NCBI RefSeq assembly: GCF_005298075.1
Contig: NZ_SZZH01000003.1
Span: 62,001-126,000, forward strand
DNA length: 64,000 nt
Direction: 5' to 3'
Origin: Nakamurella flava
GTDB taxonomy: Bacteria > Actinomycetota > Actinomycetes > Mycobacteriales > Nakamurellaceae
Of the stretch, positions 1-64,000 are shown one piece after another; position 1 is the stretch's first letter, and each line of letters begins with the position of its first letter. The notes under the pieces are model-generated. The model was not told where the DNA came from, did not search any database, and saw only the letters and a program-made list of their open reading frames with translations. A program made the position numbers and the translations under genes.

Positions 1-1128
1 CGGCCGGTGGGCGGTCCGGCCGCCGCGAGCCGACCGGAGGTCGGGGAAGCGCCGCCCGCGACACCGCCGAGCGAGACCCGGGCACCCGCGGCGCCGGCCG
101 CGGCGGCACCGTCAGCGCCCACCAGCCCGCCGGTTGCGGCGGCACCGGCCTCGCCGGCCCGCGCGTCCGGCGGTGGCCTGGGGCTGCCCACCCGGCCGAC
201 CCTCAGCTCGGCCCGGGGTACGCGGCCACCGACGCCTCCCGCCGCCGACCGGCCCACCACGGATCGGGACACCGCCCCGGGCGCTCCACGACGGGACGGC
301 GCCGGCCCCGACACCACCCCGCCGGCCGTCGCAACCGACGGCGCGCGCGGCGGTCCTGACCGCCGGACCGAGCGGGTACCGGCGGCGGACCAGCGGGGCG
401 AACGGCCGGCTCCCGGCGACGGCTCCCGGGCCGTCCCGGACCGGCAGCCGGATCGCCCGTCGGGCGCCGCGGCGCCGTCCCGCCCGGCGGCCGCCGCAGA
501 CGGGGCGACCCCGTCGTCGCCGAGTCGCTCGGCCGCACCGGGGGCGTCGTCCGGCGCTGCCCCGGCCGGCGGTCCATCCGGTGCGGTGGGCGAACCGGAC
601 GTCACCGATGTGCGAAGGGTCTGGCCAGAGGTCCTGCGCCGCGTGCAGTCCCGCCGGCGGACCACCCAGATCCTGCTGGAGAGCGCCACCATCATCGGCG
701 TCGAGGGTGGGGCACTGGTGCTGTCGATGCCGTCCCCCGGGATGGCCCGCCGGGTCCTCGAGTCCGCCAACTCCGATCAGCTGCGGGCTGCGCTCCGCGA
801 GGTCCTCGGCGTGAACTGGAGCATCCGCTGCGACGCCGGGGGACCGACCGGCGGCGGTCGACCCGCGCGCACCGGCGGCCCGGGTCCGAACCGTCCGGCC
901 GGCGGCGCACCCACGCCCGGCGGCCCGGTCGACGACATCCCGTTGCCCGACGGGCCGTCGGACCCTGGCCCCGACTTCGACAGCGACATCCCCGACGACT
1001 ACAACGAGCCGCCCGACCCGGCCCAGCAGACGGCGGCCCGCACGCACGACCCGGAGGCCGCGGCCATCGAGCTGCTGACCACCCAGCTCGGCGCGCGGCC
1101 GTTGGACGCACCGCCCGCTTCCGGCTGA
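1..1128 (+). CDS. dnaX: DNA polymerase III subunit gamma/tau, C-terminal part (5' end outside the window)
   Basis: The frame is open from base 1, so only the C-terminal 375 or so residues are visible. The first 195 are a low-complexity Pro/Ala/Gly/Arg linker. A folded segment follows (about 200-280) starting VWPEVLRRVQ and containing ALVLSMPSPGMARRVLE, typical of the tau C-terminal region in actinobacterial DnaX. The tail is acidic and disordered. The AAA+ clamp-loader part lies upstream of the window. DnaX is the motor of the clamp loader that places the sliding clamp on DNA and, as tau, couples polymerase to helicase. Its usual partners ybaB and recR lie 27 kb downstream here. Identity is firm from the C-terminal domain; the N-terminus cannot be checked. 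Confidence 0.85.
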   Translation, partial: RPVGGPAAASRPEVGEAPPATPPSETRAPAAPAAAAPSAPTSPPVAAAPASPARASGGGLGLPTRPTLSSARGTRPPTPPAADRPTTDRDTAPGAPRRDGAGPDTTPPAVATDGARGGPDRRTERVPAADQRGERPAPGDGSRAVPDRQPDRPSGAAAPSRPAAAADGATPSSPSRSAAPGASSGAAPAGGPSGAVGEPDVTDVRRVWPEVLRRVQSRRRTTQILLESATIIGVEGGALVLSMPSPGMARRVLESANSDQLRAALREVLGVNWSIRCDAGGPTGGGRPARTGGPGPNRPAGGAPTPGGPVDDIPLPDGPSDPGPDFDSDIPDDYNEPPDPAQQTAARTHDPEAAAIELLTTQLGARPLDAPPASG

Positions 1129-1195
1129 GTCGCCCCGGGCGCCGTTCGAGGCAATTCGGTGGGCCGGGCCGCGAGGCCCGCAGTACGGTCGCGCG

Positions 1196-1600
1196 ATGGC
1201 TGCCCGGTTGAGTGAGCTGGTCCTGAACTGCCGAGACCCCGAGCGGCTGGCCGTCTTCTGGTGCGCCGTCCTCGACTACGTCGAGCTGGGGCGGGAGACC
1301 CCCGACGACGGCATCGAGATCGGCCCGACCTCCGGTTTCGGCGGGGCCGCGCCGACGATCGTCTTCTCCCGATCGCCGGATCCGCGGCCCGGACCGCTCC
1401 GGCTGCACATCGATGTCAACCCGGTCGGGCAGGACCAGGCCGCCGAGCTGCAGCGGCTGTTGGCCCTGGGCGCCGTCCACGCCGACGTCGGGCAGACCGG
1501 CGATGAGACCTGGCATGTGCTGGCCGATCCCGAGGGCAACGAGTTCTGTCTGTTGCGTCGGCAGCTGGCCCCCCTGGGGGAGTCGGGCCCGGGCTGCTAG
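1196..1600 (+). CDS. VOC-family (glyoxalase/bleomycin-resistance fold) protein
   Basis: A 134-residue protein starting MAARLSELVLNCRDPERLA, with the two-module pattern of the actinobacterial glyoxalase-like (VOC) family: an N-terminal LNCRDPERLAVFWCAVL module and a C-terminal module ending in VLADPEGNEFCLLR. The DPEGNEF motif is characteristic and supplies the usual metal-ligand glutamate. Members bind small ligands or metals and include lyases, dioxygenases and antibiotic-binding proteins, so the reaction cannot be named. It stands alone between dnaX and the TPP riboswitch and is probably transcribed on its own or from dnaX readthrough. Superfamily assignment is secure; function is unknown. 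Confidence 0.75.
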   Translation: MAARLSELVLNCRDPERLAVFWCAVLDYVELGRETPDDGIEIGPTSGFGGAAPTIVFSRSPDPRPGPLRLHIDVNPVGQDQAAELQRLLALGAVHADVGQTGDETWHVLADPEGNEFCLLRRQLAPLGESGPGC

Positions 1601-1610
1601 CGTCGGCAGC

Positions 1611-1701
1611 GGTGACACGGGAGCCCGCCTCGCGGGCTGAGAGGGCGCAACGCGCCGACCGCAGAACCTGACCCGGTTCGGACCGGCGGAGGGACGTCAC
1701 C
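1611..1701 (+). ncRNA. TPP riboswitch (THI element) upstream of tenA
   Basis: All THI-box landmarks are present in order: an opening helix GGTGAC (1611-1616) that pairs with GTCACC (1696-1701), ACACGGGAGCC at its start, GCTGAGAGGGC in the middle, and GCAGAACCTGACCCGG followed by the GCGGAGGGA-like 3' segment. It sits 82 nt upstream of the tenA start on the same strand. Thiamine pyrophosphate would bind this RNA and lower tenA expression. A small hairpin (GTCGT/ACGAC, near 1739-1753) and the GGAG at about 1771 lie in the expression platform, so translational control is more likely than termination, but this is inference. Confidence 0.9.
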
Positions 1702-1783
1702 GCAGCACCGCCCGGAGTCCGATGCGCTCCCGTCTCCGACGTCGTCCCGACGACCGGGAGCCTGGCCCATCCCTGGAGACCTG

Positions 1784-2512
1784 ATGTCCAGCACCCTGTC
1801 CGACGTTCCCGCCCCCTCCGCGCCGCCGGCCGCCGGGTCGTTCACCGCCGATCTGCGGGCCGAGTACGACGACCTGTTCGAGGCGTTCTGGAACCACCCG
1901 TTCCTGCGTGGCCTGTACGACGGCACCCTGCCCCGGGAGTGCGTGCAGCACTACGTCGAGCAGGACCACCAGTACCTCAGTTCCTTCGTCCGCTGCTACG
2001 GCCTGGGCGTCTCGATGTCGCCCGACCGCGACTGGATGCGCTGGTTCAACGAGCAGATCGCCTTCGTCCTGAACGACGAGCAGCACCCCCACCGGGTGCT
2101 GTGCGAGGCGGTGGGGCTCGATCACGCCGCCGTCGTGCACGCCGATCTGGCGCCGTCGGCCCAGGCCTACGTCGATCACATGGCGTTGTGCGCGCGGGAC
2201 AGCCTGGGGGTGCTGCTGTCGGCGCTGCTGCCCTGCGTGTGGACGTACATGGAGGCGGCGACCCGGGCCTTGGCCGCTGCCGAGCCGCCGGCGGTCGACA
2301 ACCCGTTCCGCGGCTGGTGGGAGTTCTACGCGACCGACGAGTGCCAGGCCATCCTCGCCGACTTCCGTTTCCGGGTGGACCTTCTCGCGGACCAGGCCGG
2401 CCCGGCGGAGCGGTCCCGGATGGCCGAGGCGTTCCGGCTCGGCCTGCACCACGAGGTGCGGTTCTGGCAGATGGCCTGGACCCGGGAGGACTGGACCCCG
2501 CCCCGCGGCTGA
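1784..2512 (+). CDS. tenA: Thiaminase II / TenA family aminopyrimidine aminohydrolase
   Basis: A 242-residue TenA/THI-4 family protein. Family landmarks are WNHPFLRGLYDGTLP, YVEQDHQYL (Asp61), a catalytic-type cysteine in ALLPCVWTYMEA (Cys151) and a glutamate in HHEVRFWQMAW (Glu224), equivalent to the Cys/Glu pair of Bacillus TenA. TenA hydrolyses the amino group of 4-amino-5-aminomethyl-2-methylpyrimidine to give HMP, salvaging thiamine breakdown products, and can also cleave thiamine. The start is the ATG after GGAG at 1771-1774. A TPP riboswitch directly upstream fits a thiamine role. No other thi gene is adjacent, so this is a single-gene salvage unit. Confidence 0.9.
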   Translation: MSSTLSDVPAPSAPPAAGSFTADLRAEYDDLFEAFWNHPFLRGLYDGTLPRECVQHYVEQDHQYLSSFVRCYGLGVSMSPDRDWMRWFNEQIAFVLNDEQHPHRVLCEAVGLDHAAVVHADLAPSAQAYVDHMALCARDSLGVLLSALLPCVWTYMEAATRALAAAEPPAVDNPFRGWWEFYATDECQAILADFRFRVDLLADQAGPAERSRMAEAFRLGLHHEVRFWQMAWTREDWTPPRG

Positions 2513-2522
2513 CGCGTCGTCG

Positions 2523-2575
2523 ACGGGACGCTGGCGCCGCGCCCAAGGCTTGGGTGGGCCGCGCCGGCGCCCGTC
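2523..2575. terminator. GC-rich inverted repeat between convergent genes
   Basis: An imperfect GC-rich hairpin: GGCGCCGCGCCCAAG faces CTTGGGTGGGCCGCGCC across a minimal loop, in the short gap between the 3' ends of tenA (+) and the hydrolase (-). It probably acts as a bidirectional terminator. There is no clear T-run, as is usual in high-GC actinomycetes. Confidence 0.45.
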
Positions 2576-2588
2576 GGTGCGCCGGTCG

Positions 2589-3398
2589 TCAGCCGGTGCG
2601 GTCGATGATGGCGTCCGCGATCGCTTCCGGGGCCGTTTCCGGCAACCAGTGGCCGGCGTCCACCTCCAGGAAGCGGTAGGCCACACCGGGCGCGATGTGG
2701 TCGGCGGTGCGCTCGGCCGCCCACCGGCCGAGCGCGAAGTCGTGCCGACCCCACACGTAGGTGGTGGGCACCCGGGCGGGTCCGGCGGCGGGCCGGGAGA
2801 ACGGCAGGCCCCGGTACCAGTTCAGGGCGCCGGTCGCCGCGCCGGGAGCGGCCAGGGCGGCGGTGTACTCCCCGACGAACCGTTCCGGCAGGCCGCTGCC
2901 GGCCAGGGCACCGCCCAGTGAGCGTCGCGCCCGCCGCTCGGGGAGGACGGGCAGCTGGAAGAACGCCATGTACCAGGATCGACGCGCCTGGCCGTGCAGC
3001 AGCGCCGCGCTCATCGCGCGGGGATGCGGGGTGGACAGCACCGTCGCCGTCAGCACCCGGTCGGGGGCGGTGGCGGCCAGCTGCCACACCGGCGCCGCAC
3101 CCCAGTCGTGCCCGACCAGGTGGACCCGTTCCAGGCCGGCCGCGTCGAGCAGGGCGAGGACATCCGCCGCGGTCTCACCGACCGCGTAGTCCCGCCGGCG
3201 CCTCGGCCGGGCGCTGGCCGCGTACCCGCGCTGGGTGGGCGCGAGGGTCCGCAGACCCGCGTCGTGCAGCCGCGGGGTGACGAGGTCGAAGGCGGCGGGC
3301 GACTGCGGGAAGCCGTGCAGGAGGACGACGGGCGGGCCGTCGGACGGGCCGTCGTCGACGACCGGGAACGTCAGACCCGCACGCGTGAACCGTTGCAT
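2589..3398 (-). CDS. Alpha/beta hydrolase, epoxide-hydrolase/haloalkane-dehalogenase type
   Basis: A 269-residue alpha/beta hydrolase. It has an HGFPQS oxyanion loop, the nucleophile elbow VGHDWGA with aspartate rather than serine, and a C-terminal catalytic histidine in AGHWLPE. The Asp nucleophile with a following Trp (GHDWG) is the signature of epoxide hydrolases and haloalkane dehalogenases. The acid residue is probably in VWGRHDFALG. Substrate unknown; no signal peptide, so cytoplasmic. It is encoded downstream of the SRPBCC gene on the same strand, 10 nt from its stop, so the two are likely co-transcribed. Xenobiotic or lipid-epoxide detoxification is plausible but not shown. Confidence 0.8.
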   Translation of the reverse strand: MQRFTRAGLTFPVVDDGPSDGPPVVLLHGFPQSPAAFDLVTPRLHDAGLRTLAPTQRGYAASARPRRRRDYAVGETAADVLALLDAAGLERVHLVGHDWGAAPVWQLAATAPDRVLTATVLSTPHPRAMSAALLHGQARRSWYMAFFQLPVLPERRARRSLGGALAGSGLPERFVGEYTAALAAPGAATGALNWYRGLPFSRPAAGPARVPTTYVWGRHDFALGRWAAERTADHIAPGVAYRFLEVDAGHWLPETAPEAIADAIIDRTG

Positions 3399-3408
3399 GG
3401 CGCGCAGC

Positions 3409-3876
3409 CTACGAGGCCGCCTGTTCGCCGGGGTCGGGGCGGCCCTCGGCCAGATAGGCCAGGCGCTGCAGGGTCTCGCGATTCCGCGGATGCAGGGCCA
3501 GGTCGACCAGCGGCTTCGGGATCCAATGACCGGGACCCTGTTTCGGGTACTCGAACATCACGATCTCGGTCTGGTCGGGCCGACCGGACACCGGGTGCAG
3601 CTGCAGTTCGACCTCGGCCTCGCCGCCCGGCCAGGCCCGGACCCGTAGCCGCAGCAGGTGCGGTGGCCGGCTGATCAACACGGTGGTGGTGTCGTCGATG
3701 AGCAATGGCCAGGTACCGACGGAGTGGTGCAGTTCCGCACCGACATCGGGCCAGTCCGCTGCGACCTTGCGCATCCGCGACGCGCCGACCACCCAGGACG
3801 GGTACAGCCAGCCGTTCGCCAGAACCGCCCACACGTCCGGTGGGCGCGCGTTCACGATGCGGGTGTCACGAGCCAT
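3409..3876 (-). CDS. SRPBCC-family (polyketide cyclase/START-like) protein
   Basis: A 155-residue single-domain protein beginning MARDTRIVNARPPDVWAVLA. The early strand followed by a helix with P-x-x-VW and a C-terminal helix with NRETLQRLAYLAE are typical of the SRPBCC/START-like fold that binds hydrophobic ligands. The charged middle WPDVGAELHHSVGTWP also fits the family. No catalytic residues can be assigned. It begins 71 nt from the divergent flavoprotein gene and probably shares a promoter region with it, and it is followed by the alpha/beta hydrolase. Mycobacterial relatives often sit beside phytoene-desaturase-like oxidoreductases, but a joint pathway is inference. Confidence 0.7.
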   Translation of the reverse strand: MARDTRIVNARPPDVWAVLANGWLYPSWVVGASRMRKVAADWPDVGAELHHSVGTWPLLIDDTTTVLISRPPHLLRLRVRAWPGGEAEVELQLHPVSGRPDQTEIVMFEYPKQGPGHWIPKPLVDLALHPRNRETLQRLAYLAEGRPDPGEQAAS

Positions 3877-3947
3877 GCGAGTCTCAGTGCCCGACAGCCG
3901 CGGAACGAAACTGCTTCGCTGAACGGGGGTCTGGGCATCATGGGCAC

Positions 3948-5540
3948 ATGACTTCCGCCGTGGACGCCGTGGTGATCGGTGCCGGACAGAACGGCCTCGT
4001 CGCCGCCAACCGACTCGCCGACGCCGGCTGGGACGTCCTGGTCCTGGAACAGCAGCCCACCCCCGGTGGTGCGGTCCGCAGCGACCGGGACGTGCACCCC
4101 GATTTCGTGCACGACACCTTCTCGGCGTTCTATCCGCTGTCGGCGGTGTCGCCGCCGCTGGCCCGGTTGCGGCTGTCGGACTGGGGCCTGCAGTGGAGCC
4201 ACGCCCCGGCGGTGGTGGGCAACCCCGATCCGTCCGGGGGGTGGGCGCTGCTGCATCGTGAACCGGGCCGGACGGCGGCGTCGCTCGACGCGTTGAACCC
4301 GGGGGACGGTGCGGTCTGGCTCGACCTGTTCGAGCAGTGGCAGCGGATCAGCCCGGGACTGATCCAGTCGCTGCTCAGTCCGTTCCCGCCGGTCCGGGGA
4401 GCCGTCCGGCTGGCTGCGGCCGTCCCGCGGGCCGGGGGGATGGACCTGATCCGCACGCTGGTCGAGTCCTCCGACGCGCTGACCAGCCGGTTCACGGGGA
4501 TGGGCGCCCGCATGCTCATCGCCGGCAACGCGGCCCACGCCGACCTGCATCCGCAGGGCATGGGTTCCGGGCTGTTCGGGCTGCTGCTGGCCATGCTCGG
4601 CCAGCAGGTCGGGTTCCCGGCGCCCACCGGGGGAGCGGGTGAGCTGATCGCGGCGATGGTGCGCCGCTTCGAGGCCGCCGGCGGTCGGCTGCGCTGCGAT
4701 GCCGCGGTCAACCGGATCGAGGTGGCCGACGGCCGGGTGGTCGCCGTCCGCACCGCCGACGGGGACCGGGTGGAGGTCCGTCGGGCGGTCATCGCGGACG
4801 TGACCGCCCCCCAGCTCTACGGCGGGCTGGTGCCGTGGTCCGATCTGCCGGACCGGGTGCTCAAGGGGATGCGGCGATTCCGGTGGGATCCGGGCACCGT
4901 GAAGGTCGACTGGGCGCTGTCCGGTCCGATCCCGTGGGCCGGGGAGCCGGCCGTGGCGCCGGGATACGTCCACCTGGCCGATTCACTGGCCGAGCTGTCC
5001 ACCGGGCACTCCCGGATTCAGGACGGCATCCTGCCGCGGCTGCCCTATCTGCTGGTCGGGGCCATGACCACGACGGACCCGTCCCGCTCGCCGCAGGGGA
5101 CGGAGTCGGTCTGGTCCTACACCCACGTCCCGCGGCAGATCCGCGGGGACGCCGGGGCGCGCAACCAGAGCGAGGCGATCAGCAGCCGGTGGACGGCGTC
5201 GGACGCCGAACGCATGGCCGACCGCATGCAGGCCCGGATCGAGAAGAACGCCCCCGGTTTCGGCGATCGGGTGATCGCCCGCCGGGTGCTGTCGCCCCGG
5301 GACCTGGAGTCGCGGGACGCGAACCTGGTCGGCGGGGCGTTGGGCGGGGGGACCTCGGACGTGTCCCAGCAGCTGGTCTTCCGGCCCATCCCCGGACTCG
5401 GTCGGGCCGAGACCCCCATCAAGGGGCTGTATCTCGGGTCGTCGTCGGCCCACCCGGGCGGCGGGGTGCACGGCGCGGCCGGCGACAACGCGGCGCGGGC
5501 CGCCCTGGTGCACGCCCGTTTACGGCCCTGGCGGCGCTGA
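3948..5540 (+). CDS. NAD(P)/FAD-dependent oxidoreductase, phytoene desaturase-like
   Basis: A 530-residue flavoprotein starting MTSAVDAVVIGAGQNGLVAA; the GxGxxG dinucleotide fold is at residues 10-20 and is followed by LVLEQQPTPGGAVRS, the CrtI-family FAD signature. The C-terminal IKGLYLGSSSAHPGGGVHGA matches the second FAD-contact motif of carotenoid desaturase and amine-oxidase-like enzymes. This non-CrtI actinobacterial branch has unknown substrates. A longer upstream reading frame exists, but the ATG at 3948 gives the family-typical N-terminus. No carotenoid genes are nearby, so it should not be called a carotenoid enzyme. Confidence 0.8.
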   Translation: MTSAVDAVVIGAGQNGLVAANRLADAGWDVLVLEQQPTPGGAVRSDRDVHPDFVHDTFSAFYPLSAVSPPLARLRLSDWGLQWSHAPAVVGNPDPSGGWALLHREPGRTAASLDALNPGDGAVWLDLFEQWQRISPGLIQSLLSPFPPVRGAVRLAAAVPRAGGMDLIRTLVESSDALTSRFTGMGARMLIAGNAAHADLHPQGMGSGLFGLLLAMLGQQVGFPAPTGGAGELIAAMVRRFEAAGGRLRCDAAVNRIEVADGRVVAVRTADGDRVEVRRAVIADVTAPQLYGGLVPWSDLPDRVLKGMRRFRWDPGTVKVDWALSGPIPWAGEPAVAPGYVHLADSLAELSTGHSRIQDGILPRLPYLLVGAMTTTDPSRSPQGTESVWSYTHVPRQIRGDAGARNQSEAISSRWTASDAERMADRMQARIEKNAPGFGDRVIARRVLSPRDLESRDANLVGGALGGGTSDVSQQLVFRPIPGLGRAETPIKGLYLGSSSAHPGGGVHGAAGDNAARAALVHARLRPWRR

Positions 5541-5599
5541 CCGGCGGCGGCCCGGCGTCGACCCCGGCCTGACGGTCGACGCCGACGAAGGTGGCCGGC

Positions 5600-5658
5600 G
5601 CTGATCATCTCGGCGTTCAGCAGGCGCAAACGGCCGCCGGAACGACGAGATGATCAGC
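5600..5658. repeat. Inverted repeat with 13-bp perfect arms (TGATCATCTCG type)
   Basis: GCTGATCATCTCG (5600-5612) and its exact complement CGAGATGATCAGC (5646-5658) flank a 33-nt spacer between two convergent genes. The arm core resembles the GTGATCATCTCGAC units near 43.98 kb. It may be a bidirectional terminator or one copy of a dispersed palindrome. Confidence 0.6.
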
Positions 5659-5676
5659 CTCGGCCAGGGAACCGCG

Positions 5677-5895
5677 TCAGGAGGCCAGGGCGTAGCCCGC
5701 TTCGTCGACGGCGTCGCGCACGGCCGCCCCGAGCAGCGGGGCGTCGCTGATCACGGTGACCACGGAGACGTCCTCCGGGTGCAGTTCGACGACGACGGAC
5801 TGCACGCCGTCGAGACGGTGGAATTCCTCGGTGACCGCGACGACGCAGGCGTCGCACGTCAGACCGGTGAGGCGGTAAGTCGCTCGGGTGCTCAT
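5677..5895 (-). CDS. Heavy-metal-associated (HMA) domain protein, copper-chaperone-like
   Basis: A 72-residue single HMA domain starting MSTRATYRLTGLTCDACV. The two cysteines of the TCDAC loop are the metal ligands seen in CopZ-type chaperones and in P-type ATPase N-termini. The rest follows the family plan (VAVTEEFHRLDGV, then VRDAVDEAGY). It probably binds Cu(I) and passes it to a transporter, but no copper ATPase or CsoR lies nearby. The ATG at 5895 was chosen because the reading frame upstream adds 11 residues that do not belong to the domain. It follows glyA on the same strand, but a terminator-like hairpin separates them. Confidence 0.75.
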   Translation of the reverse strand: MSTRATYRLTGLTCDACVVAVTEEFHRLDGVQSVVVELHPEDVSVVTVISDAPLLGAAVRDAVDEAGYALAS

Positions 5896-5921
5896 GCCGC
5901 AGTCAACACCGCAGACGGGAA

Positions 5922-5952
5922 AACCCATCCCCCGGCGGCCGGGGAATGGGTT
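5922..5952 (-). terminator. Rho-independent-type terminator of glyA
   Basis: On the minus strand AACCCATTCCCC is followed by a 7-nt loop, a nearly complementary GGGGGATGGGTT and then a short TTTTC run. It lies 30 nt beyond the glyA stop codon and upstream of the HMA gene. Confidence 0.65.
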
Positions 5953-5982
5953 CTCTCGTTGCTCGGCAGAGCGTCGGTGCGA

Positions 5983-7329
5983 TCAGACCGCGTCGACGGC
6001 GCCCGACACCAGGTGCGGGTACAGCGGGTTGCGGGCGGCCAGCGCCGCGACCCGATCCCGCAGCGAGGCGGCCAACGCCGGGTCCAGCTCGCCGACCGGT
6101 GCCTTGAGTGCCTCGGCGATGATGTCCGCGACCTCGACGAAGTCGCGGGCGTCGAAGCCGCGGGTGGCCAGGGCCGGGGTGCCGATCCGCAGACCGGACG
6201 TCACCATCGGCGGGCGCGGGTCGAAGGGCACCGCATTGCGGTTGACGGTGATCCCGACGGAGTGCAGCCGGTCCTCGGCGGCCTTGCCGTCGAGCTCGGA
6301 GTCCCGCAGGTCGACCAGCACGAGGTGCACGTCGGTGCCACCGGTGAGGACCTTGATGCCGGCGTCGGCGACGTCGGCCTGGACCCACCGCTCGGCCAGC
6401 AGGCGGGCGCCGAGCAGCGTGCGCTCGGCGCGGTCGACGAACGCCGGGTCGCCGGCCATCTTGAACGCCACGGCCTTGGCCGCGATGACGTGCTCCAGCG
6501 GGCCGCCCTGCTGGCCGGGGAAGACCGCGGAGTTGATCTTCTTGGCGATGGCCGCGTCGTTGGACAGGATGATGCCGCCGCGGGGGCCGCCCAGGGTCTT
6601 GTGGGTGGTCGAGGTGACGACGTGCGCGTGCGGCACGGGCGACGGGTGCAGACCGGTGGCGACGAGGCCGGCGAAGTGGGCCATGTCGACCATCAGGTAG
6701 GCGCCGACCTCGTCGGCGATCTCGCGGAAGCGGGCGAAGTCCAGGTGCCGCGGGTAGGCCGACCAGCCGGCGATGATCAGCTTCGGCTGGTGCTGGCGGG
6801 CCATTCGGCTGACCTCGTCCATGTCGATGCGGTAGTCCTCCTTGGACACCTCGTACGCAGCGACGTCGTACAGCAGGCCGGAGTAGTTGATCCGCATGCC
6901 GTGGGTCAGGTGTCCGCCGTGGGCCAGGGATAGGCCGAGGATGGTGTCGCCCGGCTTGATGAGGGCCTGCATGGCGGCGGCGTTGGCCTGCGCGCCGGAG
7001 TGCGGCTGGACGTTGGCGAACTCGGCGCCGAACAGGCCCTTGATGCGATCGATGGCCAGCTGCTCGATGACGTCGACGTTCTCGCAACCGCCGTAGTAGC
7101 GGCGACCCGGGTAGCCCTCGGCGTACTTGTTGGTGAGCACGCTGCCCTGCGCCTGCATGGCCGCGACGGAGGCGAAGTTCTCCGACGCGATCATCTCCAG
7201 CGTCTCCTGCTGGCGGCGGAGTTCGCGGTCGACGTACTCGGCGACCTCCGGGTCGGCCTGGGCGAGTGAGGCGTCCAGTCCGGGCCAGGTGGTGGAGGAC
7301 TCGACGGAACCCGTCAGATCGGTCGACAT
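5983..7329 (-). CDS. glyA: Serine hydroxymethyltransferase
   Basis: A 448-residue PLP enzyme that interconverts serine plus tetrahydrofolate with glycine plus 5,10-methylene-THF, the main source of one-carbon units. Landmarks are [11 protein letters not shown] near the N-terminus, [15 protein letters not shown], the PLP-lysine motif [14 protein letters not shown], and the C-terminal [10 protein letters not shown]. Length is slightly above the usual 420 or so because of about 20 extra N-terminal residues. ATG at 7329 follows AGGGAGAAG. A hairpin (GCGCC-TCATCA-GGCGC type, about 7351-7366) lies in the leader, but no known glycine, THF or ZTP riboswitch was recognised. It is transcribed away from the peptide transporter, with which it shares a 333-nt divergent region. 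Confidence 0.95.
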
Positions 7330-7662
7330 CTGGTACTTCTCCCTCGATCAGCGCCTCATCAGGCGCCCCGACGATGGTGCCGGCCGGGCCCGATCGGACC
7401 CGCGGGCGTCACCTCCCACCGTAGTCGGACGCGGTGGTGGCCCCGAACCGTCGAGGCTGTGACGGACGCCCGGTGGCCGGTTCCACACTCGTCACTCCGA
7501 GTGAAATGTCGGCCGCAATCGGGTTCGTTCCGTGGTGAGCACTGTGGCACCGGAGTGACAGTTTGCGGCGATTCGTAACGATGCGATGAACCGCCGCGCC
7601 GAAGGTTGAACGGCGGTTTACCGTCCACGGATTCCGACCGCCATGACCTGGAGGTACTGAAC
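7330..7662. promoter_or_regulatory. Divergent glyA / peptide-transporter promoter region
   Basis: This 333-nt gap has no convincing gene. It holds the glyA leader hairpin, a short palindrome TCACTCCGAGTGA (7492-7504), and an inverted pair GTCACTCCG (7491-7499) and CGGAGTGAC (7551-7559) that could be an operator for either gene. The transporter ribosome-binding site GGAGG is at 7650-7654. No promoter boxes could be assigned with confidence. Confidence 0.4.
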
Positions 7663-9438
7663 GTGAGACGTCCCCACTGGAACGGCCGGGGCCTGACCCG
7701 CGGCCTCGCCGCCGCGGCGGCCGCGACCCTGGCCGTCGGCCTGGCCTCCTGCGCCAGCTCCGACCGGGGCAGCGATGCCTCGTCCACCGCCCCCGGGAGC
7801 GGTGCGCCCGGATCGAGCGCGAGTGGTTCCGGGGGGACGTCCGGTTCGGCGGGCAGCGGCGGTGGCGCCGCCGCCGACACCTTCATCTTCGGCGCCGCCG
7901 GCGCCCCCAGCATGTTCGATCCGCTGTACGCGACCGACGGCGAGACCTTCCGGGTGGCCCGGCAGATCAACGAGGGCCTCATCAAGTTCACCCCGGGCAC
8001 CGCCGACCCGGAGCCGGCACTGGCCACGTCGTGGGAGTCGTCGGCCGACGGCAAGACGTGGACGTTCACCATGCGGGACGGGGTGAAGTTCCACGACGGC
8101 ACCACCGTCGATGCTGCTGCGGCCTGCTTCAACCTCGATCGCATGTACAACCAGACCGGGGCCGGGGCGACTCAGGCGCAGTACTGGTCGGACGTCATGG
8201 GCGGCTTCAAGGACCAGAAGGACGATGCCGGCCAGCCGGTGCCCTCGCTGTATGCGGGCTGCCAGGCCGACGGCAACAAGGCCGTCATCACCCTGAACTC
8301 GTCGACCTCGAAGTTCCCCGGTGTGCTCGGCCTGCCCTCCTACTCGATCCAGTCGCCGACCGCACTGCAGCAGTACGACGCGAACAACGTGCAGGCCCAG
8401 GGCGACTCGTTCGCCTACCCGTCCTACGCGACCGAGCACCCGACCGGCGCCGGCCCCTACAAGTTCCAGTCGTACGACCAGGCCAACAACACCGTCACCC
8501 TCGTCCGCAACGACGACTACTACGGCGACAAGGCCAAGACGGCGACGCTGATCTTCAAGATCATCCCGTCGGAGACCGCCCGTAAGCAGGAGCTGCAGGC
8601 CGGCACCATCGACGGGTACGACCTGCCGAACCCGGCGGACTGGTCCGGGCTGAAGGACGCCGGCTTCCAGGTCGAGGTGCGGCCCGCGTTCAACGTGCTG
8701 TACGTCGGCCTGACCCAGGGCAACAACCCCGCCCTGGCCGATCTCAAGGTGCGGCAGGCCATCGCCCACGCCCTGAACCGCCAGCAGTTCGTCACCTCGC
8801 AGCTCCCCGAGGGCGCGAAGGTGGCCGACATCTTCTACCCGGACACCGTCGACGGCTACACCGACGACGTCACCAAGTACGACTACGACGTCGACAAGGC
8901 GAAGTCGCTGCTGGCCGAGGCCGGGCAGTCGAACCTGACCCTGAACTTCTGGTGGCCGACCGAGGTCAGCCGGCCGTACATGCCGGACCCCAAGAGCGTC
9001 TTCACCGCGTTCAAGGCCGACCTGGAGGCCGCGGGCATCACCGTCAACGAGACCTCCAAGCCGTGGAACGGCGGCTACCTGGACGGCGTCGAGGCGCACC
9101 AGGCCGACGTCTTCCTGCTCGGTTGGACGGGTGACTACAACACGCCGGACAACTTCATCGGCACGTTCTTCACCCGCACCGACAACCGCTTCAACACCGG
9201 CACCCAGCCGTGGGGCGCCGAGCTGTCGGACCAGCTGAAGGCGGCCGACGCCATTCCGGACAAGGACCAGCGGGACGCGGCGTACGTCGAGATCAACAAG
9301 AAGATCGCCGCCGACTACATCCCGGCGATCCCGATCTCCAACTCGCCGCCGGCGATCGTGGTGGCCGGCAACGTGCAGGGCCTGGTGGCCAGCCCGCTCA
9401 CCGACGAGCGGTTCGCCTCGGTCTCCAAGACGGGCTGA
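7663..9438 (+). CDS. Peptide/solute ABC transporter substrate-binding lipoprotein (SBP family 5)
   Basis: A 591-residue lipoprotein with an Arg-rich N-terminus, a hydrophobic stretch and lipobox VGLASC (Cys about 30), then a Ser/Gly-rich linker. The mature part is a family-5 (DppA/OppA-like) binding protein: MFDPLYATDGETFRVARQINEGL, the LATSWESSADGKTWTFTMRDGVKFHDG signature, and VRQAIAHALNRQQF. It captures di- or oligopeptides or similar solutes outside the membrane for the DppBC channel. GTG at 7663 was chosen over an upstream ATG because GGAGG precedes it and it begins the signal peptide. First gene of a five-gene operon. Confidence 0.85.
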   Translation: MRRPHWNGRGLTRGLAAAAAATLAVGLASCASSDRGSDASSTAPGSGAPGSSASGSGGTSGSAGSGGGAAADTFIFGAAGAPSMFDPLYATDGETFRVARQINEGLIKFTPGTADPEPALATSWESSADGKTWTFTMRDGVKFHDGTTVDAAAACFNLDRMYNQTGAGATQAQYWSDVMGGFKDQKDDAGQPVPSLYAGCQADGNKAVITLNSSTSKFPGVLGLPSYSIQSPTALQQYDANNVQAQGDSFAYPSYATEHPTGAGPYKFQSYDQANNTVTLVRNDDYYGDKAKTATLIFKIIPSETARKQELQAGTIDGYDLPNPADWSGLKDAGFQVEVRPAFNVLYVGLTQGNNPALADLKVRQAIAHALNRQQFVTSQLPEGAKVADIFYPDTVDGYTDDVTKYDYDVDKAKSLLAEAGQSNLTLNFWWPTEVSRPYMPDPKSVFTAFKADLEAAGITVNETSKPWNGGYLDGVEAHQADVFLLGWTGDYNTPDNFIGTFFTRTDNRFNTGTQPWGAELSDQLKAADAIPDKDQRDAAYVEINKKIAADYIPAIPISNSPPAIVVAGNVQGLVASPLTDERFASVSKTG

Positions 9439-9444
9439 GGGGTG

Positions 9445-9482
9445 ACGGCGGTGGTTCCGGCTCCGGCCGGAACCACCGCCGT
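9445..9482 (+). terminator. 17-bp perfect hairpin after the binding-protein gene
   Basis: ACGGCGGTGGTTCCGGC (9445-9461) pairs exactly with 9466-9482 around a 4-nt loop, 6 nt after the lipoprotein stop codon and 48 nt before dppB. There is no T-run. It may attenuate transcription or protect the upstream mRNA, so that binding protein is made in excess over channel; the same layout occurs at 34.55 kb. Confidence 0.7.
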
Positions 9483-9529
9483 GCCACCGCCGTCCCCGGG
9501 GTTCCTCGGCTCCAGAAAGGTCCGACCGC

Positions 9530-10540
9530 GTGCTCCGCTACACCGTTCGGCGTCTGCTGCAACTGGTGCTCGTGCTTTTCGTGCTCTCGATCCTGCTGTT
9601 CGTCTGGCTGCGCAACCTGCCCGGCGGCACCGTCACCGCGATCCTGGGTGACCGGGCCACCCCGGAGAAGCGGGCCGAACTGGAGTCGGTGCTCGGGCTC
9701 GATCAGCCGATCTTCGTCCAGTACTTCAAGTTCCTGGGCCGGGCCCTGACGGGCGACTTCGGTCAGTCGACCGGTGTCGCCCCGGGGACCGACGCGCTCC
9801 AGGTCTTCCTCACCCGGTTCGGCGCGACCGTCGAGCTGGCCTTCGGCGCGATCGTGCTGGCCCTGCTGCTGGGCATCCCGCTCGGCTACTGGGCGGCCCG
9901 GCGCAAGGGGGGCGTCCTGGACAGCGGCCTGATCGTCGTCTCTCTCGTCGGTATCGCCGTCCCGGTGTTCTTTCTCGCCTTCCTGCTCAAGTACGTGTTT
10001 GCGGTCCGGATGGGCTTGCTGCCGCCGTCCGGACGGCAGACCCCCAACATCGACGCCACCCGGGTCACCGGCCTGTTCGTCCTCGACGGTCTGCTGACCC
10101 GCGAGTGGGACGCGTCCTGGGACGCCGTCAAACATCTGATCCTGCCGTGGATCGCACTGGCCACGATCCCGTTCGCCGTCATCTTCCGGATCACCCGGGC
10201 CTCCGTCCTGGAGGTGCAGGGTGAGGACTTCGTGCGCACCGCCGAGGCGAAGGGCCTGACCACGTCGACCATCCGCAGCCGGCACATCCTGCGCAACGCC
10301 ATGCTGCCGGTCATCACGGTGACCGGTCTGCAGACCGGCGCCCTGCTGGTCGGCGCCGTCCTGACCGAGACCGTCTTCGCCTACCCCGGGATCGGGGAGG
10401 CGCTGGCCGTCGGCTTCACCAAGAAGGACTATCCCGTGATCCAGGTCGTCGTCATCGCATCGGCCGCCGCCTTCGTCATCATCAACACCGTCGTCGACCT
10501 CCTCTACGCGGTGGTCGACCCGCGCATCCGGACCCGCTGA
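9530..10540 (+). CDS. dppB: Peptide ABC transporter permease, DppB type
   Basis: A 336-residue inner-membrane permease starting at a GTG (LRYTVRRLLQLVLVLFVLS). It has the N-terminal membrane anchor and extracellular GLDQPIFVQYFKFLGRALTGDFG segment typical of DppB/OppB. The cytoplasmic EAA loop is EDFVRTAEAKGLTTSTIRSRHIL. About six membrane segments are visible, ending in VVDLLYAVVDPRIR. It pairs with DppC to form the channel. Its stop overlaps the dppC start by one base (TGATG), indicating translational coupling. Whether the substrate is dipeptide, oligopeptide or something else cannot be told from sequence. Confidence 0.85.
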   Translation: MLRYTVRRLLQLVLVLFVLSILLFVWLRNLPGGTVTAILGDRATPEKRAELESVLGLDQPIFVQYFKFLGRALTGDFGQSTGVAPGTDALQVFLTRFGATVELAFGAIVLALLLGIPLGYWAARRKGGVLDSGLIVVSLVGIAVPVFFLAFLLKYVFAVRMGLLPPSGRQTPNIDATRVTGLFVLDGLLTREWDASWDAVKHLILPWIALATIPFAVIFRITRASVLEVQGEDFVRTAEAKGLTTSTIRSRHILRNAMLPVITVTGLQTGALLVGAVLTETVFAYPGIGEALAVGFTKKDYPVIQVVVIASAAAFVIINTVVDLLYAVVDPRIRTR

Positions 10541-11475
10541 TGGTCACCACGTACCGGCGAGCCCGGGAACAGCGCATCGACTCCTTGGTCAACGACGAGG
10601 ACAAGGGCACGTCGCTGTGGGCCTCGGCCTGGGAGCGGCTGAAGTACTCGCCGCTGTTCTGGATCGGCGCGGTGATCATCACCGCGTTCGTGCTGCTGGC
10701 GATCATCGGGCCGTTCCTGGCCCCGCACAGCCCGGGTGACCAGCTGCTCATCGGGCAGACGTCGCGCTCCCGCAACGAGATCGCTCCCGCCCAGCCCGGT
10801 TTCCTGCTCGGCGGCGACACCCAGGGGCGCGATCTGTTCTCCCGCCTGCTCGTCGGGAGCCGGCAGACCCTGCTGGTCGGCGTGCTGGCCACCCTGCTCG
10901 GGCTGACCGGTGGGCTGATCCTGGGCATCCTGGCCGGCGCCTTCGGCGGCTGGGTCGACACCGTGGTGATGCGCATCGTCGACGTGATGCTCTCGATTCC
11001 CAGTCTGCTGCTGGCCATCTCGATCGCCGTGCTGTTCACCAACCCCAATCTGACCAGCGTGATCATCGCGGTCGCGGTCACCCAGATCCCGGTGTTCGCC
11101 CGGTTGCTGCGCGGGCAGATGCTGGCCCAACGCGGGTCCGATCACGTCCTCGCCGCCCGCGCTCTCGGGGTCAAGCCGGGAGCGATCGTCTTCCGGCACA
11201 TGGTGCCGAACTCGCTCTCCCCGGTGATCGTGCAGTCGACCCTGGTGATCGCCACTTCGATCATCGACGCGGCCGCGCTGTCCTTCCTCGGTCTCGGGTC
11301 GCAGGACGTCGACTCCCCGGAGTGGGGGCAGATGCTCGGTGAGGCGCAGGACCGGATCGACTCGCACCCGGGCCTGGCCTTCTGGCCGGCCATCTGCATC
11401 ATCGTCGTCGCGCTCGGGTTCACGCTGCTCGGCGAATCCCTGCGCGAGGCCATCGATCCCAAGAGCCGGCGGTGA
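10540..11475 (+). CDS. dppC: Peptide ABC transporter permease, DppC type
   Basis: A 311-residue permease with the DppC layout: a cytoplasmic N-terminus, a first membrane helix followed by the PFLAPHSPGDQ loop, then FLLGGDTQGRDLFSRLLVGSR, the family hallmark before the core helices. The EAA loop that contacts the ATPases is SDHVLAARALGVKPGAIVFRHM. The C-terminal LGLGSQDVDSPEWGQML and FTLLGESLREAIDPK complete the match. It starts inside the dppB stop codon. It forms the membrane channel with DppB, energised by the two downstream ATPases. Confidence 0.87.
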   Translation: MVTTYRRAREQRIDSLVNDEDKGTSLWASAWERLKYSPLFWIGAVIITAFVLLAIIGPFLAPHSPGDQLLIGQTSRSRNEIAPAQPGFLLGGDTQGRDLFSRLLVGSRQTLLVGVLATLLGLTGGLILGILAGAFGGWVDTVVMRIVDVMLSIPSLLLAISIAVLFTNPNLTSVIIAVAVTQIPVFARLLRGQMLAQRGSDHVLAARALGVKPGAIVFRHMVPNSLSPVIVQSTLVIATSIIDAAALSFLGLGSQDVDSPEWGQMLGEAQDRIDSHPGLAFWPAICIIVVALGFTLLGESLREAIDPKSRR

Positions 11476-11482
11476 TGCGGTC

Positions 11483-12505
11483 ATGACGGAGGCACTGCTG
11501 CGGGTGGAGGACCTCACCGTCCGGTTCCACCGCCGGGGCGTCGCCCCGATGACCGCGGTCGACGGCGTCAGCTTCGCGGTCAGTCCCGGTCAGACCGTCG
11601 GGCTGGTGGGCGAATCCGGCTGCGGAAAGTCGGTCACGTCGCTGGCGATCATGCGGCTGCTGGCGCGGCGGGGGAACTCGGTGTCCGGGACCGTCGACTT
11701 CGAGGGCACCGACCTGCTCAGCCTTCCGTTGCGGGCCATGCGCGACCGTCGCGGCCGGGACCTGGCGATGATCTTCCAGGATCCGCTGTCGTCGTTGAAC
11801 CCGGTCGTGCCGATCGGCGTGCAGGTCACCGAGGTACTGGAGCGGCATCGGGGGATGAAGCGCGGACCGGCGATGCGCGAGGCCCGCGAACTGCTCGACT
11901 CCGTCGGCATCCCCGATCCGTCCCGCCGGCTCAAGGAGTACCCGCACCAGCTGTCCGGTGGCATGCGGCAGCGGGCGCTCATCGCCATGGCGCTGGCCTG
12001 CCGGCCCCGGCTGCTCATCGCCGACGAACCGACCACCGCGCTGGACGTCACCATCCAGGCCCAGATCCTCACCCTGCTGCGCACTCTGGTCACCGAGCAC
12101 GGCACCGCGCTGATCATGATCACGCACGATCTGGGCGTGGTCGCCGGACTGTGCGACGAGGTGAACGTCCTGTACGCCGGACGCGTGGTGGAGCGGGCCG
12201 ACCGGCACGAGCTGTTCGCCGATCCACGGCACCCGTACACGCACGGCCTGCTGGAGTCGATCCCGCGGCTGGACGGCGACCCCGGGGAGCGGTTGACACC
12301 GATCGTCGGCTCGGTGTCCGACAACATCCCGTGGACCGACGGGTGTGCGTTCGCGCCGCGATGCTCCCGGGAGATCGACCTCTGCCGTCAGGTCACCCCG
12401 AAGCTCGAGAGGATCGCCGCGGCCGGACATCTCGGTCGCTGCCACAACCCCGTCGAACCGGTGGCCGCGCACCCGGCCGAGCACCTGCGGAAGGAGCTCT
12501 CGTGA
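11483..12505 (+). CDS. dppD: Peptide ABC transporter ATP-binding protein, DppD type
   Basis: A 340-residue ATPase. Walker A is GESGCGKS, the Q-loop is [11 protein letters not shown], the ABC signature is LSGGMRQR, Walker B is [12 protein letters not shown] and the H-loop is ITHDLGVV. The C-terminal oligopeptide-transporter extension includes the cysteine-bearing [15 protein letters not shown], which in DppD/OppD homologues can bind a 4Fe-4S cluster. ATG at 11483 lies 7 nt after dppC. It is followed by dppF with a 4-nt GTGA overlap, so the two ATPases are made together and probably work as a heterodimer. Confidence 0.88.
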
Positions 12506-13701
12506 CCACCGGACCGGCGTGGGAGGACCCCATCGTCGTCGACCCCGACGAGGCGACCGCCCGGGCGGCGGCCGACGCCGCGACCGACCGGGTGGAGAAG
12601 GGCGCGCACGAGTCCGAGCCGTTGCCGGACGCCCCGGCGGCCGAGCAGTCGGCCATCACCCGGGACGCCGACGTGCTGCTGGCCGTCGACGACCTCAAGG
12701 TGCACTTCCCGATCCGTCGCGGGGTGCTGTTCGACCGGGTGGTCGGGCACGTCTACGCCGTCGACGGGGTCTCGCTGGCCGTCCGTCGCGGCGAGACGTA
12801 CGGGCTGGTCGGCGAGTCCGGTTGCGGCAAGACCACTCTGGGCCGGGCCATCCTGCGACTGGTCGAGCCCACCGGTGGGACCGTGCACTTCGATGGGGAG
12901 GACGTCTCGGCGCTGAAGGCCGAACCGCTGCGGCAGATGCGGCAGAGGATGCAGATGGTCTTCCAGGACCCGCTGTCCTCGCTGGACCCCCGGCAGTCGG
13001 TGCAGTCCATCCTCGAGGAGGGGATGCGGGCCCACGGCATCGCCACCGCCGGCGGCGCCGGCACCGCGCGGCTCAAGGAGCTGCTGTCCGCCGTCGGCCT
13101 GCCGACCTCGGCCCTGCGGAAGTTCCCGCACGAGTTCTCCGGCGGCCAGCGGCAGCGCATCGGGATCGCCCGGGCGCTGGCCGTGGAGCCCGACCTGATC
13201 GTCGCCGACGAGCCGGTATCGGCGCTGGACGTCTCCGTCCAGGCCCAGGTGATCAACGTGCTGTCCGACCTGCAGACCGACCTCGGCCTGACCTACGTCG
13301 TCATCGCCCACGACCTCGCCGTCGTCCGGCACATCTCCGACCGGGTGGGAGTCATGTACCTGGGGGCGTTGGTCGAGGAGGCGACCTCGGCCGACCTGTA
13401 CGCCGAGCCGTCGCACCCCTACACCCGGGCGCTGCTGTCGGCCGTTCCGGTGCCCGACCCGCTGGTCGAGGACAGCCGCGAGCGGATCCTGCTCAAGGGC
13501 GACCTGCCGTCACCGGCCAACCCGCCGTCCGGCTGCCGGTTCCACACCCGCTGCCCCTGGCGGCAGCCCACCCGCTGCGACGACGAACGCCCGGTGCTCG
13601 CCGAACTGGCCCCCGGTCACCGCGTGGCCTGTCATTACGCGGCCGAGATCGCCGCCGGGACACTGCAGCCGCATGCGGTGGAGACCGACGCAATCCCATA
13701 G
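12502..13701 (+). CDS. dppF: Peptide ABC transporter ATP-binding protein, DppF type
   Basis: A 399-residue ATPase, the partner of DppD. Walker A is GESGCGKT, the Q-loop [11 protein letters not shown], the signature FSGGQRQR, Walker [13 protein letters not shown] and the H-loop IAHDLAVV. It has an unusual acidic 50-residue N-terminal extension before the domain begins at [13 protein letters not shown]; the family usually starts within 10 residues of that point. The GTG start overlaps the dppD stop. The C-terminal [15 protein letters not shown] keeps four cysteines of the oligopeptide-transporter extension. Last gene of the operon; a palindromic repeat begins 5 nt after its stop. Confidence 0.87.
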
Positions 13702-13706
13702 GTCAG

Positions 13707-13759
13707 GGTCGGTAAAGAATGCCGCTACGACTCGAGTGGTAGCGGCGTTCTTGACCGAC
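13707..13759. repeat. Palindromic element, copy 1 (GGTCGGTAAAG family)
   Basis: Left arm GGTCGGTAAAGAATGCCGCT (from 13707) continues AC and faces its near-complement ending TTCTTGACCGAC at 13759, around a 10-nt loop. The dppF stop lies 5 nt upstream. It probably terminates the dpp operon. Other copies are at 15232, 16359, 17303 and 41439. Confidence 0.85.
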
Positions 13760-13851
13760 GCGGACGTCTGTGGCGTCCTGTTCGGGTGGCCCGGGTTGCC
13801 GATGCGCACGCCGACACCGGCGAGGCGGCGGGCGGCGCGGATGATCACGGC

Positions 13852-15267
13852 ATGACCGTGACCACCCCGCCGGACAGCCGCCATCGGTGGACGATCTTCG
13901 CCGTCTGCGGGCTGAGCATGGTGCTGGTCGGTCTGGACACCACGATCGTCAACGTCGGGTTGCCCTCGATCGGCGAGGGGCTCGGCGTACCGACCAACGA
14001 GCTGGCCTGGGTGATCGACGCCTACACGGTGACGCTGGCCAGCCTGCTCATCACCTCGGGGGCGTTGGCCGACCGCTTCGGCCGGCGGCGGATGTTCCGT
14101 GTCGGTCTGACCGTCTTCGGCCTGGCCTCGGTGGCCTGTGCGCTGGCCCCGACGGTGGAGGCACTCATCGCCGCCCGGGTCGTGCAGGGCGTCGGCGCCT
14201 CCATGCTCAACCCGGTCGCCCTGGCGATCGTCGCCCACACCATGACCGACCCGCGGGAACGGGCCCGGGCGCTCGGTTTCTGGGGGGCGCTCTTCGGTAT
14301 CAGCATGGCGGCCGGTCCGCTGGTCGGCGGGGTGCTCATCGCCTCGTTCGGCTGGCGGTCGCTGTTCTGGATCAACGTGCCCGTCATCGCCGTGGCCCTG
14401 CTCCTCGTCGCGGTGGTGATCCCGGAGTCGTGGGGCTCGCGCAGCCGACGGGTCGACCTGTTCGGTCAGGTCCTGCTGGCCGTGGTGCTGTTCCTCGCCG
14501 TGGGGCTGCTCATCGAGGCACCCCGGTGGGGCTGGACCGCTCCGGGCACGCTCGTCGGGGTGGGGGTGCTCGCCCTGGCGCTGCCGACGTTCGTCGCCGT
14601 CGAACGGCGGACGTCCGAGCCCCTGATGGAGCTCGGCCTGTTCCACCGGCCCGTCTTCACGGCGGCCGTGGTGGGCGCGGTCGCCGCTTTCGTCGCGCTG
14701 AGCGCGGCGCTGCTGCTGATCACCGTGAGCACGCAGCACGGGCGAGGCTGGACCCCGCTGCAGTCCGGTCTGGCCATGGGCCCCATGGCGCTGGCCATCG
14801 TCGTGTTCGCCCCGGTGTCGGGCCTGCTGGTCGCCCGGGGTCGGGCCCCTCTGGCCCTGACTCTGGCCGGAGTCACGGTCGTGGTCGGTGCCGTGGCCGC
14901 CGGCATCGCCGGCGTCGACGGCTCCCTGTCGGTGGTGCTCGCTGCCTATGCCGTGATCGGGGCCGGGCTGGGGTTGGGCAACGCGCCGCTGACGAACACG
15001 GCCATCAGCTCGCTTCCGGTCGAACGGGCCGGGGTGGCCGGCGCCATCACGTCCACCGCTCGCCAGTTCGGCTCGGCCCTGGGCATCGCCGCCATCGGGG
15101 CGATCCTTGCCGGGACACAGGCCGTCCAGGTGGCCGCGGCCAGCCTGCCCGGTTGGCTGCTGGTCGCATCGTGCGGGGCGGTGCTCCTCGGCGTCGCGGC
15201 CATTTGCCATGGTCGGCGCACTCCCCGCCCGGGTCGGTCAAGAACGCCGCTACCGGTCACCCGGTAG
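13852..15267 (+). CDS. MFS drug/solute exporter, DHA2 (14-helix) family
   Basis: A 471-residue membrane protein starting MTVTTPPDSRHRW. Landmarks of the EmrB/QacA-like DHA2 family are MVLVGLDTTIVNVGLPSI in helix 1, the motif A loop GALADRFGRRRMF between helices 2 and 3, and motif C-like GPLVGGVLIASFGWRSLFW in helix 5. It would export drugs or other small molecules using the proton gradient; substrate unknown. The ATG at 13852 gives a normal N-terminus; the frame extends 22 residues further upstream. Its last residues and its TAG stop are encoded inside palindromic copy 2, so the C-terminus (RSRTPLPVTR) is repeat-derived. Confidence 0.85.
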   Translation: MTVTTPPDSRHRWTIFAVCGLSMVLVGLDTTIVNVGLPSIGEGLGVPTNELAWVIDAYTVTLASLLITSGALADRFGRRRMFRVGLTVFGLASVACALAPTVEALIAARVVQGVGASMLNPVALAIVAHTMTDPRERARALGFWGALFGISMAAGPLVGGVLIASFGWRSLFWINVPVIAVALLLVAVVIPESWGSRSRRVDLFGQVLLAVVLFLAVGLLIEAPRWGWTAPGTLVGVGVLALALPTFVAVERRTSEPLMELGLFHRPVFTAAVVGAVAAFVALSAALLLITVSTQHGRGWTPLQSGLAMGPMALAIVVFAPVSGLLVARGRAPLALTLAGVTVVVGAVAAGIAGVDGSLSVVLAAYAVIGAGLGLGNAPLTNTAISSLPVERAGVAGAITSTARQFGSALGIAAIGAILAGTQAVQVAAASLPGWLLVASCGAVLLGVAAICHGRRTPRPGRSRTPLPVTR

Positions 15268-15283
15268 CGGCATTCTTGACCGA
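15232..15283. repeat. Palindromic element, copy 2, containing the MFS stop codon
   Basis: GGTCGGTCAAGAACGCCGCT (from 15232) continues ACCGG and pairs with CCGGTAGCGGCATTCTTGAC (from 15261) across a 4-nt loop. In this copy the usual GGTCGGTAA reads GGTCGGTCA, so translation runs on and stops at the TAG (15265-15267) in the right arm. Confidence 0.9.
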
Positions 15284-15410
15284 GCCCTCGTGGCTCTCGG
15301 CCGTCGGTGGTTGTCAACCCCTGGGGACGACCGGCGCTGCGGCCGGACGATTGTGGATGGATCCCGCCCGCACAGGCTGCGACCGGACCGGTCTGCCGCA
15401 GGCTGCCGGG

Positions 15411-16367
15411 ATGCCTCGACCGCCCGCGCCGCTACCCGCTGAGCTCCCCGATGTCATCGTGGTGGGTGACCATCTCGTCGCCGCCGGGCGTCTACGTCGC
15501 CGGGATCTGTGGGCGCCGCTGCATGGGGTGCGGATCGCGGCCGATGGGCCGGACGACTGGCGCGGACTCGCGGCGGAGGAGGCGTTCCACCGACGCTGCC
15601 GGGTCACCGCAGCGGTGCTGCCGAAGGGTGTCGGCTTCGGGTCGTTGACCGCGGCGCGGCTGTGGTCGGTGCCCTTGCCGTTGGCCCTGACGGACGACGA
15701 GCTCCACGTCGTTGCTCTGCCCGGTTCCTGGCCGACGAAGCGGCCGGGTATCAGATCGCGTCAACTGAAGGACCGGAACGCGTTCCTGGTCGAACGTGAC
15801 GGACTGCCGGTGATCGACCCGGCGACCCTGGCGTGCCATCTGGCGCTCGCGCTGCCAACGGACGATCTGGTAGCCGCCATCGACGCCCTCCTCCATGTCC
15901 CCGTCTTCCCGCAGGACGGTCGCCCCTTCCTCACCCCCGACGATCTGCGGGAACGGCTGTCGACCTACCGGGGGCCGGGCCGTCCTGCGGCCGCCTGGGC
16001 GATCACCCGCGCCCGGACGGGCGCCGAATCCCGTCCGGAGTCGTTACTCCGGTTGGCCATCGTGGCCGGGGGCCTGCCGGAGCCCCGGCTGAATCTGGCC
16101 ATCCACGACGACGACGGGCGCTTCCTCGGACGCGGCGACATGGTGTACGAGCAGTACCGGCTCGTCGTCGAGTACGACGGCGACCACCACCGCAGCGACA
16201 CCACCACCTACAACGACGATCTCGAACGGATCGACAGGCTGATGGCCGCCGGCTGGCGCGTCCTGCGCATCACCGCCGGCATGTTCTTCGGCCAGCGGAC
16301 GGCGGCTGTCGAGCGGGTCCGGTCGGCTCTGCTCGCCGCGGGTTGGCGCCCCTCCCTGGGTCGGTAA
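15411..16367 (+). CDS. AbiEi/DUF559-type protein with endonuclease-like C-terminal domain
   Basis: A 318-residue protein starting MPRPPAPLPAELPD. The N-terminal half resembles actinobacterial AbiEi-antitoxin-like DNA-binding proteins. The C-terminal half carries a DUF559/Vsr-like (PD-D/ExK fold) segment: GDMVYEQYRLVVEYDGDHHRSD, then LERIDRLMAAGWRVLRIT. The VEYDGDHH and WRVLRIT motifs are the usual core strands of that fold. Such genes are common single genes in actinomycetes, usually of unknown role, and no AbiEii toxin partner is adjacent. A much longer open frame reaches upstream but is antisense-type noise over the MFS gene; ATG at 15411 is the family start. The final Gly-Arg and TAA stop come from palindromic copy 3. 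Confidence 0.7.
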   Translation: MPRPPAPLPAELPDVIVVGDHLVAAGRLRRRDLWAPLHGVRIAADGPDDWRGLAAEEAFHRRCRVTAAVLPKGVGFGSLTAARLWSVPLPLALTDDELHVVALPGSWPTKRPGIRSRQLKDRNAFLVERDGLPVIDPATLACHLALALPTDDLVAAIDALLHVPVFPQDGRPFLTPDDLRERLSTYRGPGRPAAAWAITRARTGAESRPESLLRLAIVAGGLPEPRLNLAIHDDDGRFLGRGDMVYEQYRLVVEYDGDHHRSDTTTYNDDLERIDRLMAAGWRVLRITAGMFFGQRTAAVERVRSALLAAGWRPSLGR

Positions 16368-16411
16368 AGACCGCCGCTACCCGCCGAGAGGAAGCGGCAT
16401 CCTTTACCGAC
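16359..16411. repeat. Palindromic element, copy 3, containing a stop codon
   Basis: GGTCGGTAAAGACCGCCGCT (from 16359) pairs imperfectly with AAGCGGCATCCTTTACCGAC (from 16392). The TAA at 16365-16367 inside the left arm is the stop codon of the AbiEi-like gene, which therefore ends in Gly-Arg. Confidence 0.85.
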
Positions 16412-16441
16412 GCACCGAGTGGGGCCGGTACGGTCGGGCCC

Positions 16442-17311
16442 ATGCCGTCCGCGCCTTCGACCACCGACCGACGCCTGATCTTCCTGGACTTCGACGGCAC
16501 CCTCGCCGAGCACGGCGTCATCCCGCCCGGCCACCGCGAGACGGTGCGGGCCGCTCGCGCGGCCGGCCATCGGATCTTCCTGTGCACCGGTCGGCCGTGG
16601 TCGATGGTCACGCCCGACGTGCGTGCCCAGTTCGACGGGATCGTCGCCGCGGCCGGTGGGTACGTCGTCATCGACGGGCAGGTGCTGCTCGACCTGCGCT
16701 ACCCGGACGACCTGGCCGCCAAGGCGTTGGCGTGGCTCGACCGGCACGACTCGGCGTACCTGCTGGAGGCGCCCGACGCGTTGTACGGCCCGCCCGGGAT
16801 CGACCGTCGGGTCGTCGAGATCATGACGCGCCCGGGTCAACCACGGGACGAGCGCCACCAGGACACCTCGGACGACATCCTGTCCGTCCTGCGGATGCAG
16901 GACGACCTGAGCGGGGTGTCGTTCGGCAAGATCACCTGCTTCGACTCGCAGCGGTCGATGGCCGAGCTGTGCGAGCATCTCGGGCCCGAGGTGCTGCTGC
17001 TGCCCACGTCCGTGCCCGATCTGGGCGAGGCGTCCGGCGAGCTGCAGTTGACCGCGGTGCACAAGGCGGTCGGGATGGGCGTCGTCGTCGACCATCTCGG
17101 AGCGACGGTGGACGAGGTCATCGCCGCCGGCGACGGTCGCAACGACCAGGAGATGCTGGAGTACGCCGGGGTGGCCATCGCGGTCGCGGGCAGCAACCCG
17201 GACCTGCTCGCGGTGGCCGATCACGTCATGCCCGGCCCGCGGGACGACGGCCTGACCGTGGTCTTCACCGAGCTCGGCCTGCTGGCCCCCGCAGCGCAGA
17301 CCGGTCCGTAA
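16442..17311 (+). CDS. HAD-superfamily hydrolase, Cof-type sugar-phosphatase-like
   Basis: A 289-residue HAD phosphatase of the Cof (IIB cap) group. Motif I is FLDFDGTLAEHG with the Asp nucleophile and Asp acid/base, motif II is FLCTGRPW, and motifs III/IV are the lysine in LTAVHKAVGMG and GDGRNDQEMLEYAGVAIAV. Members dephosphorylate sugar phosphates, PLP or FMN-like compounds; the substrate cannot be predicted. It is a single gene between two palindromic elements. Copy 4 provides its TAA stop (Gly-Pro-stop, from GGTCCGTAA). The convergent tetritol-type operon starts ending 75 nt further on; a link with sugar phosphates there is possible but unsupported. Confidence 0.85.
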   Translation: MPSAPSTTDRRLIFLDFDGTLAEHGVIPPGHRETVRAARAAGHRIFLCTGRPWSMVTPDVRAQFDGIVAAAGGYVVIDGQVLLDLRYPDDLAAKALAWLDRHDSAYLLEAPDALYGPPGIDRRVVEIMTRPGQPRDERHQDTSDDILSVLRMQDDLSGVSFGKITCFDSQRSMAELCEHLGPEVLLLPTSVPDLGEASGELQLTAVHKAVGMGVVVDHLGATVDEVIAAGDGRNDQEMLEYAGVAIAVAGSNPDLLAVADHVMPGPRDDGLTVVFTELGLLAPAAQTGP

Positions 17312-17356
17312 AGAATGCCGCTACCGCTTGGGCGGTAGCGGCATTCTTTACCGACC
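17303..17356. repeat. Palindromic element, copy 4, containing a stop codon
   Basis: The best-conserved copy: left arm GGTCCGTAAAGAATGCCGCT (from 17303) continues ACCGC and pairs with GCGGTAGCGGCATTCTTTAC (from 17332) continuing CGACC. The TAA at 17309-17311 ends the HAD gene. It sits between convergent genes and probably terminates both. Confidence 0.92.
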
Positions 17357-17385
17357 TAGGCCGGGGCCTGGAGACCGGGGCCGGT

Positions 17386-19032
17386 CTACAGGATGGTCTG
17401 CAGTCGCGGCGCAGTCTCGTACTTCTCGACCTCGGACTTCTGCCGGGCCTGGTCCCAGCCGAGGACCGGCGCGACCAGCTCCGCGACCCGGGACGCGGCG
17501 GGCACGCCGGCGTCGGGAGTCTCGATGGCGACGTGGGTCCGTCGGCTGAGCACGTCGTCCAACGTCACCGCGCCCTCGTGGGTGACGGCCCACAGGAACT
17601 CGACCGGCAGGTACCCGGCCGCCCCGTCGACCGGTTTGACCAGCGAGGCGTCCTCACCGGCCGGGGCCAGCACGTCGGGCAGCTCGGCGCCGTAGCGGTA
17701 GAGCATCCGCTGCAGCGTCGCCGCCGGGACCCCGTACTGCTCGGCCAGCACCGGGATCCGGTTGCCGACGGCGTCCCAGCCGGTCGCCCCGACCAGCGGC
17801 AGCGTGGCCGTGGGGCTGTCGGGCAGCGAACCGCCCAGCAGCGGGGCGGCCGCGTCGACCGCGTCCTCGGCCATCGGCCGGTACGTCGTGTACTTGCCGC
17901 CGACGATCGTCACCATGCCCTTGGGTTCGGTGATGGTCGCGTGGTCACGGGACAGGGCCGACGTGGTGGCGGCGTGGTTGCCGGCCGGGGCCAGCAGCGG
18001 ACGCAGACCGGCGTACGTGCCCAGCAGGTCGTCCTCGGTGATCTTGCGGCGCAGGATGCGGTTGATGTTCCGCATCAGGTAGTCGATGTCGTCCCGGGTG
18101 GCGACGGGGTTGTTGATGTCGCCGTCGTACGGGGTGTCGGTGGTGCCGAGCAGCCAGTGCCCGAACCACTTGCGGATGATGATCACCGAGTCCTCGGCCC
18201 GGGCCAGGATGCCGGTCTGCGAATCGAAGGCGTCGCCGCGGACGATCAGGTGCGCGCCCTTGGCCGGGGCGATCGAGAAGGTGTGCGCGCCGGCCATCTT
18301 CTGGATCTCCGACGCCCAGACCCCGGCCGCGTTGACCACGACCTTGGCCGAGACGTCGAAACTCGTCCCCGTCTCCCGGTCCTCGGCCCTGACCCCGGTC
18401 ACCCGGCCGTCGGAGGCGGTGTGCACCGCGGTGACCTTGGCGTACGGGATGACCTGGGCGCCGTACTCGGCGGCGGTGCGGGCGACGGCCAGCGTGTGCC
18501 GGGCGTCGTCCATCCGGCCGTCGGGGTACTGCAGACCGGCGATGACGACGTCCGGGTCCAACGCGGGTGACTCGCGGGCGATCGCCTTGCGGCCCAGGTA
18601 CTTGGCGTGCGGGGCACCGCCGGTCGCCTTGCTCATCGTGGCCATCGCGTCGTACAGCCCGACACCGGCGCCCACGTAGGGCTTTTCCCACTGCTTGGTC
18701 AGCGGGTACAGGAACGGCTCGTGTTTGACCAGGTGCGGGGACAGCGTCTTGATGGTGCGGTCACGTTCGCGCAGCGCGCCGAAGACGAGCTTGAAGTTGA
18801 ACTGCTCCAGGTAGCGCAGACCGCCGTGCATGATCTTGCCGGAGCGCGACGAGGTGCCCACGGCGAGGTCGCCGGCCTCCAGCAGGATGACCGACAGGCC
18901 GCGGGCGGCCGCGTCCAGGGCGACCCCCGCGCCGGTGACACCGCCGCCCACCACGACCATGTCGTGGGTGCCGGAACTAGCGGCGGCCAGTGCCTCGCGG
19001 CGGGCGTCGGGGGACAGGGTGGACAGGCTCAT
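17386..19032 (-). CDS. FAD-dependent polyol-phosphate dehydrogenase (GlpD family; EryB-like)
   Basis: A 548-residue GlpD-family flavoprotein. The FAD-binding VVVGGGVTGAGVALDAA starts near residue 26, followed by GTSSRSGKIMHGGLRYLEQ, the GlpD signature. The C-terminal domain ends with GWDQARQKSEVEKYE. GlpD-type enzymes oxidise glycerol-3-phosphate to DHAP with electrons passed to quinone; EryB, from the same family, oxidises erythritol-4-phosphate to a tetrulose phosphate. Its start overlaps the kinase stop (ATGA), and it is the last gene of the RuBisCO-like operon. The neighbouring TPI- and RpiB-like isomerases favour an EryB-type tetritol-phosphate substrate over plain glycerol phosphate. 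That choice is inference. Confidence 0.8.
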   Translation of the reverse strand: MSLSTLSPDARREALAAASSGTHDMVVVGGGVTGAGVALDAAARGLSVILLEAGDLAVGTSSRSGKIMHGGLRYLEQFNFKLVFGALRERDRTIKTLSPHLVKHEPFLYPLTKQWEKPYVGAGVGLYDAMATMSKATGGAPHAKYLGRKAIARESPALDPDVVIAGLQYPDGRMDDARHTLAVARTAAEYGAQVIPYAKVTAVHTASDGRVTGVRAEDRETGTSFDVSAKVVVNAAGVWASEIQKMAGAHTFSIAPAKGAHLIVRGDAFDSQTGILARAEDSVIIIRKWFGHWLLGTTDTPYDGDINNPVATRDDIDYLMRNINRILRRKITEDDLLGTYAGLRPLLAPAGNHAATTSALSRDHATITEPKGMVTIVGGKYTTYRPMAEDAVDAAAPLLGGSLPDSPTATLPLVGATGWDAVGNRIPVLAEQYGVPAATLQRMLYRYGAELPDVLAPAGEDASLVKPVDGAAGYLPVEFLWAVTHEGAVTLDDVLSRRTHVAIETPDAGVPAASRVAELVAPVLGWDQARQKSEVEKYETAPRLQTIL

Positions 19033-20534
19033 CGATTTTCTCCCAGTGCGGCGAGCGCGGCCCGGGTGTTCCAGAGGGGCCGGGCGGAGTGCAGCAGTTC
19101 CATCTGGTGACGGTACCCACGGTCGTAAAGCACCCGGTTGCGCGGATCGGGTTCGATCACACCTTCCGGGTCGGTCCACTGCTTGACGTCGAGTTCGACA
19201 CCGCGCGCGGCCGCCCCGGCCAGGACGGCCCCGCGGGCGCCGACCTCGGGGTTGCGGGCCAGTTCCAGCGGGACCTCGAGCACGTCGGCGAAGACCTGCA
19301 TCCACGCCGACGATCCGGTGCCGCCGCCGGCGACGACGATGCGTCCGGTGCGGCCGGCCTTGTCGAAGCAGTGCCGGGCGGTGTACGCGAGGCCCTCACA
19401 CACGGCGCGGATGAGATCGCTGCGCTCGGTGGTCAGCCGCAGCCCGGTGATCTGCCCGGCGGCCAGCGGGTCGACGAACGGCGCCCGTTCCCCCGAGGTC
19501 GCCAGGTACGGCAGCATGTTCACGCCGCGCGCGCCGGGGGGCGAGGCGACCAGCGCCTCCTGGACCTCCTTGACCCCGACCCCGAGCATCTTGAGCAGCC
19601 AGTCCAGCGACGCGGTGCCGACCATCGCGGGCATGGCCCGCAGCCAGTGGTCCGGTTGGCCGGTGGACACGCTGAACCCCGCGGGTTCGCCCGCGGTGAC
19701 CAGCGTGTTCTGGTGGACCATGCAGCCCAGCGTCGTGCCGACGATCAGGAGGGCGTCGCCCTCGGTGCCGGGCCAGGCGACCCCGGCGCCGTAGCCGCAG
19801 GCCGGGAAGTCGAACGGGCCCGAGGTGACGGGGGTGCCGGCGGTCAGGCCGAGCAGCTCGGCGCCGGCGTCGTTCAGCTCGCCGATCGGGACGGGCGCGA
19901 CGATCGGGGCCAGCAGGTTCTTGCGGTGCGACAGGCCCGTCTTGTCCAGGGTGTCGTCGCTGTAGCCGAACCCGGTGCCGTCACCGAACGGCATGGAGGC
20001 ATCCGACGGATCGGTGGCCCGGATCCCGGTGAGCCGACCGAAGATCAGGTCCTTGGCGTACCCGGCGGTGGTCGCCCGGTCCAGGGTCTCCGGTTCGTTC
20101 AGGTCCAGCCACTTCAGACAGGCGGCCGGGGCGCCCGGGAACATCGTCCCGCCACTGTTGCGGAACACGTCGTGCAGCACACCGTCGGACTTCCACTGGT
20201 CGACCAGCGAGGCGGCGCGGCCGTCGAGCCACGACAGGGCCGGACGGACCGCGCGGAACTCCTCGTCGGCCAGCCAGCAGCCGTCGCCCTGGCCGGTGAT
20301 CGCCACCGACTCCGGGGTGACACCGGCCTTGGCCACCGCCTTGCGCACGACGTCGCCGAGCGTGGACAAGATCAGTTCGAAGTCCTGTTCCACCGCGCCG
20401 GACACGCCGCCGCCGTCGTGGATCAGCGGGATAGAGGTGCCTTCGACGGCCAGCGCGTCGCCGCTGGCGTCGAAGATCGCGGCCTTGACCACCGAGGTGC
20501 CGGCGTCGATACCCAGGAATGCACGTTCCGCCAT
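19029..20534 (-). CDS. FGGY-family carbohydrate kinase, erythritol-kinase-like
   Basis: A 501-residue sugar/polyol kinase of the FGGY (ASKHA) family. Visible landmarks are the phosphate-1 loop FLGIDAGTSVVKAAIFD, ITGQGDGCWLAD (residues 79-90), the catalytic aspartate in SGPFDFPACGYGAGV (Asp242) and ATP-site glycines in IVVAGGGTGSSAWMQVFAD. The GQGDGxW motif resembles the EryA-type branch rather than glycerol kinase. It would phosphorylate a polyol or ketose taken up as free sugar. It overlaps the dehydrogenase by 4 nt and lies 65 nt after the TPI-like gene. The substrate is inferred from context; erythritol, threitol or another short polyol are the leading options. Confidence 0.8.
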   Translation of the reverse strand: MAERAFLGIDAGTSVVKAAIFDASGDALAVEGTSIPLIHDGGGVSGAVEQDFELILSTLGDVVRKAVAKAGVTPESVAITGQGDGCWLADEEFRAVRPALSWLDGRAASLVDQWKSDGVLHDVFRNSGGTMFPGAPAACLKWLDLNEPETLDRATTAGYAKDLIFGRLTGIRATDPSDASMPFGDGTGFGYSDDTLDKTGLSHRKNLLAPIVAPVPIGELNDAGAELLGLTAGTPVTSGPFDFPACGYGAGVAWPGTEGDALLIVGTTLGCMVHQNTLVTAGEPAGFSVSTGQPDHWLRAMPAMVGTASLDWLLKMLGVGVKEVQEALVASPPGARGVNMLPYLATSGERAPFVDPLAAGQITGLRLTTERSDLIRAVCEGLAYTARHCFDKAGRTGRIVVAGGGTGSSAWMQVFADVLEVPLELARNPEVGARGAVLAGAAARGVELDVKQWTDPEGVIEPDPRNRVLYDRGYRHQMELLHSARPLWNTRAALAALGENR

Positions 20535-20599
20535 CCGAAGTCACTTCCTTGTGTCGTGGTCGGGGGTGCCGCGGCGGGGGGTCGCGGCGGTGCTGCGGT

Positions 20600-21409
20600 T
20601 CAACTCGTGACGGTGACACCCGCGTCGTCGGCCGGCGCGTTCCCGGCGCCGGTGATGTCGGCAACCTCGTCAAGGATCCGGCCGACCGCAGCCGGGTCGT
20701 GGGCGAAGCGGCCGAGGAACATCCCGTCGACGTCGTCGGCGATCTGCGGGAGCAGGCCGGGGCCGGCGCTGCCGCCGTAGATGACGCCGGCGTCGAGGAG
20801 GTCGTCCCCGGACAAGTGGCTGCGCAGGGCGGAGCAGACGGCGCGGACGTGGTCGGGGGATGCCGGCTGCGGCGCCCCGATGGCCCAGATGGGTTCGTAG
20901 GCGACGATGAGGCGGCCGGCGGTCCCCGCGTCCCGGGCCGGGGTCAGGGCGGATTCGAGCTGGTCGAGGCAGAACTGAACGGCACTGTCCGGCGACCCGC
21001 GGTCGGGCTCGCCGATGCACAGCACCGGGGCGAGCGAGTTCCGCAGGGCGGCGTGCGTCTTGCGGGCGACGATCTCGTCGGTCTCGCCGAAGTGGGCGCG
21101 GCGTTCGGCATGCCCGACCTCGACGATGCTGCAACCGATCTCGGCCAGTTCGGCGCCACTGACCTCCCCGGTCCACGGGCCCTCGTCGTCCCAGTGCAGG
21201 TCCTGCCCACCGACGGCGATGCCGGCCGGGTCGGCTGCCGCGAACACCGCCGGGATGCTGGGGAACGTCGGGATGACGAAGAACTGGACGGTCCCGTCCC
21301 GGGTCATCGGATGGTCGGCACAGATGTCGGCGACCGCCCGGGTCCACTGCAGCGTGCGGGTGTGGCCGAAGTACATCTTCAGGCTGGAACCGATGGTGAA
21401 GCGGGGCAT
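20600..21409 (-). CDS. Triosephosphate-isomerase-like sugar-phosphate isomerase (EryH/TpiA2-like)
   Basis: A 269-residue TIM barrel starting MPRFTIGSSLKMYFG at ATG 21409; the longer reading frame upstream runs into the previous gene. The catalytic trio of TPI is kept: Lys11, His100 in VEVGHAERR and Glu172 in VAYEPIWAIG. The usual NWKMN is altered to SLKMY and the SERR loop to AERR, unlike a housekeeping TPI. In Brucella the homologue EryH isomerises D-3-tetrulose-4-phosphate to erythrulose-4-phosphate. Its place between a kinase and an RpiB-like isomerase gives the same enzyme set here. The true substrate is unproven. Confidence 0.8.
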   Translation of the reverse strand: MPRFTIGSSLKMYFGHTRTLQWTRAVADICADHPMTRDGTVQFFVIPTFPSIPAVFAAADPAGIAVGGQDLHWDDEGPWTGEVSGAELAEIGCSIVEVGHAERRAHFGETDEIVARKTHAALRNSLAPVLCIGEPDRGSPDSAVQFCLDQLESALTPARDAGTAGRLIVAYEPIWAIGAPQPASPDHVRAVCSALRSHLSGDDLLDAGVIYGGSAGPGLLPQIADDVDGMFLGRFAHDPAAVGRILDEVADITGAGNAPADDAGVTVTS

Positions 21410-21447
21410 CTCGTCCTTCGGGTCGGGGGGAACGGGGTTCGACGTTC

Positions 21448-21933
21448 TCAGGAACTCTCGGGGTGCTGGTCGTACTCGTCGATGGCGGCGACCTTCTCGG
21501 CCGACGCGGAGTTCGGGTCGAAGCGGTAGTCCAGCCATTCGCTAGCCAGCCGGCGGGCGAGTTCCAGACCGACGACCCGCTCGCCCATGCAGAGCACCTG
21601 GGCGTTGTTGGACAGCACGGCCCGCTCGACCGAGAAGCTGTCGTGCGCGGTGACTGCGCGGATGCCGGGCACTTTGTTGGCGCTGATCGCGACGCCCAGT
21701 CCGGTGCCGCAGATCAGCAGCGCCCGGTCGGCCTTGCCCTCGGTGATCAGCCGGGCCGCGGCCACCGCGATGTGCGGGTAGGCGGCGTCCTCGTCCACGT
21801 CGACATCGTCGTCGCGGCCGACATCGATGACCTCCGAGACCCGGTCGTCCTGGCGCAGGTCGTCGGCGAGGGCGTCCTTGTAGGTCAGTCCGGCGTCGTC
21901 GCTACCGACGACGATGCGCAAGGTGTCGGGCAT
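21448..21933 (-). CDS. RpiB/LacAB-family sugar-phosphate isomerase (EryI-like)
   Basis: A 161-residue RpiB-family isomerase. The active-site loop [19 protein letters not shown] carries the catalytic Cys75 and Thr77, and [20 protein letters not shown] gives the phosphate and ring-opening region. The canonical SDHAG near the N-terminus is SDDAG, so one histidine is replaced. In erythritol catabolism the RpiB homologue EryI converts erythrulose-4-phosphate to D-erythrose-4-phosphate, which enters the pentose phosphate pathway. The ATG follows AGGAGG. The 153-nt gap to the upstream RuBisCO-like gene contains a palindrome TGATCA-GCGA-TGATCA (21949-21964) and a GC hairpin (22049-22070), a possible internal promoter or mRNA processing site. 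Confidence 0.82.
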
Positions 21934-22086
21934 TCGAGCCTCCTGGTCTGATCAGCGATGATCATGCGGCGCTCCCTGCGGCGGGTCCAACACGCGCCCA
22001 CCGGCGACTTTCCACCGTACCGCCGGGGCCGGTGACCTGCCCGGTGCCGGACGGACCGCGAAGTCCGCCCGGCCCCGGTCGACCGC

Positions 22087-23367
22087 TCAGACGGAGGAGC
22101 CGAACCGTTCCAGGGCGCGGCCCAGTGCGGGGTGCTCCGCCCCGGCGTCGACCACCGATCGACCGGCCATCACCGCGTCGATCGCCTGGCGCATCGCGTC
22201 GGCTCCCGCGGCCGCGCCGTCCGGGTGACCCTGGATCGCGCCGCCGGCGCCCAGGACGATGTCCGGTCCCAGCTCCTTCATGTAGGTCTCGACGGTGCCG
22301 GGGTGCACGCCGCCACCAACGACCGGGAACACCGGCTTGATGTGCGGGCGGGGCAGCTGCAGCTCCTGCACGGTCTTGAGGTAGGGCAGCCGGCGCAGCG
22401 GGTAGCCGCCGTACGGGGTGATGGTCAGGGCCATGTCGGCCCCGCCGAGGCGCGGCAGCAGCCCCAGGGCCAGCGGCGCGGACATGCCGGTACCGGCGCC
22501 CTCGAAATAGGGGGTGGCTCCGGCGTAGTGGGCCAGGATCGGGACGTCGATCGTCTCGGCGAGGGCCTGCAGGGTGCCGTAGCCGGCCGAGGCGTAGGCG
22601 ATCATCACGGCCCGGGCGCCGGCGTCGACGGCGCGGCGGGCGGTGTCCAGGAGCTTGTCGGGGCGGTCGGTGACGTTGGGGATGTAGACGACGTCCCGTC
22701 CGGTCTCCTGCTTGGCCCGCTCGGCCGCGGCCAGGTACGCCTTGACCCGGTCCACGACCGGGGAGAAGGTCGGGTTGCCGAGCAGCTCGTCGTCCTTGAT
22801 GAGATCGACGCCGCCGAGAGCGGTCTCGTAGAAGATCTTGGCGCCCTGCTCCGGAGTCAGGCCGGTGCACGGCTTGATCATGTTCAGCACGAGCGGGCGG
22901 TCCTGCACGCCGACCAGGTCGCGGACGCCCTGGATGCCGAACCGCGGGCCGACGAAGCCCTGGGCCAGCGAGTCCGGGAGTTCCAGATCGACCAGCTTGG
23001 CCTGCACCGACGTCGACACGTCGTTGCCGATGGACGTGGCCAGCATCATCGGGATGGAGGGCCCGAAGTTGACGGTCGGCAGCGCGATCTGGATGAAGTA
23101 GCCGGTGGTCTCGGCCGTCTGGGTGGCCAGGTCGACCGGCGGGGCCTCCAGCACCTTGACGACGCGGCCGCGGTGCCGCTGCCGCATCTCGTCGGTGACG
23201 CCCGGCACCTCGATCCAGGTGCCGATGGTCTGCCCGACCGCATACCCCGTCGCCTTGGCCAGCACGTCGGCGTCCGCCGGCATCTGGAGGTAGAAGGTCG
23301 CGAGGAGGTAGTCCTCCCCGCGGATGGTTTCGCTGAGGCTGAACATCGCGGACATGTCGGCGGGCAC
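22087..23367 (-). CDS. RuBisCO-like protein (form IV), first gene of a tetritol-type catabolic operon
   Basis: A 426-residue RuBisCO large-subunit homologue. Conserved positions: Asn115 (SIGNDV), Lys165 (MIKPCTGLT, equivalent to Lys175), the metal-site KDDE at 191-194 (carbamylated lysine plus Asp/Glu), His280 (His294) and the phosphate-binding GAGGAIQGHP (374-382). Lost: the second lysine of KPK, the His325/His327 pair (now Met-Ala-Leu), loop-6 Lys334 (the segment reads TITPYGGYPL) and Ser379. So it keeps metal and enolisation chemistry but should not fix CO2. The GTG start follows AGGAG; ATG at residue 5 is an alternative. Known relatives act as enolases, isomerases, transcarboxylases or decarboxylases on sugar phosphates. 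Here it may replace EryC racemase; reaction unproven. Confidence 0.88.
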   Translation of the reverse strand: MPADMSAMFSLSETIRGEDYLLATFYLQMPADADVLAKATGYAVGQTIGTWIEVPGVTDEMRQRHRGRVVKVLEAPPVDLATQTAETTGYFIQIALPTVNFGPSIPMMLATSIGNDVSTSVQAKLVDLELPDSLAQGFVGPRFGIQGVRDLVGVQDRPLVLNMIKPCTGLTPEQGAKIFYETALGGVDLIKDDELLGNPTFSPVVDRVKAYLAAAERAKQETGRDVVYIPNVTDRPDKLLDTARRAVDAGARAVMIAYASAGYGTLQALAETIDVPILAHYAGATPYFEGAGTGMSAPLALGLLPRLGGADMALTITPYGGYPLRRLPYLKTVQELQLPRPHIKPVFPVVGGGVHPGTVETYMKELGPDIVLGAGGAIQGHPDGAAAGADAMRQAIDAVMAGRSVVDAGAEHPALGRALERFGSSV

Positions 23368-23455
23368 GGGCGGTCTCCTGGGGTGGTCGGATCGGGCGGG
23401 TGGGCCGGACGTCCAGTGTTCCCCGTCGGGGCCGGGCTGGCGCGTCGACCCTCAG

Positions 23456-23485
23456 CTTGTCTGTACTTGTCTGGTCCTGTCCAGC
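23456..23485. promoter_or_regulatory. Three tandem decamers upstream of the RuBisCO-like operon
   Basis: CTTGTCTGTA, CTTGTCTGGT and CCTGTCCAGC follow one another without gaps, 89-118 nt upstream of the RuBisCO-like start. A 10-bp period puts each repeat on the same DNA face, as in a multi-site operator. The binding protein is unknown and no regulator gene flanks the operon. Confidence 0.5.
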
Positions 23486-23633
23486 TCATCGCGACGGTAT
23501 CGGACCGGGGCACGACGATGGCGGGCGACGAATCGCCCCGACCGAGAGGGCGAAACCACTGGTGGTGACGGCTTGTGCCGCTATCCTGACCCTGTGTAGC
23601 GATCCGGGGGGCATCGCTGACGGGGGGCATGAC

Positions 23634-24299
23634 ATGACGACAGCACGCATGGCCGAGGTGCGATCCATCATCCGCAGCGATGCGCCGGTCGACGGACTGG
23701 CCGCCCGGCTGCTGTCCGACACCGCCGGGCTGCGGCTGACCTTCTCCCGCGTGGTGGACCTGCCATCCGCCGTGCGCAGCCGGTCCGACTACCTCGACCT
23801 GCTCGGCGCTTTCCACCACGCCCACCACCACCTCGAGCCGATGCTGTCGCCACGCGAGTGGACCGGGCAGTGGGCCCGGCTGGGGGTCGATCCGGTCCTG
23901 CACCGGCGCGCCCCGCTGCTCGACGCCGATCTGACCGATCTGGGGGTGCGCATGGTGCTGGGCGATGCGCCGCTGCCGCGCATCACGACCTTCGCCGACG
24001 CGCTGGGTGCGCTGTTCGTCCTCGACGGCCCGACCCTGGACGGCCCGGCCCTGGCCCGCTCCTTCCGCACCAGCTGGCCCGGCCTGCCGGTGCGCTACCT
24101 GTCCGGCACCGACCGGCCCATCCGTCGTACGTGGGGGATCGTCCGCGCGGCGCTGGACCGGTTCGGTGAACAGGGTGGGCTCGGCGACGATGTCCTGAAC
24201 GGGGCCGTCCGGACGTACGACTACCTCGCGCTGGTGCTGCGCAGCCGCGGACGGGACGGCGCGATACCGCTGCAGCCGGCGGTGGCCGAGGTCGGCTGA
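23634..24299 (+). CDS. Heme-oxygenase-superfamily protein lacking the usual proximal histidine
   Basis: A 221-residue protein starting MTTARMAEVRSIIRS after a run of six G. The middle segment ALGALFVLDGPTLDGPALAR matches the YVLEGSTLGG core of bacterial heme oxygenases such as BphO. The N-terminal helix LLSDTAGLRLTFSRV aligns with the LRxATxxxHxxLE helix, but the heme-ligand histidine is not there. A histidine-rich FHHAHHHLEP follows. Either another residue binds heme or the protein has lost activity. No phytochrome or iron-uptake gene is adjacent. It is divergent from the RuBisCO-like operon and convergent with the GH31 gene. Fold assignment is fairly good; function is open. Confidence 0.6.
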   Translation: MTTARMAEVRSIIRSDAPVDGLAARLLSDTAGLRLTFSRVVDLPSAVRSRSDYLDLLGAFHHAHHHLEPMLSPREWTGQWARLGVDPVLHRRAPLLDADLTDLGVRMVLGDAPLPRITTFADALGALFVLDGPTLDGPALARSFRTSWPGLPVRYLSGTDRPIRRTWGIVRAALDRFGEQGGLGDDVLNGAVRTYDYLALVLRSRGRDGAIPLQPAVAEVG

Positions 24300-24311
24300 C
24301 CGGGGTCAGCC
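24294..24311. terminator. Palindrome carrying both stop codons of a convergent pair
   Basis: GGCTGACC and GGTCAGCC form an 8-bp stem around GG. The plus-strand stop TGA is 24297-24299 and the minus-strand stop TGA is 24306-24308, so the same short stem ends both convergent genes. Confidence 0.55.
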
Positions 24312-26741
24312 GGCCAGGAGCACCTCGCTGAGCGCCGACTCCAGCTCCCGGTCGACGGCCAGGGCCTGCAGTCCGCTGATCCGCGCCGCCAGCGGGGTCG
24401 AAGCCGTCAACAGTGCGTGCAGATCCCGCTTGAGCTCGTACTCGATCTCCGCGCGCTCGAGGAGCGCGAAGAGTCGGGCGGCGACGTCCGTCGGGGCGGG
24501 TCGCGGGTCCGCACCGAGGTCGACGGTCACGGTCGCGGTCGCCGGCACCTCGTCGATGACCAGCGCCGGCAGTGCGCGGCCGAGTCCGGGCGCGGTCGCG
24601 GCGGCTGTGGCGACCGGGGCGCCGTCCACCCGGACCGTGGCGTGGCCGAGCCCGTCGAGACCGACCGCGCTGACCGACCAACGACGCCGTGTCGGGATCG
24701 CGGCGGCCGGTCCGATCGTCAGTCGACCGGTGGCCTGCTCCCACCGGATCGGGGTGAGAACCGGCTCGGCGTCGGCGGTGTCGTCGTCCTCGATGAGATC
24801 GAAAGCCCCGTCGGCGCCGGGGACGAGCACGAGGTGCAGGTGCTCCGGATTGGCCGGGGTGTTGGCCGGCTCGGCGGCGCCGTCCAGCGGCAGGATCGCC
24901 CCGGCCGGGGCGAGCACCGGGTACTCGTCCAGTCCGCGATGCAGGACGATCCGCCGGCCGTCCGGCCCGGGCGAGTGGTACCGCAGCCCGGTGGTCAGGT
25001 CGGTCCAGTCCCCGGGGGGCAACCAGGCCGGGGTCGCGGCCAGGCCCAGCTCCCGGTGGCGGGTGGTGGTGACCGGGGCGACCAACAGGGCGGTGCCGAA
25101 CGAAAACTGTTGCGGCACCGCATAGGCCGCCCGGTTCTCCGGGTGGTCCCAGTAGACCGGTCGGACCAGGGGCCGGCCCTCTGCCGCCAGGTGGTTCATC
25201 GTGTGCAGGTATGGCAGCAGTCGGTGGCGCAGGCGCAGCGCGTCGGTCATCACGGCGGCGGTCTGCGGACCGAACGCCCACGGTTCCTTGGTGGCGAACG
25301 GGTTCGCCCCGGAGTGCAGGCGCAGGATCGGCGAGAAGGCCCCCAGCTGCACCCATCTCGCGGTCAGCTCGTCGTCCTTGACGCCCATCATGTGCCCGCC
25401 GATGTCGTGGCTCCACCAGCCGTACCCGATGTTGGACGCGGTGGCAGTGAACTCCGGCTGGAAGGCCAGCGACGCCCAGCTGACCAGGGTGTCGCCCGAG
25501 AACCCCACCGGGTACCGGTGACTCCCCGGTCCGGCGTACCGGGAGAACGTCAGCGGGCGGCGTTCGGCGGGTTCACCGTCCCGCCGCCGCCGGCTGTCCA
25601 GGAAGTGGAAGTGGTTGAGCATCCACAGCGGGTCGATGCCGGCGACCCGCGAGTACGGGCCGGACTGCCAGTCCAGCCACCAGAAGTCGACGCCCTCGTC
25701 CTCGCGGGTGCGGTGGGCGACATCGAAATAGGCCCGTAGGAACGCCGGATCGGTGACGTCGAAGGCCAGCGCCCGCCCGGACTCCGGGTCGAGACCGAGC
25801 GCCCGGGCCATCCGTGCGTACACGTCCTCGTGGGCCCGGATGCCGTCGGCCGGGTGGACGTTGAGGGTCACCCGCAGGCCGCGCCGGTGCAGTTCGGCCA
25901 GGAACGCCTCGGGGTCGGGAAACAGGTCACGGTTCCACGTGTAGCCGGTCCAGCCGCTGCCGAGGATGGGGTCGATGTCGACCTGGTGCCAGTCCATGTC
26001 GATGACGGCGACGGAGAACGGCACGTCGGCCGCCGCGAACCGGTCCAGCAGCGCGCGGTACTCGTCGGCGCTGTACCGGTGGTAGCGGCTCCACCAGTTG
26101 CCGAGGGCGTACCGGGGCAGGACCGGCGGGTACCCGGAGACCTCGTAGAAGGCGGTGATGGCGCCGGGATAGTCGCGGCCGTAACCGAAGACGTAGAGGT
26201 CCAGGCGGCCGTCCTGGTCCGGGCGGCGGGGCCGCACCCAGCCGTCCTCGGTGAACAGCAGGGAGGCCGAATCGTCCAGGACGGCGAACCCGTCCCGGGA
26301 CAGCACGCCCTCCTCCAGCGGGATCCGGCCGTCGGCGTTGTCCAGCGTCCGGGCCGTCCCGCCGAGGTTCGTCCCGGACTGCCCGTACCGCCAGACGCTG
26401 TGGTAGGAGCTGACATTGCCCCTGACCTGCACGGACAGTCCGCTGGTGCTGAACGGCCCGAGGTCGTAGATCAGGTGCAGCCGGTCGGTGACGACCTCCA
26501 GGTGGGTGTCGCCCTCGATGACCCGGAAGTCCGGGACGGGCAGCCGACGACGGAGCGCGAAGGTCGAGGCCAGATCGGTGAACTCGTCGTCCGGCGAGTA
26601 CTCCAGCCGTAGCAGCCCGTCCGTCAGCACGGTGATCCGGTAGTGCGGCCCCTGCACCACCGCGGCCGGGTCGGCCACCGGATCGGTGGGGAGGTGGTGT
26701 CGGGTGACGCCGGTCGCTGATGTGCTGCTGGAGCCGATCAC
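24306..26741 (-). CDS. Glycoside hydrolase family 31 (alpha-glucosidase/alpha-xylosidase type)
   Basis: An 811-residue cytoplasmic GH31 enzyme. Domain order is N-terminal beta-sandwich (1-210), a TIM barrel with NWWSRYHRYSADEY, AVIDMDWHQVDID and the nucleophile motif FWWLDWQSGPYS (Asp357 or so), the acid region VGFSGDTLVSW, SHDIGGHMMG and LGAFSPILRLHS, then C-terminal beta domains. A 60-residue helical tail (from about 750) is extra. GH31 enzymes release alpha-linked glucose, xylose or sulfoquinovose from the non-reducing end; the motif WLDWQSG differs from the classical WIDMNE, so the exact substrate is uncertain. No signal peptide, so the sugar must be imported first. It is a single gene with no adjacent sugar transporter. 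Confidence 0.85.
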   Translation of the reverse strand: MIGSSSTSATGVTRHHLPTDPVADPAAVVQGPHYRITVLTDGLLRLEYSPDDEFTDLASTFALRRRLPVPDFRVIEGDTHLEVVTDRLHLIYDLGPFSTSGLSVQVRGNVSSYHSVWRYGQSGTNLGGTARTLDNADGRIPLEEGVLSRDGFAVLDDSASLLFTEDGWVRPRRPDQDGRLDLYVFGYGRDYPGAITAFYEVSGYPPVLPRYALGNWWSRYHRYSADEYRALLDRFAAADVPFSVAVIDMDWHQVDIDPILGSGWTGYTWNRDLFPDPEAFLAELHRRGLRVTLNVHPADGIRAHEDVYARMARALGLDPESGRALAFDVTDPAFLRAYFDVAHRTREDEGVDFWWLDWQSGPYSRVAGIDPLWMLNHFHFLDSRRRRDGEPAERRPLTFSRYAGPGSHRYPVGFSGDTLVSWASLAFQPEFTATASNIGYGWWSHDIGGHMMGVKDDELTARWVQLGAFSPILRLHSGANPFATKEPWAFGPQTAAVMTDALRLRHRLLPYLHTMNHLAAEGRPLVRPVYWDHPENRAAYAVPQQFSFGTALLVAPVTTTRHRELGLAATPAWLPPGDWTDLTTGLRYHSPGPDGRRIVLHRGLDEYPVLAPAGAILPLDGAAEPANTPANPEHLHLVLVPGADGAFDLIEDDDTADAEPVLTPIRWEQATGRLTIGPAAAIPTRRRWSVSAVGLDGLGHATVRVDGAPVATAAATAPGLGRALPALVIDEVPATATVTVDLGADPRPAPTDVAARLFALLERAEIEYELKRDLHALLTASTPLAARISGLQALAVDRELESALSEVLLAG

Positions 26742-26782
26742 CCCGGCATTGCATCACGCGCTCGTCACTCGTCCGTCGCGGT

Positions 26783-26839
26783 CGACTTGTCATACCCGCA
26801 CGTTCCCCAGCTGCACGAGGATGCGGGTATGACAAGTCG
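26783..26839. repeat. Inverted repeat with 18-bp perfect arms
   Basis: CGACTTGTCATACCCGCA (26783-26800) and its exact complement (26822-26839) flank a 21-nt spacer, in the 149-nt gap between two minus-strand genes. It resembles the CGAGTTGATCACCC units near 44 kb in layout. It could terminate the amidase transcript or belong to the same dispersed palindrome family. Confidence 0.7.
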
Positions 26840-26890
26840 GCGCGCCCTGGCCGCGTCGGGTGGGAGGCGGGAACGGGCTCGGGGCGGGCG

Positions 26891-27925
26891 TCAGCCCAGG
26901 AAGGCCAGGACGCCCTTCGCGACACCGGAGGCGTACTGCTGCTGCCCGGCGGCCGACGACATCAGTGCGGCGTCGGCGCTGTTGCGCATGTTGCCGAACT
27001 CGATGAGAACGGTCGGCTGCAGGGACAGGTTCAGGCCGGCCAGGTCGCTGCGCTGCCAGAGTCCGTCGCTGCCCAGGTAGTTCGACGTCGACAGGCCCGC
27101 CGAGACCAGCCCGTCGCGGACGTCGGCGGCCAGGGTCGCCGATCGGCCGGCCGTCTCGGCGCTGCCCGGGGCCCGTTCGGCAGTCAGCACGTAGAAGCCC
27201 CGTCCGGAGGCGTCGGCCCCGTCGCCGTGCAGCGAGATCACCGCGTCGGCACCGGCCTGGTTGCCGATGTTGGCCCGTTGGTTGACGCACGGCCCGACCC
27301 CGGTGTCGCTGTCCCGGGTCATGACCACGGTGACCCCGGCGGCCTCGAGCTCGTCGCGCAGGGCCTGCGCGACACCCCAGTTGAACGCGTGCTCGGTATA
27401 ACCGTCGTTGGTCGAGGTGCCGGTGGTGTTGCAGTTCTTCGTCTGCCCGAACCCGGCATCGACCTGCTGGTTGATGATGTCCGGGTTCGCCCCGTTCGCC
27501 CCGTTGTGGCCCGGGTCGATGACGACGGTCTTCCCGCCGGACGGGGCCGGCCGGGCGGTGGTCTGCCCCGCGGGAGCAGGGGCCGGGGCCGCAGTGGACG
27601 GGGCCGGAGCGGTCGGGGTGGCGTCGTCGGCGGGGTTGTCGGTGGCGTCGACCGGTTCGCTGGTCGCGGGCGCCGGCTCGGTCGTCGCCGGAGCGGAGGT
27701 CGACGATTCCGGTGAGCTGGGGGCCGGGCTCGACGCCGGGGTGTCCGACAGCTGCGGGACCGTCACGGTGGGACCGGTCGGGGCGGTGCTGCTGCTCGAG
27801 ATCGGTGCGGCCGACCCTGAGGGCGGTGGGGCCGTCTGGGCGGTGGGTGCGGCGCACGCGGCGAGGACCGCCAGGGCCAGGCCGGCCCCGGCCAGGCGGA
27901 CACGGGCGCGCAGGGTCGAACGCAT
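26891..27925 (-). CDS. N-acetylmuramoyl-L-alanine amidase lipoprotein (Amidase_3)
   Basis: A 344-residue exported enzyme. A signal sequence ends in the lipobox VLAACA, followed by a 110-residue Ser/Thr/Pro/Ala linker, then an Amidase_3 domain. Zinc ligands are visible in VIDPGHNGANG, in YTEHAFNWG and in ISLHGDGADA; the catalytic glutamate is in LIEFGNMRN. It cleaves the bond between MurNAc and the stem peptide, helping daughter-cell separation and wall turnover. The closest known arrangement is mycobacterial Rv3717, which also lies next to ybaB (Rv3716c) and recR (Rv3715c). Here it is transcribed away from ybaB. Confidence 0.88.
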   Translation of the reverse strand: MRSTLRARVRLAGAGLALAVLAACAAPTAQTAPPPSGSAAPISSSSTAPTGPTVTVPQLSDTPASSPAPSSPESSTSAPATTEPAPATSEPVDATDNPADDATPTAPAPSTAAPAPAPAGQTTARPAPSGGKTVVIDPGHNGANGANPDIINQQVDAGFGQTKNCNTTGTSTNDGYTEHAFNWGVAQALRDELEAAGVTVVMTRDSDTGVGPCVNQRANIGNQAGADAVISLHGDGADASGRGFYVLTAERAPGSAETAGRSATLAADVRDGLVSAGLSTSNYLGSDGLWQRSDLAGLNLSLQPTVLIEFGNMRNSADAALMSSAAGQQQYASGVAKGVLAFLG

Positions 27926-28089
27926 GGCGTCACTGTCTCATTGCCCACCGGCACCAGGACAGCTCGACGCGCACCCCGGAAGGCTGTCGGGGTCTGCCAT
28001 TACCCTGGCGTCAGCGGGGCCCTGCGCTTCGCCTCGACGCACCCCACGCCTCCCCAGCAGCCGGCCCGCCGGAGATCGGAAGAGTCGAC

Positions 28090-28647
28090 ATGCAACCCGG
28101 AATGCCCGGTATGCCCAATCTGCAGAACATCATCCTGCAGGCCCAGCAGATGCAGAACGAGATGCAGCGGGCCCAGGAGTCGCTGGCCGACGCCGAGGTC
28201 ACCGGCACCGCGGGGGGTGGTCTGGTCACGGCCGTGGTGGCCGGGGCGGGTGACCTGAAGTCGCTCCGGATCGATCCGTCCGTCGTCGACCCGTCGGACG
28301 TGACCATGCTCGAGGACCTCATCCTCGCCGCGGTGGCCGATGCCCGTCGGCAGGCGGAGGAACTGGCCAGCTCGACGATGAACTCGGTCGCCGGCGGGCT
28401 GGCCGGTTCGTTGGACCTGTCGTCGCTGGGTCTGCCCGGCCTCGGCGGGATGCCCGGCTTCGGGCCGCCCGCGCCGTTGGGCGGCCCCGGTGACGAGTAC
28501 TCCGACGACGACTACGACGACGAGTACGGCGATGAACTCGAAGACGACGAGCTGGACGAGGACGAGCTGGACGAGGACGAGGTCGTGCCCTCCTCGGACA
28601 CCGACGGCCCGGCCGACGGTCGGACCGATGGCCGGACGGGTGCCTGA
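28090..28647 (+). CDS. ybaB: YbaB/EbfC nucleoid-associated protein with long acidic tail
   Basis: A 185-residue YbaB-family DNA-binding protein. The N-terminal 110 residues hold the family core: NLQNIILQAQQMQNEMQ, GTAGGGLVTAVVAGAGDLKSL, and LEDLILAAVADARRQAEE. YbaB forms a dimer that bends or bridges DNA. A 70-residue tail follows, Gly/Pro-rich at first and then strongly acidic (28 Asp/Glu within about 45 residues), which typical 105-residue YbaB proteins lack. It lies 3 nt before recR in the conserved ybaB-recR pair. The acidic tail may compete with DNA for the binding face; this is inference. Confidence 0.9.
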   Translation: MQPGMPGMPNLQNIILQAQQMQNEMQRAQESLADAEVTGTAGGGLVTAVVAGAGDLKSLRIDPSVVDPSDVTMLEDLILAAVADARRQAEELASSTMNSVAGGLAGSLDLSSLGLPGLGGMPGFGPPAPLGGPGDEYSDDDYDDEYGDELEDDELDEDELDEDEVVPSSDTDGPADGRTDGRTGA

Positions 28648-28650
28648 CCG

Positions 28651-29253
28651 GTGTACGAGGGCCCGGTCCAGGACCTGATCGACGAGCTCGGCCGGTTGCC
28701 CGGCATCGGGCCGAAGTCCGCTCAGCGCATCGCCTTTCACATCCTCGTGACGGAGGCTGACGACATCACCCGGCTGCAGAACGCCCTGCAGCGGGTGAAG
28801 GACGACGTGCGGTTCTGCGAGGTGTGCGGGAACGTCGCCGCGGACACCCGCTGCCGCATCTGTGCCGACCCGCGGCGCGAGGAGGCGGTGATCTGTGTCG
28901 TCGAGGAGTCCAAGGACGTCGCCGCCATCGAACGCACCCGGGAGTTCCGGGGGCGCTACCACGTGCTCGGCGGGGCGATCTCGCCGATCGACGGCATCGG
29001 CCCCGACCAGTTGCGCATCGCTCCGCTGCTGACCCGGATCGCCGAACCGGGCGTCCGGGAGGTCATCCTGGCCACCGACCCCAACCTCGAAGGCGAGGCG
29101 ACGGCGACCTATCTGACCCGGCTCCTGCGGAGCTTCCCCGATCTGTCGGTGACCCGGCTGGCCAGTGGTCTTCCGGTCGGCGGCGACCTGGAGTACGCCG
29201 ACGAGGTCACCCTGGGGCGGGCGTTCTCCGGGCGTCGTTCGGTGGATGCCTGA
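28651..29253 (+). CDS. recR: Recombination mediator protein RecR
   Basis: A 200-residue RecR starting at GTG ([17 protein letters not shown]). The helix-hairpin-helix region [15 protein letters not shown], the four-cysteine zinc finger [20 protein letters not shown] and the Toprim domain with [12 protein letters not shown] and [13 protein letters not shown] are all present. RecR, with RecO and RecF, helps load RecA onto SSB-coated gaps. Length is normal. It overlaps the following P-loop gene by 8 nt, so they are probably translated together. Confidence 0.95.
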
Positions 29254-29827
29254 TCTGAGCCCGGCCGCCCGCCGCCGCGCCTGCGACCTGCTGCTGTCCC
29301 GGCCGCCCGGCCTGGGGCCGGTGCGGCTGGGTGTGGTCGACGGCCCGTCCGGTTCGGGGAAGACGACCTTCGCCGCCGCCTGGGCCCGGGAGCTGCGCGG
29401 TCGGGGCGCCGGGACGGTGGAGGTCTTCGGTTCCGACCTGCTGGCGACGTGGGACGACCCGTTCGACTGGTGGCCGGCCTTCGCGGCCCGGGTGCTCGAC
29501 CCGCTCTCCCGAGGTGAACCCGGTCGGGTCCAGGTCATGGACTGGACCGGCGGGACGCCCCACCCCGGGCCGTGGCGCACGGTGCCCGTGCCGTCGGTGC
29601 TGATCCTGGAAGGGGTGTCGACCGGCCGCCGGGCAGTGGCGCGGTTCGACCCGGTCCTGGTGTGGGTCGAGGTGCCCGACCGCGCCGAGCGGCTGGACCG
29701 TGCGGTGGCGCGCGACGGTGAGCACACCCGGCCCGACTTCCGTCGGTGGCAGCAGGCCGAGGACGCGTTCTTCGCCGCGGACCGGACCAGGGAGCGGGCC
29801 GCCGTCGTCCTGTGCCCCGGAGGCTGA
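29246..29827 (+). CDS. Uridine-kinase-like P-loop NTPase
   Basis: A 193-residue P-loop protein starting [17 protein letters not shown]. Walker A is [12 protein letters not shown], and [13 protein letters not shown] corresponds to the Walker B/base region of the uridine kinase/PRK-like group. [18 protein letters not shown] is the typical C-terminal lid segment of actinobacterial members. The nucleoside or sugar substrate is not known. It overlaps the recR stop by 8 nt and is followed after 57 nt by the ThrE gene. It is a common passenger after recR in actinomycetes. Confidence 0.7.
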
Positions 29828-29884
29828 CGGGTCGCCGTCCACCCCGCAGGGGTCGTCCCGGCGTCGGCCGGGCATGCTGGTCGG

Positions 29885-31198
29885 GTGTCGACGGGCTGGG
29901 TGCAACGGTGGGGTGAGCAGCTGCGCTCCACCGTGCGGGCCCTCGAGCCGGACGACACGCAGCCCCTGCCCCGGTTGGCCCCCGAGCCGCCGCCGGTCGA
30001 CCCGGTGCTGGTGGAGCTGCTGCGGGCGTTGGCGACGGCCCTGGCCAACAGCGCCGAATCGGCCGACCAGACCACCGACCGGCTGCGGGACGTCGCCGCC
30101 GCCTACGACGCGGACGTCTCCGCCCTCGTCATGCCGACGGGGGTCATCTTCCGGATCGGCAGTTCCGAGGTCGACCTGGTGACGGTGTCGCCGCGACCGC
30201 TGCGGCTGGACCAGGTCGCCGAAGTCGACAACCTGGTGACGGTGCTGACCCGGGCCGGAGTGAGCCCGGCGGAGGGGCTCCGCCGGCTGGGTGACATCCT
30301 GTCCCGGCCACCCCGTTTCCACGGCCCGACGACGTTCGGCGGGTCCCTGCTGCTGTCGCTCGGGTTCGGTCTGCTGATCAACCCGGACATCAAGGCCCTG
30401 CCCTGGTACCTGGCGCTGGGGGGCCTGGTTGGCGGTCTGCGGATGCTGGCCAACCGGTGGGCGACCCTGTCGGTGGCGCTGCCGGTGCTCGCTGCGTTCG
30501 TCGTCTCGGCCCTCACCGTCCTCGTCGTGGTGCCGATCACCGGGGACGACGCGATCCGGCTGCTGGCGCCACCGCTGGTCGCCTTCCTGCCCGGCGCGAC
30601 CCTGACGATCGCGACCATCGAGCTGGCAAACAACCAGATCGTCTCCGGGGCCAGCCGGCTGGTGTGGGGGTTGTCCCAGCTGCTGCTGCTGGTTTTCGGG
30701 GTGCTGGCCGGGTTGAGCGTCGCCGACTACCGCCCGGCCGGCCCCGACGTCTCCCAGCTCGGGGCGTGGGCCCCGTGGGTGGGAGTGCTGGTGGTGGGGG
30801 TCGGCTACCTGCTGTTCTCCAGCGCGCCGCCGGGGTCCCTGGTGTTCATCCTGGCGGCGCTGACCGCGGCGTACGCGGCCCAGACCGTCGGGGCGTTCGT
30901 GCTCACCGCCCAGTTCTCCGGCTTCGCCGGCGGGCTGGTGATCGCTCCGCTGACCCGGTTGCTGGCCTGGTTCCCGAAGGCCCCGTCCAGCACGGTCATG
31001 CTGCTCCCGGCGTTCTGGCTGCTCGTCCCGGGTGCCCTCGGTCTGCGCAGCTTCTCCCAGGCGGCGGTCGGGCTGGGTGCCGACGGTCTGCTGACCACCG
31101 GGTTGTCGATCATCGCCGTGGCCCTGGGGGTGCTGGTCGGGACGTCGCTGACCCGGGATGTGCTGGCGGTCAGCCGGACCTTCCAACGGCCGGGCTGA
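29885..31198 (+). CDS. Threonine/serine exporter family protein (ThrE-like)
   Basis: A 437-residue membrane protein starting at GTG. An N-terminal cytoplasmic DUF1212-type domain (about 50-220) is followed by about ten membrane segments covering both ThrE domains (DUF1212 membrane part and DUF3815). Landmarks are LVMPTGVIFRIG, FLPGATLTIATIELANNQIVSG and LVPGALGLRSF. ThrE of Corynebacterium exports threonine and serine using the proton gradient. Specificity here is not proven. Transcribed after the P-loop gene with a 57-nt gap. Confidence 0.8.
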   Translation: MSTGWVQRWGEQLRSTVRALEPDDTQPLPRLAPEPPPVDPVLVELLRALATALANSAESADQTTDRLRDVAAAYDADVSALVMPTGVIFRIGSSEVDLVTVSPRPLRLDQVAEVDNLVTVLTRAGVSPAEGLRRLGDILSRPPRFHGPTTFGGSLLLSLGFGLLINPDIKALPWYLALGGLVGGLRMLANRWATLSVALPVLAAFVVSALTVLVVVPITGDDAIRLLAPPLVAFLPGATLTIATIELANNQIVSGASRLVWGLSQLLLLVFGVLAGLSVADYRPAGPDVSQLGAWAPWVGVLVVGVGYLLFSSAPPGSLVFILAALTAAYAAQTVGAFVLTAQFSGFAGGLVIAPLTRLLAWFPKAPSSTVMLLPAFWLLVPGALGLRSFSQAAVGLGADGLLTTGLSIIAVALGVLVGTSLTRDVLAVSRTFQRPG

Positions 31199-31274
31199 CC
31201 GTCCAGGTCTGAGGATCGACTGCAGGCAACATGCCGTATCGCGTGCGGGCTTGCGGCTCGCGGGTTGGAGGCGG

Positions 31275-32402
31275 TCAGGCCCAGGCGACCCAGTCGGCCT
31301 TGGCGATCATGCAGTGCACGCCCTTGACGGCGTCCACGACCTGACTGACCTCGAAGTCGCCGGCGGCGGACAGGTAAGCCAGGGCGACCGAGCGGGGCAC
31401 CTCGAACTTCTCGTGCAGGAACGCGACGGCGTGCCGGACGGCCCGCCGCATGGCCTCGTCGAGGTCGACGTCCAGACCGGTGGGGATCCAGTGGGTGTCG
31501 GTCTCGACGACGGGGCCGATCGCGCCACCGACCGTGGCCGGGATGGCGGCGGCGGGGATGACCCGCAGCCGGACGGTGGCCCGCAGGCTGGCCTCGAGGG
31601 CGGTCAGCGCGACCTCGCCGTTGCCCTGGGCGAAGTGCGGGTCGCCGGTGTAGAACAGCCCACCATCGACCTGGACGGGCAGGTACAGGGTGGTGCCGGC
31701 GACGGCGTGCTTGACGTCGATGTTGCCGCCGAACAGGCCCGGCGGGACGGAGTGGACGGAATCGTCGGTGTCGGCGGCGACGCCCATCAATCCGAGGAAC
31801 GGGGCGAGCGGGAAGCGCGCGGGGCGCCCTCCGCCGGCGTCGATGGTGGCGATGTCCCGGCCGGCCGGTCCGGCACCGGGGTGCACGGTGGCGAAGTGGC
31901 TGACCGTGCCGCCGGTGACGATGGTGTCCTGGCTCCGCGTCGCGGTCGAGTGCGGGTCCTCGGGGAACTCCCCGGCCAGTGCGCCGAAGCCGTGCCGGTT
32001 GGAGATGAAGCCGTAGGGGACCCGGTAGGCCAGGTCGAGGATGTCGACGGCCAGCAGGTCGCCGGGACGCGCGCCCTGCACGGCGATCGGCCCAGTGACG
32101 ACGTGCGGACCGTCGGCCTCGGTGTTGGGGATGTCGCCGGCGGCGATGTCGACCGCATCGCGGAGCACCTCGCCCACCCCGAACTGGGCCAGGTAGGCCT
32201 TGGGGTCGCGGCCCTGGTCGTCGAGCAGCCCCTCGTGGCTGACGGTGTCGATGGTGACCGTCTGTCCGTCACCCACGGCGAGAACGGGTGCGGCGCCACG
32301 GTTCGGCAGCCACCCCCAGCGGACCTCCTCGGCCCGGGACGGCAGGTAGTGCTGCCCGGCGATGGGGCCTTCGTGGGGTTGCAGGATCGGCAGGCTGGTC
32401 AT
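31275..32402 (-). CDS. Acetamidase/formamidase family protein
   Basis: A 375-residue FmdA/AmdA-family amidase starting MTSLPILQPHEGPIAG. Family segments include HVVTGPIAVQGARPGDLLAVDI, VSHFATVHPGAG, GGNIDVKHAVAGTTLYLPV and GDPHFAQGNGEVALTALE. These enzymes hydrolyse formamide, acetamide or related short amides to the acid and ammonia. The ATG at 32402 overlaps the RidA stop (ATGA). It is the last gene of the operon SBP-fused ABC transporter-RidA-amidase, suggesting that an imported amide-bearing compound is hydrolysed in the cytoplasm. The exact substrate is unknown. Confidence 0.85.
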   Translation of the reverse strand: MTSLPILQPHEGPIAGQHYLPSRAEEVRWGWLPNRGAAPVLAVGDGQTVTIDTVSHEGLLDDQGRDPKAYLAQFGVGEVLRDAVDIAAGDIPNTEADGPHVVTGPIAVQGARPGDLLAVDILDLAYRVPYGFISNRHGFGALAGEFPEDPHSTATRSQDTIVTGGTVSHFATVHPGAGPAGRDIATIDAGGGRPARFPLAPFLGLMGVAADTDDSVHSVPPGLFGGNIDVKHAVAGTTLYLPVQVDGGLFYTGDPHFAQGNGEVALTALEASLRATVRLRVIPAAAIPATVGGAIGPVVETDTHWIPTGLDVDLDEAMRRAVRHAVAFLHEKFEVPRSVALAYLSAAGDFEVSQVVDAVKGVHCMIAKADWVAWA

Positions 32403-32899
32403 CGGGTTGCTCCATCGGACGGGGCGGCAGCGGGGGCGGGGGTGGACAAGGTGGTGCTCGCGGGCGCACTGCCGGCGGTGTCGGCGACCACCAGGTCGAT
32501 CTCGACGCAGGCGCCGACGGCGAGACCGGTGACGCCGACGCAGGTCCGGGCGGGCAGCCCGGCGGGGAACCACTGGCGGTACTCGGCGTTGAAGGCGTCG
32601 AAATCGTCGAAGTCGGTGAGATAGACGCGGACCATGAGGATGTCGTCCCACCGGGCGCCGGCTTCGCGGACGACGGCCTGCAGGTTGCGCAGCACCTGGC
32701 GGGTCTCGGGGATGAGCCCCCCGGGCACCAGTGCGCCGGTGTCGGGGTCGGTCGGCATCTGCCCGGTGAGCATCAGCAGGCCGCCCCAGCGGGTGGCGTG
32801 GCAGAACGGGCCGACCTGGGTCGGCACACCCGGGCGTCCGGTGAAGGTCAGGCGTTCGACAGCGGTGGACACGGCGGTCTCCTCGAGGTGGGTGCTCAT
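32399..32899 (-). CDS. RidA/YjgF family deaminase
   Basis: A 166-residue RidA-like protein. Conserved features are LLMLTGQMPTDPDTG, LRNLQAVVREAGARWDDIL, and PARTCVGVTGLAVGACVEID with the arginine and glutamate of the RidA active site. RidA enzymes hydrolyse reactive enamines/imines made by PLP enzymes and related amine-containing intermediates. A 25-residue Ala/Pro/Ser tail is extra. It overlaps both neighbours by 4 nt (ATGA), so transporter, RidA and amidase are tightly coupled. This context suggests a dedicated step on the imported compound, for example removing ammonia, not only general damage control. Confidence 0.82.
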   Translation of the reverse strand: MSTHLEETAVSTAVERLTFTGRPGVPTQVGPFCHATRWGGLLMLTGQMPTDPDTGALVPGGLIPETRQVLRNLQAVVREAGARWDDILMVRVYLTDFDDFDAFNAEYRQWFPAGLPARTCVGVTGLAVGACVEIDLVVADTAGSAPASTTLSTPAPAAAPSDGATR

Positions 32900-34512
32900 A
32901 CCTCGGCCACCGCCATGCTGCGCATGAACCGTCGGGTGGCCGGTTGTTCGGGGGCGTCGAAGATCTGGGCGGCGGGCCCCTGTTCGACGATGACGCCGTC
33001 GCGGAGGAACGCGACCCGGTCGGCGACCTCGCGGGCGAACCGCAGCTGGTGGGTGGCGATCACCATGGTCAGACCGGATTCGGTGGCCAGCCGCCGGATG
33101 ACGGCCAACACCTCGGCGACCCGTTCCGGGTCCAGGGCGCTGGTGGGTTCGTCGAGCAGCAGGACCCGCGGGTTGCCGGCCAGGGCGCGGGCGATGCCGA
33201 CCCGTTGCTGCTGACCGCCGGACAGTTGCCGGGGACGGGCGTCGGCCCGGTCGGACAGGCCGACCATGGCCAGCAGCTCGTCGGCCCGGGTGTCGGCCTC
33301 GGCCTTGCCGACGCCGTGCACCCAGCGCAGCGGGCCGGCGACGTTCTCCCGGACGGTGAGGTGGGTGAACAGGTTGAACTGCTGGAACACCATGCCGACC
33401 CCGGAGCTGACCCGCTGGCGAGCGATGGTCCGCTCGGACAGTTCGGCACCGCGCAGGTCGTAGCCGATGGGCTCGCCGTCGATGAGGACCGAGCCGCCGT
33501 TCAGCCCCTCGAGGTGGTTGAGGGTCCGCAGCAGGGTGCTCTTCCCCGAGCCGCTCGGACCGAGCAGGGCCACGACCTCGCCCTGCCGCACGTCCAGGTC
33601 AACCCCGCGCAGCACCGGGGTGGTGCCGTAGGACTTGTGCAGGTCGCGGGCCTCGATGACGGCGTCACCGAAGCGGCGGGGCGGTGGGTCGGCCTGCGTG
33701 CGGGACAGTGGGGCGCCGGTGGCGCTGGTCGGCCCGCCGGCCTTCGCGGCCGCAGGGGTCGGGACGGGGTCCTCGGCGTCGTCGTCCTGGGTGGCGACGG
33801 GTTCGGAACCGGCCAGCGGCAACGGCTTTCGCCACGGCCGGGACCAGAAGGAGGCCTTGCCCGGTTCGCCCGGAGTGGCCCACCGCTCGATGAGCATCTG
33901 GACGCCGGTCAGGGCCCCGGTCAGCACCAGGTACATGACGGCGGTGGCGAAGTAGATCGAGAAGTAGTCGAAGGTGGCCGAGGCCAGCTGCTGGGTGCGC
34001 AGCGTCAGCTCGGGGACGGCGATGATCGACGCCAGGGCGGAATTCTTCATGGTCGCCACGGCCTCGTTGCCCAGGGCGGGGATGCTGGCCCGCAGGGCCT
34101 GCGGCGCGATGATCCGCCGCATCAGAGCCGCTGGGGTCAGGCCCAGGGCGCGGCCGGCGGCCTTCTGCCCCGGGTCCACCTCGCGGACGGCGGAGCGGAT
34201 GATCTCGGCGAAGAAGCTGGCCTCGTTGAGGGCGAGGGCGACGCCGCCGGCCAGCAGCGGGCTCAGCACAACCCCGGCGTGCGGGAGCACCGTGAAGACG
34301 AAGACCAGCTGCAGGATCAGCGGCGTCCCCCGGTAAAGCGTGGTCCAGATGCGGGCGACGATGGCCAGCGGACGGAACCGCGACAGCAGCATCGCGGCCA
34401 GCAGGACGCCGCCGAGCAGCCCGCCGACGAAGCCGATCGCGGTGAGCTGCAGGGTGATGAGCAGGCCCTGCCAGAGATACGGCGCGGTCAGGTAGTGCAG
34501 GAATTCCGACAT
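32896..34512 (-). CDS. Fused amino-acid-type ABC transporter permease and ATPase
   Basis: A 538-residue natural fusion. Residues 1-225 are a polar amino acid permease (HisM/GlnP type) with the EAA loop VDPGQKAAGRALGLTPAALM and IYFATAVMYLVLTGAL. A Pro/Ala-rich linker covers about 230-285. Residues 285-535 are the ATPase: Walker A GPSGSGKS, Q-loop VFQQFNLF, signature LSGGQQQR, Walker B LLLDEPTSALD, H-loop IATHQLRF. These parts are separate genes in most bacteria. A homodimer of the fusion would provide both channel and both ATP sites. It pairs with the binding lipoprotein encoded 80 nt upstream. Confidence 0.9.
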   Translation of the reverse strand: MSEFLHYLTAPYLWQGLLITLQLTAIGFVGGLLGGVLLAAMLLSRFRPLAIVARIWTTLYRGTPLILQLVFVFTVLPHAGVVLSPLLAGGVALALNEASFFAEIIRSAVREVDPGQKAAGRALGLTPAALMRRIIAPQALRASIPALGNEAVATMKNSALASIIAVPELTLRTQQLASATFDYFSIYFATAVMYLVLTGALTGVQMLIERWATPGEPGKASFWSRPWRKPLPLAGSEPVATQDDDAEDPVPTPAAAKAGGPTSATGAPLSRTQADPPPRRFGDAVIEARDLHKSYGTTPVLRGVDLDVRQGEVVALLGPSGSGKSTLLRTLNHLEGLNGGSVLIDGEPIGYDLRGAELSERTIARQRVSSGVGMVFQQFNLFTHLTVRENVAGPLRWVHGVGKAEADTRADELLAMVGLSDRADARPRQLSGGQQQRVGIARALAGNPRVLLLDEPTSALDPERVAEVLAVIRRLATESGLTMVIATHQLRFAREVADRVAFLRDGVIVEQGPAAQIFDAPEQPATRRFMRSMAVAEV

Positions 34513-34546
34513 CTGGACTCCGGGGAGGGAAGTGGGGGCGAGCCGG

Positions 34547-34586
34547 GAGCGGGGCGGTGCGCGGCCGGGGCCGGACCGCCCCGCTC
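34547..34586 (-). terminator. Stable hairpin between binding protein and permease/ATPase genes
   Basis: GAGCGGGGCGGT (34547-34558) pairs exactly with ACCGCCCCGCTC (34575-34586), 6 nt after the binding-protein stop (minus-strand sense). As in the dpp operon, a strong stem without T-run follows the binding-protein gene, which may raise its mRNA level relative to the channel. Confidence 0.6.
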
Positions 34587-34592
34587 GGCGGG

Positions 34593-35558
34593 TCAGCTAC
34601 CGCTGGCGGTGAGGACCTCGGGGGCGGCGACGGCGTTGGCGTTCAGCTGCCACTTGGTGGCCAGCTCGGCCTGCAGACCGCTGTCCTGGATCTGCTTCAC
34701 GGCGCCGACGACCGCGTCGCGGAAGGCGGTCTTGCCGGTGGGGACGCCGATGCCGATCTTGTAGTCGAGCATCACCGTCTGGGCCGAGGACAGGTCGTCC
34801 GGGTGTTCGGCGATGAAGCGGTCGACGGTGTTGATGTCGTTCATGTAGGCGTCGGCCCGGCCGGCCAGGATGGCCTGCACCGAGTCGGAGCTGGAGTCGA
34901 ACAGGCTGACGGTGGGGGCGGGCTTACCCGCAGCCTCGCAGTCGGGGCCGACGGCCTCGACCAGCGGCACCTCGACGTAGCCCTTGTTCAGAGCGACAGT
35001 CAGCCCGCACAGCGAGGTGTCGATGCCGGTGATGCCCTTGGGGTTGTCCTTGGCGACCAGGATGCCGTCGTAGACCTTGGAGTAGTAGACGAAGTCGACC
35101 CCGCCGGCGGCGCGTTCCTTGGTGGCATACAGGTTGGACAGAATCCAGTTGGCCCGGCCGCTGGCCACGGTCGGGATCAGCTCGGAGAACCCGACGGGCA
35201 CGTACCCGACCGTGAAGCCCAGGCACGCGCCGATGGCGTTACCCAGGTCGATGTCGAAACCCTGGTACTGGTCGGGGTTCTCGGGGTCGACCGTCTCGTA
35301 ACCCGGGGTGTAGGGGTTGAGGGCATTGATCTGGGTGGTGCCGACGAGGTCGGGGTGCTGGGCGCGGAGGTCCTTGCAGGCGGCCGAATCGGCGACGGCG
35401 GCGTACTCGCCGGAGGCGGCCGCGGGAGAACCGCTGCCCGAGCCGGCGGCGGAGGACCCGGCCGACCCCGTGGTCGAACCGGAGGAGCAGGCGCCGAGCA
35501 GGGCGACGGATCCGGCCAGCAGGCCGGCGGTCAGCAGGCGTCCAGTGGTGCGCAACAT
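34593..35558 (-). CDS. Amino-acid-type ABC transporter substrate-binding lipoprotein (SBP family 3)
   Basis: A 321-residue lipoprotein with lipobox LLGACS and a Ser/Gly/Thr linker to about residue 50. The mature part is a family-3 binding protein: YQGFDIDLGNAIGACLGF, FSELIPTVASGRANWILSN and AILAGRADAYMNDINTVDRF. The usual ligand-binding Asp/Arg pair is probably in ALNKGYVEVPLVE and its surroundings. It recognises an amino acid or other small polar nitrogen compound. ATG at 35558 follows AAAGGACC. First gene of the operon; a GntR regulator is transcribed divergently 357 nt away. Confidence 0.85.
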   Translation of the reverse strand: MLRTTGRLLTAGLLAGSVALLGACSSGSTTGSAGSSAAGSGSGSPAAASGEYAAVADSAACKDLRAQHPDLVGTTQINALNPYTPGYETVDPENPDQYQGFDIDLGNAIGACLGFTVGYVPVGFSELIPTVASGRANWILSNLYATKERAAGGVDFVYYSKVYDGILVAKDNPKGITGIDTSLCGLTVALNKGYVEVPLVEAVGPDCEAAGKPAPTVSLFDSSSDSVQAILAGRADAYMNDINTVDRFIAEHPDDLSSAQTVMLDYKIGIGVPTGKTAFRDAVVGAVKQIQDSGLQAELATKWQLNANAVAAPEVLTASGS

Positions 35559-35690
35559 GGAGGGTCCTTTCCGGGCGGTGGTCGCGGAGCGGCCGTCCGG
35601 GGCGAGAAGCGGGAGGGGGCGGGGCGGAGGGCGCCGTCGATGGCGTGGACGATCTGCGCCGATCGCGGTGTTGGTCCGACTCCGGCCGGA

Positions 35691-35839
35691 TGGTCTGACC
35701 AACTTCGGTGAACTGTAGGGGCCGGGCGGGGCGCTTCCGGCCCTGATCACACGCCTTTAACGAGGTCGTTACACCAGGCCCGCGATCCGGGCTGCCGGTG
35801 TGGTCGGCGTCTCCCGGGCGTGGTCCATTCGTCAGACCA
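35691..35839. promoter_or_regulatory. Two TGGT-N3-ACCA operator-like sites in a divergent control region
   Basis: TGGTCTGACCA (35691-35701) is a perfect palindrome of the TGGT-N3-ACCA type used by FadR-subfamily GntR proteins; TCGTCAGACCA (35829-35839) matches it at all but one essential base. They lie in the 357-nt gap between the amidase/transporter operon and the GntR gene, one nearer each start. They are probable sites for the adjacent regulator. No other feature was seen in this gap. Confidence 0.55.
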
Positions 35840-35915
35840 TCCAGCCACTATGGTGGCGACACCACTGTCCGTCGGCCCGTCCGGCGACCCCGGCCCGCCC
35901 GCCCCCTGGAGCCCG

Positions 35916-36620
35916 ATGACCACCGACCTGCCGCCGTTCGTGCACCGCAACCGCTCGGTGTCGGCGGCGGTGGCCGCCCATTTCGAGAAGCTCATCGCCA
36001 CCGGTGAACTCGCCCCCGGGGCGCGCCTGCCGGCCGAACGCGACCTCGCGGCGTCGATGTCGATCTCCCGGGCGTCGCTGCGGGAGGCGATGCACGAGCT
36101 GGAGAACAAGCAGCTCATCGAACGGCGTCCCGGGCGGGGCACCATCGTGACCCCGCGGTCGTCGGCGGAACTGGAGCTGCTGGCACTGTCCGACGGCACT
36201 ACCGAGGCCGACAACGCCGCCGAGCTGCGGTATCTGGTGGAGCCGTCGGTGGCCGGTCTGGCCGCCACCCGGGCCACGGCGGCCAACCTCATCCAACTGC
36301 GCGAGGTCCTCGACCAGACCCAGCCCGGGCTCAAGCCGCAGCGGTCGCTCGAGTTGGACATCGAGTTCCACCTGCTGGTGGCCCAGGCCGCCCGCAACCC
36401 GCTGATCACCACCCTGCACACCATGACGACCGAATGGACGATGGAGGTCCGCCGGCACTCGCATGCCACCGAGCGGGCCCGTCGGCAGTCCCGGGACGGG
36501 CACCGCGCCATCCTGGACGCCATCGAGTCGCATGACGCCGAGGCGGCCCGGGCCGCGATGGCACGCCATCTGGACGACGTCCGTGGCCTCATCGCGCAGC
36601 GGAATCAGGGCGCGGAGTGA
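35916..36620 (+). CDS. FadR-subfamily GntR transcriptional regulator
   Basis: A 234-residue regulator starting MTTDLPPFVHRN. The winged helix is at 15-75 (ARLPAERDLAASMSISRASLREAM, then ERRPGRGTIV). The C-terminal FCD domain has the metal-ligand pattern AELRYLVEP, DIEFHLLVAQAARN and DGHRAILDAIESHDAEAARAAM. Ligands of the family are organic acids and amino acids. It is divergent from the transporter/RidA/amidase operon and two TGGT-N3-ACCA sites lie between them, so it likely represses that operon until the imported compound or its product binds. The ATG at 35916 after GGAG was preferred to an upstream ATG. Confidence 0.85.
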   Translation: MTTDLPPFVHRNRSVSAAVAAHFEKLIATGELAPGARLPAERDLAASMSISRASLREAMHELENKQLIERRPGRGTIVTPRSSAELELLALSDGTTEADNAAELRYLVEPSVAGLAATRATAANLIQLREVLDQTQPGLKPQRSLELDIEFHLLVAQAARNPLITTLHTMTTEWTMEVRRHSHATERARRQSRDGHRAILDAIESHDAEAARAAMARHLDDVRGLIAQRNQGAE

Positions 36621-36687
36621 TGCCCGACCCCATTCCTGTCGACCACCGAACGGCCGCGTCCGGCCCCCGAACCCCGGAGAGATCCCG

Positions 36688-37428
36688 ATGAACGCCCTCG
36701 CCCGTCACAGCCGGGCCCACACCGTGGCCCTGTTGCTGCTCACCGCAGGAACGGGGGTCATCGACGCGGTCAGCTACCTGAGCCTGGACAAGGTCTTCAC
36801 CGGCAACATGACCGGCAACGTGCTGTTCCTGGGGTTCGCGGCTGCCGGCACCGGCGGGATCCCGCTGCTCAACAACGCGGTGGCCCTGGCCGGTTTCCTC
36901 GTCGGCGCGGTCATCGGCGGTCGCGTCGTCGGTCGCGGGCACGCCGACAAGGTGCCGCTGCGGACGGTATGGACGCTGACGGTCAACGCCACGGTCGCCC
37001 TGCTGCTCACCCTCTACTGGGCGGTCAGCGGACTGACCGACCACGTCGAGATGTTCACCGTCACCGGGCTTCTCGCGATGGCCATGGGTAGCCAGGTGGC
37101 GGCGGTCAAACCGATCGGCAACGCCGACATCACCACCGTCGTAGTCACCAGCACCCTGGGCAACCTGGCTCGCGACAGTCGGCTGGCCGGCGCCCCCAAG
37201 GGCGCCAACAAGGGTTGGCGGCACCGGCTCTCCGCGGTCGTCGTGATGGGCGTGGCCGCCGGTCTGGGGGCGCTGACCATCAGGCTGGGCGGCACCCACG
37301 GCGGGTGGCTCGGCCTGCTGTTGGGCGCGCTGGCGATGACGTCGGCCGCGGTGGTGCTGGCCGTCAGCCGCCGTCGCGCCGCCGCCCCGGTGTCGACGGA
37401 CCAGGCGCGCACGGCGTCGGCCGGCTGA
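36688..37428 (+). CDS. DUF1275 (YoaK-family) membrane protein
   Basis: A 246-residue integral membrane protein starting MNALARHSRAHTVALLL. It has about six membrane helices and the family motif GVIDAVSYLSLDKVFTGNMTGN, with the later ITTVVVTSTLGNLARDS. DUF1275 proteins are widespread and of unknown function; a transport role is assumed for some. It follows the GntR regulator by 67 nt on the same strand and may be co-transcribed. Nothing links it directly to the amidase pathway. Confidence 0.75.
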   Translation: MNALARHSRAHTVALLLLTAGTGVIDAVSYLSLDKVFTGNMTGNVLFLGFAAAGTGGIPLLNNAVALAGFLVGAVIGGRVVGRGHADKVPLRTVWTLTVNATVALLLTLYWAVSGLTDHVEMFTVTGLLAMAMGSQVAAVKPIGNADITTVVVTSTLGNLARDSRLAGAPKGANKGWRHRLSAVVVMGVAAGLGALTIRLGGTHGGWLGLLLGALAMTSAAVVLAVSRRRAAAPVSTDQARTASAG

Positions 37429-37452
37429 TCACCGCTGCCGGCCCTTCAGGCG

Positions 37453-38301
37453 TCACCCCAGGAATTCCTCGAGATCCGCGGCGAACCGTTGCGGGAACTG
37501 GAACATCGCGGTGTGGCCGGAATGGGGATAGATCAACAGCGCGGAGCCGGGGATCCGCCGGTGCAGATCGTGGGACAGCGCGGTGGGGACCATCCGGTCG
37601 TCGTCGCCGTTGACGATCATCGTCGGCTGGCGCAGCCGGGTCAGGTCGACGGACGTGCCACGGCCCCACCGGCGGACCGCGGCGAGCTGGGTGAGGAACG
37701 CCGCGACCGAGACGGCGCGGTCACGGTTCTCGGTGCGCTGGCCGAGCCGTCCGAGGAATGCCCGGGCCGCCTGTCGGCCGGCGGGGTCGCGGTGGAAGAA
37801 GAGGAACTCCTTCGGGTCCGATCGGGTCACTGCGGCCCGCAGCATGTCGAGAAAGGTGACCCGCGCGACCTTGTCGATCCCGGCTCCGCCACGGGGCCCG
37901 GTCCCGGCCAGCACCAGACGACGGATCACCGTCGGATGGGTGAGGGCGAGTGCCTGGGCGACCATGCCACCCAGGGACAGCCCGACCACGTCGACCTCGT
38001 CGTGGCCCAGGGCCCGGATGAAAGTGGCGGCGTCGTCGGCCATCTCCTCGACGGTGCCGGGTACCCGACCGGTGGTCGCGCCGACGCCTCGGGTGTCGAC
38101 GGTGATGACGTGGCGCTTCCTGGCGACCGCGTCGATCACGGCCGGATCCCAGTTGTCCAGGTTCGCGGCGAGGTGCACGAGGAAGACGACGGGGACTTCG
38201 CCGGTCGGTCCGAGAGCGCGGTAGGCGTAGCTGATCCCGCCGGCGTCGACGGTGCGGGTCGGGGTGTCGGCGTACCGGGCGGAAGGGGGCTGAGCGCTCA
38301 T
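37453..38301 (-). CDS. Alpha/beta hydrolase with Ser-His-Asp triad
   Basis: A 282-residue alpha/beta hydrolase. The nucleophile elbow is GLSLGG, the acid is in NGDDDRMVP, and the histidine is in HSGHTAMF. The oxyanion loop is LVHLAANLDNWDP; HLAAN in place of the more usual HG motif is a local variation. The closest family pattern is that of actinobacterial and proteobacterial hydrolases found beside SDR and quinone-reductase-like genes under TetR control. It is the third gene of that unit. Substrate unknown, probably an ester or lactone. Confidence 0.8.
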   Translation of the reverse strand: MSAQPPSARYADTPTRTVDAGGISYAYRALGPTGEVPVVFLVHLAANLDNWDPAVIDAVARKRHVITVDTRGVGATTGRVPGTVEEMADDAATFIRALGHDEVDVVGLSLGGMVAQALALTHPTVIRRLVLAGTGPRGGAGIDKVARVTFLDMLRAAVTRSDPKEFLFFHRDPAGRQAARAFLGRLGQRTENRDRAVSVAAFLTQLAAVRRWGRGTSVDLTRLRQPTMIVNGDDDRMVPTALSHDLHRRIPGSALLIYPHSGHTAMFQFPQRFAADLEEFLG

Positions 38302-38346
38302 GACGGGTTCCTGGGGGCGGGAAGGGATGGACGAGGAGAGAGTGGT

Positions 38347-39342
38347 TCAGGGATGGGTGATGACGGTCTTGCCCCGGACGCCGCCCTTGTCCATGTCGCT
38401 CAGAGCTCGGGCGGTGTCGGCGAAGGGGACGGCCCGGCCGACCACCGGCCGCAGGGTGCCGTCGTCGACGAGGCGGGCGATGGTCCGGAGCTGGTCCCCG
38501 TCGGGGTGCATGAACAGGAACTGGTAGGTGACGCCGAGCTTGCGGGCCTGGCGTCGGACCTTCGCGCTCAGGGTGGCGATGGCTACTCGCAGGACCGGAT
38601 TCAGTCCGGCGGTCTTGGCGAAGGCGGGGTCGGGAGGGCCGGCGATACCGATGGCCATGCCGCCGGGTCGCAGCACACGGAGCGACTTCTCCAGGTTGTC
38701 CCCACCCAGGCTGTCCAGGACCAGGTCGTAGCCGCTCAGGAGGTGCTCGAAGTCCTGGGTCCGGTAGTCGATGACGGTGTCGGCGCCGAGCTCGCGCACG
38801 AAGTCCGCGTTCCCGGCGCTGGCGGTGGTGGCCACCGTCGCGCCGAGGTGCTTGGCCAACTGGATGGCGATCGATCCGACGCCGCCCGCTCCGGCGTGGA
38901 TGAGGACCTTCTGTCCGGGCTGGACGTTGCCGCGCTCGGCGAGCGCCTGCCAGGCGGTGAGCGCGACCAGCGGCAGCGAACCGGCCTCGACCGGGGTGAC
39001 CGATGTGGGTGCCGGCGCGACGTCCTTCTGATCGACGGCGATCCGTTCGGCGAAGGATCCGATCTGGTCCTTGCCGGCGCGGGCGTAGACCTGGTCACCG
39101 ACCGCGAACCCGCGGACCTCGGCGCCGACGCGGAGGACCGTGCCGGCGACGTCGTGGCCCAGGGTCAGGGGCAGCCGGTAGGGCAGGATCTGCTTGAACT
39201 CGCCCGCCCGGATCTTCTCGTCGAGCTGGTTGACCCCGGCCGCCTCGACATCGATCAGGACGTCGCGGACGCCGACGGTGGGTTCGGGGACGTCGGCCTC
39301 CTGCACCGGCGCCTTGTACTTCGTGACGATGAATGCCTTCAT
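38347..39342 (-). CDS. NADP-dependent medium-chain oxidoreductase (quinone reductase type)
   Basis: A 331-residue zinc-independent MDR protein starting MKAFIVTKYKAPVQEADVP. The substrate-domain signature is LTLGHDVAGTVLRVG, and the nucleotide-binding fold is LIHAGAGGVGSIAIQLAKHLG. Cysteine ligands for structural or catalytic zinc are absent. It probably reduces an enone, quinone or similar electrophile using NADPH. The ATG at 39342 was chosen; the longer frame extends into the SDR gene. It is the middle gene of the SDR-MDR-hydrolase unit. Confidence 0.82.
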   Translation of the reverse strand: MKAFIVTKYKAPVQEADVPEPTVGVRDVLIDVEAAGVNQLDEKIRAGEFKQILPYRLPLTLGHDVAGTVLRVGAEVRGFAVGDQVYARAGKDQIGSFAERIAVDQKDVAPAPTSVTPVEAGSLPLVALTAWQALAERGNVQPGQKVLIHAGAGGVGSIAIQLAKHLGATVATTASAGNADFVRELGADTVIDYRTQDFEHLLSGYDLVLDSLGGDNLEKSLRVLRPGGMAIGIAGPPDPAFAKTAGLNPVLRVAIATLSAKVRRQARKLGVTYQFLFMHPDGDQLRTIARLVDDGTLRPVVGRAVPFADTARALSDMDKGGVRGKTVITHP

Positions 39343-39391
39343 GGCGGTTCCTTCGGGGGTCCGAGTGGACGGAGGGGCGGGGGCCGGACGG

Positions 39392-40105
39392 TCAGACGCC
39401 GGCGGTTCGCAGCTGCGGGTACAGGGTGTCGATGGGTGCGCTGAGGCCGGCCTTGAGCTGGACCGAGGTGCTGTCGGCCAGCACCTCGTACGCGCCCGCG
39501 TGCAGACCGTCGAGGACGGCCCGGACCAGTTCGGCCGGGTCGAGCTTGGGGTCGGTGGAGTGGGCAGCCATCGGGGTGTCGACGTACCCGACGTGCACAC
39601 CCATGACGTGCACCCCCTGGGGGGCCAGCTCCAGACGCAGTGAGTTCGTGGCCGACCAGAGGGCGGCCTTGGTGGCGCTGTAGATGCCGCCCACGGCGTA
39701 CCAGCTCAGCGCGGAATGGATGTCGATCAGAGCGGCTCCGGGTCTGCCGGCCAGCACCGGGGCGAACGCCCGGGCCAGGAACAGCGGACCGAGGAAGTTG
39801 GTCTCGACGTTGGCCCGGATCTCGGCATCGGTGTGGCCGAGGATCTCCGGGGTCGGCGGTGAGATGCCGGCGTTGTTGACCAGCACGGTGACATCACCGG
39901 CCACCGCTGCGGCCGCGGCGATCGAGTCCGCGTCGGTGACGTCGAGGGCCAGCGGGACGACGCGCGGATCGTCCCAGCTCTGCGGACGTCGCGCCGTCGC
40001 GTAGACCTTGGCGGCGCCCCGCGCGAGGGCACTCTGGACGAAGGTACGGCCGATCCCACCGTTGGCGCCGGTCACCAGGACGACAGCTCCGGTCAGTTCA
40101 GGCAT
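39392..40105 (-). CDS. Short-chain dehydrogenase/reductase
   Basis: A 237-residue classical SDR starting MPELTGAVVLVTGANGGIG. The cofactor-binding TGANGGIG, the NNAG motif (LVNNAGIS), the active-site serine in DIHSALSW and the YSATK motif (Tyr and Lys) are all present. It oxidises or reduces an alcohol/carbonyl with NAD(P)H. It is the first gene of the three-gene unit and is controlled from a 118-nt region that it shares with the divergent TetR gene; a palindromic operator lies in that region. Confidence 0.85.
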   Translation of the reverse strand: MPELTGAVVLVTGANGGIGRTFVQSALARGAAKVYATARRPQSWDDPRVVPLALDVTDADSIAAAAAVAGDVTVLVNNAGISPPTPEILGHTDAEIRANVETNFLGPLFLARAFAPVLAGRPGAALIDIHSALSWYAVGGIYSATKAALWSATNSLRLELAPQGVHVMGVHVGYVDTPMAAHSTDPKLDPAELVRAVLDGLHAGAYEVLADSTSVQLKAGLSAPIDTLYPQLRTAGV

Positions 40106-40172
40106 GGCAGGGTTCCTCTCGGTTCCGCCGACAGGGCGGTGCGATGACACGGTCCGGGCCTGGGCGGCCCGA

Positions 40173-40202
40173 CTGACTATGCTCGTAACTGAGCATAGTC
40201 AG
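40173..40202. promoter_or_regulatory. 12-bp-arm palindrome, probable operator of the TetR regulator
   Basis: CTGACTATGCTC (40173-40184) and its exact complement GAGCATAGTCAG (40191-40202) are separated by 6 nt. It lies between the divergent SDR operon and the TetR gene and is AT-rich compared with its surroundings, so it probably overlaps the promoters. Confidence 0.8.
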
Positions 40203-40223
40203 ATTCTATTCCGGGAGGAAACC

Positions 40224-40826
40224 ATGAGCGGCAGGACGCCGTCCGTCGGCCGGCGCGAGCGGAACAAACAGGACAAGCTCGATCGAATCATCGCGGCGGC
40301 GGGGGTCCTCTTCGCCGAGCGCGGGGTCGACGAGGTCACCACCCAGGAGATCGCGGATCGGGCGGACATCGGCACCGGAACCCTGTTCCTGTACGCCAGG
40401 TCCAAGGGTGAGCTGCTGCTGCTCGTGCAGAACGCCCACTACCGGGCCGCCCTGGAACGAGGCCGAGCGGCGGCCGCGACGATCCCGGACGACCTGGACG
40501 CCGTGATGGCGCTCCTGCGGCCCATCGTGGAGTGCAACCGCGTCCAGATCGACAACGGGCGTACCTATCTGCGCGAGATGGTCTTCGGGGACCCGCACGA
40601 GCAGCACCGCGGGGAGGCGCTGGTCATCGCCGCGCGCACCGAGGAGGCCATTGCCCACCTCCTGACGCGCGATGATCGGATTCCCCCGGTCGACGCCGCC
40701 GTCCGCGCCCACATCGTCTCGGCCATCATGCTTCTCGCGATGGGAGCGGGGCCGAACGCCGCCGCCACCGTCGACGACCTCCTCGCCGACATTCGCACCC
40801 AGATCGCGGTCCTCGTGACGGCGTGA
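40224..40826 (+). CDS. TetR-family transcriptional regulator
   Basis: A 200-residue TetR regulator. The HTH is at 15-65: LDRIIAAAGVLFAERGVDEVTTQEIADRADIG (read in the family order of three helices) with GTLFLYARSKGELL. The C-terminal ligand domain is variable. ATG at 40224 follows GGGAGG. It is divergent from the SDR-MDR-hydrolase unit, and a 30-bp palindrome lies 22 nt before its start; it most likely represses both that unit and itself until a small hydrophobic or electrophilic ligand binds. The ligand is unknown. Confidence 0.88.
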   Translation: MSGRTPSVGRRERNKQDKLDRIIAAAGVLFAERGVDEVTTQEIADRADIGTGTLFLYARSKGELLLLVQNAHYRAALERGRAAAATIPDDLDAVMALLRPIVECNRVQIDNGRTYLREMVFGDPHEQHRGEALVIAARTEEAIAHLLTRDDRIPPVDAAVRAHIVSAIMLLAMGAGPNAAATVDDLLADIRTQIAVLVTA

Positions 40827-40916
40827 CAACCGACGTGCGAGCGAGGGGCTTCCGGGTCCGCCACCGTTTCGCCCGGATCCGATGTCGGCGTCGCAGGCCC
40901 GCGTAGCGTCGGCGGG

Positions 40917-41447
40917 ATGAACACCGCCGAACTGCTCATCGAGGGCTACGGCCGGATCGCGCAGGAGGTCGAGTCCGTCCTGGACGGGCTGGGCGGGTCC
41001 GACGATCCGGTGCTGACCCACCGCGTCGATCCCGAGGCCAACACCGTGGCCTGGCTGATCTGGCACCTGGCCCGGGTGCAGGACGACCACCTGGCCGGGG
41101 TGGCCGACAGCGAGCAGGTCTGGACGGCCGGGGGTTTCGCGGAGCGGTTCGCCCTGCCGTTCGACGACGCGGAGATCGGCTACGGCCAGGACGCCGGAGA
41201 CGTCGCCCAGGTCCGGGTGGCCGCGGCGGACCTGTCGGCCTACCACCGCGCGGTCCACGAGCGGTCCGTCGAGTACCTGGGCGGGCTGACCGACCACGAC
41301 CTGGACCGCATCGTCGACCGGAACTGGGACCCGCCGGTCACGCTGGCCGTCCGGCTGGTCAGCGTGCTGTCCGACTGCCTGCAGCACGCCGGCCAGGCCG
41401 CGTACGTGCGGGGCGTCGTCGAGCGGTCCGCCCCCAGCGGTCGGTGA
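40917..41447 (+). CDS. DinB-like (DUF664) four-helix-bundle protein
   Basis: A 176-residue protein of the DinB/YfiT superfamily starting MNTAELLIEGYGRI. Three histidines that usually bind a metal are visible: in AWLIWHLARVQDDH, and in LSDCLQHAGQAAYVRG near the C-terminus. Some relatives are thiol transferases that use mycothiol or bacillithiol, in line with an actinomycete; others have unknown roles. It is a single gene. Its last two residues (Gly-Arg) and its TGA stop are contributed by palindromic copy 5. Confidence 0.8.
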   Translation: MNTAELLIEGYGRIAQEVESVLDGLGGSDDPVLTHRVDPEANTVAWLIWHLARVQDDHLAGVADSEQVWTAGGFAERFALPFDDAEIGYGQDAGDVAQVRVAAADLSAYHRAVHERSVEYLGGLTDHDLDRIVDRNWDPPVTLAVRLVSVLSDCLQHAGQAAYVRGVVERSAPSGR

Positions 41448-41486
41448 GGGCTGCCGCTACGCCGCCGGCGGCAGCCGTCACCGACC
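41439..41486. repeat. Palindromic element, copy 5, giving stop codons to two convergent genes
   Basis: GGTCGGTGAGGGCTGCCGCT (from 41439) faces GGCGGCAGCCGTCACCGACC (ending 41486). The TGA at 41445-41447 ends the DinB gene and the TCA at 41478-41480 is the minus-strand TGA of the SGNH gene. Both proteins end Gly-Arg from GGTCGGTGA. Confidence 0.88.
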
Positions 41487-43058
41487 CGGGGGTCGGTCGA
41501 GGGAACGAAACGGCCACAGCCCGACCAGCAGGTCCGCAGCCTCGTCCAGCCAGCCGATGACGTCCAGCGCGCTGGTGATGCTTTGCGGCGGCGTCCGGAT
41601 CAGGCTGTCCCGGGCGATGAGGTCATCGAAATCGACGTCGGGTGAGCGGAACTCGACCCCGGCCCGCTGCAGCACGTGGCCCAGTTCCTGGGCAATGATC
41701 CCGTAGCTGACGACGGTGGGGTGGATGCCGTCGAGGGAGAAGATGCCGCCCTGGGCGCGGCCGCCGCGGCGATCACCGTGCAGGAACCGGGTGTCCGGCT
41801 TGGGATCCAGGGCGGCCACCGGTGCGGGCAGCGGGTACTCGGTCCACCAGTCCGGCCGGGAGTCGGGGTCGTCGATGTACCGGCGCCAGGCCAGCCGGTC
41901 CAGCAGGCCGCAGAGGTCGAACAGGTACCAGTCCTCGCCCCGGTCCCGCGCGGCCCGGACGACCTCGGTGAGGTGCTCGTTGTAGAGGTCGATCGCGGTG
42001 TCGACCGCCTGGGCCTGGGCGCCGGTGACGTGGGGGTCGCGATCGACCTCGAAGCGCTCGTCATCGATCCAGGGTCGCGTGTAGTACCGGAAGTACGCGG
42101 ATCCGGGTGCCCGCTTGCCGCCGACGCCGCGGGCGATCGGCGGGATCGTCACGTGCGGCACGGTGGCCAGCACGACGTGCCGGGCCCGGACCCGCCGCAC
42201 CTGTTCGACCAGCAGGTCGTACTCGGCCCGGAAGTGCTCGGGACGCCACACCGTGGCCGCGTTCTTGCGCACCAGGTCCTGGAAGTCGGCGTCGGCGGAC
42301 CAGGTGACCCGCAGGTCGATCATCGCGCCCAGGGCGTTGTTGGACCCGAGCATGACGACCAGGGTCTCGATCTCGCCGGAGTCCTGGGCGACGGTCGGCA
42401 GCGCGCGGCTCCGCTCCTCCGCGTCGCCGTGCGGGTAGATCCGCAGGGCCGCGATGGGGCCGGCGTTCTCGACGATCGGCGCCAGCAGCTGATGCCGCGA
42501 GGCGCGCGCCTGGGCGAGGTTGATGTCGAAGGTGCGGGCCAGGATGTCGCGCAGGTCCCATCCCAGTACGGCCAGGGTGTGCGGTGGCGGGCCTGGCGGG
42601 GGCGGGACGATCCCCGGCCCGCGTTCCCAGAATCGTTGGATCTCCGCGAGCAGCGAGTGCAACCGGACGGCCGCCGGGGGTACCTCCCAGGCACTGAAGG
42701 TGGGACCGAACTCGTCCTCCAGTGTGCGCAGCAGGTACTCGATGTTGGCCGGCAACCCGCCGAACCCGGGATAGGCCGGGGCCCGGAAGCCGTCGAACCC
42801 GATCTGCCGGGCCAGGATCGCGGCGAAGGACAGCTCGTCGTCGTGGACGGCGGCGCTGCGCATGCCCTGGGTCAGCGAGTCGCCCAGGACCACCAGGCGT
42901 TCCGACGGCGTTTCCCGATGGCTGGTCTTGGCGACGGGGATCCCGAGCGTGGGATCGGTCTCCGGGACCCGGCCGGGCCGGGTGGCCCGCTCGCGGACCT
43001 CGGGTGGGGTGTCGTCCGGCAGATCGCCGGCCAGCGACTGATCGGTTCCGGCGGTCAT
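41478..43058 (-). CDS. SGNH/GDSL-type hydrolase family protein
   Basis: A 526-residue protein starting MTAGTDQSLAGDLPDD. Block I is LVVLGDSLTQGM with the catalytic serine, block III is VVMLGSNNALG with the asparagine, and block V is SLDGIHPTVVSYG with the Asp/His pair. A large insertion separates the blocks and makes the protein about twice the length of a minimal GDSL esterase. No signal peptide is visible. It lies head to head with the DUF4157 protein 190 nt away. Substrate unknown; acyl or acetyl esterase activity is the default expectation. Codon ends are taken from repeat copy 5. Confidence 0.8.
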   Translation of the reverse strand: MTAGTDQSLAGDLPDDTPPEVRERATRPGRVPETDPTLGIPVAKTSHRETPSERLVVLGDSLTQGMRSAAVHDDELSFAAILARQIGFDGFRAPAYPGFGGLPANIEYLLRTLEDEFGPTFSAWEVPPAAVRLHSLLAEIQRFWERGPGIVPPPPGPPPHTLAVLGWDLRDILARTFDINLAQARASRHQLLAPIVENAGPIAALRIYPHGDAEERSRALPTVAQDSGEIETLVVMLGSNNALGAMIDLRVTWSADADFQDLVRKNAATVWRPEHFRAEYDLLVEQVRRVRARHVVLATVPHVTIPPIARGVGGKRAPGSAYFRYYTRPWIDDERFEVDRDPHVTGAQAQAVDTAIDLYNEHLTEVVRAARDRGEDWYLFDLCGLLDRLAWRRYIDDPDSRPDWWTEYPLPAPVAALDPKPDTRFLHGDRRGGRAQGGIFSLDGIHPTVVSYGIIAQELGHVLQRAGVEFRSPDVDFDDLIARDSLIRTPPQSITSALDVIGWLDEAADLLVGLWPFRSLDRPPGR

Positions 43059-43248
43059 GCCCTGCTCCTCGTGCTGCCTGGGTCCGGCCGCCCGGCGGGA
43101 CGACACGGCTGCGCGCCGACCCGGAGGTGCCCGGTCGGGCAACGTCAGGTGCCCGATGGACAGGCCGTGACGCTCCGGTCACCGCGGCGCGGCGGTGGCA
43201 GCATCGCAGACGCCACTGACAGCGGCTCGTCGAACGAGGGAGAGCCCC

Positions 43249-43878
43249 ATGCGCGCCCACGATCATGAAGCGGACGATGTCCAGCGCCCGCCCGGAGCCC
43301 GGGTGGCGATGGAGCCCACGGCCTGGCACCGCGATGCCACGCTGTCCGGCCGACCCGACCTGCTCGATGCCTCTGCGGTTCTGGGCCTGCAGCGGGCGGC
43401 AGGCAACGCCGCGGTCGCGTCCCTCCTGGACGCCGACGCCGAGGAGCGATCGCCGGTGCACGACGTCGTCGGTTCGGGTGGCGGTCAACCGCTGACCGGC
43501 GAGCTGCGGGAGGAGATGCAGGACCGCCTCGGGCACGACTTCTCCGACGTCCGCATCCACACCGATTCCGCGGCCCACGAGTCGGCCCGGGCCGTCAACG
43601 CCCACGCCTACACCGTCGGACACGACGTCGTGTTCCAGCGGGACCGCTTCGACCCGTCGTCCACCGCCGGCAAGACGATGCTCGCCCACGAGCTGACCCA
43701 CGTGGTCCAGCAGCGGTCGGGTCCGGTGGACGGCGCGGACGCGGGCGGCGGGATCCGGGTCAGCGACCCGTCGGACCGCTTCGAGCGGGAGGCGTCGGCC
43801 AACGCGGAGCGGGTCATGGCGCAGCCGGCGGTGCAGCGGCACGCCGAAGGCGAGGAGGAGGAACAGGCCGAGGGGTGA
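43249..43878 (+). CDS. DUF4157 (eCIS core) protein with zinc-protease-like motif
   Basis: A 209-residue protein starting MRAHDHEADDVQRP. The DUF4157 domain occupies about 75-165: EMQDRLGHDFSDVRIHTD, AVNAHAYTVGHDVVFQ, and MLAHELTHVVQQR, which includes the HExxH zinc motif (HELTH). An acidic tail ends the protein. DUF4157 is a common marker of extracellular contractile injection systems and of cargo/toxin fusions, where it may be self-cleaving or a loading tag. No tail-sheath, tube, baseplate or AAA+ gene of such a system lies in the window, so this is an orphan copy or part of a distant locus. ATG follows GAGGGAG. Confidence 0.85.
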   Translation: MRAHDHEADDVQRPPGARVAMEPTAWHRDATLSGRPDLLDASAVLGLQRAAGNAAVASLLDADAEERSPVHDVVGSGGGQPLTGELREEMQDRLGHDFSDVRIHTDSAAHESARAVNAHAYTVGHDVVFQRDRFDPSSTAGKTMLAHELTHVVQQRSGPVDGADAGGGIRVSDPSDRFEREASANAERVMAQPAVQRHAEGEEEEQAEG

Positions 43879-43880
43879 CG

Positions 43881-44081
43881 GTCGAGTTGGTCACCCTTTT
43901 CGGGCTGAGGTGGACTTGATCACCCGCTGAGGCCTCCCGGGGTGGAGTTGATCTCCCTTTCGACAGCTCCGGCAGGAAAGGGTGATCATCTCGACGCGAC
44001 ACGCCGAGGCGCGACCCATCCGAGGTGGAGTTGATCTCCCCCTCCGTCAGCAGGTGGCCAAAGGGTGATCAACTCGACCTC
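43881..44081. repeat. Cluster of six degenerate GTCGAGTTGATCACCC units
   Basis: About 200 nt before cobK hold four direct units (near 43881, 43908, 43940 and 44023; e.g. GGTGGAGTTGATCTCCC) and two inverted units (near 43978 and 44060; e.g. AAAGGGTGATCAACTCGACC). Direct and inverted units pair into two or three hairpins. There are no spacers of constant length, so it is not a CRISPR. Single related inverted repeats are at 5600 and 26783. Confidence 0.75.
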
Positions 44082-44129
44082 CCGGGGACGGATGCGCGCC
44101 CCCGCCCACGGGAGTGCAAGGCTGATCCT

Positions 44130-44909
44130 GTGGACCTGCGACCCGACTCGGCGAGAGCGCCGGCCCGGCGCATCCTGATCCTGGGTGGCACGTCCGAGGC
44201 CCGTTCCCTGGCCGAGCATCTCGTCGAGCAGGGCGACCAGGTGACCTCCACCCTGGCCGGACGGGTCAGCGATCCCGCCCTGCCGGTCGGTGAGGTGCGC
44301 ATCGGGGGCTTCGGCGGCGTCAGCGGCCTGATCGGCTACCTGGAGCGCCAGAGTCCGGACGCGGTGGTGGACGCGACCCACCCGTACGCGGCCACGATGA
44401 CGGCCCACGCGGTGGCGGCGACCGGCCAGGTCGGCGTCCCGCTGCTTCGCTTGGCCCGCCCGGGCTGGGGTGACCGGCGCGACGCGTCCGGATGGATCTG
44501 GGTCGACGACCACCCGTCCGCCGCCGCGGTCGCGGCCGAGCGCGGAACCCGCCCGTTCCTCACCACCGGTCGCCAACCCCTCGGGCACTACACCGCCCTG
44601 ACCGATCACGACACCCTCGTGCGGGTCGTCGAGCCACCGGAGGTCCCGCTACCGCCGCGGTGGACCGTCATCCGCGACCGCGGGCCGTACCGGGTCGACG
44701 GGGAGATCGCCCTGCTGCGCGACCATCGCGTCGACCTGCTGGTCACGAAGGACTCGGGCGGCCGGTACACCAGCGCGAAACTCGATGCCGCGCGGGCCCT
44801 GGCGGTGCCGGTGGTGGTGGTCCGGCGCCCACCGCCGCCCAGCGGGGTGGAGCTGGTTGCCTCAGTGGACGAGGCCCTCGGCCGGCTCGGGCGGCTGCCC
44901 CACCAGTGA
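44130..44909 (+). CDS. cobK: Precorrin-6A/cobalt-precorrin-6A reductase
   Basis: A 259-residue CobK/CbiJ protein. The family pattern is RILILGGTSEARSLAEHL near the N-terminus, VDATHPYAATMTAHA, FLTTGRQPLGHY and VTKDSGGRYTSAKLDAA. It reduces precorrin-6A with NADPH in corrin ring synthesis. The GTG at 44130 was chosen because upstream sequence is repeat-derived. Other ring-building cob genes are not in the window; the late genes lie 10-15 kb downstream. No riboswitch was recognised in front of it. Its 3' end overlaps that of the convergent nagA by 48 nt. Confidence 0.9.
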   Translation: MDLRPDSARAPARRILILGGTSEARSLAEHLVEQGDQVTSTLAGRVSDPALPVGEVRIGGFGGVSGLIGYLERQSPDAVVDATHPYAATMTAHAVAATGQVGVPLLRLARPGWGDRRDASGWIWVDDHPSAAAVAAERGTRPFLTTGRQPLGHYTALTDHDTLVRVVEPPEVPLPPRWTVIRDRGPYRVDGEIALLRDHRVDLLVTKDSGGRYTSAKLDAARALAVPVVVVRRPPPPSGVELVASVDEALGRLGRLPHQ

Positions 44910-46076
44910 CGGGAGTGCCGGCTCGACCACCCACCGGCCGCGCCGCAGCACGCCGGTGACGGCGAGACCGTCGTCCAGCACCACGATGTCCGCCGCAGCG
45001 TCGGTGGCCAGCGTCGGGTCGGGCAGGCCCAGCGCCCGGGCCGGGTTGACCGAGGACTGCCGGACCGCGGTCAGCACGGCCGTGTCCGGGTCGGCGCCGC
45101 TGCTGCGGACCGCGAAGCGGAAGACGTGGTCCATGGTCGCGGTACTGCCGGCGATGGTGTCGGTGCCGGCGACCCGGGCCACCCCGTCGACGACGTCGAC
45201 GTCGAGGGCACCGAGACGGTAGGCCCCGTCGGCCATCCCGGCCGCGGCCATCGCGTCGGTGACCAGGGCGACCCGGTCGCTGCCGACGGTGTGGGTGACG
45301 TCCCGGTAGAGCGCCGGGTGCAGGTGCACCCCGTCGGTGATCATCTCCACGGTGACCCGGGGGTCCTCCAGCAGCGCGATCACCGGCCCCGGTTCCCGGT
45401 GGTGGACCGGGCGCATCGCGTTGAACAGATGGGTGCCGACGGTCGCACCCGCGTCGATGGCCGCCCGGGCCTGCTCGTAGGTCGCGTCGGTGTGACCGAC
45501 GGCGGCGACGACACTCTCGGCCACCAGCTGCCGGACGGCGGTGAGCCCACCGATGCGTTCCGGCGCGAGGGTGACCATCCGGATGGTGCCCCGTCCGGCC
45601 CGCAGAACCGCGCCCAGCTCGCGGGTGTCGGGATCCCGCAGCGCCCCGGGATCGTGCGCGCCGCAGCGGCGGGACGACAGCCACGGGCCTTCCAGGTGCA
45701 GGCCGGTGATCAGGCCGTCCTGCACCTGTTCGGCCATGAACGCCACCTGGTCGAGCAGCTCGTCCGGTTGGGCGGTGACCAACGAGGCCACCATCGTCGT
45801 GGTGCCGTGCCGGCGGTGCAGCTCCACCGCGGTGCGCGTCGCCTCGGCGCTCGTCTCCCCGAAGGTGCCGGAACCGCCGCCGTGCACATGCATGTCGACG
45901 AAACCGGGCACCAGGGTCACGGCGCCGAGCGCCAGGTCGCCGGCGTCCGGGTCGACCGGCCGCGACGGCCGGTCGGACCCGACCGCGCGGACTCGTCCGG
46001 AGCGGGGGTCGACGTCGATCCACCCGGGGCGCAGGATCTGCTCCCCGGTGACGACGGTGTCGGCGGTGATCAGCAT
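44862..46076 (-). CDS. nagA: N-acetylglucosamine-6-phosphate deacetylase
   Basis: A 404-residue amidohydrolase-family enzyme. The metal-binding HxH is in VDMHVHGG, the ligand Glu in LHLEGPW, further histidines are in VGHTDATYEQA and GTHLFNAM, and the catalytic Asp is in LVTDAMAAAG. It removes acetate from GlcNAc-6-P to give GlcN-6-P. It starts 4 nt after nagB, so the two form one transcript. The end of the gene overlaps the convergent cobK by 48 nt, an unusual arrangement that could lower expression of either gene when both are transcribed. Confidence 0.92.
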   Translation of the reverse strand: MLITADTVVTGEQILRPGWIDVDPRSGRVRAVGSDRPSRPVDPDAGDLALGAVTLVPGFVDMHVHGGGSGTFGETSAEATRTAVELHRRHGTTTMVASLVTAQPDELLDQVAFMAEQVQDGLITGLHLEGPWLSSRRCGAHDPGALRDPDTRELGAVLRAGRGTIRMVTLAPERIGGLTAVRQLVAESVVAAVGHTDATYEQARAAIDAGATVGTHLFNAMRPVHHREPGPVIALLEDPRVTVEMITDGVHLHPALYRDVTHTVGSDRVALVTDAMAAAGMADGAYRLGALDVDVVDGVARVAGTDTIAGSTATMDHVFRFAVRSSGADPDTAVLTAVRQSSVNPARALGLPDPTLATDAAADIVVLDDGLAVTGVLRRGRWVVEPALPSLVGQPPEPAEGLVH

Positions 46077-46080
46077 GACG

Positions 46081-46866
46081 TCACAGACCCTGCCAGGCCG
46101 GCTTGGCCTCCCAGGTCTGCCGGTAGTAGTCGGCCAGCTGCAACCGGCTCGCCGCAGCCTGGTCGACCAGCACGGTCACGTGCGGGTGGTGCTGCAGGAC
46201 GGTGGCCGGCCACATCGCGCTGACCGCGCCCTCGGCCATGTGGTGCACCGCCTCGGCCTTACCCGTGCCACTGGCCACCAGCACGATGTGCCGCGCCGAC
46301 ATGATCGTGGCCAGGCCCTGGGTCAGGCAGTGGGTGGGGACGGCATCGACCTGGTCGCCGAAGAACCGGGCGTTGTCGATGCGGGTCTGCTTGGTGAGCG
46401 TCTTGATCCGGGTGCGGGAGGCCAACGACGACCCCGGCTCGTTGAAGCCGATGTGCCCGTCGGTGCCGATACCCAGGATCTGCAGGTCGACCCCGCCGGC
46501 CGCGGCGATGGCCGCCTCGTAGGAGGCGCAAGCGGCTGCGATGTCGTCGGCCAGACCGTCCGGTCCCTGGACCGCGTCGGGCGCGAAGTCGACACGGGAG
46601 ACGAACTCGGTGTCGATGACGGTGCGGTAGCGCTCCGGGTGGTCGGCGGGCAGCCCGACGTACTCGTCGAGGGTGAAGCCGCGGGCCTGGGCGAAGGACA
46701 CCTCGCCGGCGCTGTGACGGGCAGCGAGCGCGTCGTAGATCGGGAGTGGGGACGAGCCGGTGGCCAGGCCGAGGACGGCGGCGGGCTTGCGCTGCAGCAG
46801 GGCGACGATGGCGTCGGCAGCCAGCCGGCCGCTGGTGTCGGCGCCGTCGGTGATGACGATTTCCAT
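46081..46866 (-). CDS. nagB: Glucosamine-6-phosphate deaminase
   Basis: A 261-residue NagB. The phosphate-binding LGLATGSSPLPIYDAL, the active-site TLDEYVGLPADHPERY and the catalytic region GIGTDGHIGFNEPGSS are conserved. It converts GlcN-6-P to fructose-6-phosphate plus ammonia, ending GlcNAc catabolism. It is downstream of the PTS gene on the same strand, but a 15-bp-arm hairpin lies between them, so nagBA may have its own promoter or depend on readthrough. No dre-like site was seen in the 86-nt gap. Confidence 0.95.
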   Translation of the reverse strand: MEIVITDGADTSGRLAADAIVALLQRKPAAVLGLATGSSPLPIYDALAARHSAGEVSFAQARGFTLDEYVGLPADHPERYRTVIDTEFVSRVDFAPDAVQGPDGLADDIAAACASYEAAIAAAGGVDLQILGIGTDGHIGFNEPGSSLASRTRIKTLTKQTRIDNARFFGDQVDAVPTHCLTQGLATIMSARHIVLVASGTGKAEAVHHMAEGAVSAMWPATVLQHHPHVTVLVDQAAASRLQLADYYRQTWEAKPAWQGL

Positions 46867-46907
46867 GGCGGAGTGGACCTTTCGGTGCGAACGGGGCGGG
46901 CCGCGGT

Positions 46908-46944
46908 CCGGTGCCCGGACTCATCGAAGGAGTCCGGGCACCGG
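46908..46944 (-). terminator. 15-bp perfect hairpin after the PTS gene
   Basis: CCGGTGCCCGGACTC (46908-46922) pairs exactly with GAGTCCGGGCACCGG (46930-46944) around 7 nt. It begins 8 nt after the PTS stop (minus-strand sense) and precedes nagB. Likely full or partial terminator. Confidence 0.8.
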
Positions 46945-46952
46945 CCCTGCGG

Positions 46953-49034
46953 TCAGCGCTCGACGGTGAACAGGGCGTCGCGGGCGGCCAGTTCGGCGCC
47001 GGAGGTCACCGCGGAGTCCGGCCGGACGGCGTCCGCCGGGGTGTCCATGACCACGACAGGCACGATCGGGTTCTTACCGGCGGCGATGATCGCGGGCACG
47101 TCGTAGGTGGTGATCGTCTGACCGGCCTCGACGTGGTCGCCCTCGGCGACGTGGGTGGTGAAGCCCTGCCCGCCGAGCTGCACGGTGTCCAGGCCGAGAT
47201 GCACCAGTACACCGGTGTTGTCGGCGCCCAGGATGATGTAGGCGTGCGGCATCAGCTTGAAGATCTTGCCGCTGATCGGGGCGACCGCGTCGAGTACCTC
47301 GTGCACGGGGTCCACCGCCGCGCCGGAACCGACGATCCCTTCGGCGAAGGTCGGGTCGGGGACCTCGGACAGGGCGACCGCCCGTCCGCGGACCGGGGCG
47401 AGCACCCGGGTGGCGGTGGCGACCCCCCCACCGGTCGGGGCCGGGGCAGGACTGGCAGCGGAGCGGGTCGGGGCGACCGGGGTGCCGGCCAGGGTGTCCT
47501 TGATGTCGTTCTTCAAGGCCTCGGCCTGCGTACCGAAGATGGCCTGCACGTTGTTGCCCACCTCGATGACGCCGGCGGCGCCCAGCGACTTCAGCGCGCG
47601 CTTGTCGACCAGCGCCTTGTCGGCGACCTCCATGCGGAGCCGGGTGATGCAGGCGTCGACGTTGACGAGGTTGTCACGGCCACCGAAGGCGGCGATCAGC
47701 TTCTCGGCCTTGGCGTTGACCGGCGACAGCCCGGAACCAGCCGCACCGGTCGCGATTTCGTCGTCGGTCAGGTTGGCTTCCTGCTCGGCCTCGAACTCGT
47801 CCTCGGGCTCGCGGCCCGGGGTGCGCAGGTTCCACCACTTGATGGCCAACCGGAACAGCAGGTAGTAGACGACGAAGAAGACCAGGCCCATGACGATGAG
47901 CAGCGGGATGTTCTTGGCCGCCGGGGCGGTGCCGTAGAGCAGCAGGTCGATCAGACCGGCGGAGAACGAGAAGCCGAGGTGGATGTCGAGCAGGTAGGCG
48001 ATGGCCAGCGACAGGCCGGTCAGCACGGCGTGCACGACGTACAGCGGGAACGCCACGAACATGAACGCGAACTCGAGCGGCTCGGTGACACCGGTGAGGA
48101 AGGCGGTCAGGCCGGCGGCACCGAGGATGCCGAAGGCGACCTTGCGCTGCTTCTTGTTGGCCATGTGGATCATCGCCAGTGCGGCCGCGGGCAGACCGAA
48201 CATCAGGACGGGGTAGAAGCCGGAGGTCAGCAGACCGGCGGTGGGGTCGCCGGCGGCGAAGCGGGTGAGCTCACCGGTGACGGGGGTCCCGCCGTTCGGC
48301 GGCGTGTACGAGCCGTACAGGAACCACACGTAGCTGTTCAGGATGTGGTGCAGGCCGAGCGGAATCAGCATGCGGTTGGCGAAGCCGTAGGTGAAGGCAC
48401 CGAAAGCGCCGGTGGCGCCGATGAACTGGCCGACCGAGGTGAGCCCGGCGTTGAACAGCGGGTAGACGTAGCTCAGAGCGAAGCCGAGCACCAGACAGGT
48501 CAGCGAGACGATGATCGGCACGAACCGTCGACCGCCGAAGAAGCCGATGTAGGCCGGCAGCTGGATGGTGTGGAACTTGTCGAACAGCAGCGCCGTGACG
48601 ATGCCGACCAGGATGCCGGCGAAGACGCTGTAGTTGATCGTCGCCTGGGCGCCGGTCTGGTCGGTGACGCCTTCCAGCACGAACGGCGACATGGTCTTGA
48701 AGACCTCGGCGATGACGAGGTAGCCGGCCGCGGCGGCCAGGGCGGTGGAGCCGTCGGCCTTCTTGGCGAACCCGATGGCGACACCGATCGCGAACAGCAG
48801 CGGTAGGTTCGCGAAGATCGCGTTGCCGGCCGCGCTCATGGAGTCGAAGAACGGCCCGATGACCGGAGTGGTCATGCCGCCCAGCAGATCAGGCTGCCCC
48901 AGCCGCAGCAGGATGCCGGCCGCGGGCAGCAGGGCGATCGGCAGCATCAGGCTCTTGCCGAGCCGCTGTAGCTGCGCGAAGCCGGGGATGTGCAGCCCCG
49001 ACTTCTTCTTCGGCGCTTCGCGGGTCGTACTCAT
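46953..49034 (-). CDS. PTS glucose/N-acetylglucosamine-type transporter, fused IICBA
   Basis: A 693-residue fused PTS permease. IIC (1-400 or so) has the GlcNAc/glucose-family segments MLPIALLPAAGILLRLGQ, ANRMLIPLGLHHILNS and FLTGVTEPLEFAFMFVAFPL. IIB follows with the phosphocysteine in NVDACITRLRMEV (Cys about 462), then IIA with the phosphohistidine in VLVHLGLDTVQL (His about 612). It imports GlcNAc (or glucose) as the 6-phosphate using phosphate from HPr. The adjacent nagB, nagA and dre sites favour GlcNAc. Divergent from the DasR-like regulator; three dre-like sites lie between. Confidence 0.92.
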   Translation of the reverse strand: MSTTREAPKKKSGLHIPGFAQLQRLGKSLMLPIALLPAAGILLRLGQPDLLGGMTTPVIGPFFDSMSAAGNAIFANLPLLFAIGVAIGFAKKADGSTALAAAAGYLVIAEVFKTMSPFVLEGVTDQTGAQATINYSVFAGILVGIVTALLFDKFHTIQLPAYIGFFGGRRFVPIIVSLTCLVLGFALSYVYPLFNAGLTSVGQFIGATGAFGAFTYGFANRMLIPLGLHHILNSYVWFLYGSYTPPNGGTPVTGELTRFAAGDPTAGLLTSGFYPVLMFGLPAAALAMIHMANKKQRKVAFGILGAAGLTAFLTGVTEPLEFAFMFVAFPLYVVHAVLTGLSLAIAYLLDIHLGFSFSAGLIDLLLYGTAPAAKNIPLLIVMGLVFFVVYYLLFRLAIKWWNLRTPGREPEDEFEAEQEANLTDDEIATGAAGSGLSPVNAKAEKLIAAFGGRDNLVNVDACITRLRMEVADKALVDKRALKSLGAAGVIEVGNNVQAIFGTQAEALKNDIKDTLAGTPVAPTRSAASPAPAPTGGGVATATRVLAPVRGRAVALSEVPDPTFAEGIVGSGAAVDPVHEVLDAVAPISGKIFKLMPHAYIILGADNTGVLVHLGLDTVQLGGQGFTTHVAEGDHVEAGQTITTYDVPAIIAAGKNPIVPVVVMDTPADAVRPDSAVTSGAELAARDALFTVER

Positions 49035-49082
49035 CGTCGGGGACCTCCGGGGTGATCGGGTGCGGCCGGGAGAGGCGGGTCT

Positions 49083-49098
49083 ATTGGTCTAGACCATC
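49083..49098. promoter_or_regulatory. dre-like operator 1
   Basis: ATTGGTCTAGACCATC is a near-perfect match to the DasR operator consensus (ACTGGTCTAGACCACT) and lies 49 nt upstream of the PTS start. Confidence 0.9.
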
Positions 49099-49114
49099 TG
49101 AATCTGATGGGAAG

Positions 49115-49130
49115 ATTGGCATAGACCAAT
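49115..49130. promoter_or_regulatory. dre-like operator 2
   Basis: ATTGGCATAGACCAAT is palindromic apart from the centre and matches the dre pattern. It lies midway in the divergent region. Confidence 0.85.
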
Positions 49131-49195
49131 TGGGCCGTCAAGAGGTCTCGCGAGGACGAGCAGGGGTTCACCCAAGCGGCGCAGCCTGCCCGCGC

Positions 49196-49211
49196 ATTGG
49201 TCTATGCCAAT
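49196..49211. promoter_or_regulatory. dre-like operator 3
   Basis: ATTGGTCTATGCCAAT matches the same pattern and lies 65 nt before the regulator start, probably for autoregulation. Confidence 0.87.
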
Positions 49212-49275
49212 GTGGTGAGATGGGCGTTCGCCGACCACGCGGCGACACAGTCCCCCGGCGAGAGGAAGACGATCG

Positions 49276-50019
49276 GTGAAGGTGCCGAAGTACTTCCAGG
49301 TCAAGCAGGACATCCTCGATCTGATCGCCGGCCTGCAGCCGGGCGCCGGCGTACCGACCGAACGTGAGCTGGCCGAACGCTTCGCGACGTCGAGAACGAC
49401 GGTGCGACAGGCCATAGCGGAACTGGTCGTCGACGGGCGGTTGGAGCGCACCCAGGGCCGGGGAACCTTCGTCGCCCAGCCGAAACTCATGCAGGTACGG
49501 CAGTTGACCTCGTTCTCCCAGGACCTGCAGGACGAGGGGCGGCACCCGGGCAGCGTCGTGCGCGACCTGAGTGAACGGGAGGCCGACCGGGAGGTGGCCG
49601 AGCACCTCCGCATCCCGGTCGGATCGCCCTACTGGCGCCTCGAGCGGGTCCGCCTGACCGCGGACGAGCCCATCGCCCACGAGATCGCCCACCTGGCCGG
49701 GCCGTTCCCCGACTTGCCGGCCGAGCTGGCCCCCCGCGGCTCGCTGTACAAGACGTTCCGGGAGGCCTACGGCCTGGAACTGGCCGCCGTCGAGGACGTC
49801 ATCGAGACCGCGCTGGCCGACCCCCTGCAGGCGTCGCTCCTCGGCGTCGACACCGGCCTGCCCATGCTGCTCATCCACCGCACCGGCTGGGACGCCGACG
49901 GGCGCGTCCGCGAATGGACCCGTTGTGTGTTCCGCGGGGACCGCTTCCGGTTCGTCGCGCGCAATGAACGGGGCCCGGCTGACCAGCAGACGCCGCAGGG
50001 CGGCCCGCCCACCTCGTGA
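49276..50019 (+). CDS. GntR/HutC-family regulator of the DasR/NagR type
   Basis: A 247-residue regulator with a GTG start. The winged helix (1-70) has KVPKYFQVKQDILDLI, GAGVPTERELAERFATSRTT and ERTQGRGTFVAQP; the UTRA effector domain follows (80-240) with RIPVGSPYWRLERVR and EWTRCVFRGDRFRF. DasR of Streptomyces binds dre sites and is released by GlcN-6-P or GlcNAc-6-P. Three dre-like sites upstream and the neighbouring GlcNAc genes make the same role very likely. It may also control distant chitin or PTS genes. Confidence 0.92.
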   Translation: MKVPKYFQVKQDILDLIAGLQPGAGVPTERELAERFATSRTTVRQAIAELVVDGRLERTQGRGTFVAQPKLMQVRQLTSFSQDLQDEGRHPGSVVRDLSEREADREVAEHLRIPVGSPYWRLERVRLTADEPIAHEIAHLAGPFPDLPAELAPRGSLYKTFREAYGLELAAVEDVIETALADPLQASLLGVDTGLPMLLIHRTGWDADGRVREWTRCVFRGDRFRFVARNERGPADQQTPQGGPPTS

Positions 50020-50076
50020 AGATGGGGCGAACCGCCCTGTCGGTGCCGTCCGGCGATCAGTGGCCGGTAGGTGTCG

Positions 50077-51474
50077 TCAGCGCTTCGATGCCCGCCACCC
50101 GGCGGCCTGTGCGTCAGAGGGGGAGCAGAACCAGTATTCGCCGGGGCGGTTACCGATCACGGTGACGTCGTAGAACTGGCCCCCAGGCACGTGGTAGATG
50201 CGCTCGCCGTCATCGGCCACGTTGCCCTTGACGTCGCAGCCCGGAATGTGGGTGGGGCTTCCGGGACGGGGGCCGGCGGGCGGCGTCCCCGGGTTGCCCG
50301 AGTTGCTCGGCGGCGCACTCGGATCGCCGATGTAGCCGGTGCGGATGGACCAGACGGCCCGACCTCCGGCGTACACCACCAGATTGCCGTCGGGCTGCAG
50401 GGCGAGAACGCCTGCTCCACCCGACGTTCCGAGCTGCCAGCGCGGACCGCTGGGGCCGTAGAGCACCAGGTTGCCGTCGGCCTGGATGGCCAGGCGGGCG
50501 TTCGCGGTGCCCCCGGTGTTCGTGGCGAAGACGGCTCGTCCGTTGTCGTACACCACGAAATTGCCGTCGGTCTGCAGGGCGGCGACGTACGGACCGTAGG
50601 TGAGTTGCTGCCCGGCGGCGAGGGTCTCGCCGGTGTTCAGGGTGGACCGGGTAGCCACCGGCGGCGGAGCGACGCCGATCAGGCCGGTGGTCCGGGCCCA
50701 CGCCGCCCGCCCGCCGGCGTACACCACCAGGTTGCCGTCGTTCTGCAGCGCGAGAACGCCGCCGGAGCCGGAGGTCCTGGTCTGCCAGCGGGCCCCGCTG
50801 TTGCCGTAGATGACGAGGTTGCCGTCGGTCTGCATGGCCAGCCGGGCGCCGGCAGTCCCACCGGTGCCGGTCGCGAACAGGACCCGGTTGCCCGGACCAT
50901 AGGTGACGAAGTTGCCGTCGGTCTGCAGGGCGGCGGTGAAGCGGCCGTCGGCGGAGATGAGCTGTTGCCCGGCCGACAACGTCTGCCCGGCCGCCAGTTC
51001 CGCCGGCGCGGCGGGACGGACGGGGATGATGCCGGTGGTGATCGACCAGGCGGCCCGGTTGTTCAGGTAGAGGACCAGGTTCCCGTCGCTCTGCATGACC
51101 AGGCGGGCATCGGATCCGGACGTCCCGGTCCACCACTGCGGACGGCCCGATCCGTACACCACGACGTTCCCGTCGCCCTGAACGGCCAGTTCGGCACCTA
51201 CGCCTCGGCTGCCGGTCTGCCACCGTGGGCCGCCGGGACCATAGACGACGACGTTCCCGTCGCCTTGGACGGCGGTCCGGAACTGGCCGTTCGCCGAGAC
51301 CAAGGTTTCGCCGGCGAAAAGGCTCTGCCCGGCCCGCAGGGTGTCCTCGCCTGCGGCGGCGAAGGCGCTGGGGGCAGCGCCGGTGAGCAGGGCGAAGGCC
51401 AGGGTCAGAGCCAGCAAGGTGGCGGTGACCAGCCGTGGAGATCTGTGTTGGATGCGGACGGTCGTCGTCGGCAA
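50077..51474 (-). CDS. Secreted triple B-lectin protein with C-terminal GEYWFCS-type domain
   Basis: About 465 residues from a probable TTG start (51474) preceded by GGGGGG; a signal peptide ends in APSAFAAAG. Nine QxDGNxVxY mannose-binding motifs (for example VQGDGNVVVY, LQTDGNFVVY) fall in three groups of three, giving three bulb-type lectin domains. The C-terminal 55 residues are GCDVKGNVADDGERIYHVPG, then EYWFCSPSDAQAAGWRASKR, a module also found at the end of the thermonuclease 2 kb upstream. Nothing suggests an enzyme. It probably binds mannose-type or other glycans outside the cell, as in bacteriocin-like lectins. The start codon is less certain than the rest. Confidence 0.75.
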   Translation of the reverse strand: MPTTTVRIQHRSPRLVTATLLALTLAFALLTGAAPSAFAAAGEDTLRAGQSLFAGETLVSANGQFRTAVQGDGNVVVYGPGGPRWQTGSRGVGAELAVQGDGNVVVYGSGRPQWWTGTSGSDARLVMQSDGNLVLYLNNRAAWSITTGIIPVRPAAPAELAAGQTLSAGQQLISADGRFTAALQTDGNFVTYGPGNRVLFATGTGGTAGARLAMQTDGNLVIYGNSGARWQTRTSGSGGVLALQNDGNLVVYAGGRAAWARTTGLIGVAPPPVATRSTLNTGETLAAGQQLTYGPYVAALQTDGNFVVYDNGRAVFATNTGGTANARLAIQADGNLVLYGPSGPRWQLGTSGGAGVLALQPDGNLVVYAGGRAVWSIRTGYIGDPSAPPSNSGNPGTPPAGPRPGSPTHIPGCDVKGNVADDGERIYHVPGGQFYDVTVIGNRPGEYWFCSPSDAQAAGWRASKR

Positions 51475-51667
51475 GGAGGCCCCCCAGGGCGAAGAAGTGA
51501 CCGAGCGGCATTGCGCGGTCGCGACAACGTAACAGGGAGGCCTGATCTCGAACGGGTGATTCGATGAGCGCAGCGTGAATTCAGCTGTCCGGTTAGTGCT
51601 GGTCATCCGTTCCGGGGATGACGGGCTCAGCAAGGTGGGCCCGACGTTCGATACCTCCTGCACGAAG

Positions 51668-51706
51668 GGTTGTCGGCCGGTCCGCTGGGCGAACCGGCCG
51701 ACAACC
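51668..51706 (-). terminator. 14-bp perfect hairpin after the second lectin gene
   Basis: GGTTGTCGGCCGGT (51668-51681) pairs with ACCGGCCGACAACC (51693-51706) about 10 nt beyond the stop of the upstream lectin gene in minus-strand sense. The rest of this 240-nt gap shows nothing else certain. Confidence 0.75.
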
Positions 51707-51716
51707 TTCTGCGGAA

Positions 51717-53357
51717 TCAGCCGACCTTGGTCCAGAGGCCGCAACCGGAGGCATAGAAGCCGGCGTCAGAGGACTTGATCGAGACGGCGCCCTGTTGCCA
51801 GTCCTCTCGGAATTCGATCAGCGAGTCGGCGTCGCTGGCGAAGGTGGACAGTCGGGCCCAGGTGCAGCCGTTCTGGCTCGATGGTGACCAGACCCCGGTG
51901 GAGATGTCACTGCCGACGATCCACGTGCCGTCGCCGAAGGGGGCGGTCGGCGAGGACGTCAACGGCGACAGGTCGGCCGTCCACTCCGCACATTGGTCGG
52001 TTCCGAAAAACGGGTCGGTCGGCTTGATGGTGACCACCGCCGGAAGATCGGTGAACTCGAACGAGAGGACGTCAGCCGCGGTGACGTTCTCGGAGTCGGT
52101 CAGCAGCCGCGCCCAGTTGCACTGCGGCGCGGCTGTGCGAGTCCGGTAGGTGCCGGGCGCGATGTCCCGCCCGACCGCGAAGAGGCCACCACCCGGGAAG
52201 GTCGGCACCGGAATGGGACCGGTGCGGACCGACCAGGTCGCTCGTCCACCGGCGTACAGGACGAGGTTGCCGTCCCCCTGCAGAGCCAGTTGGGCTTGGC
52301 CGCCGCGGGTTCCGGTCTGCCAGCGGGGGCCGCCGTTGCCGTAGAGGACGAGGTTGCCGTCGGACTGCATGGCCAACACGGCGTTGGCGTTGCCGCCGGT
52401 GCCCGTCGAGAAGACGGCCCGACCGTTGTCGTAGACGACGAAATTGCCGTCGGTCTGGACGACCGCCTCGAAGGAGCCGTTGGTCAACCGCTGGCCGGCG
52501 GTCAAGGTCTCACCCGTGTTCAGGACCGACCGGGTCGGCGTGGGCAGCGGGATGGGCCCGGTCAGGCGGGACCACCCGGCGCGTCCGCCGACGTAGACGA
52601 CGAGGTTGCCGTCGGACTGGGCAGCCAGGACGCCGTTGTCGCCGGATGTGGCCGTCTGCCAGCGCGCGCCGCCGTTGCCGTAGAGCACCAGGTTGCCGTC
52701 GGTCTGCATGACCAGTCGCGCGTTCGCCGTGCCTCCTGTACCGGAGGAGAACAGCGCGCGATTGCCCGGTCCGTAGAGGACGAAGTTCCCGTCCGTCTGC
52801 AGGGCGGCCACGAAACGGCCGTCCGTGGACACGAGTTGCTGACCGGGCGAGAGTGATTGCCCGACGGTGAGTTCGGATGGTCCGGTGGGCCGCACCGGGA
52901 TGATCCCGGTGGTGATCGACCAGGCGGGCGTGCTGCCGAAGTAGAGTACGAGGTTGCCGTCGCCCTGCATCACGAGGCGGCCGCCGCTGCCGGACGTTCC
53001 GGTCCACCAGCGGGCGCCGCCACCGGCGTACAGCACGACGTTGCCGTCGTTCTGCATGGCGAGACCCGCTCCGCCACCCGAGGTTCCGGTCGACCAGCGC
53101 GCTCCCTGCGAGCCGTAGACGACGAAGTTCCCGTCGGTCTGGACGACGGCGCGGAACGCCCCGTTCGTCGAGAACAAGGACTGGCCGACGGTCAGTACCT
53201 CGCCGGCCGACAGCGTGTCGTCGTCGTCGGCGGCCCGAGCGGCCGGGGGAGCGACCGTCAGCAGGCCGACCGCCAGAGCGATCGCCAGAACGGCCGCCAG
53301 GATCGGCCTGCCGGGCCGTGGGAGGACATGGTCAGGTACTGCGAACAACGCGATCAC
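51717..53357 (-). CDS. Secreted triple B-lectin protein with two C-terminal Cys-containing repeats
   Basis: About 546 residues from a GTG at 53357 after AGGAAG; a signal peptide ends in PPAARAADDDD. Nine QxDGNxVxY motifs again form three B-lectin domains, closely similar to the paralogue downstream. The tail differs: two copies of a 65-residue module, with GLFAVGRDIAPGTYRT...CNWARL and GTWIVGSDISTGVWSP...CTWARLS, each ending near a second cysteine (QCAEW, GCGLW). These modules recur in actinobacterial secreted proteins. The pair probably arose by duplication followed by tail exchange. Role likely glycan binding at the cell surface or in competition; not proven. Confidence 0.78.
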   Translation of the reverse strand: MIALFAVPDHVLPRPGRPILAAVLAIALAVGLLTVAPPAARAADDDDTLSAGEVLTVGQSLFSTNGAFRAVVQTDGNFVVYGSQGARWSTGTSGGGAGLAMQNDGNVVLYAGGGARWWTGTSGSGGRLVMQGDGNLVLYFGSTPAWSITTGIIPVRPTGPSELTVGQSLSPGQQLVSTDGRFVAALQTDGNFVLYGPGNRALFSSGTGGTANARLVMQTDGNLVLYGNGGARWQTATSGDNGVLAAQSDGNLVVYVGGRAGWSRLTGPIPLPTPTRSVLNTGETLTAGQRLTNGSFEAVVQTDGNFVVYDNGRAVFSTGTGGNANAVLAMQSDGNLVLYGNGGPRWQTGTRGGQAQLALQGDGNLVLYAGGRATWSVRTGPIPVPTFPGGGLFAVGRDIAPGTYRTRTAAPQCNWARLLTDSENVTAADVLSFEFTDLPAVVTIKPTDPFFGTDQCAEWTADLSPLTSSPTAPFGDGTWIVGSDISTGVWSPSSQNGCTWARLSTFASDADSLIEFREDWQQGAVSIKSSDAGFYASGCGLWTKVG

Positions 53358-53541
53358 CCGGTCTTCCTGAGGGTCTCCCGGAGCCCGTTCGCCCGGTGGC
53401 GCGACGCTAACAGTGATCAACTGACCCCAGCGGGTGAACTCAGAGGCCGGTGCGAATACCAAGGCTTGCTAAGAGTGCTGCCGCAGAGTGAGGCTGAACG
53501 AATGCGCGAGCATTGATCACTGACGGTGGGATCCGCTCGGG

Positions 53542-54270
53542 TCAGCCGTCGGCCGGCGCCCGCCAACCGGCCGACTCGGCCTCTTCGATCGAGCAGAACC
53601 ATCGCTCGCCGCGGGCCTCGTCGATGCTCGTCCGCTCGTAGTCCCGGCTTTCCGGCAGGTGGTAGATCCGGCCGTTCCCGCTGATGTTCCCCTTGATCGC
53701 GCAGTCGGCCGACGGCGGTGTCTGCGTCGCCGTCGGGACGGTCGTGGGCGGGGCCGCCGATGTCGCCCCGACCACGCCGCCGCACGTCGCCGCATTCCAC
53801 AGTCCCCGGCCGGCTCCCGCCGCGTCCTGCTGCGCGGCCCGGTACTCGCCCTGCCGTGCGTAGGCCCGATCGAAGGTGTACTCGCGCGCGAACCCGTCAC
53901 CAATCACGCGCTTTCCGAGGTCGGTGCCGTCCGGGAGGGTGACGTACCGCAGCACCCGGCCGTAGCGGTCGCGGTCGTCCTGGGTGGGGTCCGGGGTCAG
54001 CGCCACCGTGGCTCCCCGCAGCAGGGCGGCAGCCGCGTCCGAGGCTGCCGCGTAGCCACAGTCCTGCCGCTCCGGGGTGTCGATGCCCAGTACCCGCACC
54101 TTTTCCGATCCGCCGTCGGTGGTGACCTCGAAGGTGTCGCCGTCGACGACCCGGGTGACCACCGCAGTGCCTGGAGCGGGGGAGGACGGGGCGGGGGTCT
54201 CCGCATCGGTACAGCCGACCAGGGCGCCCGCGAGGAGCAGCCCGACGGGCAGCATCCAGCCTCGCCTCAC
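53542..54270 (-). CDS. Thermonuclease-family lipoprotein with GERWFCS-type C-terminal domain
   Basis: A 242-residue secreted protein with lipobox LVGCT. The SNase (TNase) domain (about 35-165) shows VTRVVDGDTFEVTTDGG, VRVLGIDTPERQDCG, RDRYGRVLRYV and GFAREYTFDRAY, with the arginine and Asp residues of the Ca-dependent active site. A Thr/Pro linker leads to a 50-residue module starting CAIKGNISGNGRIYHLP and ending GERWFCSIEEAESAGWR, shared with the first lectin protein. It would degrade extracellular DNA or RNA. GTG start. It precedes the lectin genes on the same strand with a 184-nt gap. Confidence 0.85.
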   Translation of the reverse strand: MRRGWMLPVGLLLAGALVGCTDAETPAPSSPAPGTAVVTRVVDGDTFEVTTDGGSEKVRVLGIDTPERQDCGYAAASDAAAALLRGATVALTPDPTQDDRDRYGRVLRYVTLPDGTDLGKRVIGDGFAREYTFDRAYARQGEYRAAQQDAAGAGRGLWNAATCGGVVGATSAAPPTTVPTATQTPPSADCAIKGNISGNGRIYHLPESRDYERTSIDEARGERWFCSIEEAESAGWRAPADG

Positions 54271-54362
54271 CGCATCCCCCGTTCATTTCCCCGCTGAGCT
54301 GCCAGGAACGACAGCCCCATTCCCACAGGGACTGTCGCCCTCGGCTGCGACCAGACCCGGCT

Positions 54363-55385
54363 TCAGTCGAGGTCGATCAGCACCTTCCCCACGATGCCAT
54401 CCTCCACGGCCTGATGAGCCGCGGCCGCCTGGTCGAGCGGGAAGTGGTGCAGCGGCAGGCCCGCGGCCTCGCCGACCCGGATCGCGCCCTCGGCCAGCGC
54501 GACGCTCACCGCCGACACGGCCCGCGCCTTCGCCGCGGCCGGCGCGGTGTAGACGAGGACGAACTGCCAGCGGGCGTTCGGCGTCATCAACGGCCGCACC
54601 GGCACCGTCAGCGGAGTCCCGTCGTCGGCGTAGACGGCGACGGTGGCGTGCGGGGCGATGACCGCGACATCGAGATCGGCGTTGACGGCGGCCGCCACCT
54701 CGACCACCGTGTCGACACCCCGGGGAGCGAGCTTGCGGATCTCCGCGGCCGCGTCCTGATCCCGGTAGTTGATGACGTGATCGGCCCCGGCGGCCACGGC
54801 GAGCTGGGCCTTGGCCGGGCTGCTGACCGTGCTGATGACGGTGGCATCGCTCCACCGGGCCAGCTGGATCGCGGCGTTGCCGACAGCTCCGGCCCCGCCC
54901 GACACCAGTACCGTCCGCCCGGCCAGGGCGCCGGGCCCCAGTTCGTCGGGGCCGCCCTCGGTGACCGTGAGGCAGCGATGCGCGGTCAGGAACGGGATCC
55001 CCAGCGCGGCACCCGCATCGAAGGAGACGTCTTCGGGCAGGCCGACCGCCTGGGCCACCGGCACCCGGCACAGTTCCTGGGCGGTGCCGTCCTTGCGCTG
55101 CCAGGCGGCCTCCCAGATCCACACCCGATGACCGACCCGGGTCGGATTGACGCCCTCCCCGACCGCGACGATCTCGCCGGCCCCGTCCTGGCCCGGTACC
55201 TGGGGCGGGTCGATACGTCCCTGGTCGTCGGCCGGCCCGGACCGTCGTGATTTCCAGTCGGTGGGGTTCACCCCGGAGCGCCGGACCCGGACGAGCACCT
55301 CGCCGGGGCCGGGTTCCGGGTCGGGCCGATCGACGAGGGTCAGGACACCTGGGTCACCGGGGCGGGAGTACTCGACGGCGCGCAT
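54363..55385 (-). CDS. NADPH:quinone reductase-like zinc-independent MDR protein
   Basis: A 340-residue MDR protein starting MRAVEYSRPGDPGVLTLVD. The substrate domain has PQVPGQDGAGEIVAVG, and the nucleotide fold LVSGGAGAVGNAAIQLARWSD. No zinc cysteine ligands are visible. It resembles quinone oxidoreductase/crotonyl-type reductases with unknown physiological substrate. Its first 32 nt overlap the end of the upstream cobD gene on the same strand, so it is likely translated from the same transcript without being part of B12 synthesis in any clear way. Confidence 0.8.
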   Translation of the reverse strand: MRAVEYSRPGDPGVLTLVDRPDPEPGPGEVLVRVRRSGVNPTDWKSRRSGPADDQGRIDPPQVPGQDGAGEIVAVGEGVNPTRVGHRVWIWEAAWQRKDGTAQELCRVPVAQAVGLPEDVSFDAGAALGIPFLTAHRCLTVTEGGPDELGPGALAGRTVLVSGGAGAVGNAAIQLARWSDATVISTVSSPAKAQLAVAAGADHVINYRDQDAAAEIRKLAPRGVDTVVEVAAAVNADLDVAVIAPHATVAVYADDGTPLTVPVRPLMTPNARWQFVLVYTAPAAAKARAVSAVSVALAEGAIRVGEAAGLPLHHFPLDQAAAAHQAVEDGIVGKVLIDLD

Positions 55386-56367
55386 GTCCCGAAAGGTAAC
55401 CGCCGCCCGGCGGTCTCACACCCGCAAGCCCGGCCGCGGCGGCCGCGCTGGCGATGCCCACCCAGCGAGCCAGCCGACGCGCCCGCCCGATGTCGTCGAC
55501 CGTGGGCGCCGGACCGTCGCCCAGGGTCCCGCGGTCCTCGACGACCCCGTGGTAGACGTTGACGCCGCCGAGCTGGACGCCCAGCGCCCCGGCGAACGCC
55601 GCCTCGACCGGGCCGGCGTTCGGCGACGGGTGCCGGTGGGCGTCGCGGCGGACCGCCCGCAGCGCCCGCGTCGGCCGTCCCCGCACGACCGGCGCCGCGG
55701 CGGCGGTGAGCGCTGCGGCGAGCCGGGCGGGGACGACGTTGACGACGTCGTCGAGCCGGGCGGCGGCCCATCCGAACCGGGAGTAACGCGGGGAACGGTG
55801 GCCGATCATCGCGTCCAGGGTGTTGACGGCCCGGTAGCCGAGCAGGCCCGGCACGCCGGCGACGGCGCCCCATAACAGCGGGGCCACCACGGCGTCGGAC
55901 GTGTTCTCGGCCACGGATTCCACGGTGGCCCGGGCGATCTGGGCAGCGTCGAGCTGACGGGGGTCCCGCCCGACCAGGTGCGTCACCCGCTCGCGGGCGG
56001 CAGGCAGGTCGTCCCGCTCGAGATGGGCGGCGACGGCGTCGGCCTCCCGGCTCAGGGAACGACCGCCCAGCACCGTCCAGGTGGCCAGGGCGACCACGGC
56101 GGTCCGGGCCACCGGGTGGTCCCGGACCGCCCTTTCCACCAGTCGGCCCGCGGCCGTGACCACCCCGACGAGAACGAGCACGTGCAGGGCGCCGGACGCG
56201 CGGTCGTCGCGGTAGGACAGCCGCTCGAGTGCCGCCGCGGCCTGACCGAAACCGGCGACCGGGTGGCCGCGCCGGGGATCACCGAAGCACAGGTCGGCGG
56301 CATGGCCGAGCAGCAGACCGGCAGCGACCGGCCTCACGGGCACGGGCACGTGCGGCTCCCTCGACAT
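55354..56367 (-). CDS. cobD: Adenosylcobinamide-phosphate synthase (CobD/CbiB)
   Basis: A 337-residue membrane protein. Family segments are ADLCFGDPRRGHPVAGFGQAA, RATVESVAENTSDAVVAPLLWG, GVPGLLGYRAVNTLDAMIGH and SPNAGPVEAAFAGALGVQLGG. It attaches aminopropanol (phosphate) to adenosylcobyric acid. Divergent from cobU with a 47-nt gap, so the two promoters are close. No riboswitch was seen in that gap. Confidence 0.9.
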   Translation of the reverse strand: MSREPHVPVPVRPVAAGLLLGHAADLCFGDPRRGHPVAGFGQAAAALERLSYRDDRASGALHVLVLVGVVTAAGRLVERAVRDHPVARTAVVALATWTVLGGRSLSREADAVAAHLERDDLPAARERVTHLVGRDPRQLDAAQIARATVESVAENTSDAVVAPLLWGAVAGVPGLLGYRAVNTLDAMIGHRSPRYSRFGWAAARLDDVVNVVPARLAAALTAAAAPVVRGRPTRALRAVRRDAHRHPSPNAGPVEAAFAGALGVQLGGVNVYHGVVEDRGTLGDGPAPTVDDIGRARRLARWVGIASAAAAAGLAGVRPPGGGYLSGHARRRVLPPR

Positions 56368-56414
56368 GGTGTGCGGCTGCCGGGTGCCGGTGGTCGTTCC
56401 GGCAGGATGCGGGC

Positions 56415-56969
56415 ATGGCCCGCTCGTCGTCCCTCGCCCGCGCCACCCTGGTCACCGGAGGTGTCCGCTCCGGCAAGTCCCGCTACGCCGAGAGCCTGCT
56501 CGCGGCCGAGGCCGCCGTCACCTACGTGGCGCCCGGGCCGGTGCCGGACCCGGCCACCGACCCAGAGTGGGCGGATCGGATCGCCGGTCACCGGGAGCGC
56601 CGGCCGGCCCACTGGACGACCGTGGAGACCTCTGACGTCACCGCCGCGGTCGAGCAGGCGCCCGGCGCCGTACTGGTCGACTGCCTGGGGACCTGGGTGA
56701 CCGCCGTCGTCGACGAACTGCGCGGCTGGGACGACCCGCGCGGCCCCTGGCGGGCCGACTTCGACGACCGGCTGCGGGCCCTCGTGGTGGCCTGGGTGAC
56801 GGCCCCCGGGCCGGTGGTCGCCGTGACCAACGAGGTCGGTTGGGGCGTGGTCCCCGCCCATGCCTCGGGACGGCTGTTCCGCGACCTGCTGGGAACGGTC
56901 AACCAGCAGATCGCCACCGTCAGCGGGGATGTCGTGCTGGTGGTGGCGGGTCGCGTCCTGCGGCTGTGA
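56415..56969 (+). CDS. cobU: Bifunctional adenosylcobinamide kinase/guanylyltransferase
   Basis: A 184-residue CobU/CobP. The P-loop is LVTGGVRSGKSRYAES, followed by YVAPGPVPDPATDPEWADRI with the substrate-contact region, HRERRPAHWTTVE containing the GMP-attachment histidine region, and VTNEVGWGVVPAHASGRLFRD. It phosphorylates adenosylcobinamide and then transfers GMP to give AdoCbi-GDP, substrate of CobS. Single plus-strand gene, convergent with cobS. Confidence 0.92.
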   Translation: MARSSSLARATLVTGGVRSGKSRYAESLLAAEAAVTYVAPGPVPDPATDPEWADRIAGHRERRPAHWTTVETSDVTAAVEQAPGAVLVDCLGTWVTAVVDELRGWDDPRGPWRADFDDRLRALVVAWVTAPGPVVAVTNEVGWGVVPAHASGRLFRDLLGTVNQQIATVSGDVVLVVAGRVLRL

Positions 56970-56998
56970 ACCGCGGCCGCACCGTCTGTCGATGGAGG

Positions 56999-57772
56999 TC
57001 ACGTGATCGCCAAGCCGACCAGCAGCCCGGCGAAGGTGGTCTCCACCGCGGCCCCGAGCACGTCGCCGGTCACCCCGCCCAGGCGCGTCCGGCACCGCAC
57101 CAACAGGGCCGCCAGGGCCAGCCCGGCCACCCCGGCGGCGAGTGGGCCGAGCCACCACGGACGACCGGTCAGCAGGGCCGCCCCGGTCAGGAGCGCACCG
57201 CCGAGGACGGGGGCGGCCACGGCCAGCGCCCGGGGTACCGTGCCGGCGACCGTGGCGCCGAGACCCGCCGGACGAGCGGACGGCAACCACGCCGAACACG
57301 CCGCCCACAGCGCGAGCCGCGATGAGAACACCGCGGCGGCCACCAGGAACCAGCCGCCGTCGACCGCGAGGACCCCGGCGGATGCGGTGATCTGGACGGC
57401 GAGGACGAGCACGGTCGCAGCCATCCCGGCCGGGCCGGTGTCGCCCTTGCGCATGATCGTCAGTGCCCGGTCGCGGTCGTAGGACGCGGCCAGACCGTCG
57501 GCCGTGTCGGCCAGACCGTCCAGGTGCAGACCGCGGGTGGCGAGCGCGAGGCCCCCGACCAGCAGGGCAGCGACCACCCCCGCGGGCAGCGCGGCGCTCA
57601 GCGCGCCGATCGCCGCGGCCAGCGCGGCCAACGGCAGCACCGCGAGCGGAGCGGCGATCATCGCCACCCGGGCCACCGGCCGGTCGACCCGACTCGGCGC
57701 CGGCACCCGCACGGCGGTCAGCGTGCCGACCGCGAGGAGCAGACCGTCAGTCAGCGAGCGGCGTTCGGTCAC
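56999..57772 (-). CDS. cobS: Adenosylcobinamide-GDP ribazoletransferase (cobalamin synthase)
   Basis: A 257-residue integral membrane enzyme with a GTG start. The family motif GLHLDGLADTADGLAAS with its acidic residues is clear, followed by IMRKGDTGPAGMAATVL and GGVTGDVLGAAVETTF near the C-terminus. It joins AdoCbi-GDP and alpha-ribazole in the final step of lower-loop assembly. It starts 12 nt after cobT and is the last gene of the cbtB-cbtA-cobT-cobS transcript. Confidence 0.93.
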   Translation of the reverse strand: MTERRSLTDGLLLAVGTLTAVRVPAPSRVDRPVARVAMIAAPLAVLPLAALAAAIGALSAALPAGVVAALLVGGLALATRGLHLDGLADTADGLAASYDRDRALTIMRKGDTGPAGMAATVLVLAVQITASAGVLAVDGGWFLVAAAVFSSRLALWAACSAWLPSARPAGLGATVAGTVPRALAVAAPVLGGALLTGAALLTGRPWWLGPLAAGVAGLALAALLVRCRTRLGGVTGDVLGAAVETTFAGLLVGLAIT

Positions 57773-57784
57773 CGCGCCGGCGCC

Positions 57785-58873
57785 TCAGAGCACATCGGCC
57801 AGCAGGGCCATCTCGCCGAGGACCAGGGCCGCCGACCGCACCAGAGGCACGGCGGCCACCGCGCCGGTCCCCTCGCCCAGCCGCATGCCGAGATCGAGCA
57901 GAGGCGGCAGGCCCAGCGCGTCCAGGGCGGCCGACTGGGCCGGTTCCGTCGACCGGTGCCCCGCGGCGAACCAGGCGGCAGCGCCAGGAGCCAGTCGTTC
58001 GGCGACCAGTGCCTCGGCCACCGCGATGAGGCCGTCCAGCAGGACCGGCACCCCTCGGTGGGCCGCGGTGACGAGGAACCCGACAGCCGCGGCGATGTCG
58101 GCACTTCCGGCAGCGGCCAGCAGGTCCCGGGGGTCGGTGGTCCGCGTGGCCGCCCGGTCGAGGGCGGCGGCCACCACGGCGCGCTTACGGGACAGCCCGT
58201 CGTCGTCCACGCCGGTGCCCCGCCCGGTCACGGTGTTCGCGTCCAAGTGCAGGAGGGCGCCGATGAGGACGGCCGCCGGGGTGGTGTTGCCGATCCCGAG
58301 ATCACCGACCACCAGGAGTTCGGCCCCGCCGTCCATCGCTTCCTTGGCGACCTGGGCGCCGACGGCGAGTGCCCGGTCGATCTCGTCGGCCGGGCAGGCG
58401 TCCTCCCGATCGATGGATCCGCTGCCGCGTCGGATCTTGTGGGCGGTGACGTCGGCGGGCAGGCCCGGAACGTCGGCGGCGACGGCGATGTCGAGGACTC
58501 GCAGCCGTACCTCGTGCTGCCGGGCGAGCACCGAGATGCCGGCTCCGCCGGTCTGGATCGTGCTCAGCATGGCCGGGGTCACCGCGCTGGGGTAGGCGGA
58601 GACGCCGGCGCTGGCGACACCGTGGTCACCGGCGAAGAGGACGGCCCGGACGTCGGCCGGGGGAGTGGGCGGGCACTGGCCCTGGCAGGCCGACCACCAG
58701 ACGGCCAGGTCCCCCAGCCGACCCCACGCACCGGTCGGGATGGCCAGGGCGGCCAGGCGTTCGGTGGCCTGCTGCCGGGCGTCGGCCGACGGCGGGTCGA
58801 TCGGCCCGGACACGAACGCGCCCGGTGGGTGGGCCACCGGGCGCGTCGGGTCTGGCGAGGGGCCGGCGGTCAT
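57785..58873 (-). CDS. cobT: Nicotinate-nucleotide-dimethylbenzimidazole phosphoribosyltransferase
   Basis: A 362-residue CobT starting MTAGPSPDPTRPVAHPPGA. Typical segments are RLGDLAVWWSACQG, VLFAGDHGVASAGVSAYPSAVT, VGDLGIGNTTPAAVL and the catalytic glutamate region LGMRLGEGTGAVAAVPLV. It makes alpha-ribazole-5'-phosphate from NaMN and DMB. The ATG at 58873 overlaps the cbtA stop (ATGA). The longer open frame upstream is discarded. Confidence 0.93.
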   Translation of the reverse strand: MTAGPSPDPTRPVAHPPGAFVSGPIDPPSADARQQATERLAALAIPTGAWGRLGDLAVWWSACQGQCPPTPPADVRAVLFAGDHGVASAGVSAYPSAVTPAMLSTIQTGGAGISVLARQHEVRLRVLDIAVAADVPGLPADVTAHKIRRGSGSIDREDACPADEIDRALAVGAQVAKEAMDGGAELLVVGDLGIGNTTPAAVLIGALLHLDANTVTGRGTGVDDDGLSRKRAVVAAALDRAATRTTDPRDLLAAAGSADIAAAVGFLVTAAHRGVPVLLDGLIAVAEALVAERLAPGAAAWFAAGHRSTEPAQSAALDALGLPPLLDLGMRLGEGTGAVAAVPLVRSAALVLGEMALLADVL

Positions 58874-59664
58874 GCCGCCGGAACGGGGGTCGCGGTACGG
58901 CCGGCGAGTGCGCGCCGGACGACCGGGGCGAGCAACGCGCCGAGGACGAGCGATACCGAGCCCCACAGAACGGCCTGGACGACCAGCGAGGCGGTGCGGA
59001 ACTGCCAGAGCACGGTGGCCGGGAAGTCGTTCGGCACCTCGTTGTAGCCGGGCAGCAGCAGGGCGACGGCCCCGACGACGACGGCGAAGCCGGCGGCACC
59101 GATCAGACCGGCGGTGAACCCGCCGAATCGCGCGGCGAGCCGACGCGCAACGACGACGGCGGCGACCGCAGCGGCGATCGAGATGGCCAGCAGGGCGAAG
59201 TATTCGGCGGTGCGGCTGCCGATGGTGCCGGCCTGACCGACGGCCGGCGGGTTCGGCGGGTACTTGGCGAACGGCACCAGATACGCCGCGACGAAGCCGA
59301 TCGCGCCGAGGGACAGGACGGTGGCCTGCACGCCGAGGCGACCGAGCCGGCCGAGGGCGACCGCGCTGACCAGGCCGAGGATCCCGCCGAGGGCGGCGCC
59401 GAAGACGACGGTCCCGGTGGCCAGGCCCCAGGTCGACTGGGTCGCCCGGGAGATGCCGGCCTCGTCGCCGTGGGAGTGGTCGTGCCCGTCCGTGTTCTCG
59501 GCCGGGGCGGCGGCGTGGTGGTCGGTGGTGCTCGCGCCGCCCTCCTCGAGGGCGATGGCGGCGTCGACCGGACCCTCACCCACGACGTAGGCGACCCCGA
59601 AGGTCAGCACACCGGCGATGAGCCCCGCGAGCAGGCCGCGGAGCAGGAAGGTTGCGGTATTCAT
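58870..59664 (-). CDS. cbtA: Cobalt transporter subunit CbtA
   Basis: A 264-residue membrane protein starting MNTATFLLRGLLAGLIAGVL. Six or so membrane helices are visible. The periplasmic loop after helix 1 contains TDHHAAAPAENTDGHDHSHG, a His/Asp-rich metal-binding stretch, as expected of CbtA. With CbtB it is predicted to import cobalt in organisms lacking CbiMNQO. It is controlled, with cbtB, by a cobalamin riboswitch. The gene starts 22 nt after cbtB and overlaps cobT. Confidence 0.88.
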   Translation of the reverse strand: MNTATFLLRGLLAGLIAGVLTFGVAYVVGEGPVDAAIALEEGGASTTDHHAAAPAENTDGHDHSHGDEAGISRATQSTWGLATGTVVFGAALGGILGLVSAVALGRLGRLGVQATVLSLGAIGFVAAYLVPFAKYPPNPPAVGQAGTIGSRTAEYFALLAISIAAAVAAVVVARRLAARFGGFTAGLIGAAGFAVVVGAVALLLPGYNEVPNDFPATVLWQFRTASLVVQAVLWGSVSLVLGALLAPVVRRALAGRTATPVPAA

Positions 59665-59686
59665 CTGTGTGTCGGCCCCGGCCAGG

Positions 59687-59908
59687 TCAGTGGCAGGGGA
59701 AACCGAGCAGGTGGCGGGCGTCGTGGACCCACTCGTGCACGTCGGTGCCCGAGAAGACGGCCACGGCACCTTGTTCCGACGAGACGAAGTACACGGCGAT
59801 GAGCAGCACCAGGCCGGCGAACAGCAGCCAGGGCAGGGCCTGGCGCAGCGGCACGGTGGGCAGGCTGACGGTGGGAACGGCAGGCGTGCCGTAGGCAGCG
59901 GTCGACAT
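59687..59908 (-). CDS. cbtB: Cobalt transporter subunit CbtB
   Basis: A 73-residue protein with one membrane helix (LPWLLFAGLVLLIAVYFV) and a C-terminal histidine-rich tail VHEWVHDARHLLGFPCH, the hallmark of CbtB. The histidines probably bind cobalt before entry through CbtA. ATG at 59908 follows GAGGAGG, next to a hairpin that may mask it when the riboswitch is bound. First gene of the riboswitch operon. Confidence 0.9.
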   Translation of the reverse strand: MSTAAYGTPAVPTVSLPTVPLRQALPWLLFAGLVLLIAVYFVSSEQGAVAVFSGTDVHEWVHDARHLLGFPCH

Positions 59909-59954
59909 CAGGAACCTCCTCGGGGGATGGTGCGCCCCCAACAGTGGAGCTCTA

Positions 59955-60075
59955 CCGCGAATCGGGGTCTGACTCGTCCGTGCGGGATCTCCCGAACGAA
60001 CACACAGTGGCGCGACCGCGCCGGTATCTCACCGGCTTCCCGATGTCGCTGTTGGACCGACGGAACGTAGCCTGC
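59955..60075 (-). ncRNA. Cobalamin riboswitch upstream of cbtBA-cobT-cobS
   Basis: Read on the minus strand, the conserved core GGGAAGCCGGTGAGATACCG is followed by GCGCGGTCGCGCCACTGTG and later GAGTCAGACC, in the canonical order of adenosylcobalamin aptamers. A stem GGGGG-N8-CCCCC (59922-59940) directly precedes the cbtB ribosome-binding site, which suggests translational control. The 5' limit is approximate. It overlaps the leader of the divergent phosphatase-like gene. Confidence 0.88.
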
Positions 60076-60132
60076 CGTGATCACGCCGGTCAACGCGGCC
60101 GGCCGGGTGGCGAGCGCGTGCGGGGGTCACGG

Positions 60133-60711
60133 ATGGCGACGACGGTGACGCTGGTCGCGGCGGGGGCGACGGCATCCACCCGCCAGTCCGCTCTGCCCCG
60201 GCCCGACGAGCCACTCCTCGCGGCGCCCGCGGCCCTCCCGACCCGGCTGGCGGCCGCCTGGTGCGGGCCCGAACTGCGCTGCGTCCAGACGGCGGCGGCG
60301 CTGGGCTGGTCGGCCGTTCCGGCGGAGCCGTTGCGCGACATCGACGCCGGCCGGTGGATCGGCCGGACATCGGCCGACCTCCTGGAGTCCGAGCCCGAGG
60401 CGTTCGTGACCTGGCTGCGTGATCCGGTCTTCCGGGCCCCGGGCGGTGAGTCGTTCGCCCATCTCGTCCTGCGGGCCGGCGGCTGGGCCGGCGACGCGGG
60501 TGGGGCGGGTTGGCCCCACGGCCGGGTGGCGCTGGTGGTCGCGCCGATGGTGGTGCGGTCGATGATCCTGGCCCTCGTCGGCTGGCCGGCCGTCGACGGG
60601 CACGGCATCGACGTGGCACCGCTGGACGTCTTCCAGGTCCGCGGGACGCCGGGGCGGTGGCGGCTGCGGGCCGGTCGCAGCCTGTCGGACGGCGGCACCG
60701 CGGATGAGTGA
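60133..60711 (+). CDS. Histidine-phosphatase-superfamily protein lacking both catalytic histidines
   Basis: A 192-residue protein starting MATTVTLVAAGATASTRQSA. The scaffold of CobC/phosphoglycerate-mutase-like phosphatases is recognisable: GPELRCVQTAAALG (for SxLxRAxQTA), DIDAGRWIGRTSADLLE (for DxGxWEG) and APGGESFAHLVLR. But the RHG motif is AAG (residues 9-11) and the second histidine region VVSHGG reads VVAPMV. So it should have no phosphatase activity. It sits divergently beside the cobalamin operon, where CobC would normally be expected. It may be a binding protein or a regulator; role unknown. A longer frame upstream overlaps the riboswitch and is not used. Confidence 0.75.
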   Translation: MATTVTLVAAGATASTRQSALPRPDEPLLAAPAALPTRLAAAWCGPELRCVQTAAALGWSAVPAEPLRDIDAGRWIGRTSADLLESEPEAFVTWLRDPVFRAPGGESFAHLVLRAGGWAGDAGGAGWPHGRVALVVAPMVVRSMILALVGWPAVDGHGIDVAPLDVFQVRGTPGRWRLRAGRSLSDGGTADE

Positions 60712-61555
60712 GGCGGACCCGCCCTCGGATTCCCCCGGAACTTCTGGTGGCACCGCTGTCGAGATCGATGCGTCGCTGCGCCGACAGATCGCGCGATGGG
60801 CCACCGGTCGCCGGTGGGGTGCCGCAGTTCTGGCGGTCATGGCGATCTTCCTGCCGCTGGTCGTCGCGCTGGCCGCTCCTCGCGTGTACGAGCAGCCCCT
60901 GGGGATGACCACCGCGGCCTCGGCCACGGTGACGAGTGTGCGTCTCCACGACGATCAGCCCCGACGCCACCGCAACACCGCCTGGGAAGTGGGTTTGCGA
61001 TGGATCGACCCGGCGGGTGAGACGAAGACCAGGGTCGAACGCCTCGTGCGCAGAGACGACCCCCCGGCGGTGGGGGAGGTTCTGCCGATCGCCATCACGA
61101 GGGAGGGACAGGTGTCCTTCGAGACCGACCAGGGGTCGTGGGTCCTGCTGTTGACCGTCATCGCGATGGTCGTTCTCTTCGTCGCCGGCGCGGTGGCGTT
61201 CTGGATGTCGGCGGCGAGGTCTCTGATGCGGCGCGGGAAGTTGGACCCTCCGCGCGCCGTCCCCGTCGTGACGACGGGGCGATCAGAGCTCACGACCAAG
61301 TGGAAGCTGCAGTTCGGGCCCCGGCAGTACTCCTTGGGCTACCGTCCAGAGCAGTCGGGCGCGCCAGGTGGATCGTTCGCCGTGGACGGTCGCGACGACG
61401 GTCGCTTACCGGAGGTCGGTGACCGTCTTCAGGTCTGGACGTCCCGACCGAACGGTCGTGGCCCCTTCCTGGTCCGCCGTCCCGCCGACGACACCTGGTG
61501 GCTGGGCGGAGGTCCCGACCCCGTTCCGGCGTTCGGCCCGCCGTCCCGCGGTTGA
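60704..61555 (+). CDS. Two-helix membrane protein of unknown function
   Basis: A 283-residue protein starting MSEADPPSDSPGTSGG. A first membrane helix (about 38-60) is AAVLAVMAIFLPLVVALAA, and a second (about 147-168) is VLLLTVIAMVVLFVAGAVAF. Between them is a beta-rich segment that includes TAWEVGLRWIDPAGETKT, and a basic cytoplasmic region follows. No enzyme motif was recognised. It overlaps the preceding gene by 8 nt (coupled translation) and is convergent with the PH/M16-like gene. It may be an actinobacterial DUF3592-like membrane protein; function is not known. Confidence 0.65.
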   Translation: MSEADPPSDSPGTSGGTAVEIDASLRRQIARWATGRRWGAAVLAVMAIFLPLVVALAAPRVYEQPLGMTTAASATVTSVRLHDDQPRRHRNTAWEVGLRWIDPAGETKTRVERLVRRDDPPAVGEVLPIAITREGQVSFETDQGSWVLLLTVIAMVVLFVAGAVAFWMSAARSLMRRGKLDPPRAVPVVTTGRSELTTKWKLQFGPRQYSLGYRPEQSGAPGGSFAVDGRDDGRLPEVGDRLQVWTSRPNGRGPFLVRRPADDTWWLGGGPDPVPAFGPPSRG

Positions 61556-61582
61556 CGTGATACGACCGGCCCACCCGGACGA

Positions 61583-63955
61583 TCAGTTCTCTTCGAGGTC
61601 GAAGGGCCGCATGTCGTCGGGCAGGTGGACGTGCAGGTGGGGCGGGACGGCCAGCAGGATCTCGCGGACCAGGTGCTCACCGTCCCGCCAGTCCCGCGCT
61701 CGTACACCGATCAGCGTCCCGGACGAGGCGTAGAGCACCAGCACCGCGTCCTGGGGGGCCAGCCGATCGATCCCCAGGGCGACGACCTCGTCGAAACGAA
61801 CGGTGCGCCAGTCGCCGTCCTCGGCCGGCCCCCAGCGCAGGGACACTGCGTCGGGTCCACTGATCATCGCTGACCCGTCGATGACGAATGACCCGCGTCG
61901 GGCCGGCGTCCATCGGCGACCGTCCACCGGCGGAGTGGGATCGCTGATGAACGCGGTGAAGTCGGGAAGGTCGTCGGCGACCGCGACGATCAGACTGGAA
62001 AGTGCGGTCCGCCAGGCGGCATCGACCTCTGACCGCGCAACGCCCTGGGGCGACTGTGGATCGACGATCGGGGTGGCGGCCGGTCCGCCCAGGTGCTGCA
62101 GGGCGTGATCGAACGCCAGATGCGCCGGCCAGTCAGGATCCTCGGCCCGTTCGGACAGCCGGTCCTTCGCTGCGGCGATCTCCTCGTCGGTGAATCCGGA
62201 CGACTGCAGGACGGCCAGGTCGACGCCGAGCGCAGAGGCGATGCGATCGCTGCAGTCCGGCGCCGCGTCGGCGGCGATCGAGACGATGACCTCCGACCCG
62301 GCCAGACCGATGACGATCGCGGCGATGTCGTAGACCAGCCCGCCGTCGTGTCGCAGCAGTCGGGTCCACCGCACCTGGAGGGCCTCGACGAGGACCTCGA
62401 CCTCGAGACTGCGCCGCGCCCGGAAACTGACCTGGAAACCCGGCGGGCCCGCTATCCACGCGGGGGTGTCGAGCGCCCGTGGGTTCGCTGTGGGCCTGGG
62501 GGGACGGCTGCCGTCGGGCAGCGGCAGGGACAGCCCCGCCGGGGGCGGCCCGTCGAGGACGAGCGCGGCGTTGCCGCGGACGAACCAGCGACGGCACCAT
62601 TCGGTCAGCTCGGATGCTTCTGCTCGGGACAGGCCCAGGGTCGATTCCCCGGCCAGTCCGATACCGCTGCGGCCGAACCACGCTGCGGCCGGCAGCGTCA
62701 CGGCCAGCCCCATCCCCGCCCCCTGTGCCGCCTCGGCTCGCAGGACGGCCCGCTCCGCTTCGACGGTGGTGGCGTCGAGACCACCGCTGGCGGCAGCCCC
62801 GATCGTCTCGCACACCTGACGAAGGTGACCGACCACGGTCTCCGGGCGGCTCTGGACGTCGAACGTGGTGACGCCCAGCCCCACTCCGGCGTTGTTCTCG
62901 TAGGTGGCGTCGGCGAAGCGCCGCATCACGACATGTACGAGGAGGTGGGTGATCTGCCCGTCGAGGAACGGTTCGTCCGCCTGGCCGACGCGGAAGACGA
63001 GTTGCGCGGACAGGCGCGCCGACGCGGGCCGGTCAACCCAGAAGACCGGCACGCCGTCGATCTCGCTGTGACGCACCCCGTCCGGAAGTCCCAGTGGGGC
63101 GGTGCTCGCCGTCCCGTCATCGGGGGCTGCGGCTTCGACCCGCGCGCGACGTCGGTTGTCGGCCAGCAGTGGATCGACGATCGTCGGGATGTCTTCGGCC
63201 GGGATGAGGCCCGTCCATTCGACATCGCCGTCGGGTGTCCGCAGGAGCAGACCGGCGTCGTCGTCGAGGCTGATGGTGGTGACGTCGTCCCGCAGGAACC
63301 AGGCCGATGCGTCGGTGAGCCTGTCGGGAACGCGGCCGACGCGGCGGTCGGTCAGCACCACCGACCCAGTCCTCATGGCGCCGAAGCGCGCAGCGGCCTC
63401 GACACTCTCGCCGTCGAGCAACTCATGGGTGAGTCGGTGGACCGTGGCGTCGTTGAAGAAGCCGGGGAACACCGATAGTCGTTCCTGCAGCGTGGCGGCA
63501 AGTCGGTCGGATGCCAGGGTGCGGTCGGTAGTGACCGCGTCGTCCGATCCAGGGCTGGGCTGAGCACGGGTGTGCAGCTCGGCGAACTGGTCAGCGGCGG
63601 CAACAGGGAGCAGGGTCCTGACGGTGAGCTGCTCGTTACCGAGATCGATGACCAGATCGCCGTCGAGCAGGCCCAGCCGTTCGATGTCGGTCCAAGCGAG
63701 CACGCGTGACCACGAGGACTTCCAGCGGTGCGCTTCGGCGATGATCAGGCGGGCGTCGGTGGCGACGAACAGCTGACCGGTGACCAGGGATCGCTCCCGG
63801 ATGCGCCCCATCGCGACCGACCGGATCTGTTCGTCCTCCGCCAGCATGCCCACCGCGAGGTCCCGGTCCCGCCGGGGGATGACCCGGGCGGCCGGTCCCA
63901 GCCGTTCGGAGAGCAGCGCGTCCAGCCGCTCCGAGTGTGCTTCGTTCCCCGCCAT
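61583..63955 (-). CDS. Large protein with PH-like and inactive M16-peptidase-like domains
   Basis: A 790-residue protein starting MAGNEAHSERLDALLSERLG. Residues 35-130 and 175-265 each look like bacterial PH-type domains (SLVTGQLFVATDARLIIAEA; TGSVVLTDRRVGRVPDRL). Residues 290-690 resemble an M16 metallopeptidase: RLSAQLVFRVGQADEPFLDG, then HLLVH (337-341) where the zinc motif HxxEH should be; the catalytic glutamate is replaced by valine. A third PH-like region ends the protein (residues 700-790, AVLVLYASSGTLIGVRARDW). No signal peptide. The architecture is not one I know. It is probably not a protease but a scaffold or binding protein. Next upstream gene lies beyond the window. Confidence 0.65.
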   Translation of the reverse strand: MAGNEAHSERLDALLSERLGPAARVIPRRDRDLAVGMLAEDEQIRSVAMGRIRERSLVTGQLFVATDARLIIAEAHRWKSSWSRVLAWTDIERLGLLDGDLVIDLGNEQLTVRTLLPVAAADQFAELHTRAQPSPGSDDAVTTDRTLASDRLAATLQERLSVFPGFFNDATVHRLTHELLDGESVEAAARFGAMRTGSVVLTDRRVGRVPDRLTDASAWFLRDDVTTISLDDDAGLLLRTPDGDVEWTGLIPAEDIPTIVDPLLADNRRRARVEAAAPDDGTASTAPLGLPDGVRHSEIDGVPVFWVDRPASARLSAQLVFRVGQADEPFLDGQITHLLVHVVMRRFADATYENNAGVGLGVTTFDVQSRPETVVGHLRQVCETIGAAASGGLDATTVEAERAVLRAEAAQGAGMGLAVTLPAAAWFGRSGIGLAGESTLGLSRAEASELTEWCRRWFVRGNAALVLDGPPPAGLSLPLPDGSRPPRPTANPRALDTPAWIAGPPGFQVSFRARRSLEVEVLVEALQVRWTRLLRHDGGLVYDIAAIVIGLAGSEVIVSIAADAAPDCSDRIASALGVDLAVLQSSGFTDEEIAAAKDRLSERAEDPDWPAHLAFDHALQHLGGPAATPIVDPQSPQGVARSEVDAAWRTALSSLIVAVADDLPDFTAFISDPTPPVDGRRWTPARRGSFVIDGSAMISGPDAVSLRWGPAEDGDWRTVRFDEVVALGIDRLAPQDAVLVLYASSGTLIGVRARDWRDGEHLVREILLAVPPHLHVHLPDDMRPFDLEEN

Positions 63956-64000
63956 GATCAGCTCCCCGCCCTCCCGATCGGCGGCATACCGATCGACTCC
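63956..64000. other. Window edge, no gene assigned
   Basis: 45 nt upstream of the PH/M16-like gene. They contain GATCAGC and CCGATCGGCGGCATACCGATCG-type sequence, probably its promoter or the end of another gene. Nothing firm can be said. Confidence 0.3.

Follow-up and report, generated by a model that had tools for sequence, protein, structure and literature searches.

What a RuBisCO-like protein (RLP) does at the head of a carbohydrate operon is the question raised by a locus of Nakamurella flava, analyzed here within a 64,000-nucleotide stretch of contig NZ_SZZH01000003.1 (positions 62,001 to 126,000; the window). Few RLP functions are known, namely those of enolase, isomerase, decarboxylase, transcarboxylase, and oxygenase. 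An earlier note on this DNA had described an RLP active site in which the metal site was kept and the CO2-fixing residues were lost, and had suggested that the protein could mark a separate functional subgroup.

The RLP open reading frame was found to be complete, with a GTG start at 23367, an AGGAG ribosome-binding site, and a GC3 of 0.95. Both PF00016 and PF02788 matched the protein in a Pfam search. An AlphaFold2 model built from 38 natural relatives (pLDDT 92, pTM 0.91) displayed the predicted RuBisCO/MtnW fold, with full-length matches to solved structures of RLPs and RuBisCOs (Z 41-50) and MtnW 2oem as the top match (Z 49.9, 38% identity). The protein thus has the characteristics of a form IV RLP, including: (i) the RuBisCO large-subunit fold with its Pfam domains; and (ii) a carbamate-lysine metal site that is kept while carboxylation residues are replaced. 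The RLP gene is the first of a set of five (Table 1).

Table 1. Genes of the RLP operon, with positions as numbered in the window
Feature	Position	Strand	Basis
RuBisCO-like protein (RLP), 426 aa, GGYP clade, first gene of the operon	22087..23367	-	Pfam, tree, alignment, AlphaFold2 model
RpiB-family isomerase	21448..21933	-	PF02502; above TIGR02133 cut-off
TIM-family isomerase	20600..21409	-	PF00121; catalytic K, H, and E kept
FGGY-family carbohydrate (polyol) kinase, EryA position	19029..20534	-	PF00370/PF02782
GlpD-like FAD dehydrogenase (polyol-phosphate oxidation), EryB position	17386..19032	-	PF01266/PF16901

A plus-strand open reading frame of 221 aa without a Pfam match (23634-24299) is divergent from the operon, and the operon promoter probably lies between it and the RLP gene. 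No sigma-70-type promoter was found in the region, which means little at 72% GC. A GH31 glycosidase gene (alpha-xylosidase-like; 24306-26741) precedes the operon in the same orientation, with no link to the RLP pathway seen.

Clade placement and active-site residues

Placement in a RuBisCO superfamily tree, as the earlier note had proposed, was performed by maximum likelihood with IQ-TREE and included MtnW, OiaX, acid-kinase-linked RLPs, a DeepYkr-like group, and form I. OiaT was represented only by the acid-kinase-linked RLPs, which are unnamed proteins encoded beside four-carbon-acid kinases; verified OiaT, hamamelose RLP, and R. rubrum RLP sequences lay outside the sampling. A scan of 84,980 named genomes yielded 80 loci with 45-67% identity to the window RLP, and a congener was found to carry an 86% identical copy. 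In the tree, the window RLP fell outside the MtnW, OiaX, and DeepYkr-like clades and within a clade of 42 rows, termed GGYP (support 100/99), with members from Actinobacteria, Clostridia, Erysipelotrichia, and Chloroflexi. The sister of GGYP, termed GKFP (85/81), was composed of sequences from Syntrophomonadaceae, Bathyarchaeota, Caldisericota, and others; the two were joined at 88/85, with MtnW next (97/88). The DeepYkr-like group, which included L124 and PDB 3qfw (presumably the R. palustris DeepYkr RLP), was separate from GGYP (100/100), and the acid-kinase-linked RLPs formed yet another clade. The proposal of a separate functional subgroup is supported by this distinct clade and by scores below the NCBIfam cut-offs for MtnW (283.6 bits versus 513.6 for TIGR03332; 318.7 versus 409 for NF007095) and OiaX (190.4 bits versus 700). 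The outcome named by the earlier note as refuting this proposal, a clear position inside MtnW, OiaX, or OiaT along with their specificity residues, did not arise for MtnW, for OiaX, or for the acid-kinase-linked RLPs standing in for OiaT. Membership in OiaX or the DeepYkr-like group was rejected, based on the tree for both and also on the score for OiaX.

That the protein serves as MtnW, the methionine-salvage enolase, would be in keeping with the closest solved structures and sequences and with the sister position of MtnW in the tree, yet is highly improbable. Not only were the scores under the curated cut-offs, but position 115 was found to be N in 56 of 56 GGYP members and K in all MtnW rows, the lysine that serves as the MtnW base. 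Furthermore, the mtn genes are absent from the operon, and acireductone dioxygenase and MtnX were not found in the genome by a search in which the positive controls matched. Methionine salvage was rejected on the grounds of the cut-off, N115, and the missing MtnX and acireductone dioxygenase.

Other members of the superfamily were encountered in related genomes. Another congener (L003) lacks the RLP and instead encodes a large subunit of the form I RuBisCO type in which every catalytic residue is present, and actinobacteria of small genome size (about 1.4-2 Mb; L015-L023) encode DeepYkr-like RLPs with KDDH instead of KDDE.

RLPs and RuBisCOs were aligned with MAFFT, and their residues were compared using spinach numbering for RuBisCO. 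All residues listed by the earlier note as kept were confirmed, including K165 (spinach K175), K191/D193/E194 of the KDDE motif at 191-194 (K201/D203/E204), N115 (N123), H280 (H294), and the glycine-rich phosphate loop; both glycine loops were kept, at G352/G353 and G375/G376 (G380/G381 and G403/G404). Its list of replacements was equally borne out: the second lysine of KPK (K177 to C167), both histidines preceding loop 6 (H325 to M312 and H327 to L314), the loop-6 lysine (K334 to G321), and S379 (to G351). Two further losses were apparent, R295 (to Y281) and E60 (to G45). The kept residues as well as C167, G45, and G351 were invariant in 56 of 56 GGYP members, with G321 present in 52; judged by this conservation over 56 clade members, the residue pattern is not due to chance. 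Loop 6 of the window RLP, TITPYGGYP, was found to differ from that of MtnW (FPSPYGSVA) and the DeepYkr-like group (PNxGGRF), in line with the claim that it is unlike MtnW and the R. rubrum isomerase type, though a PYG core is common with MtnW.

Fixation of CO2 by the window RLP is ruled out by the loss of K177, R295, H327, K334, S379, and E60. The retained set, comprised of the carbamate-lysine/Mg site, K175, N123, H294, and the P1 phosphate glycines, corresponds to the residues needed for enolizing a 2-keto 1-phosphate, while the second phosphate site (R295, H327, and S379) and the loop-6 machinery are lost. From its residues, the predicted pocket would fit a small monophosphate without a carboxylate, such as a four-carbon ketose 1-phosphate.

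The ion pair formed by E60 and K334 helps to handle the carboxylate in RuBisCO. Of the two active-site residues, Glu60 is contributed by the N-domain and Lys334 by the neighboring subunit through its barrel domain (PMC5786004). When these two positions were examined by group, GGYP was found to have G at E60 (56/56) and at K334 (52/56), whereas GKFP kept both residues (26/26). Elsewhere in the alignment, both were lost in MtnW, K was found with D in OiaX, and E was found with R in the DeepYkr-like group; the acid-kinase-linked RLPs, as well as OiaX, keep the loop-6 lysine with E or D as partner. The GKFP loci that keep E60 and the loop-6 lysine (L087-L114, from syntrophic Bacillota, Bathyarchaeota, Thermoflexia, and others) often display a conserved gene set of RLP, PF09370 (PEP-hydrolase-like), ComB-type phosphatase, UPF0261, and PF09370.

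The operon and the proposed epimerase reaction

Downstream of the RLP gene, the same-strand order is RpiB-family isomerase, TIM-family isomerase, FGGY kinase, and GlpD-like dehydrogenase, with the ATG start of the last at 19032 overlapping the kinase stop. This arrangement equals the Brucella/Rhizobium erythritol set (EryA, EryB, EryH, and EryI), except that the RLP takes the place of EryC; in a canonical rhizobial ery operon (L133), the genes encode FGGY, GlpD, EryC, regulators, TIM, and RpiB. The combination characteristic of the ery pathway, an FGGY kinase, a GlpD-like dehydrogenase, an EryH-type TIM, and an EryI-type RpiB, is present in one operon, though identity to EryA and EryB is no higher than 30% for the kinase and the dehydrogenase. 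The kinase was found to be XylB-like (below cut-off) and not GlpK; it shares 30% identity with rhizobial EryA and 46% with an FGGY kinase of Shinella that is encoded close to a GlpD. The dehydrogenase, one of three GlpD paralogues in the genome, scored 299 bits to GlpD (cut-off 360). The RpiB scored 161.6 bits to the D-erythrulose-4-P isomerase model NF051858 (cut-off 240) and shared 65% identity with the Arthrobacter RpiB encoded next to LerI/DhaK and 43% with rhizobial EryI. The TIM was 52% identical to the LerI-type TIM of Arthrobacter and nested inside the TIMs of DhaK operons (support 95); because of this nesting, its substrate would most likely be L-erythrulose-1-phosphate.

EryC is described as a tetrulose-4-P racemase, also named D-erythrulose 1-phosphate 3-epimerase (PMC11508834, PMC10733421). 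It has to precede LerI in routes that form D-erythrulose-1-P (PMC11508834, PMC10733421) and is essential in an engineered E. coli pathway with D-erythrulose-1-phosphate as the entry compound (PMC10733421). At the sensitivity applied, a search with one rhizobial EryC sequence found no EryC in the window operon or the N. flava genome and, across 26 genomes with an RLP, nothing stronger than two 25% hits; counter to the proposal below, the same query matched only once among 297 actinobacteria. The EryC family, part of the xylose-isomerase superfamily, is unrelated to RLP.

We propose that the RLP stands in for EryC, and consider it moderately probable, on the present sequence comparisons, that the protein is a D-/L-erythrulose-1-phosphate 3-epimerase that uses RuBisCO enolization without the CO2 chemistry. 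This reading is based on (i) an operon that equals the ery set with RLP for EryC, the EryC search result, and the nesting of the TIM within the LerI type; (ii) the retention of the enolization residues and one phosphate site alongside the loss of the second site and E60/K334; and (iii) the mutual exclusion of RLP and DhaK at TIM-bearing loci and the frequent proximity of TIM and RpiB to GGYP RLPs, both described below. In the proposed pathway, the FGGY kinase would phosphorylate a tetritol, with erythritol as the probable physiological polyol, and the GlpD-like enzyme would oxidize the carbon next to the phosphate to generate D-erythrulose-1-phosphate. The RLP would then take H3 off this compound via the carbamylated K191-Mg2+ center to form a 2,3-enediol that would be the same as in RuBP enolization, and a proton would be returned from the other face, with K165 or H280 as candidate donors, to yield L-erythrulose-1-phosphate. 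Epimerization at C3 via a 2,3-enediol would thus represent the first step of RuBisCO followed by opposite-face reprotonation.

If the RLP supplies the TIM, loci that make L-erythrulose-1-phosphate directly should not need an RLP. Among 18 other actinobacterial loci with a LerI-type TIM, 16 had a DhaK-family (LerK type) kinase and the remaining two were cut by contig ends; many carried OiaC and ApnO homologues, and RLP, FGGY, and GlpD were found in none of the 18. Conversely, DhaK was detected in none of 35 TIM-bearing RLP loci. The RLP is therefore found at loci in which LerK does not itself make L-erythrulose-1-P, a contrast that fits an epimerase downstream of GlpD and equally a decarboxylase that bypasses LerK and delivers L-erythrulose-1-P.

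In the latter case, an OiaX-like RLP would convert a 3-oxo acid phosphate (e.g., 3-oxo-isoapionate-4-phosphate) to L-erythrulose-1-phosphate for the TIM and RpiB. There is precedent in OiaX, an RLP described to decarboxylate 3-oxo-isoapionate-4-phosphate, and the product reportedly feeds LerI/DerI. OiaC plus DhaK also fill the place of the RLP in related operons, and some GGYP loci have lactonases and ABC importers, as a sugar acid would predict. Nonetheless, we regard a decarboxylase as unlikely, this reading being weakened in two ways. The loop-6 lysine and E60, lost in GGYP, have counterparts (K with E or D) in OiaX and the acid-kinase-linked RLPs, and the window operon is devoid of acid kinase, ApnO, and OiaC homologues. 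The OiaX score and clade likewise argue against it, and contexts of the PTS- or FGGY- plus GlpD/GlpO-type point to neutral polyols; the lactonase-containing GGYP loci leave a decarboxylase some probability.

Gene contexts of the GGYP clade and significance

The neighborhoods of GGYP and GKFP were counted over a fixed locus list that followed the tree and loop-6 motif. A TIM was near the RLP in 35 of 55 GGYP loci versus 0 of 26 GKFP loci (P about 5e-9, descriptive only, as related loci are not independent), and an RpiB in 32 of 55 versus 0 of 26. In the Clostridia loci (L042-L044 and L046), a GlpO-type oxidase gene comes after RpiB-TIM-RLP, and these genes are accompanied by those for a DeoR regulator, class II aldolase, galactitol-type PTS, and in some cases transketolase. 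The Erysipelotrichia loci encode PTS, RpiB, TIM, RLP, and class II aldolase. Counter to the epimerase proposal, TIM/RpiB were not nearby in about a third of the GGYP loci, and many loci had no obvious polyol kinase or dehydrogenase, including: (i) those with ABC importer, lactonase, UPF0261, class II aldolase, and RLP, with TIM/RpiB present or absent; and (ii) those with amidohydrolase, PF09370, and UPF0261 together with RpiB/TIM. The cluster of ABC importer, MBL-fold lactonase, UPF0261, class II aldolase, and GntR was observed with a GGYP RLP at L058, L059, L064, L066-L072, L076, L077, and L084; its UPF0261 is Tm-1-like, and no paper linking RLP with UPF0261 was found in a literature search.

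In actinobacterial relatives, FGGY, GlpD, TIM, and a class II FBA-type aldolase adjoin the RLP, which would suit a pentulose 1-phosphate isomerase or epimerase (for instance, a 1,3-isomerase like that of R. rubrum, or an enzyme that epimerizes C3 to provide a class II aldolase with its substrate), with the TIM handling DHAP. A cluster parallel to these, found in the N. flava genome, includes an E1/E2 dehydrogenase as well, and the DeepYkr RLP isomerizes a ketose 1-phosphate (PMC5893883). However, the aldolase is absent from the window operon, the TIM nested in LerI and the RpiB closest to a DerI-type enzyme both point to C4, and the window RLP is outside the DeepYkr-like clade, such that a pentulose substrate appears rather improbable. 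The parallel cluster (C1:289000-308900; L177) encodes a second FGGY kinase, GlpD, TIM, class II FBA-type aldolase, and HAD protein with the E1/E2 dehydrogenase complex and is without an RLP; its kinase is 78% identical to the one beside the RLP in Herbiconiux (L037). This suggests that related gene sets may use pentitols, with the TIM acting on DHAP. The at least three recruitments of RLP-associated TIMs were not taken as proof of one substrate, because that of the L035/L037 type, encoded next to an aldolase, could be a triose-phosphate isomerase of the usual kind.

Class II aldolases (FucA-like or FBA-like) were observed to co-occur with RLP and LerI/DerI-type isomerases at L035-L067. The synthetic erythrulose-monophosphate formaldehyde cycle has those parts, and its authors suspected a natural existence (PMC10733421). 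More tentatively than for the window protein, it is possible that this widespread, apparently uncharacterized RuBisCO-fold clade as a whole is a ketose-1-phosphate epimerase that replaces EryC in Gram-positive polyol catabolism, and that the loci with class II aldolases, LerI, and DerI hold the parts of a formaldehyde cycle so far built only synthetically. In such a clade, the enolization and misprotonation side reaction of RuBisCO would have become the main reaction.

If the window RLP is an epimerase, (i) it would represent a RuBisCO active site cut down to the first half-reaction and a natural case of C3 misprotonation, a known RuBisCO side reaction; (ii) it would account for the step that kinase-first tetritol pathways lack outside the alphaproteobacteria; and (iii) it would provide an alternative to EryC, as explicitly asked for by the authors of the synthetic cycle (PMC10733421).

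Comparison with known systems

Among known systems, the step proposed for the RLP is that of EryC, the Brucella/Rhizobium D-erythrulose-1-phosphate 3-epimerase, in the same five-gene pathway. The closest in fold and sequence is MtnW, the YkrW clade RLP and DK-MTP-1-phosphate enolase (PDB 2oek/2oem, 2zvi, and 3fk4; 38%), which similarly keeps one phosphate site and the metal site and has lost E60, K334, R295, and H327; unlike MtnW, the window RLP has N115 for lysine, C167, and G351 for S, belongs to a separate clade, and is not accompanied by methionine-salvage genes. OiaX, the 3-oxo-isoapionate-4-phosphate decarboxylase, is an RLP whose reported product is L-erythrulose-1-P, the substrate of the type of TIM found beside the window RLP; in contrast, OiaX keeps K334 and R295 (G321 and Y281 in the window RLP), has about 30% identity, and differs in clade and neighbors. 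The R. rubrum/R. palustris DeepYkr RLP (5-methylthioribulose-1-P 1,3-isomerase) would also move protons of a ketose 1-phosphate without CO2, yet the DeepYkr-like rows are of another clade, with R as the loop-6 residue and H replacing E204. Finally, the LerK/LerI/DerI tetritol pathway of Mycolicibacterium smegmatis has LerI- and DerI-type isomerases in common with the window operon; that route proceeds by a dehydrogenase first and then an erythrulose kinase, whereas the window operon has FGGY, GlpD, and RLP instead.
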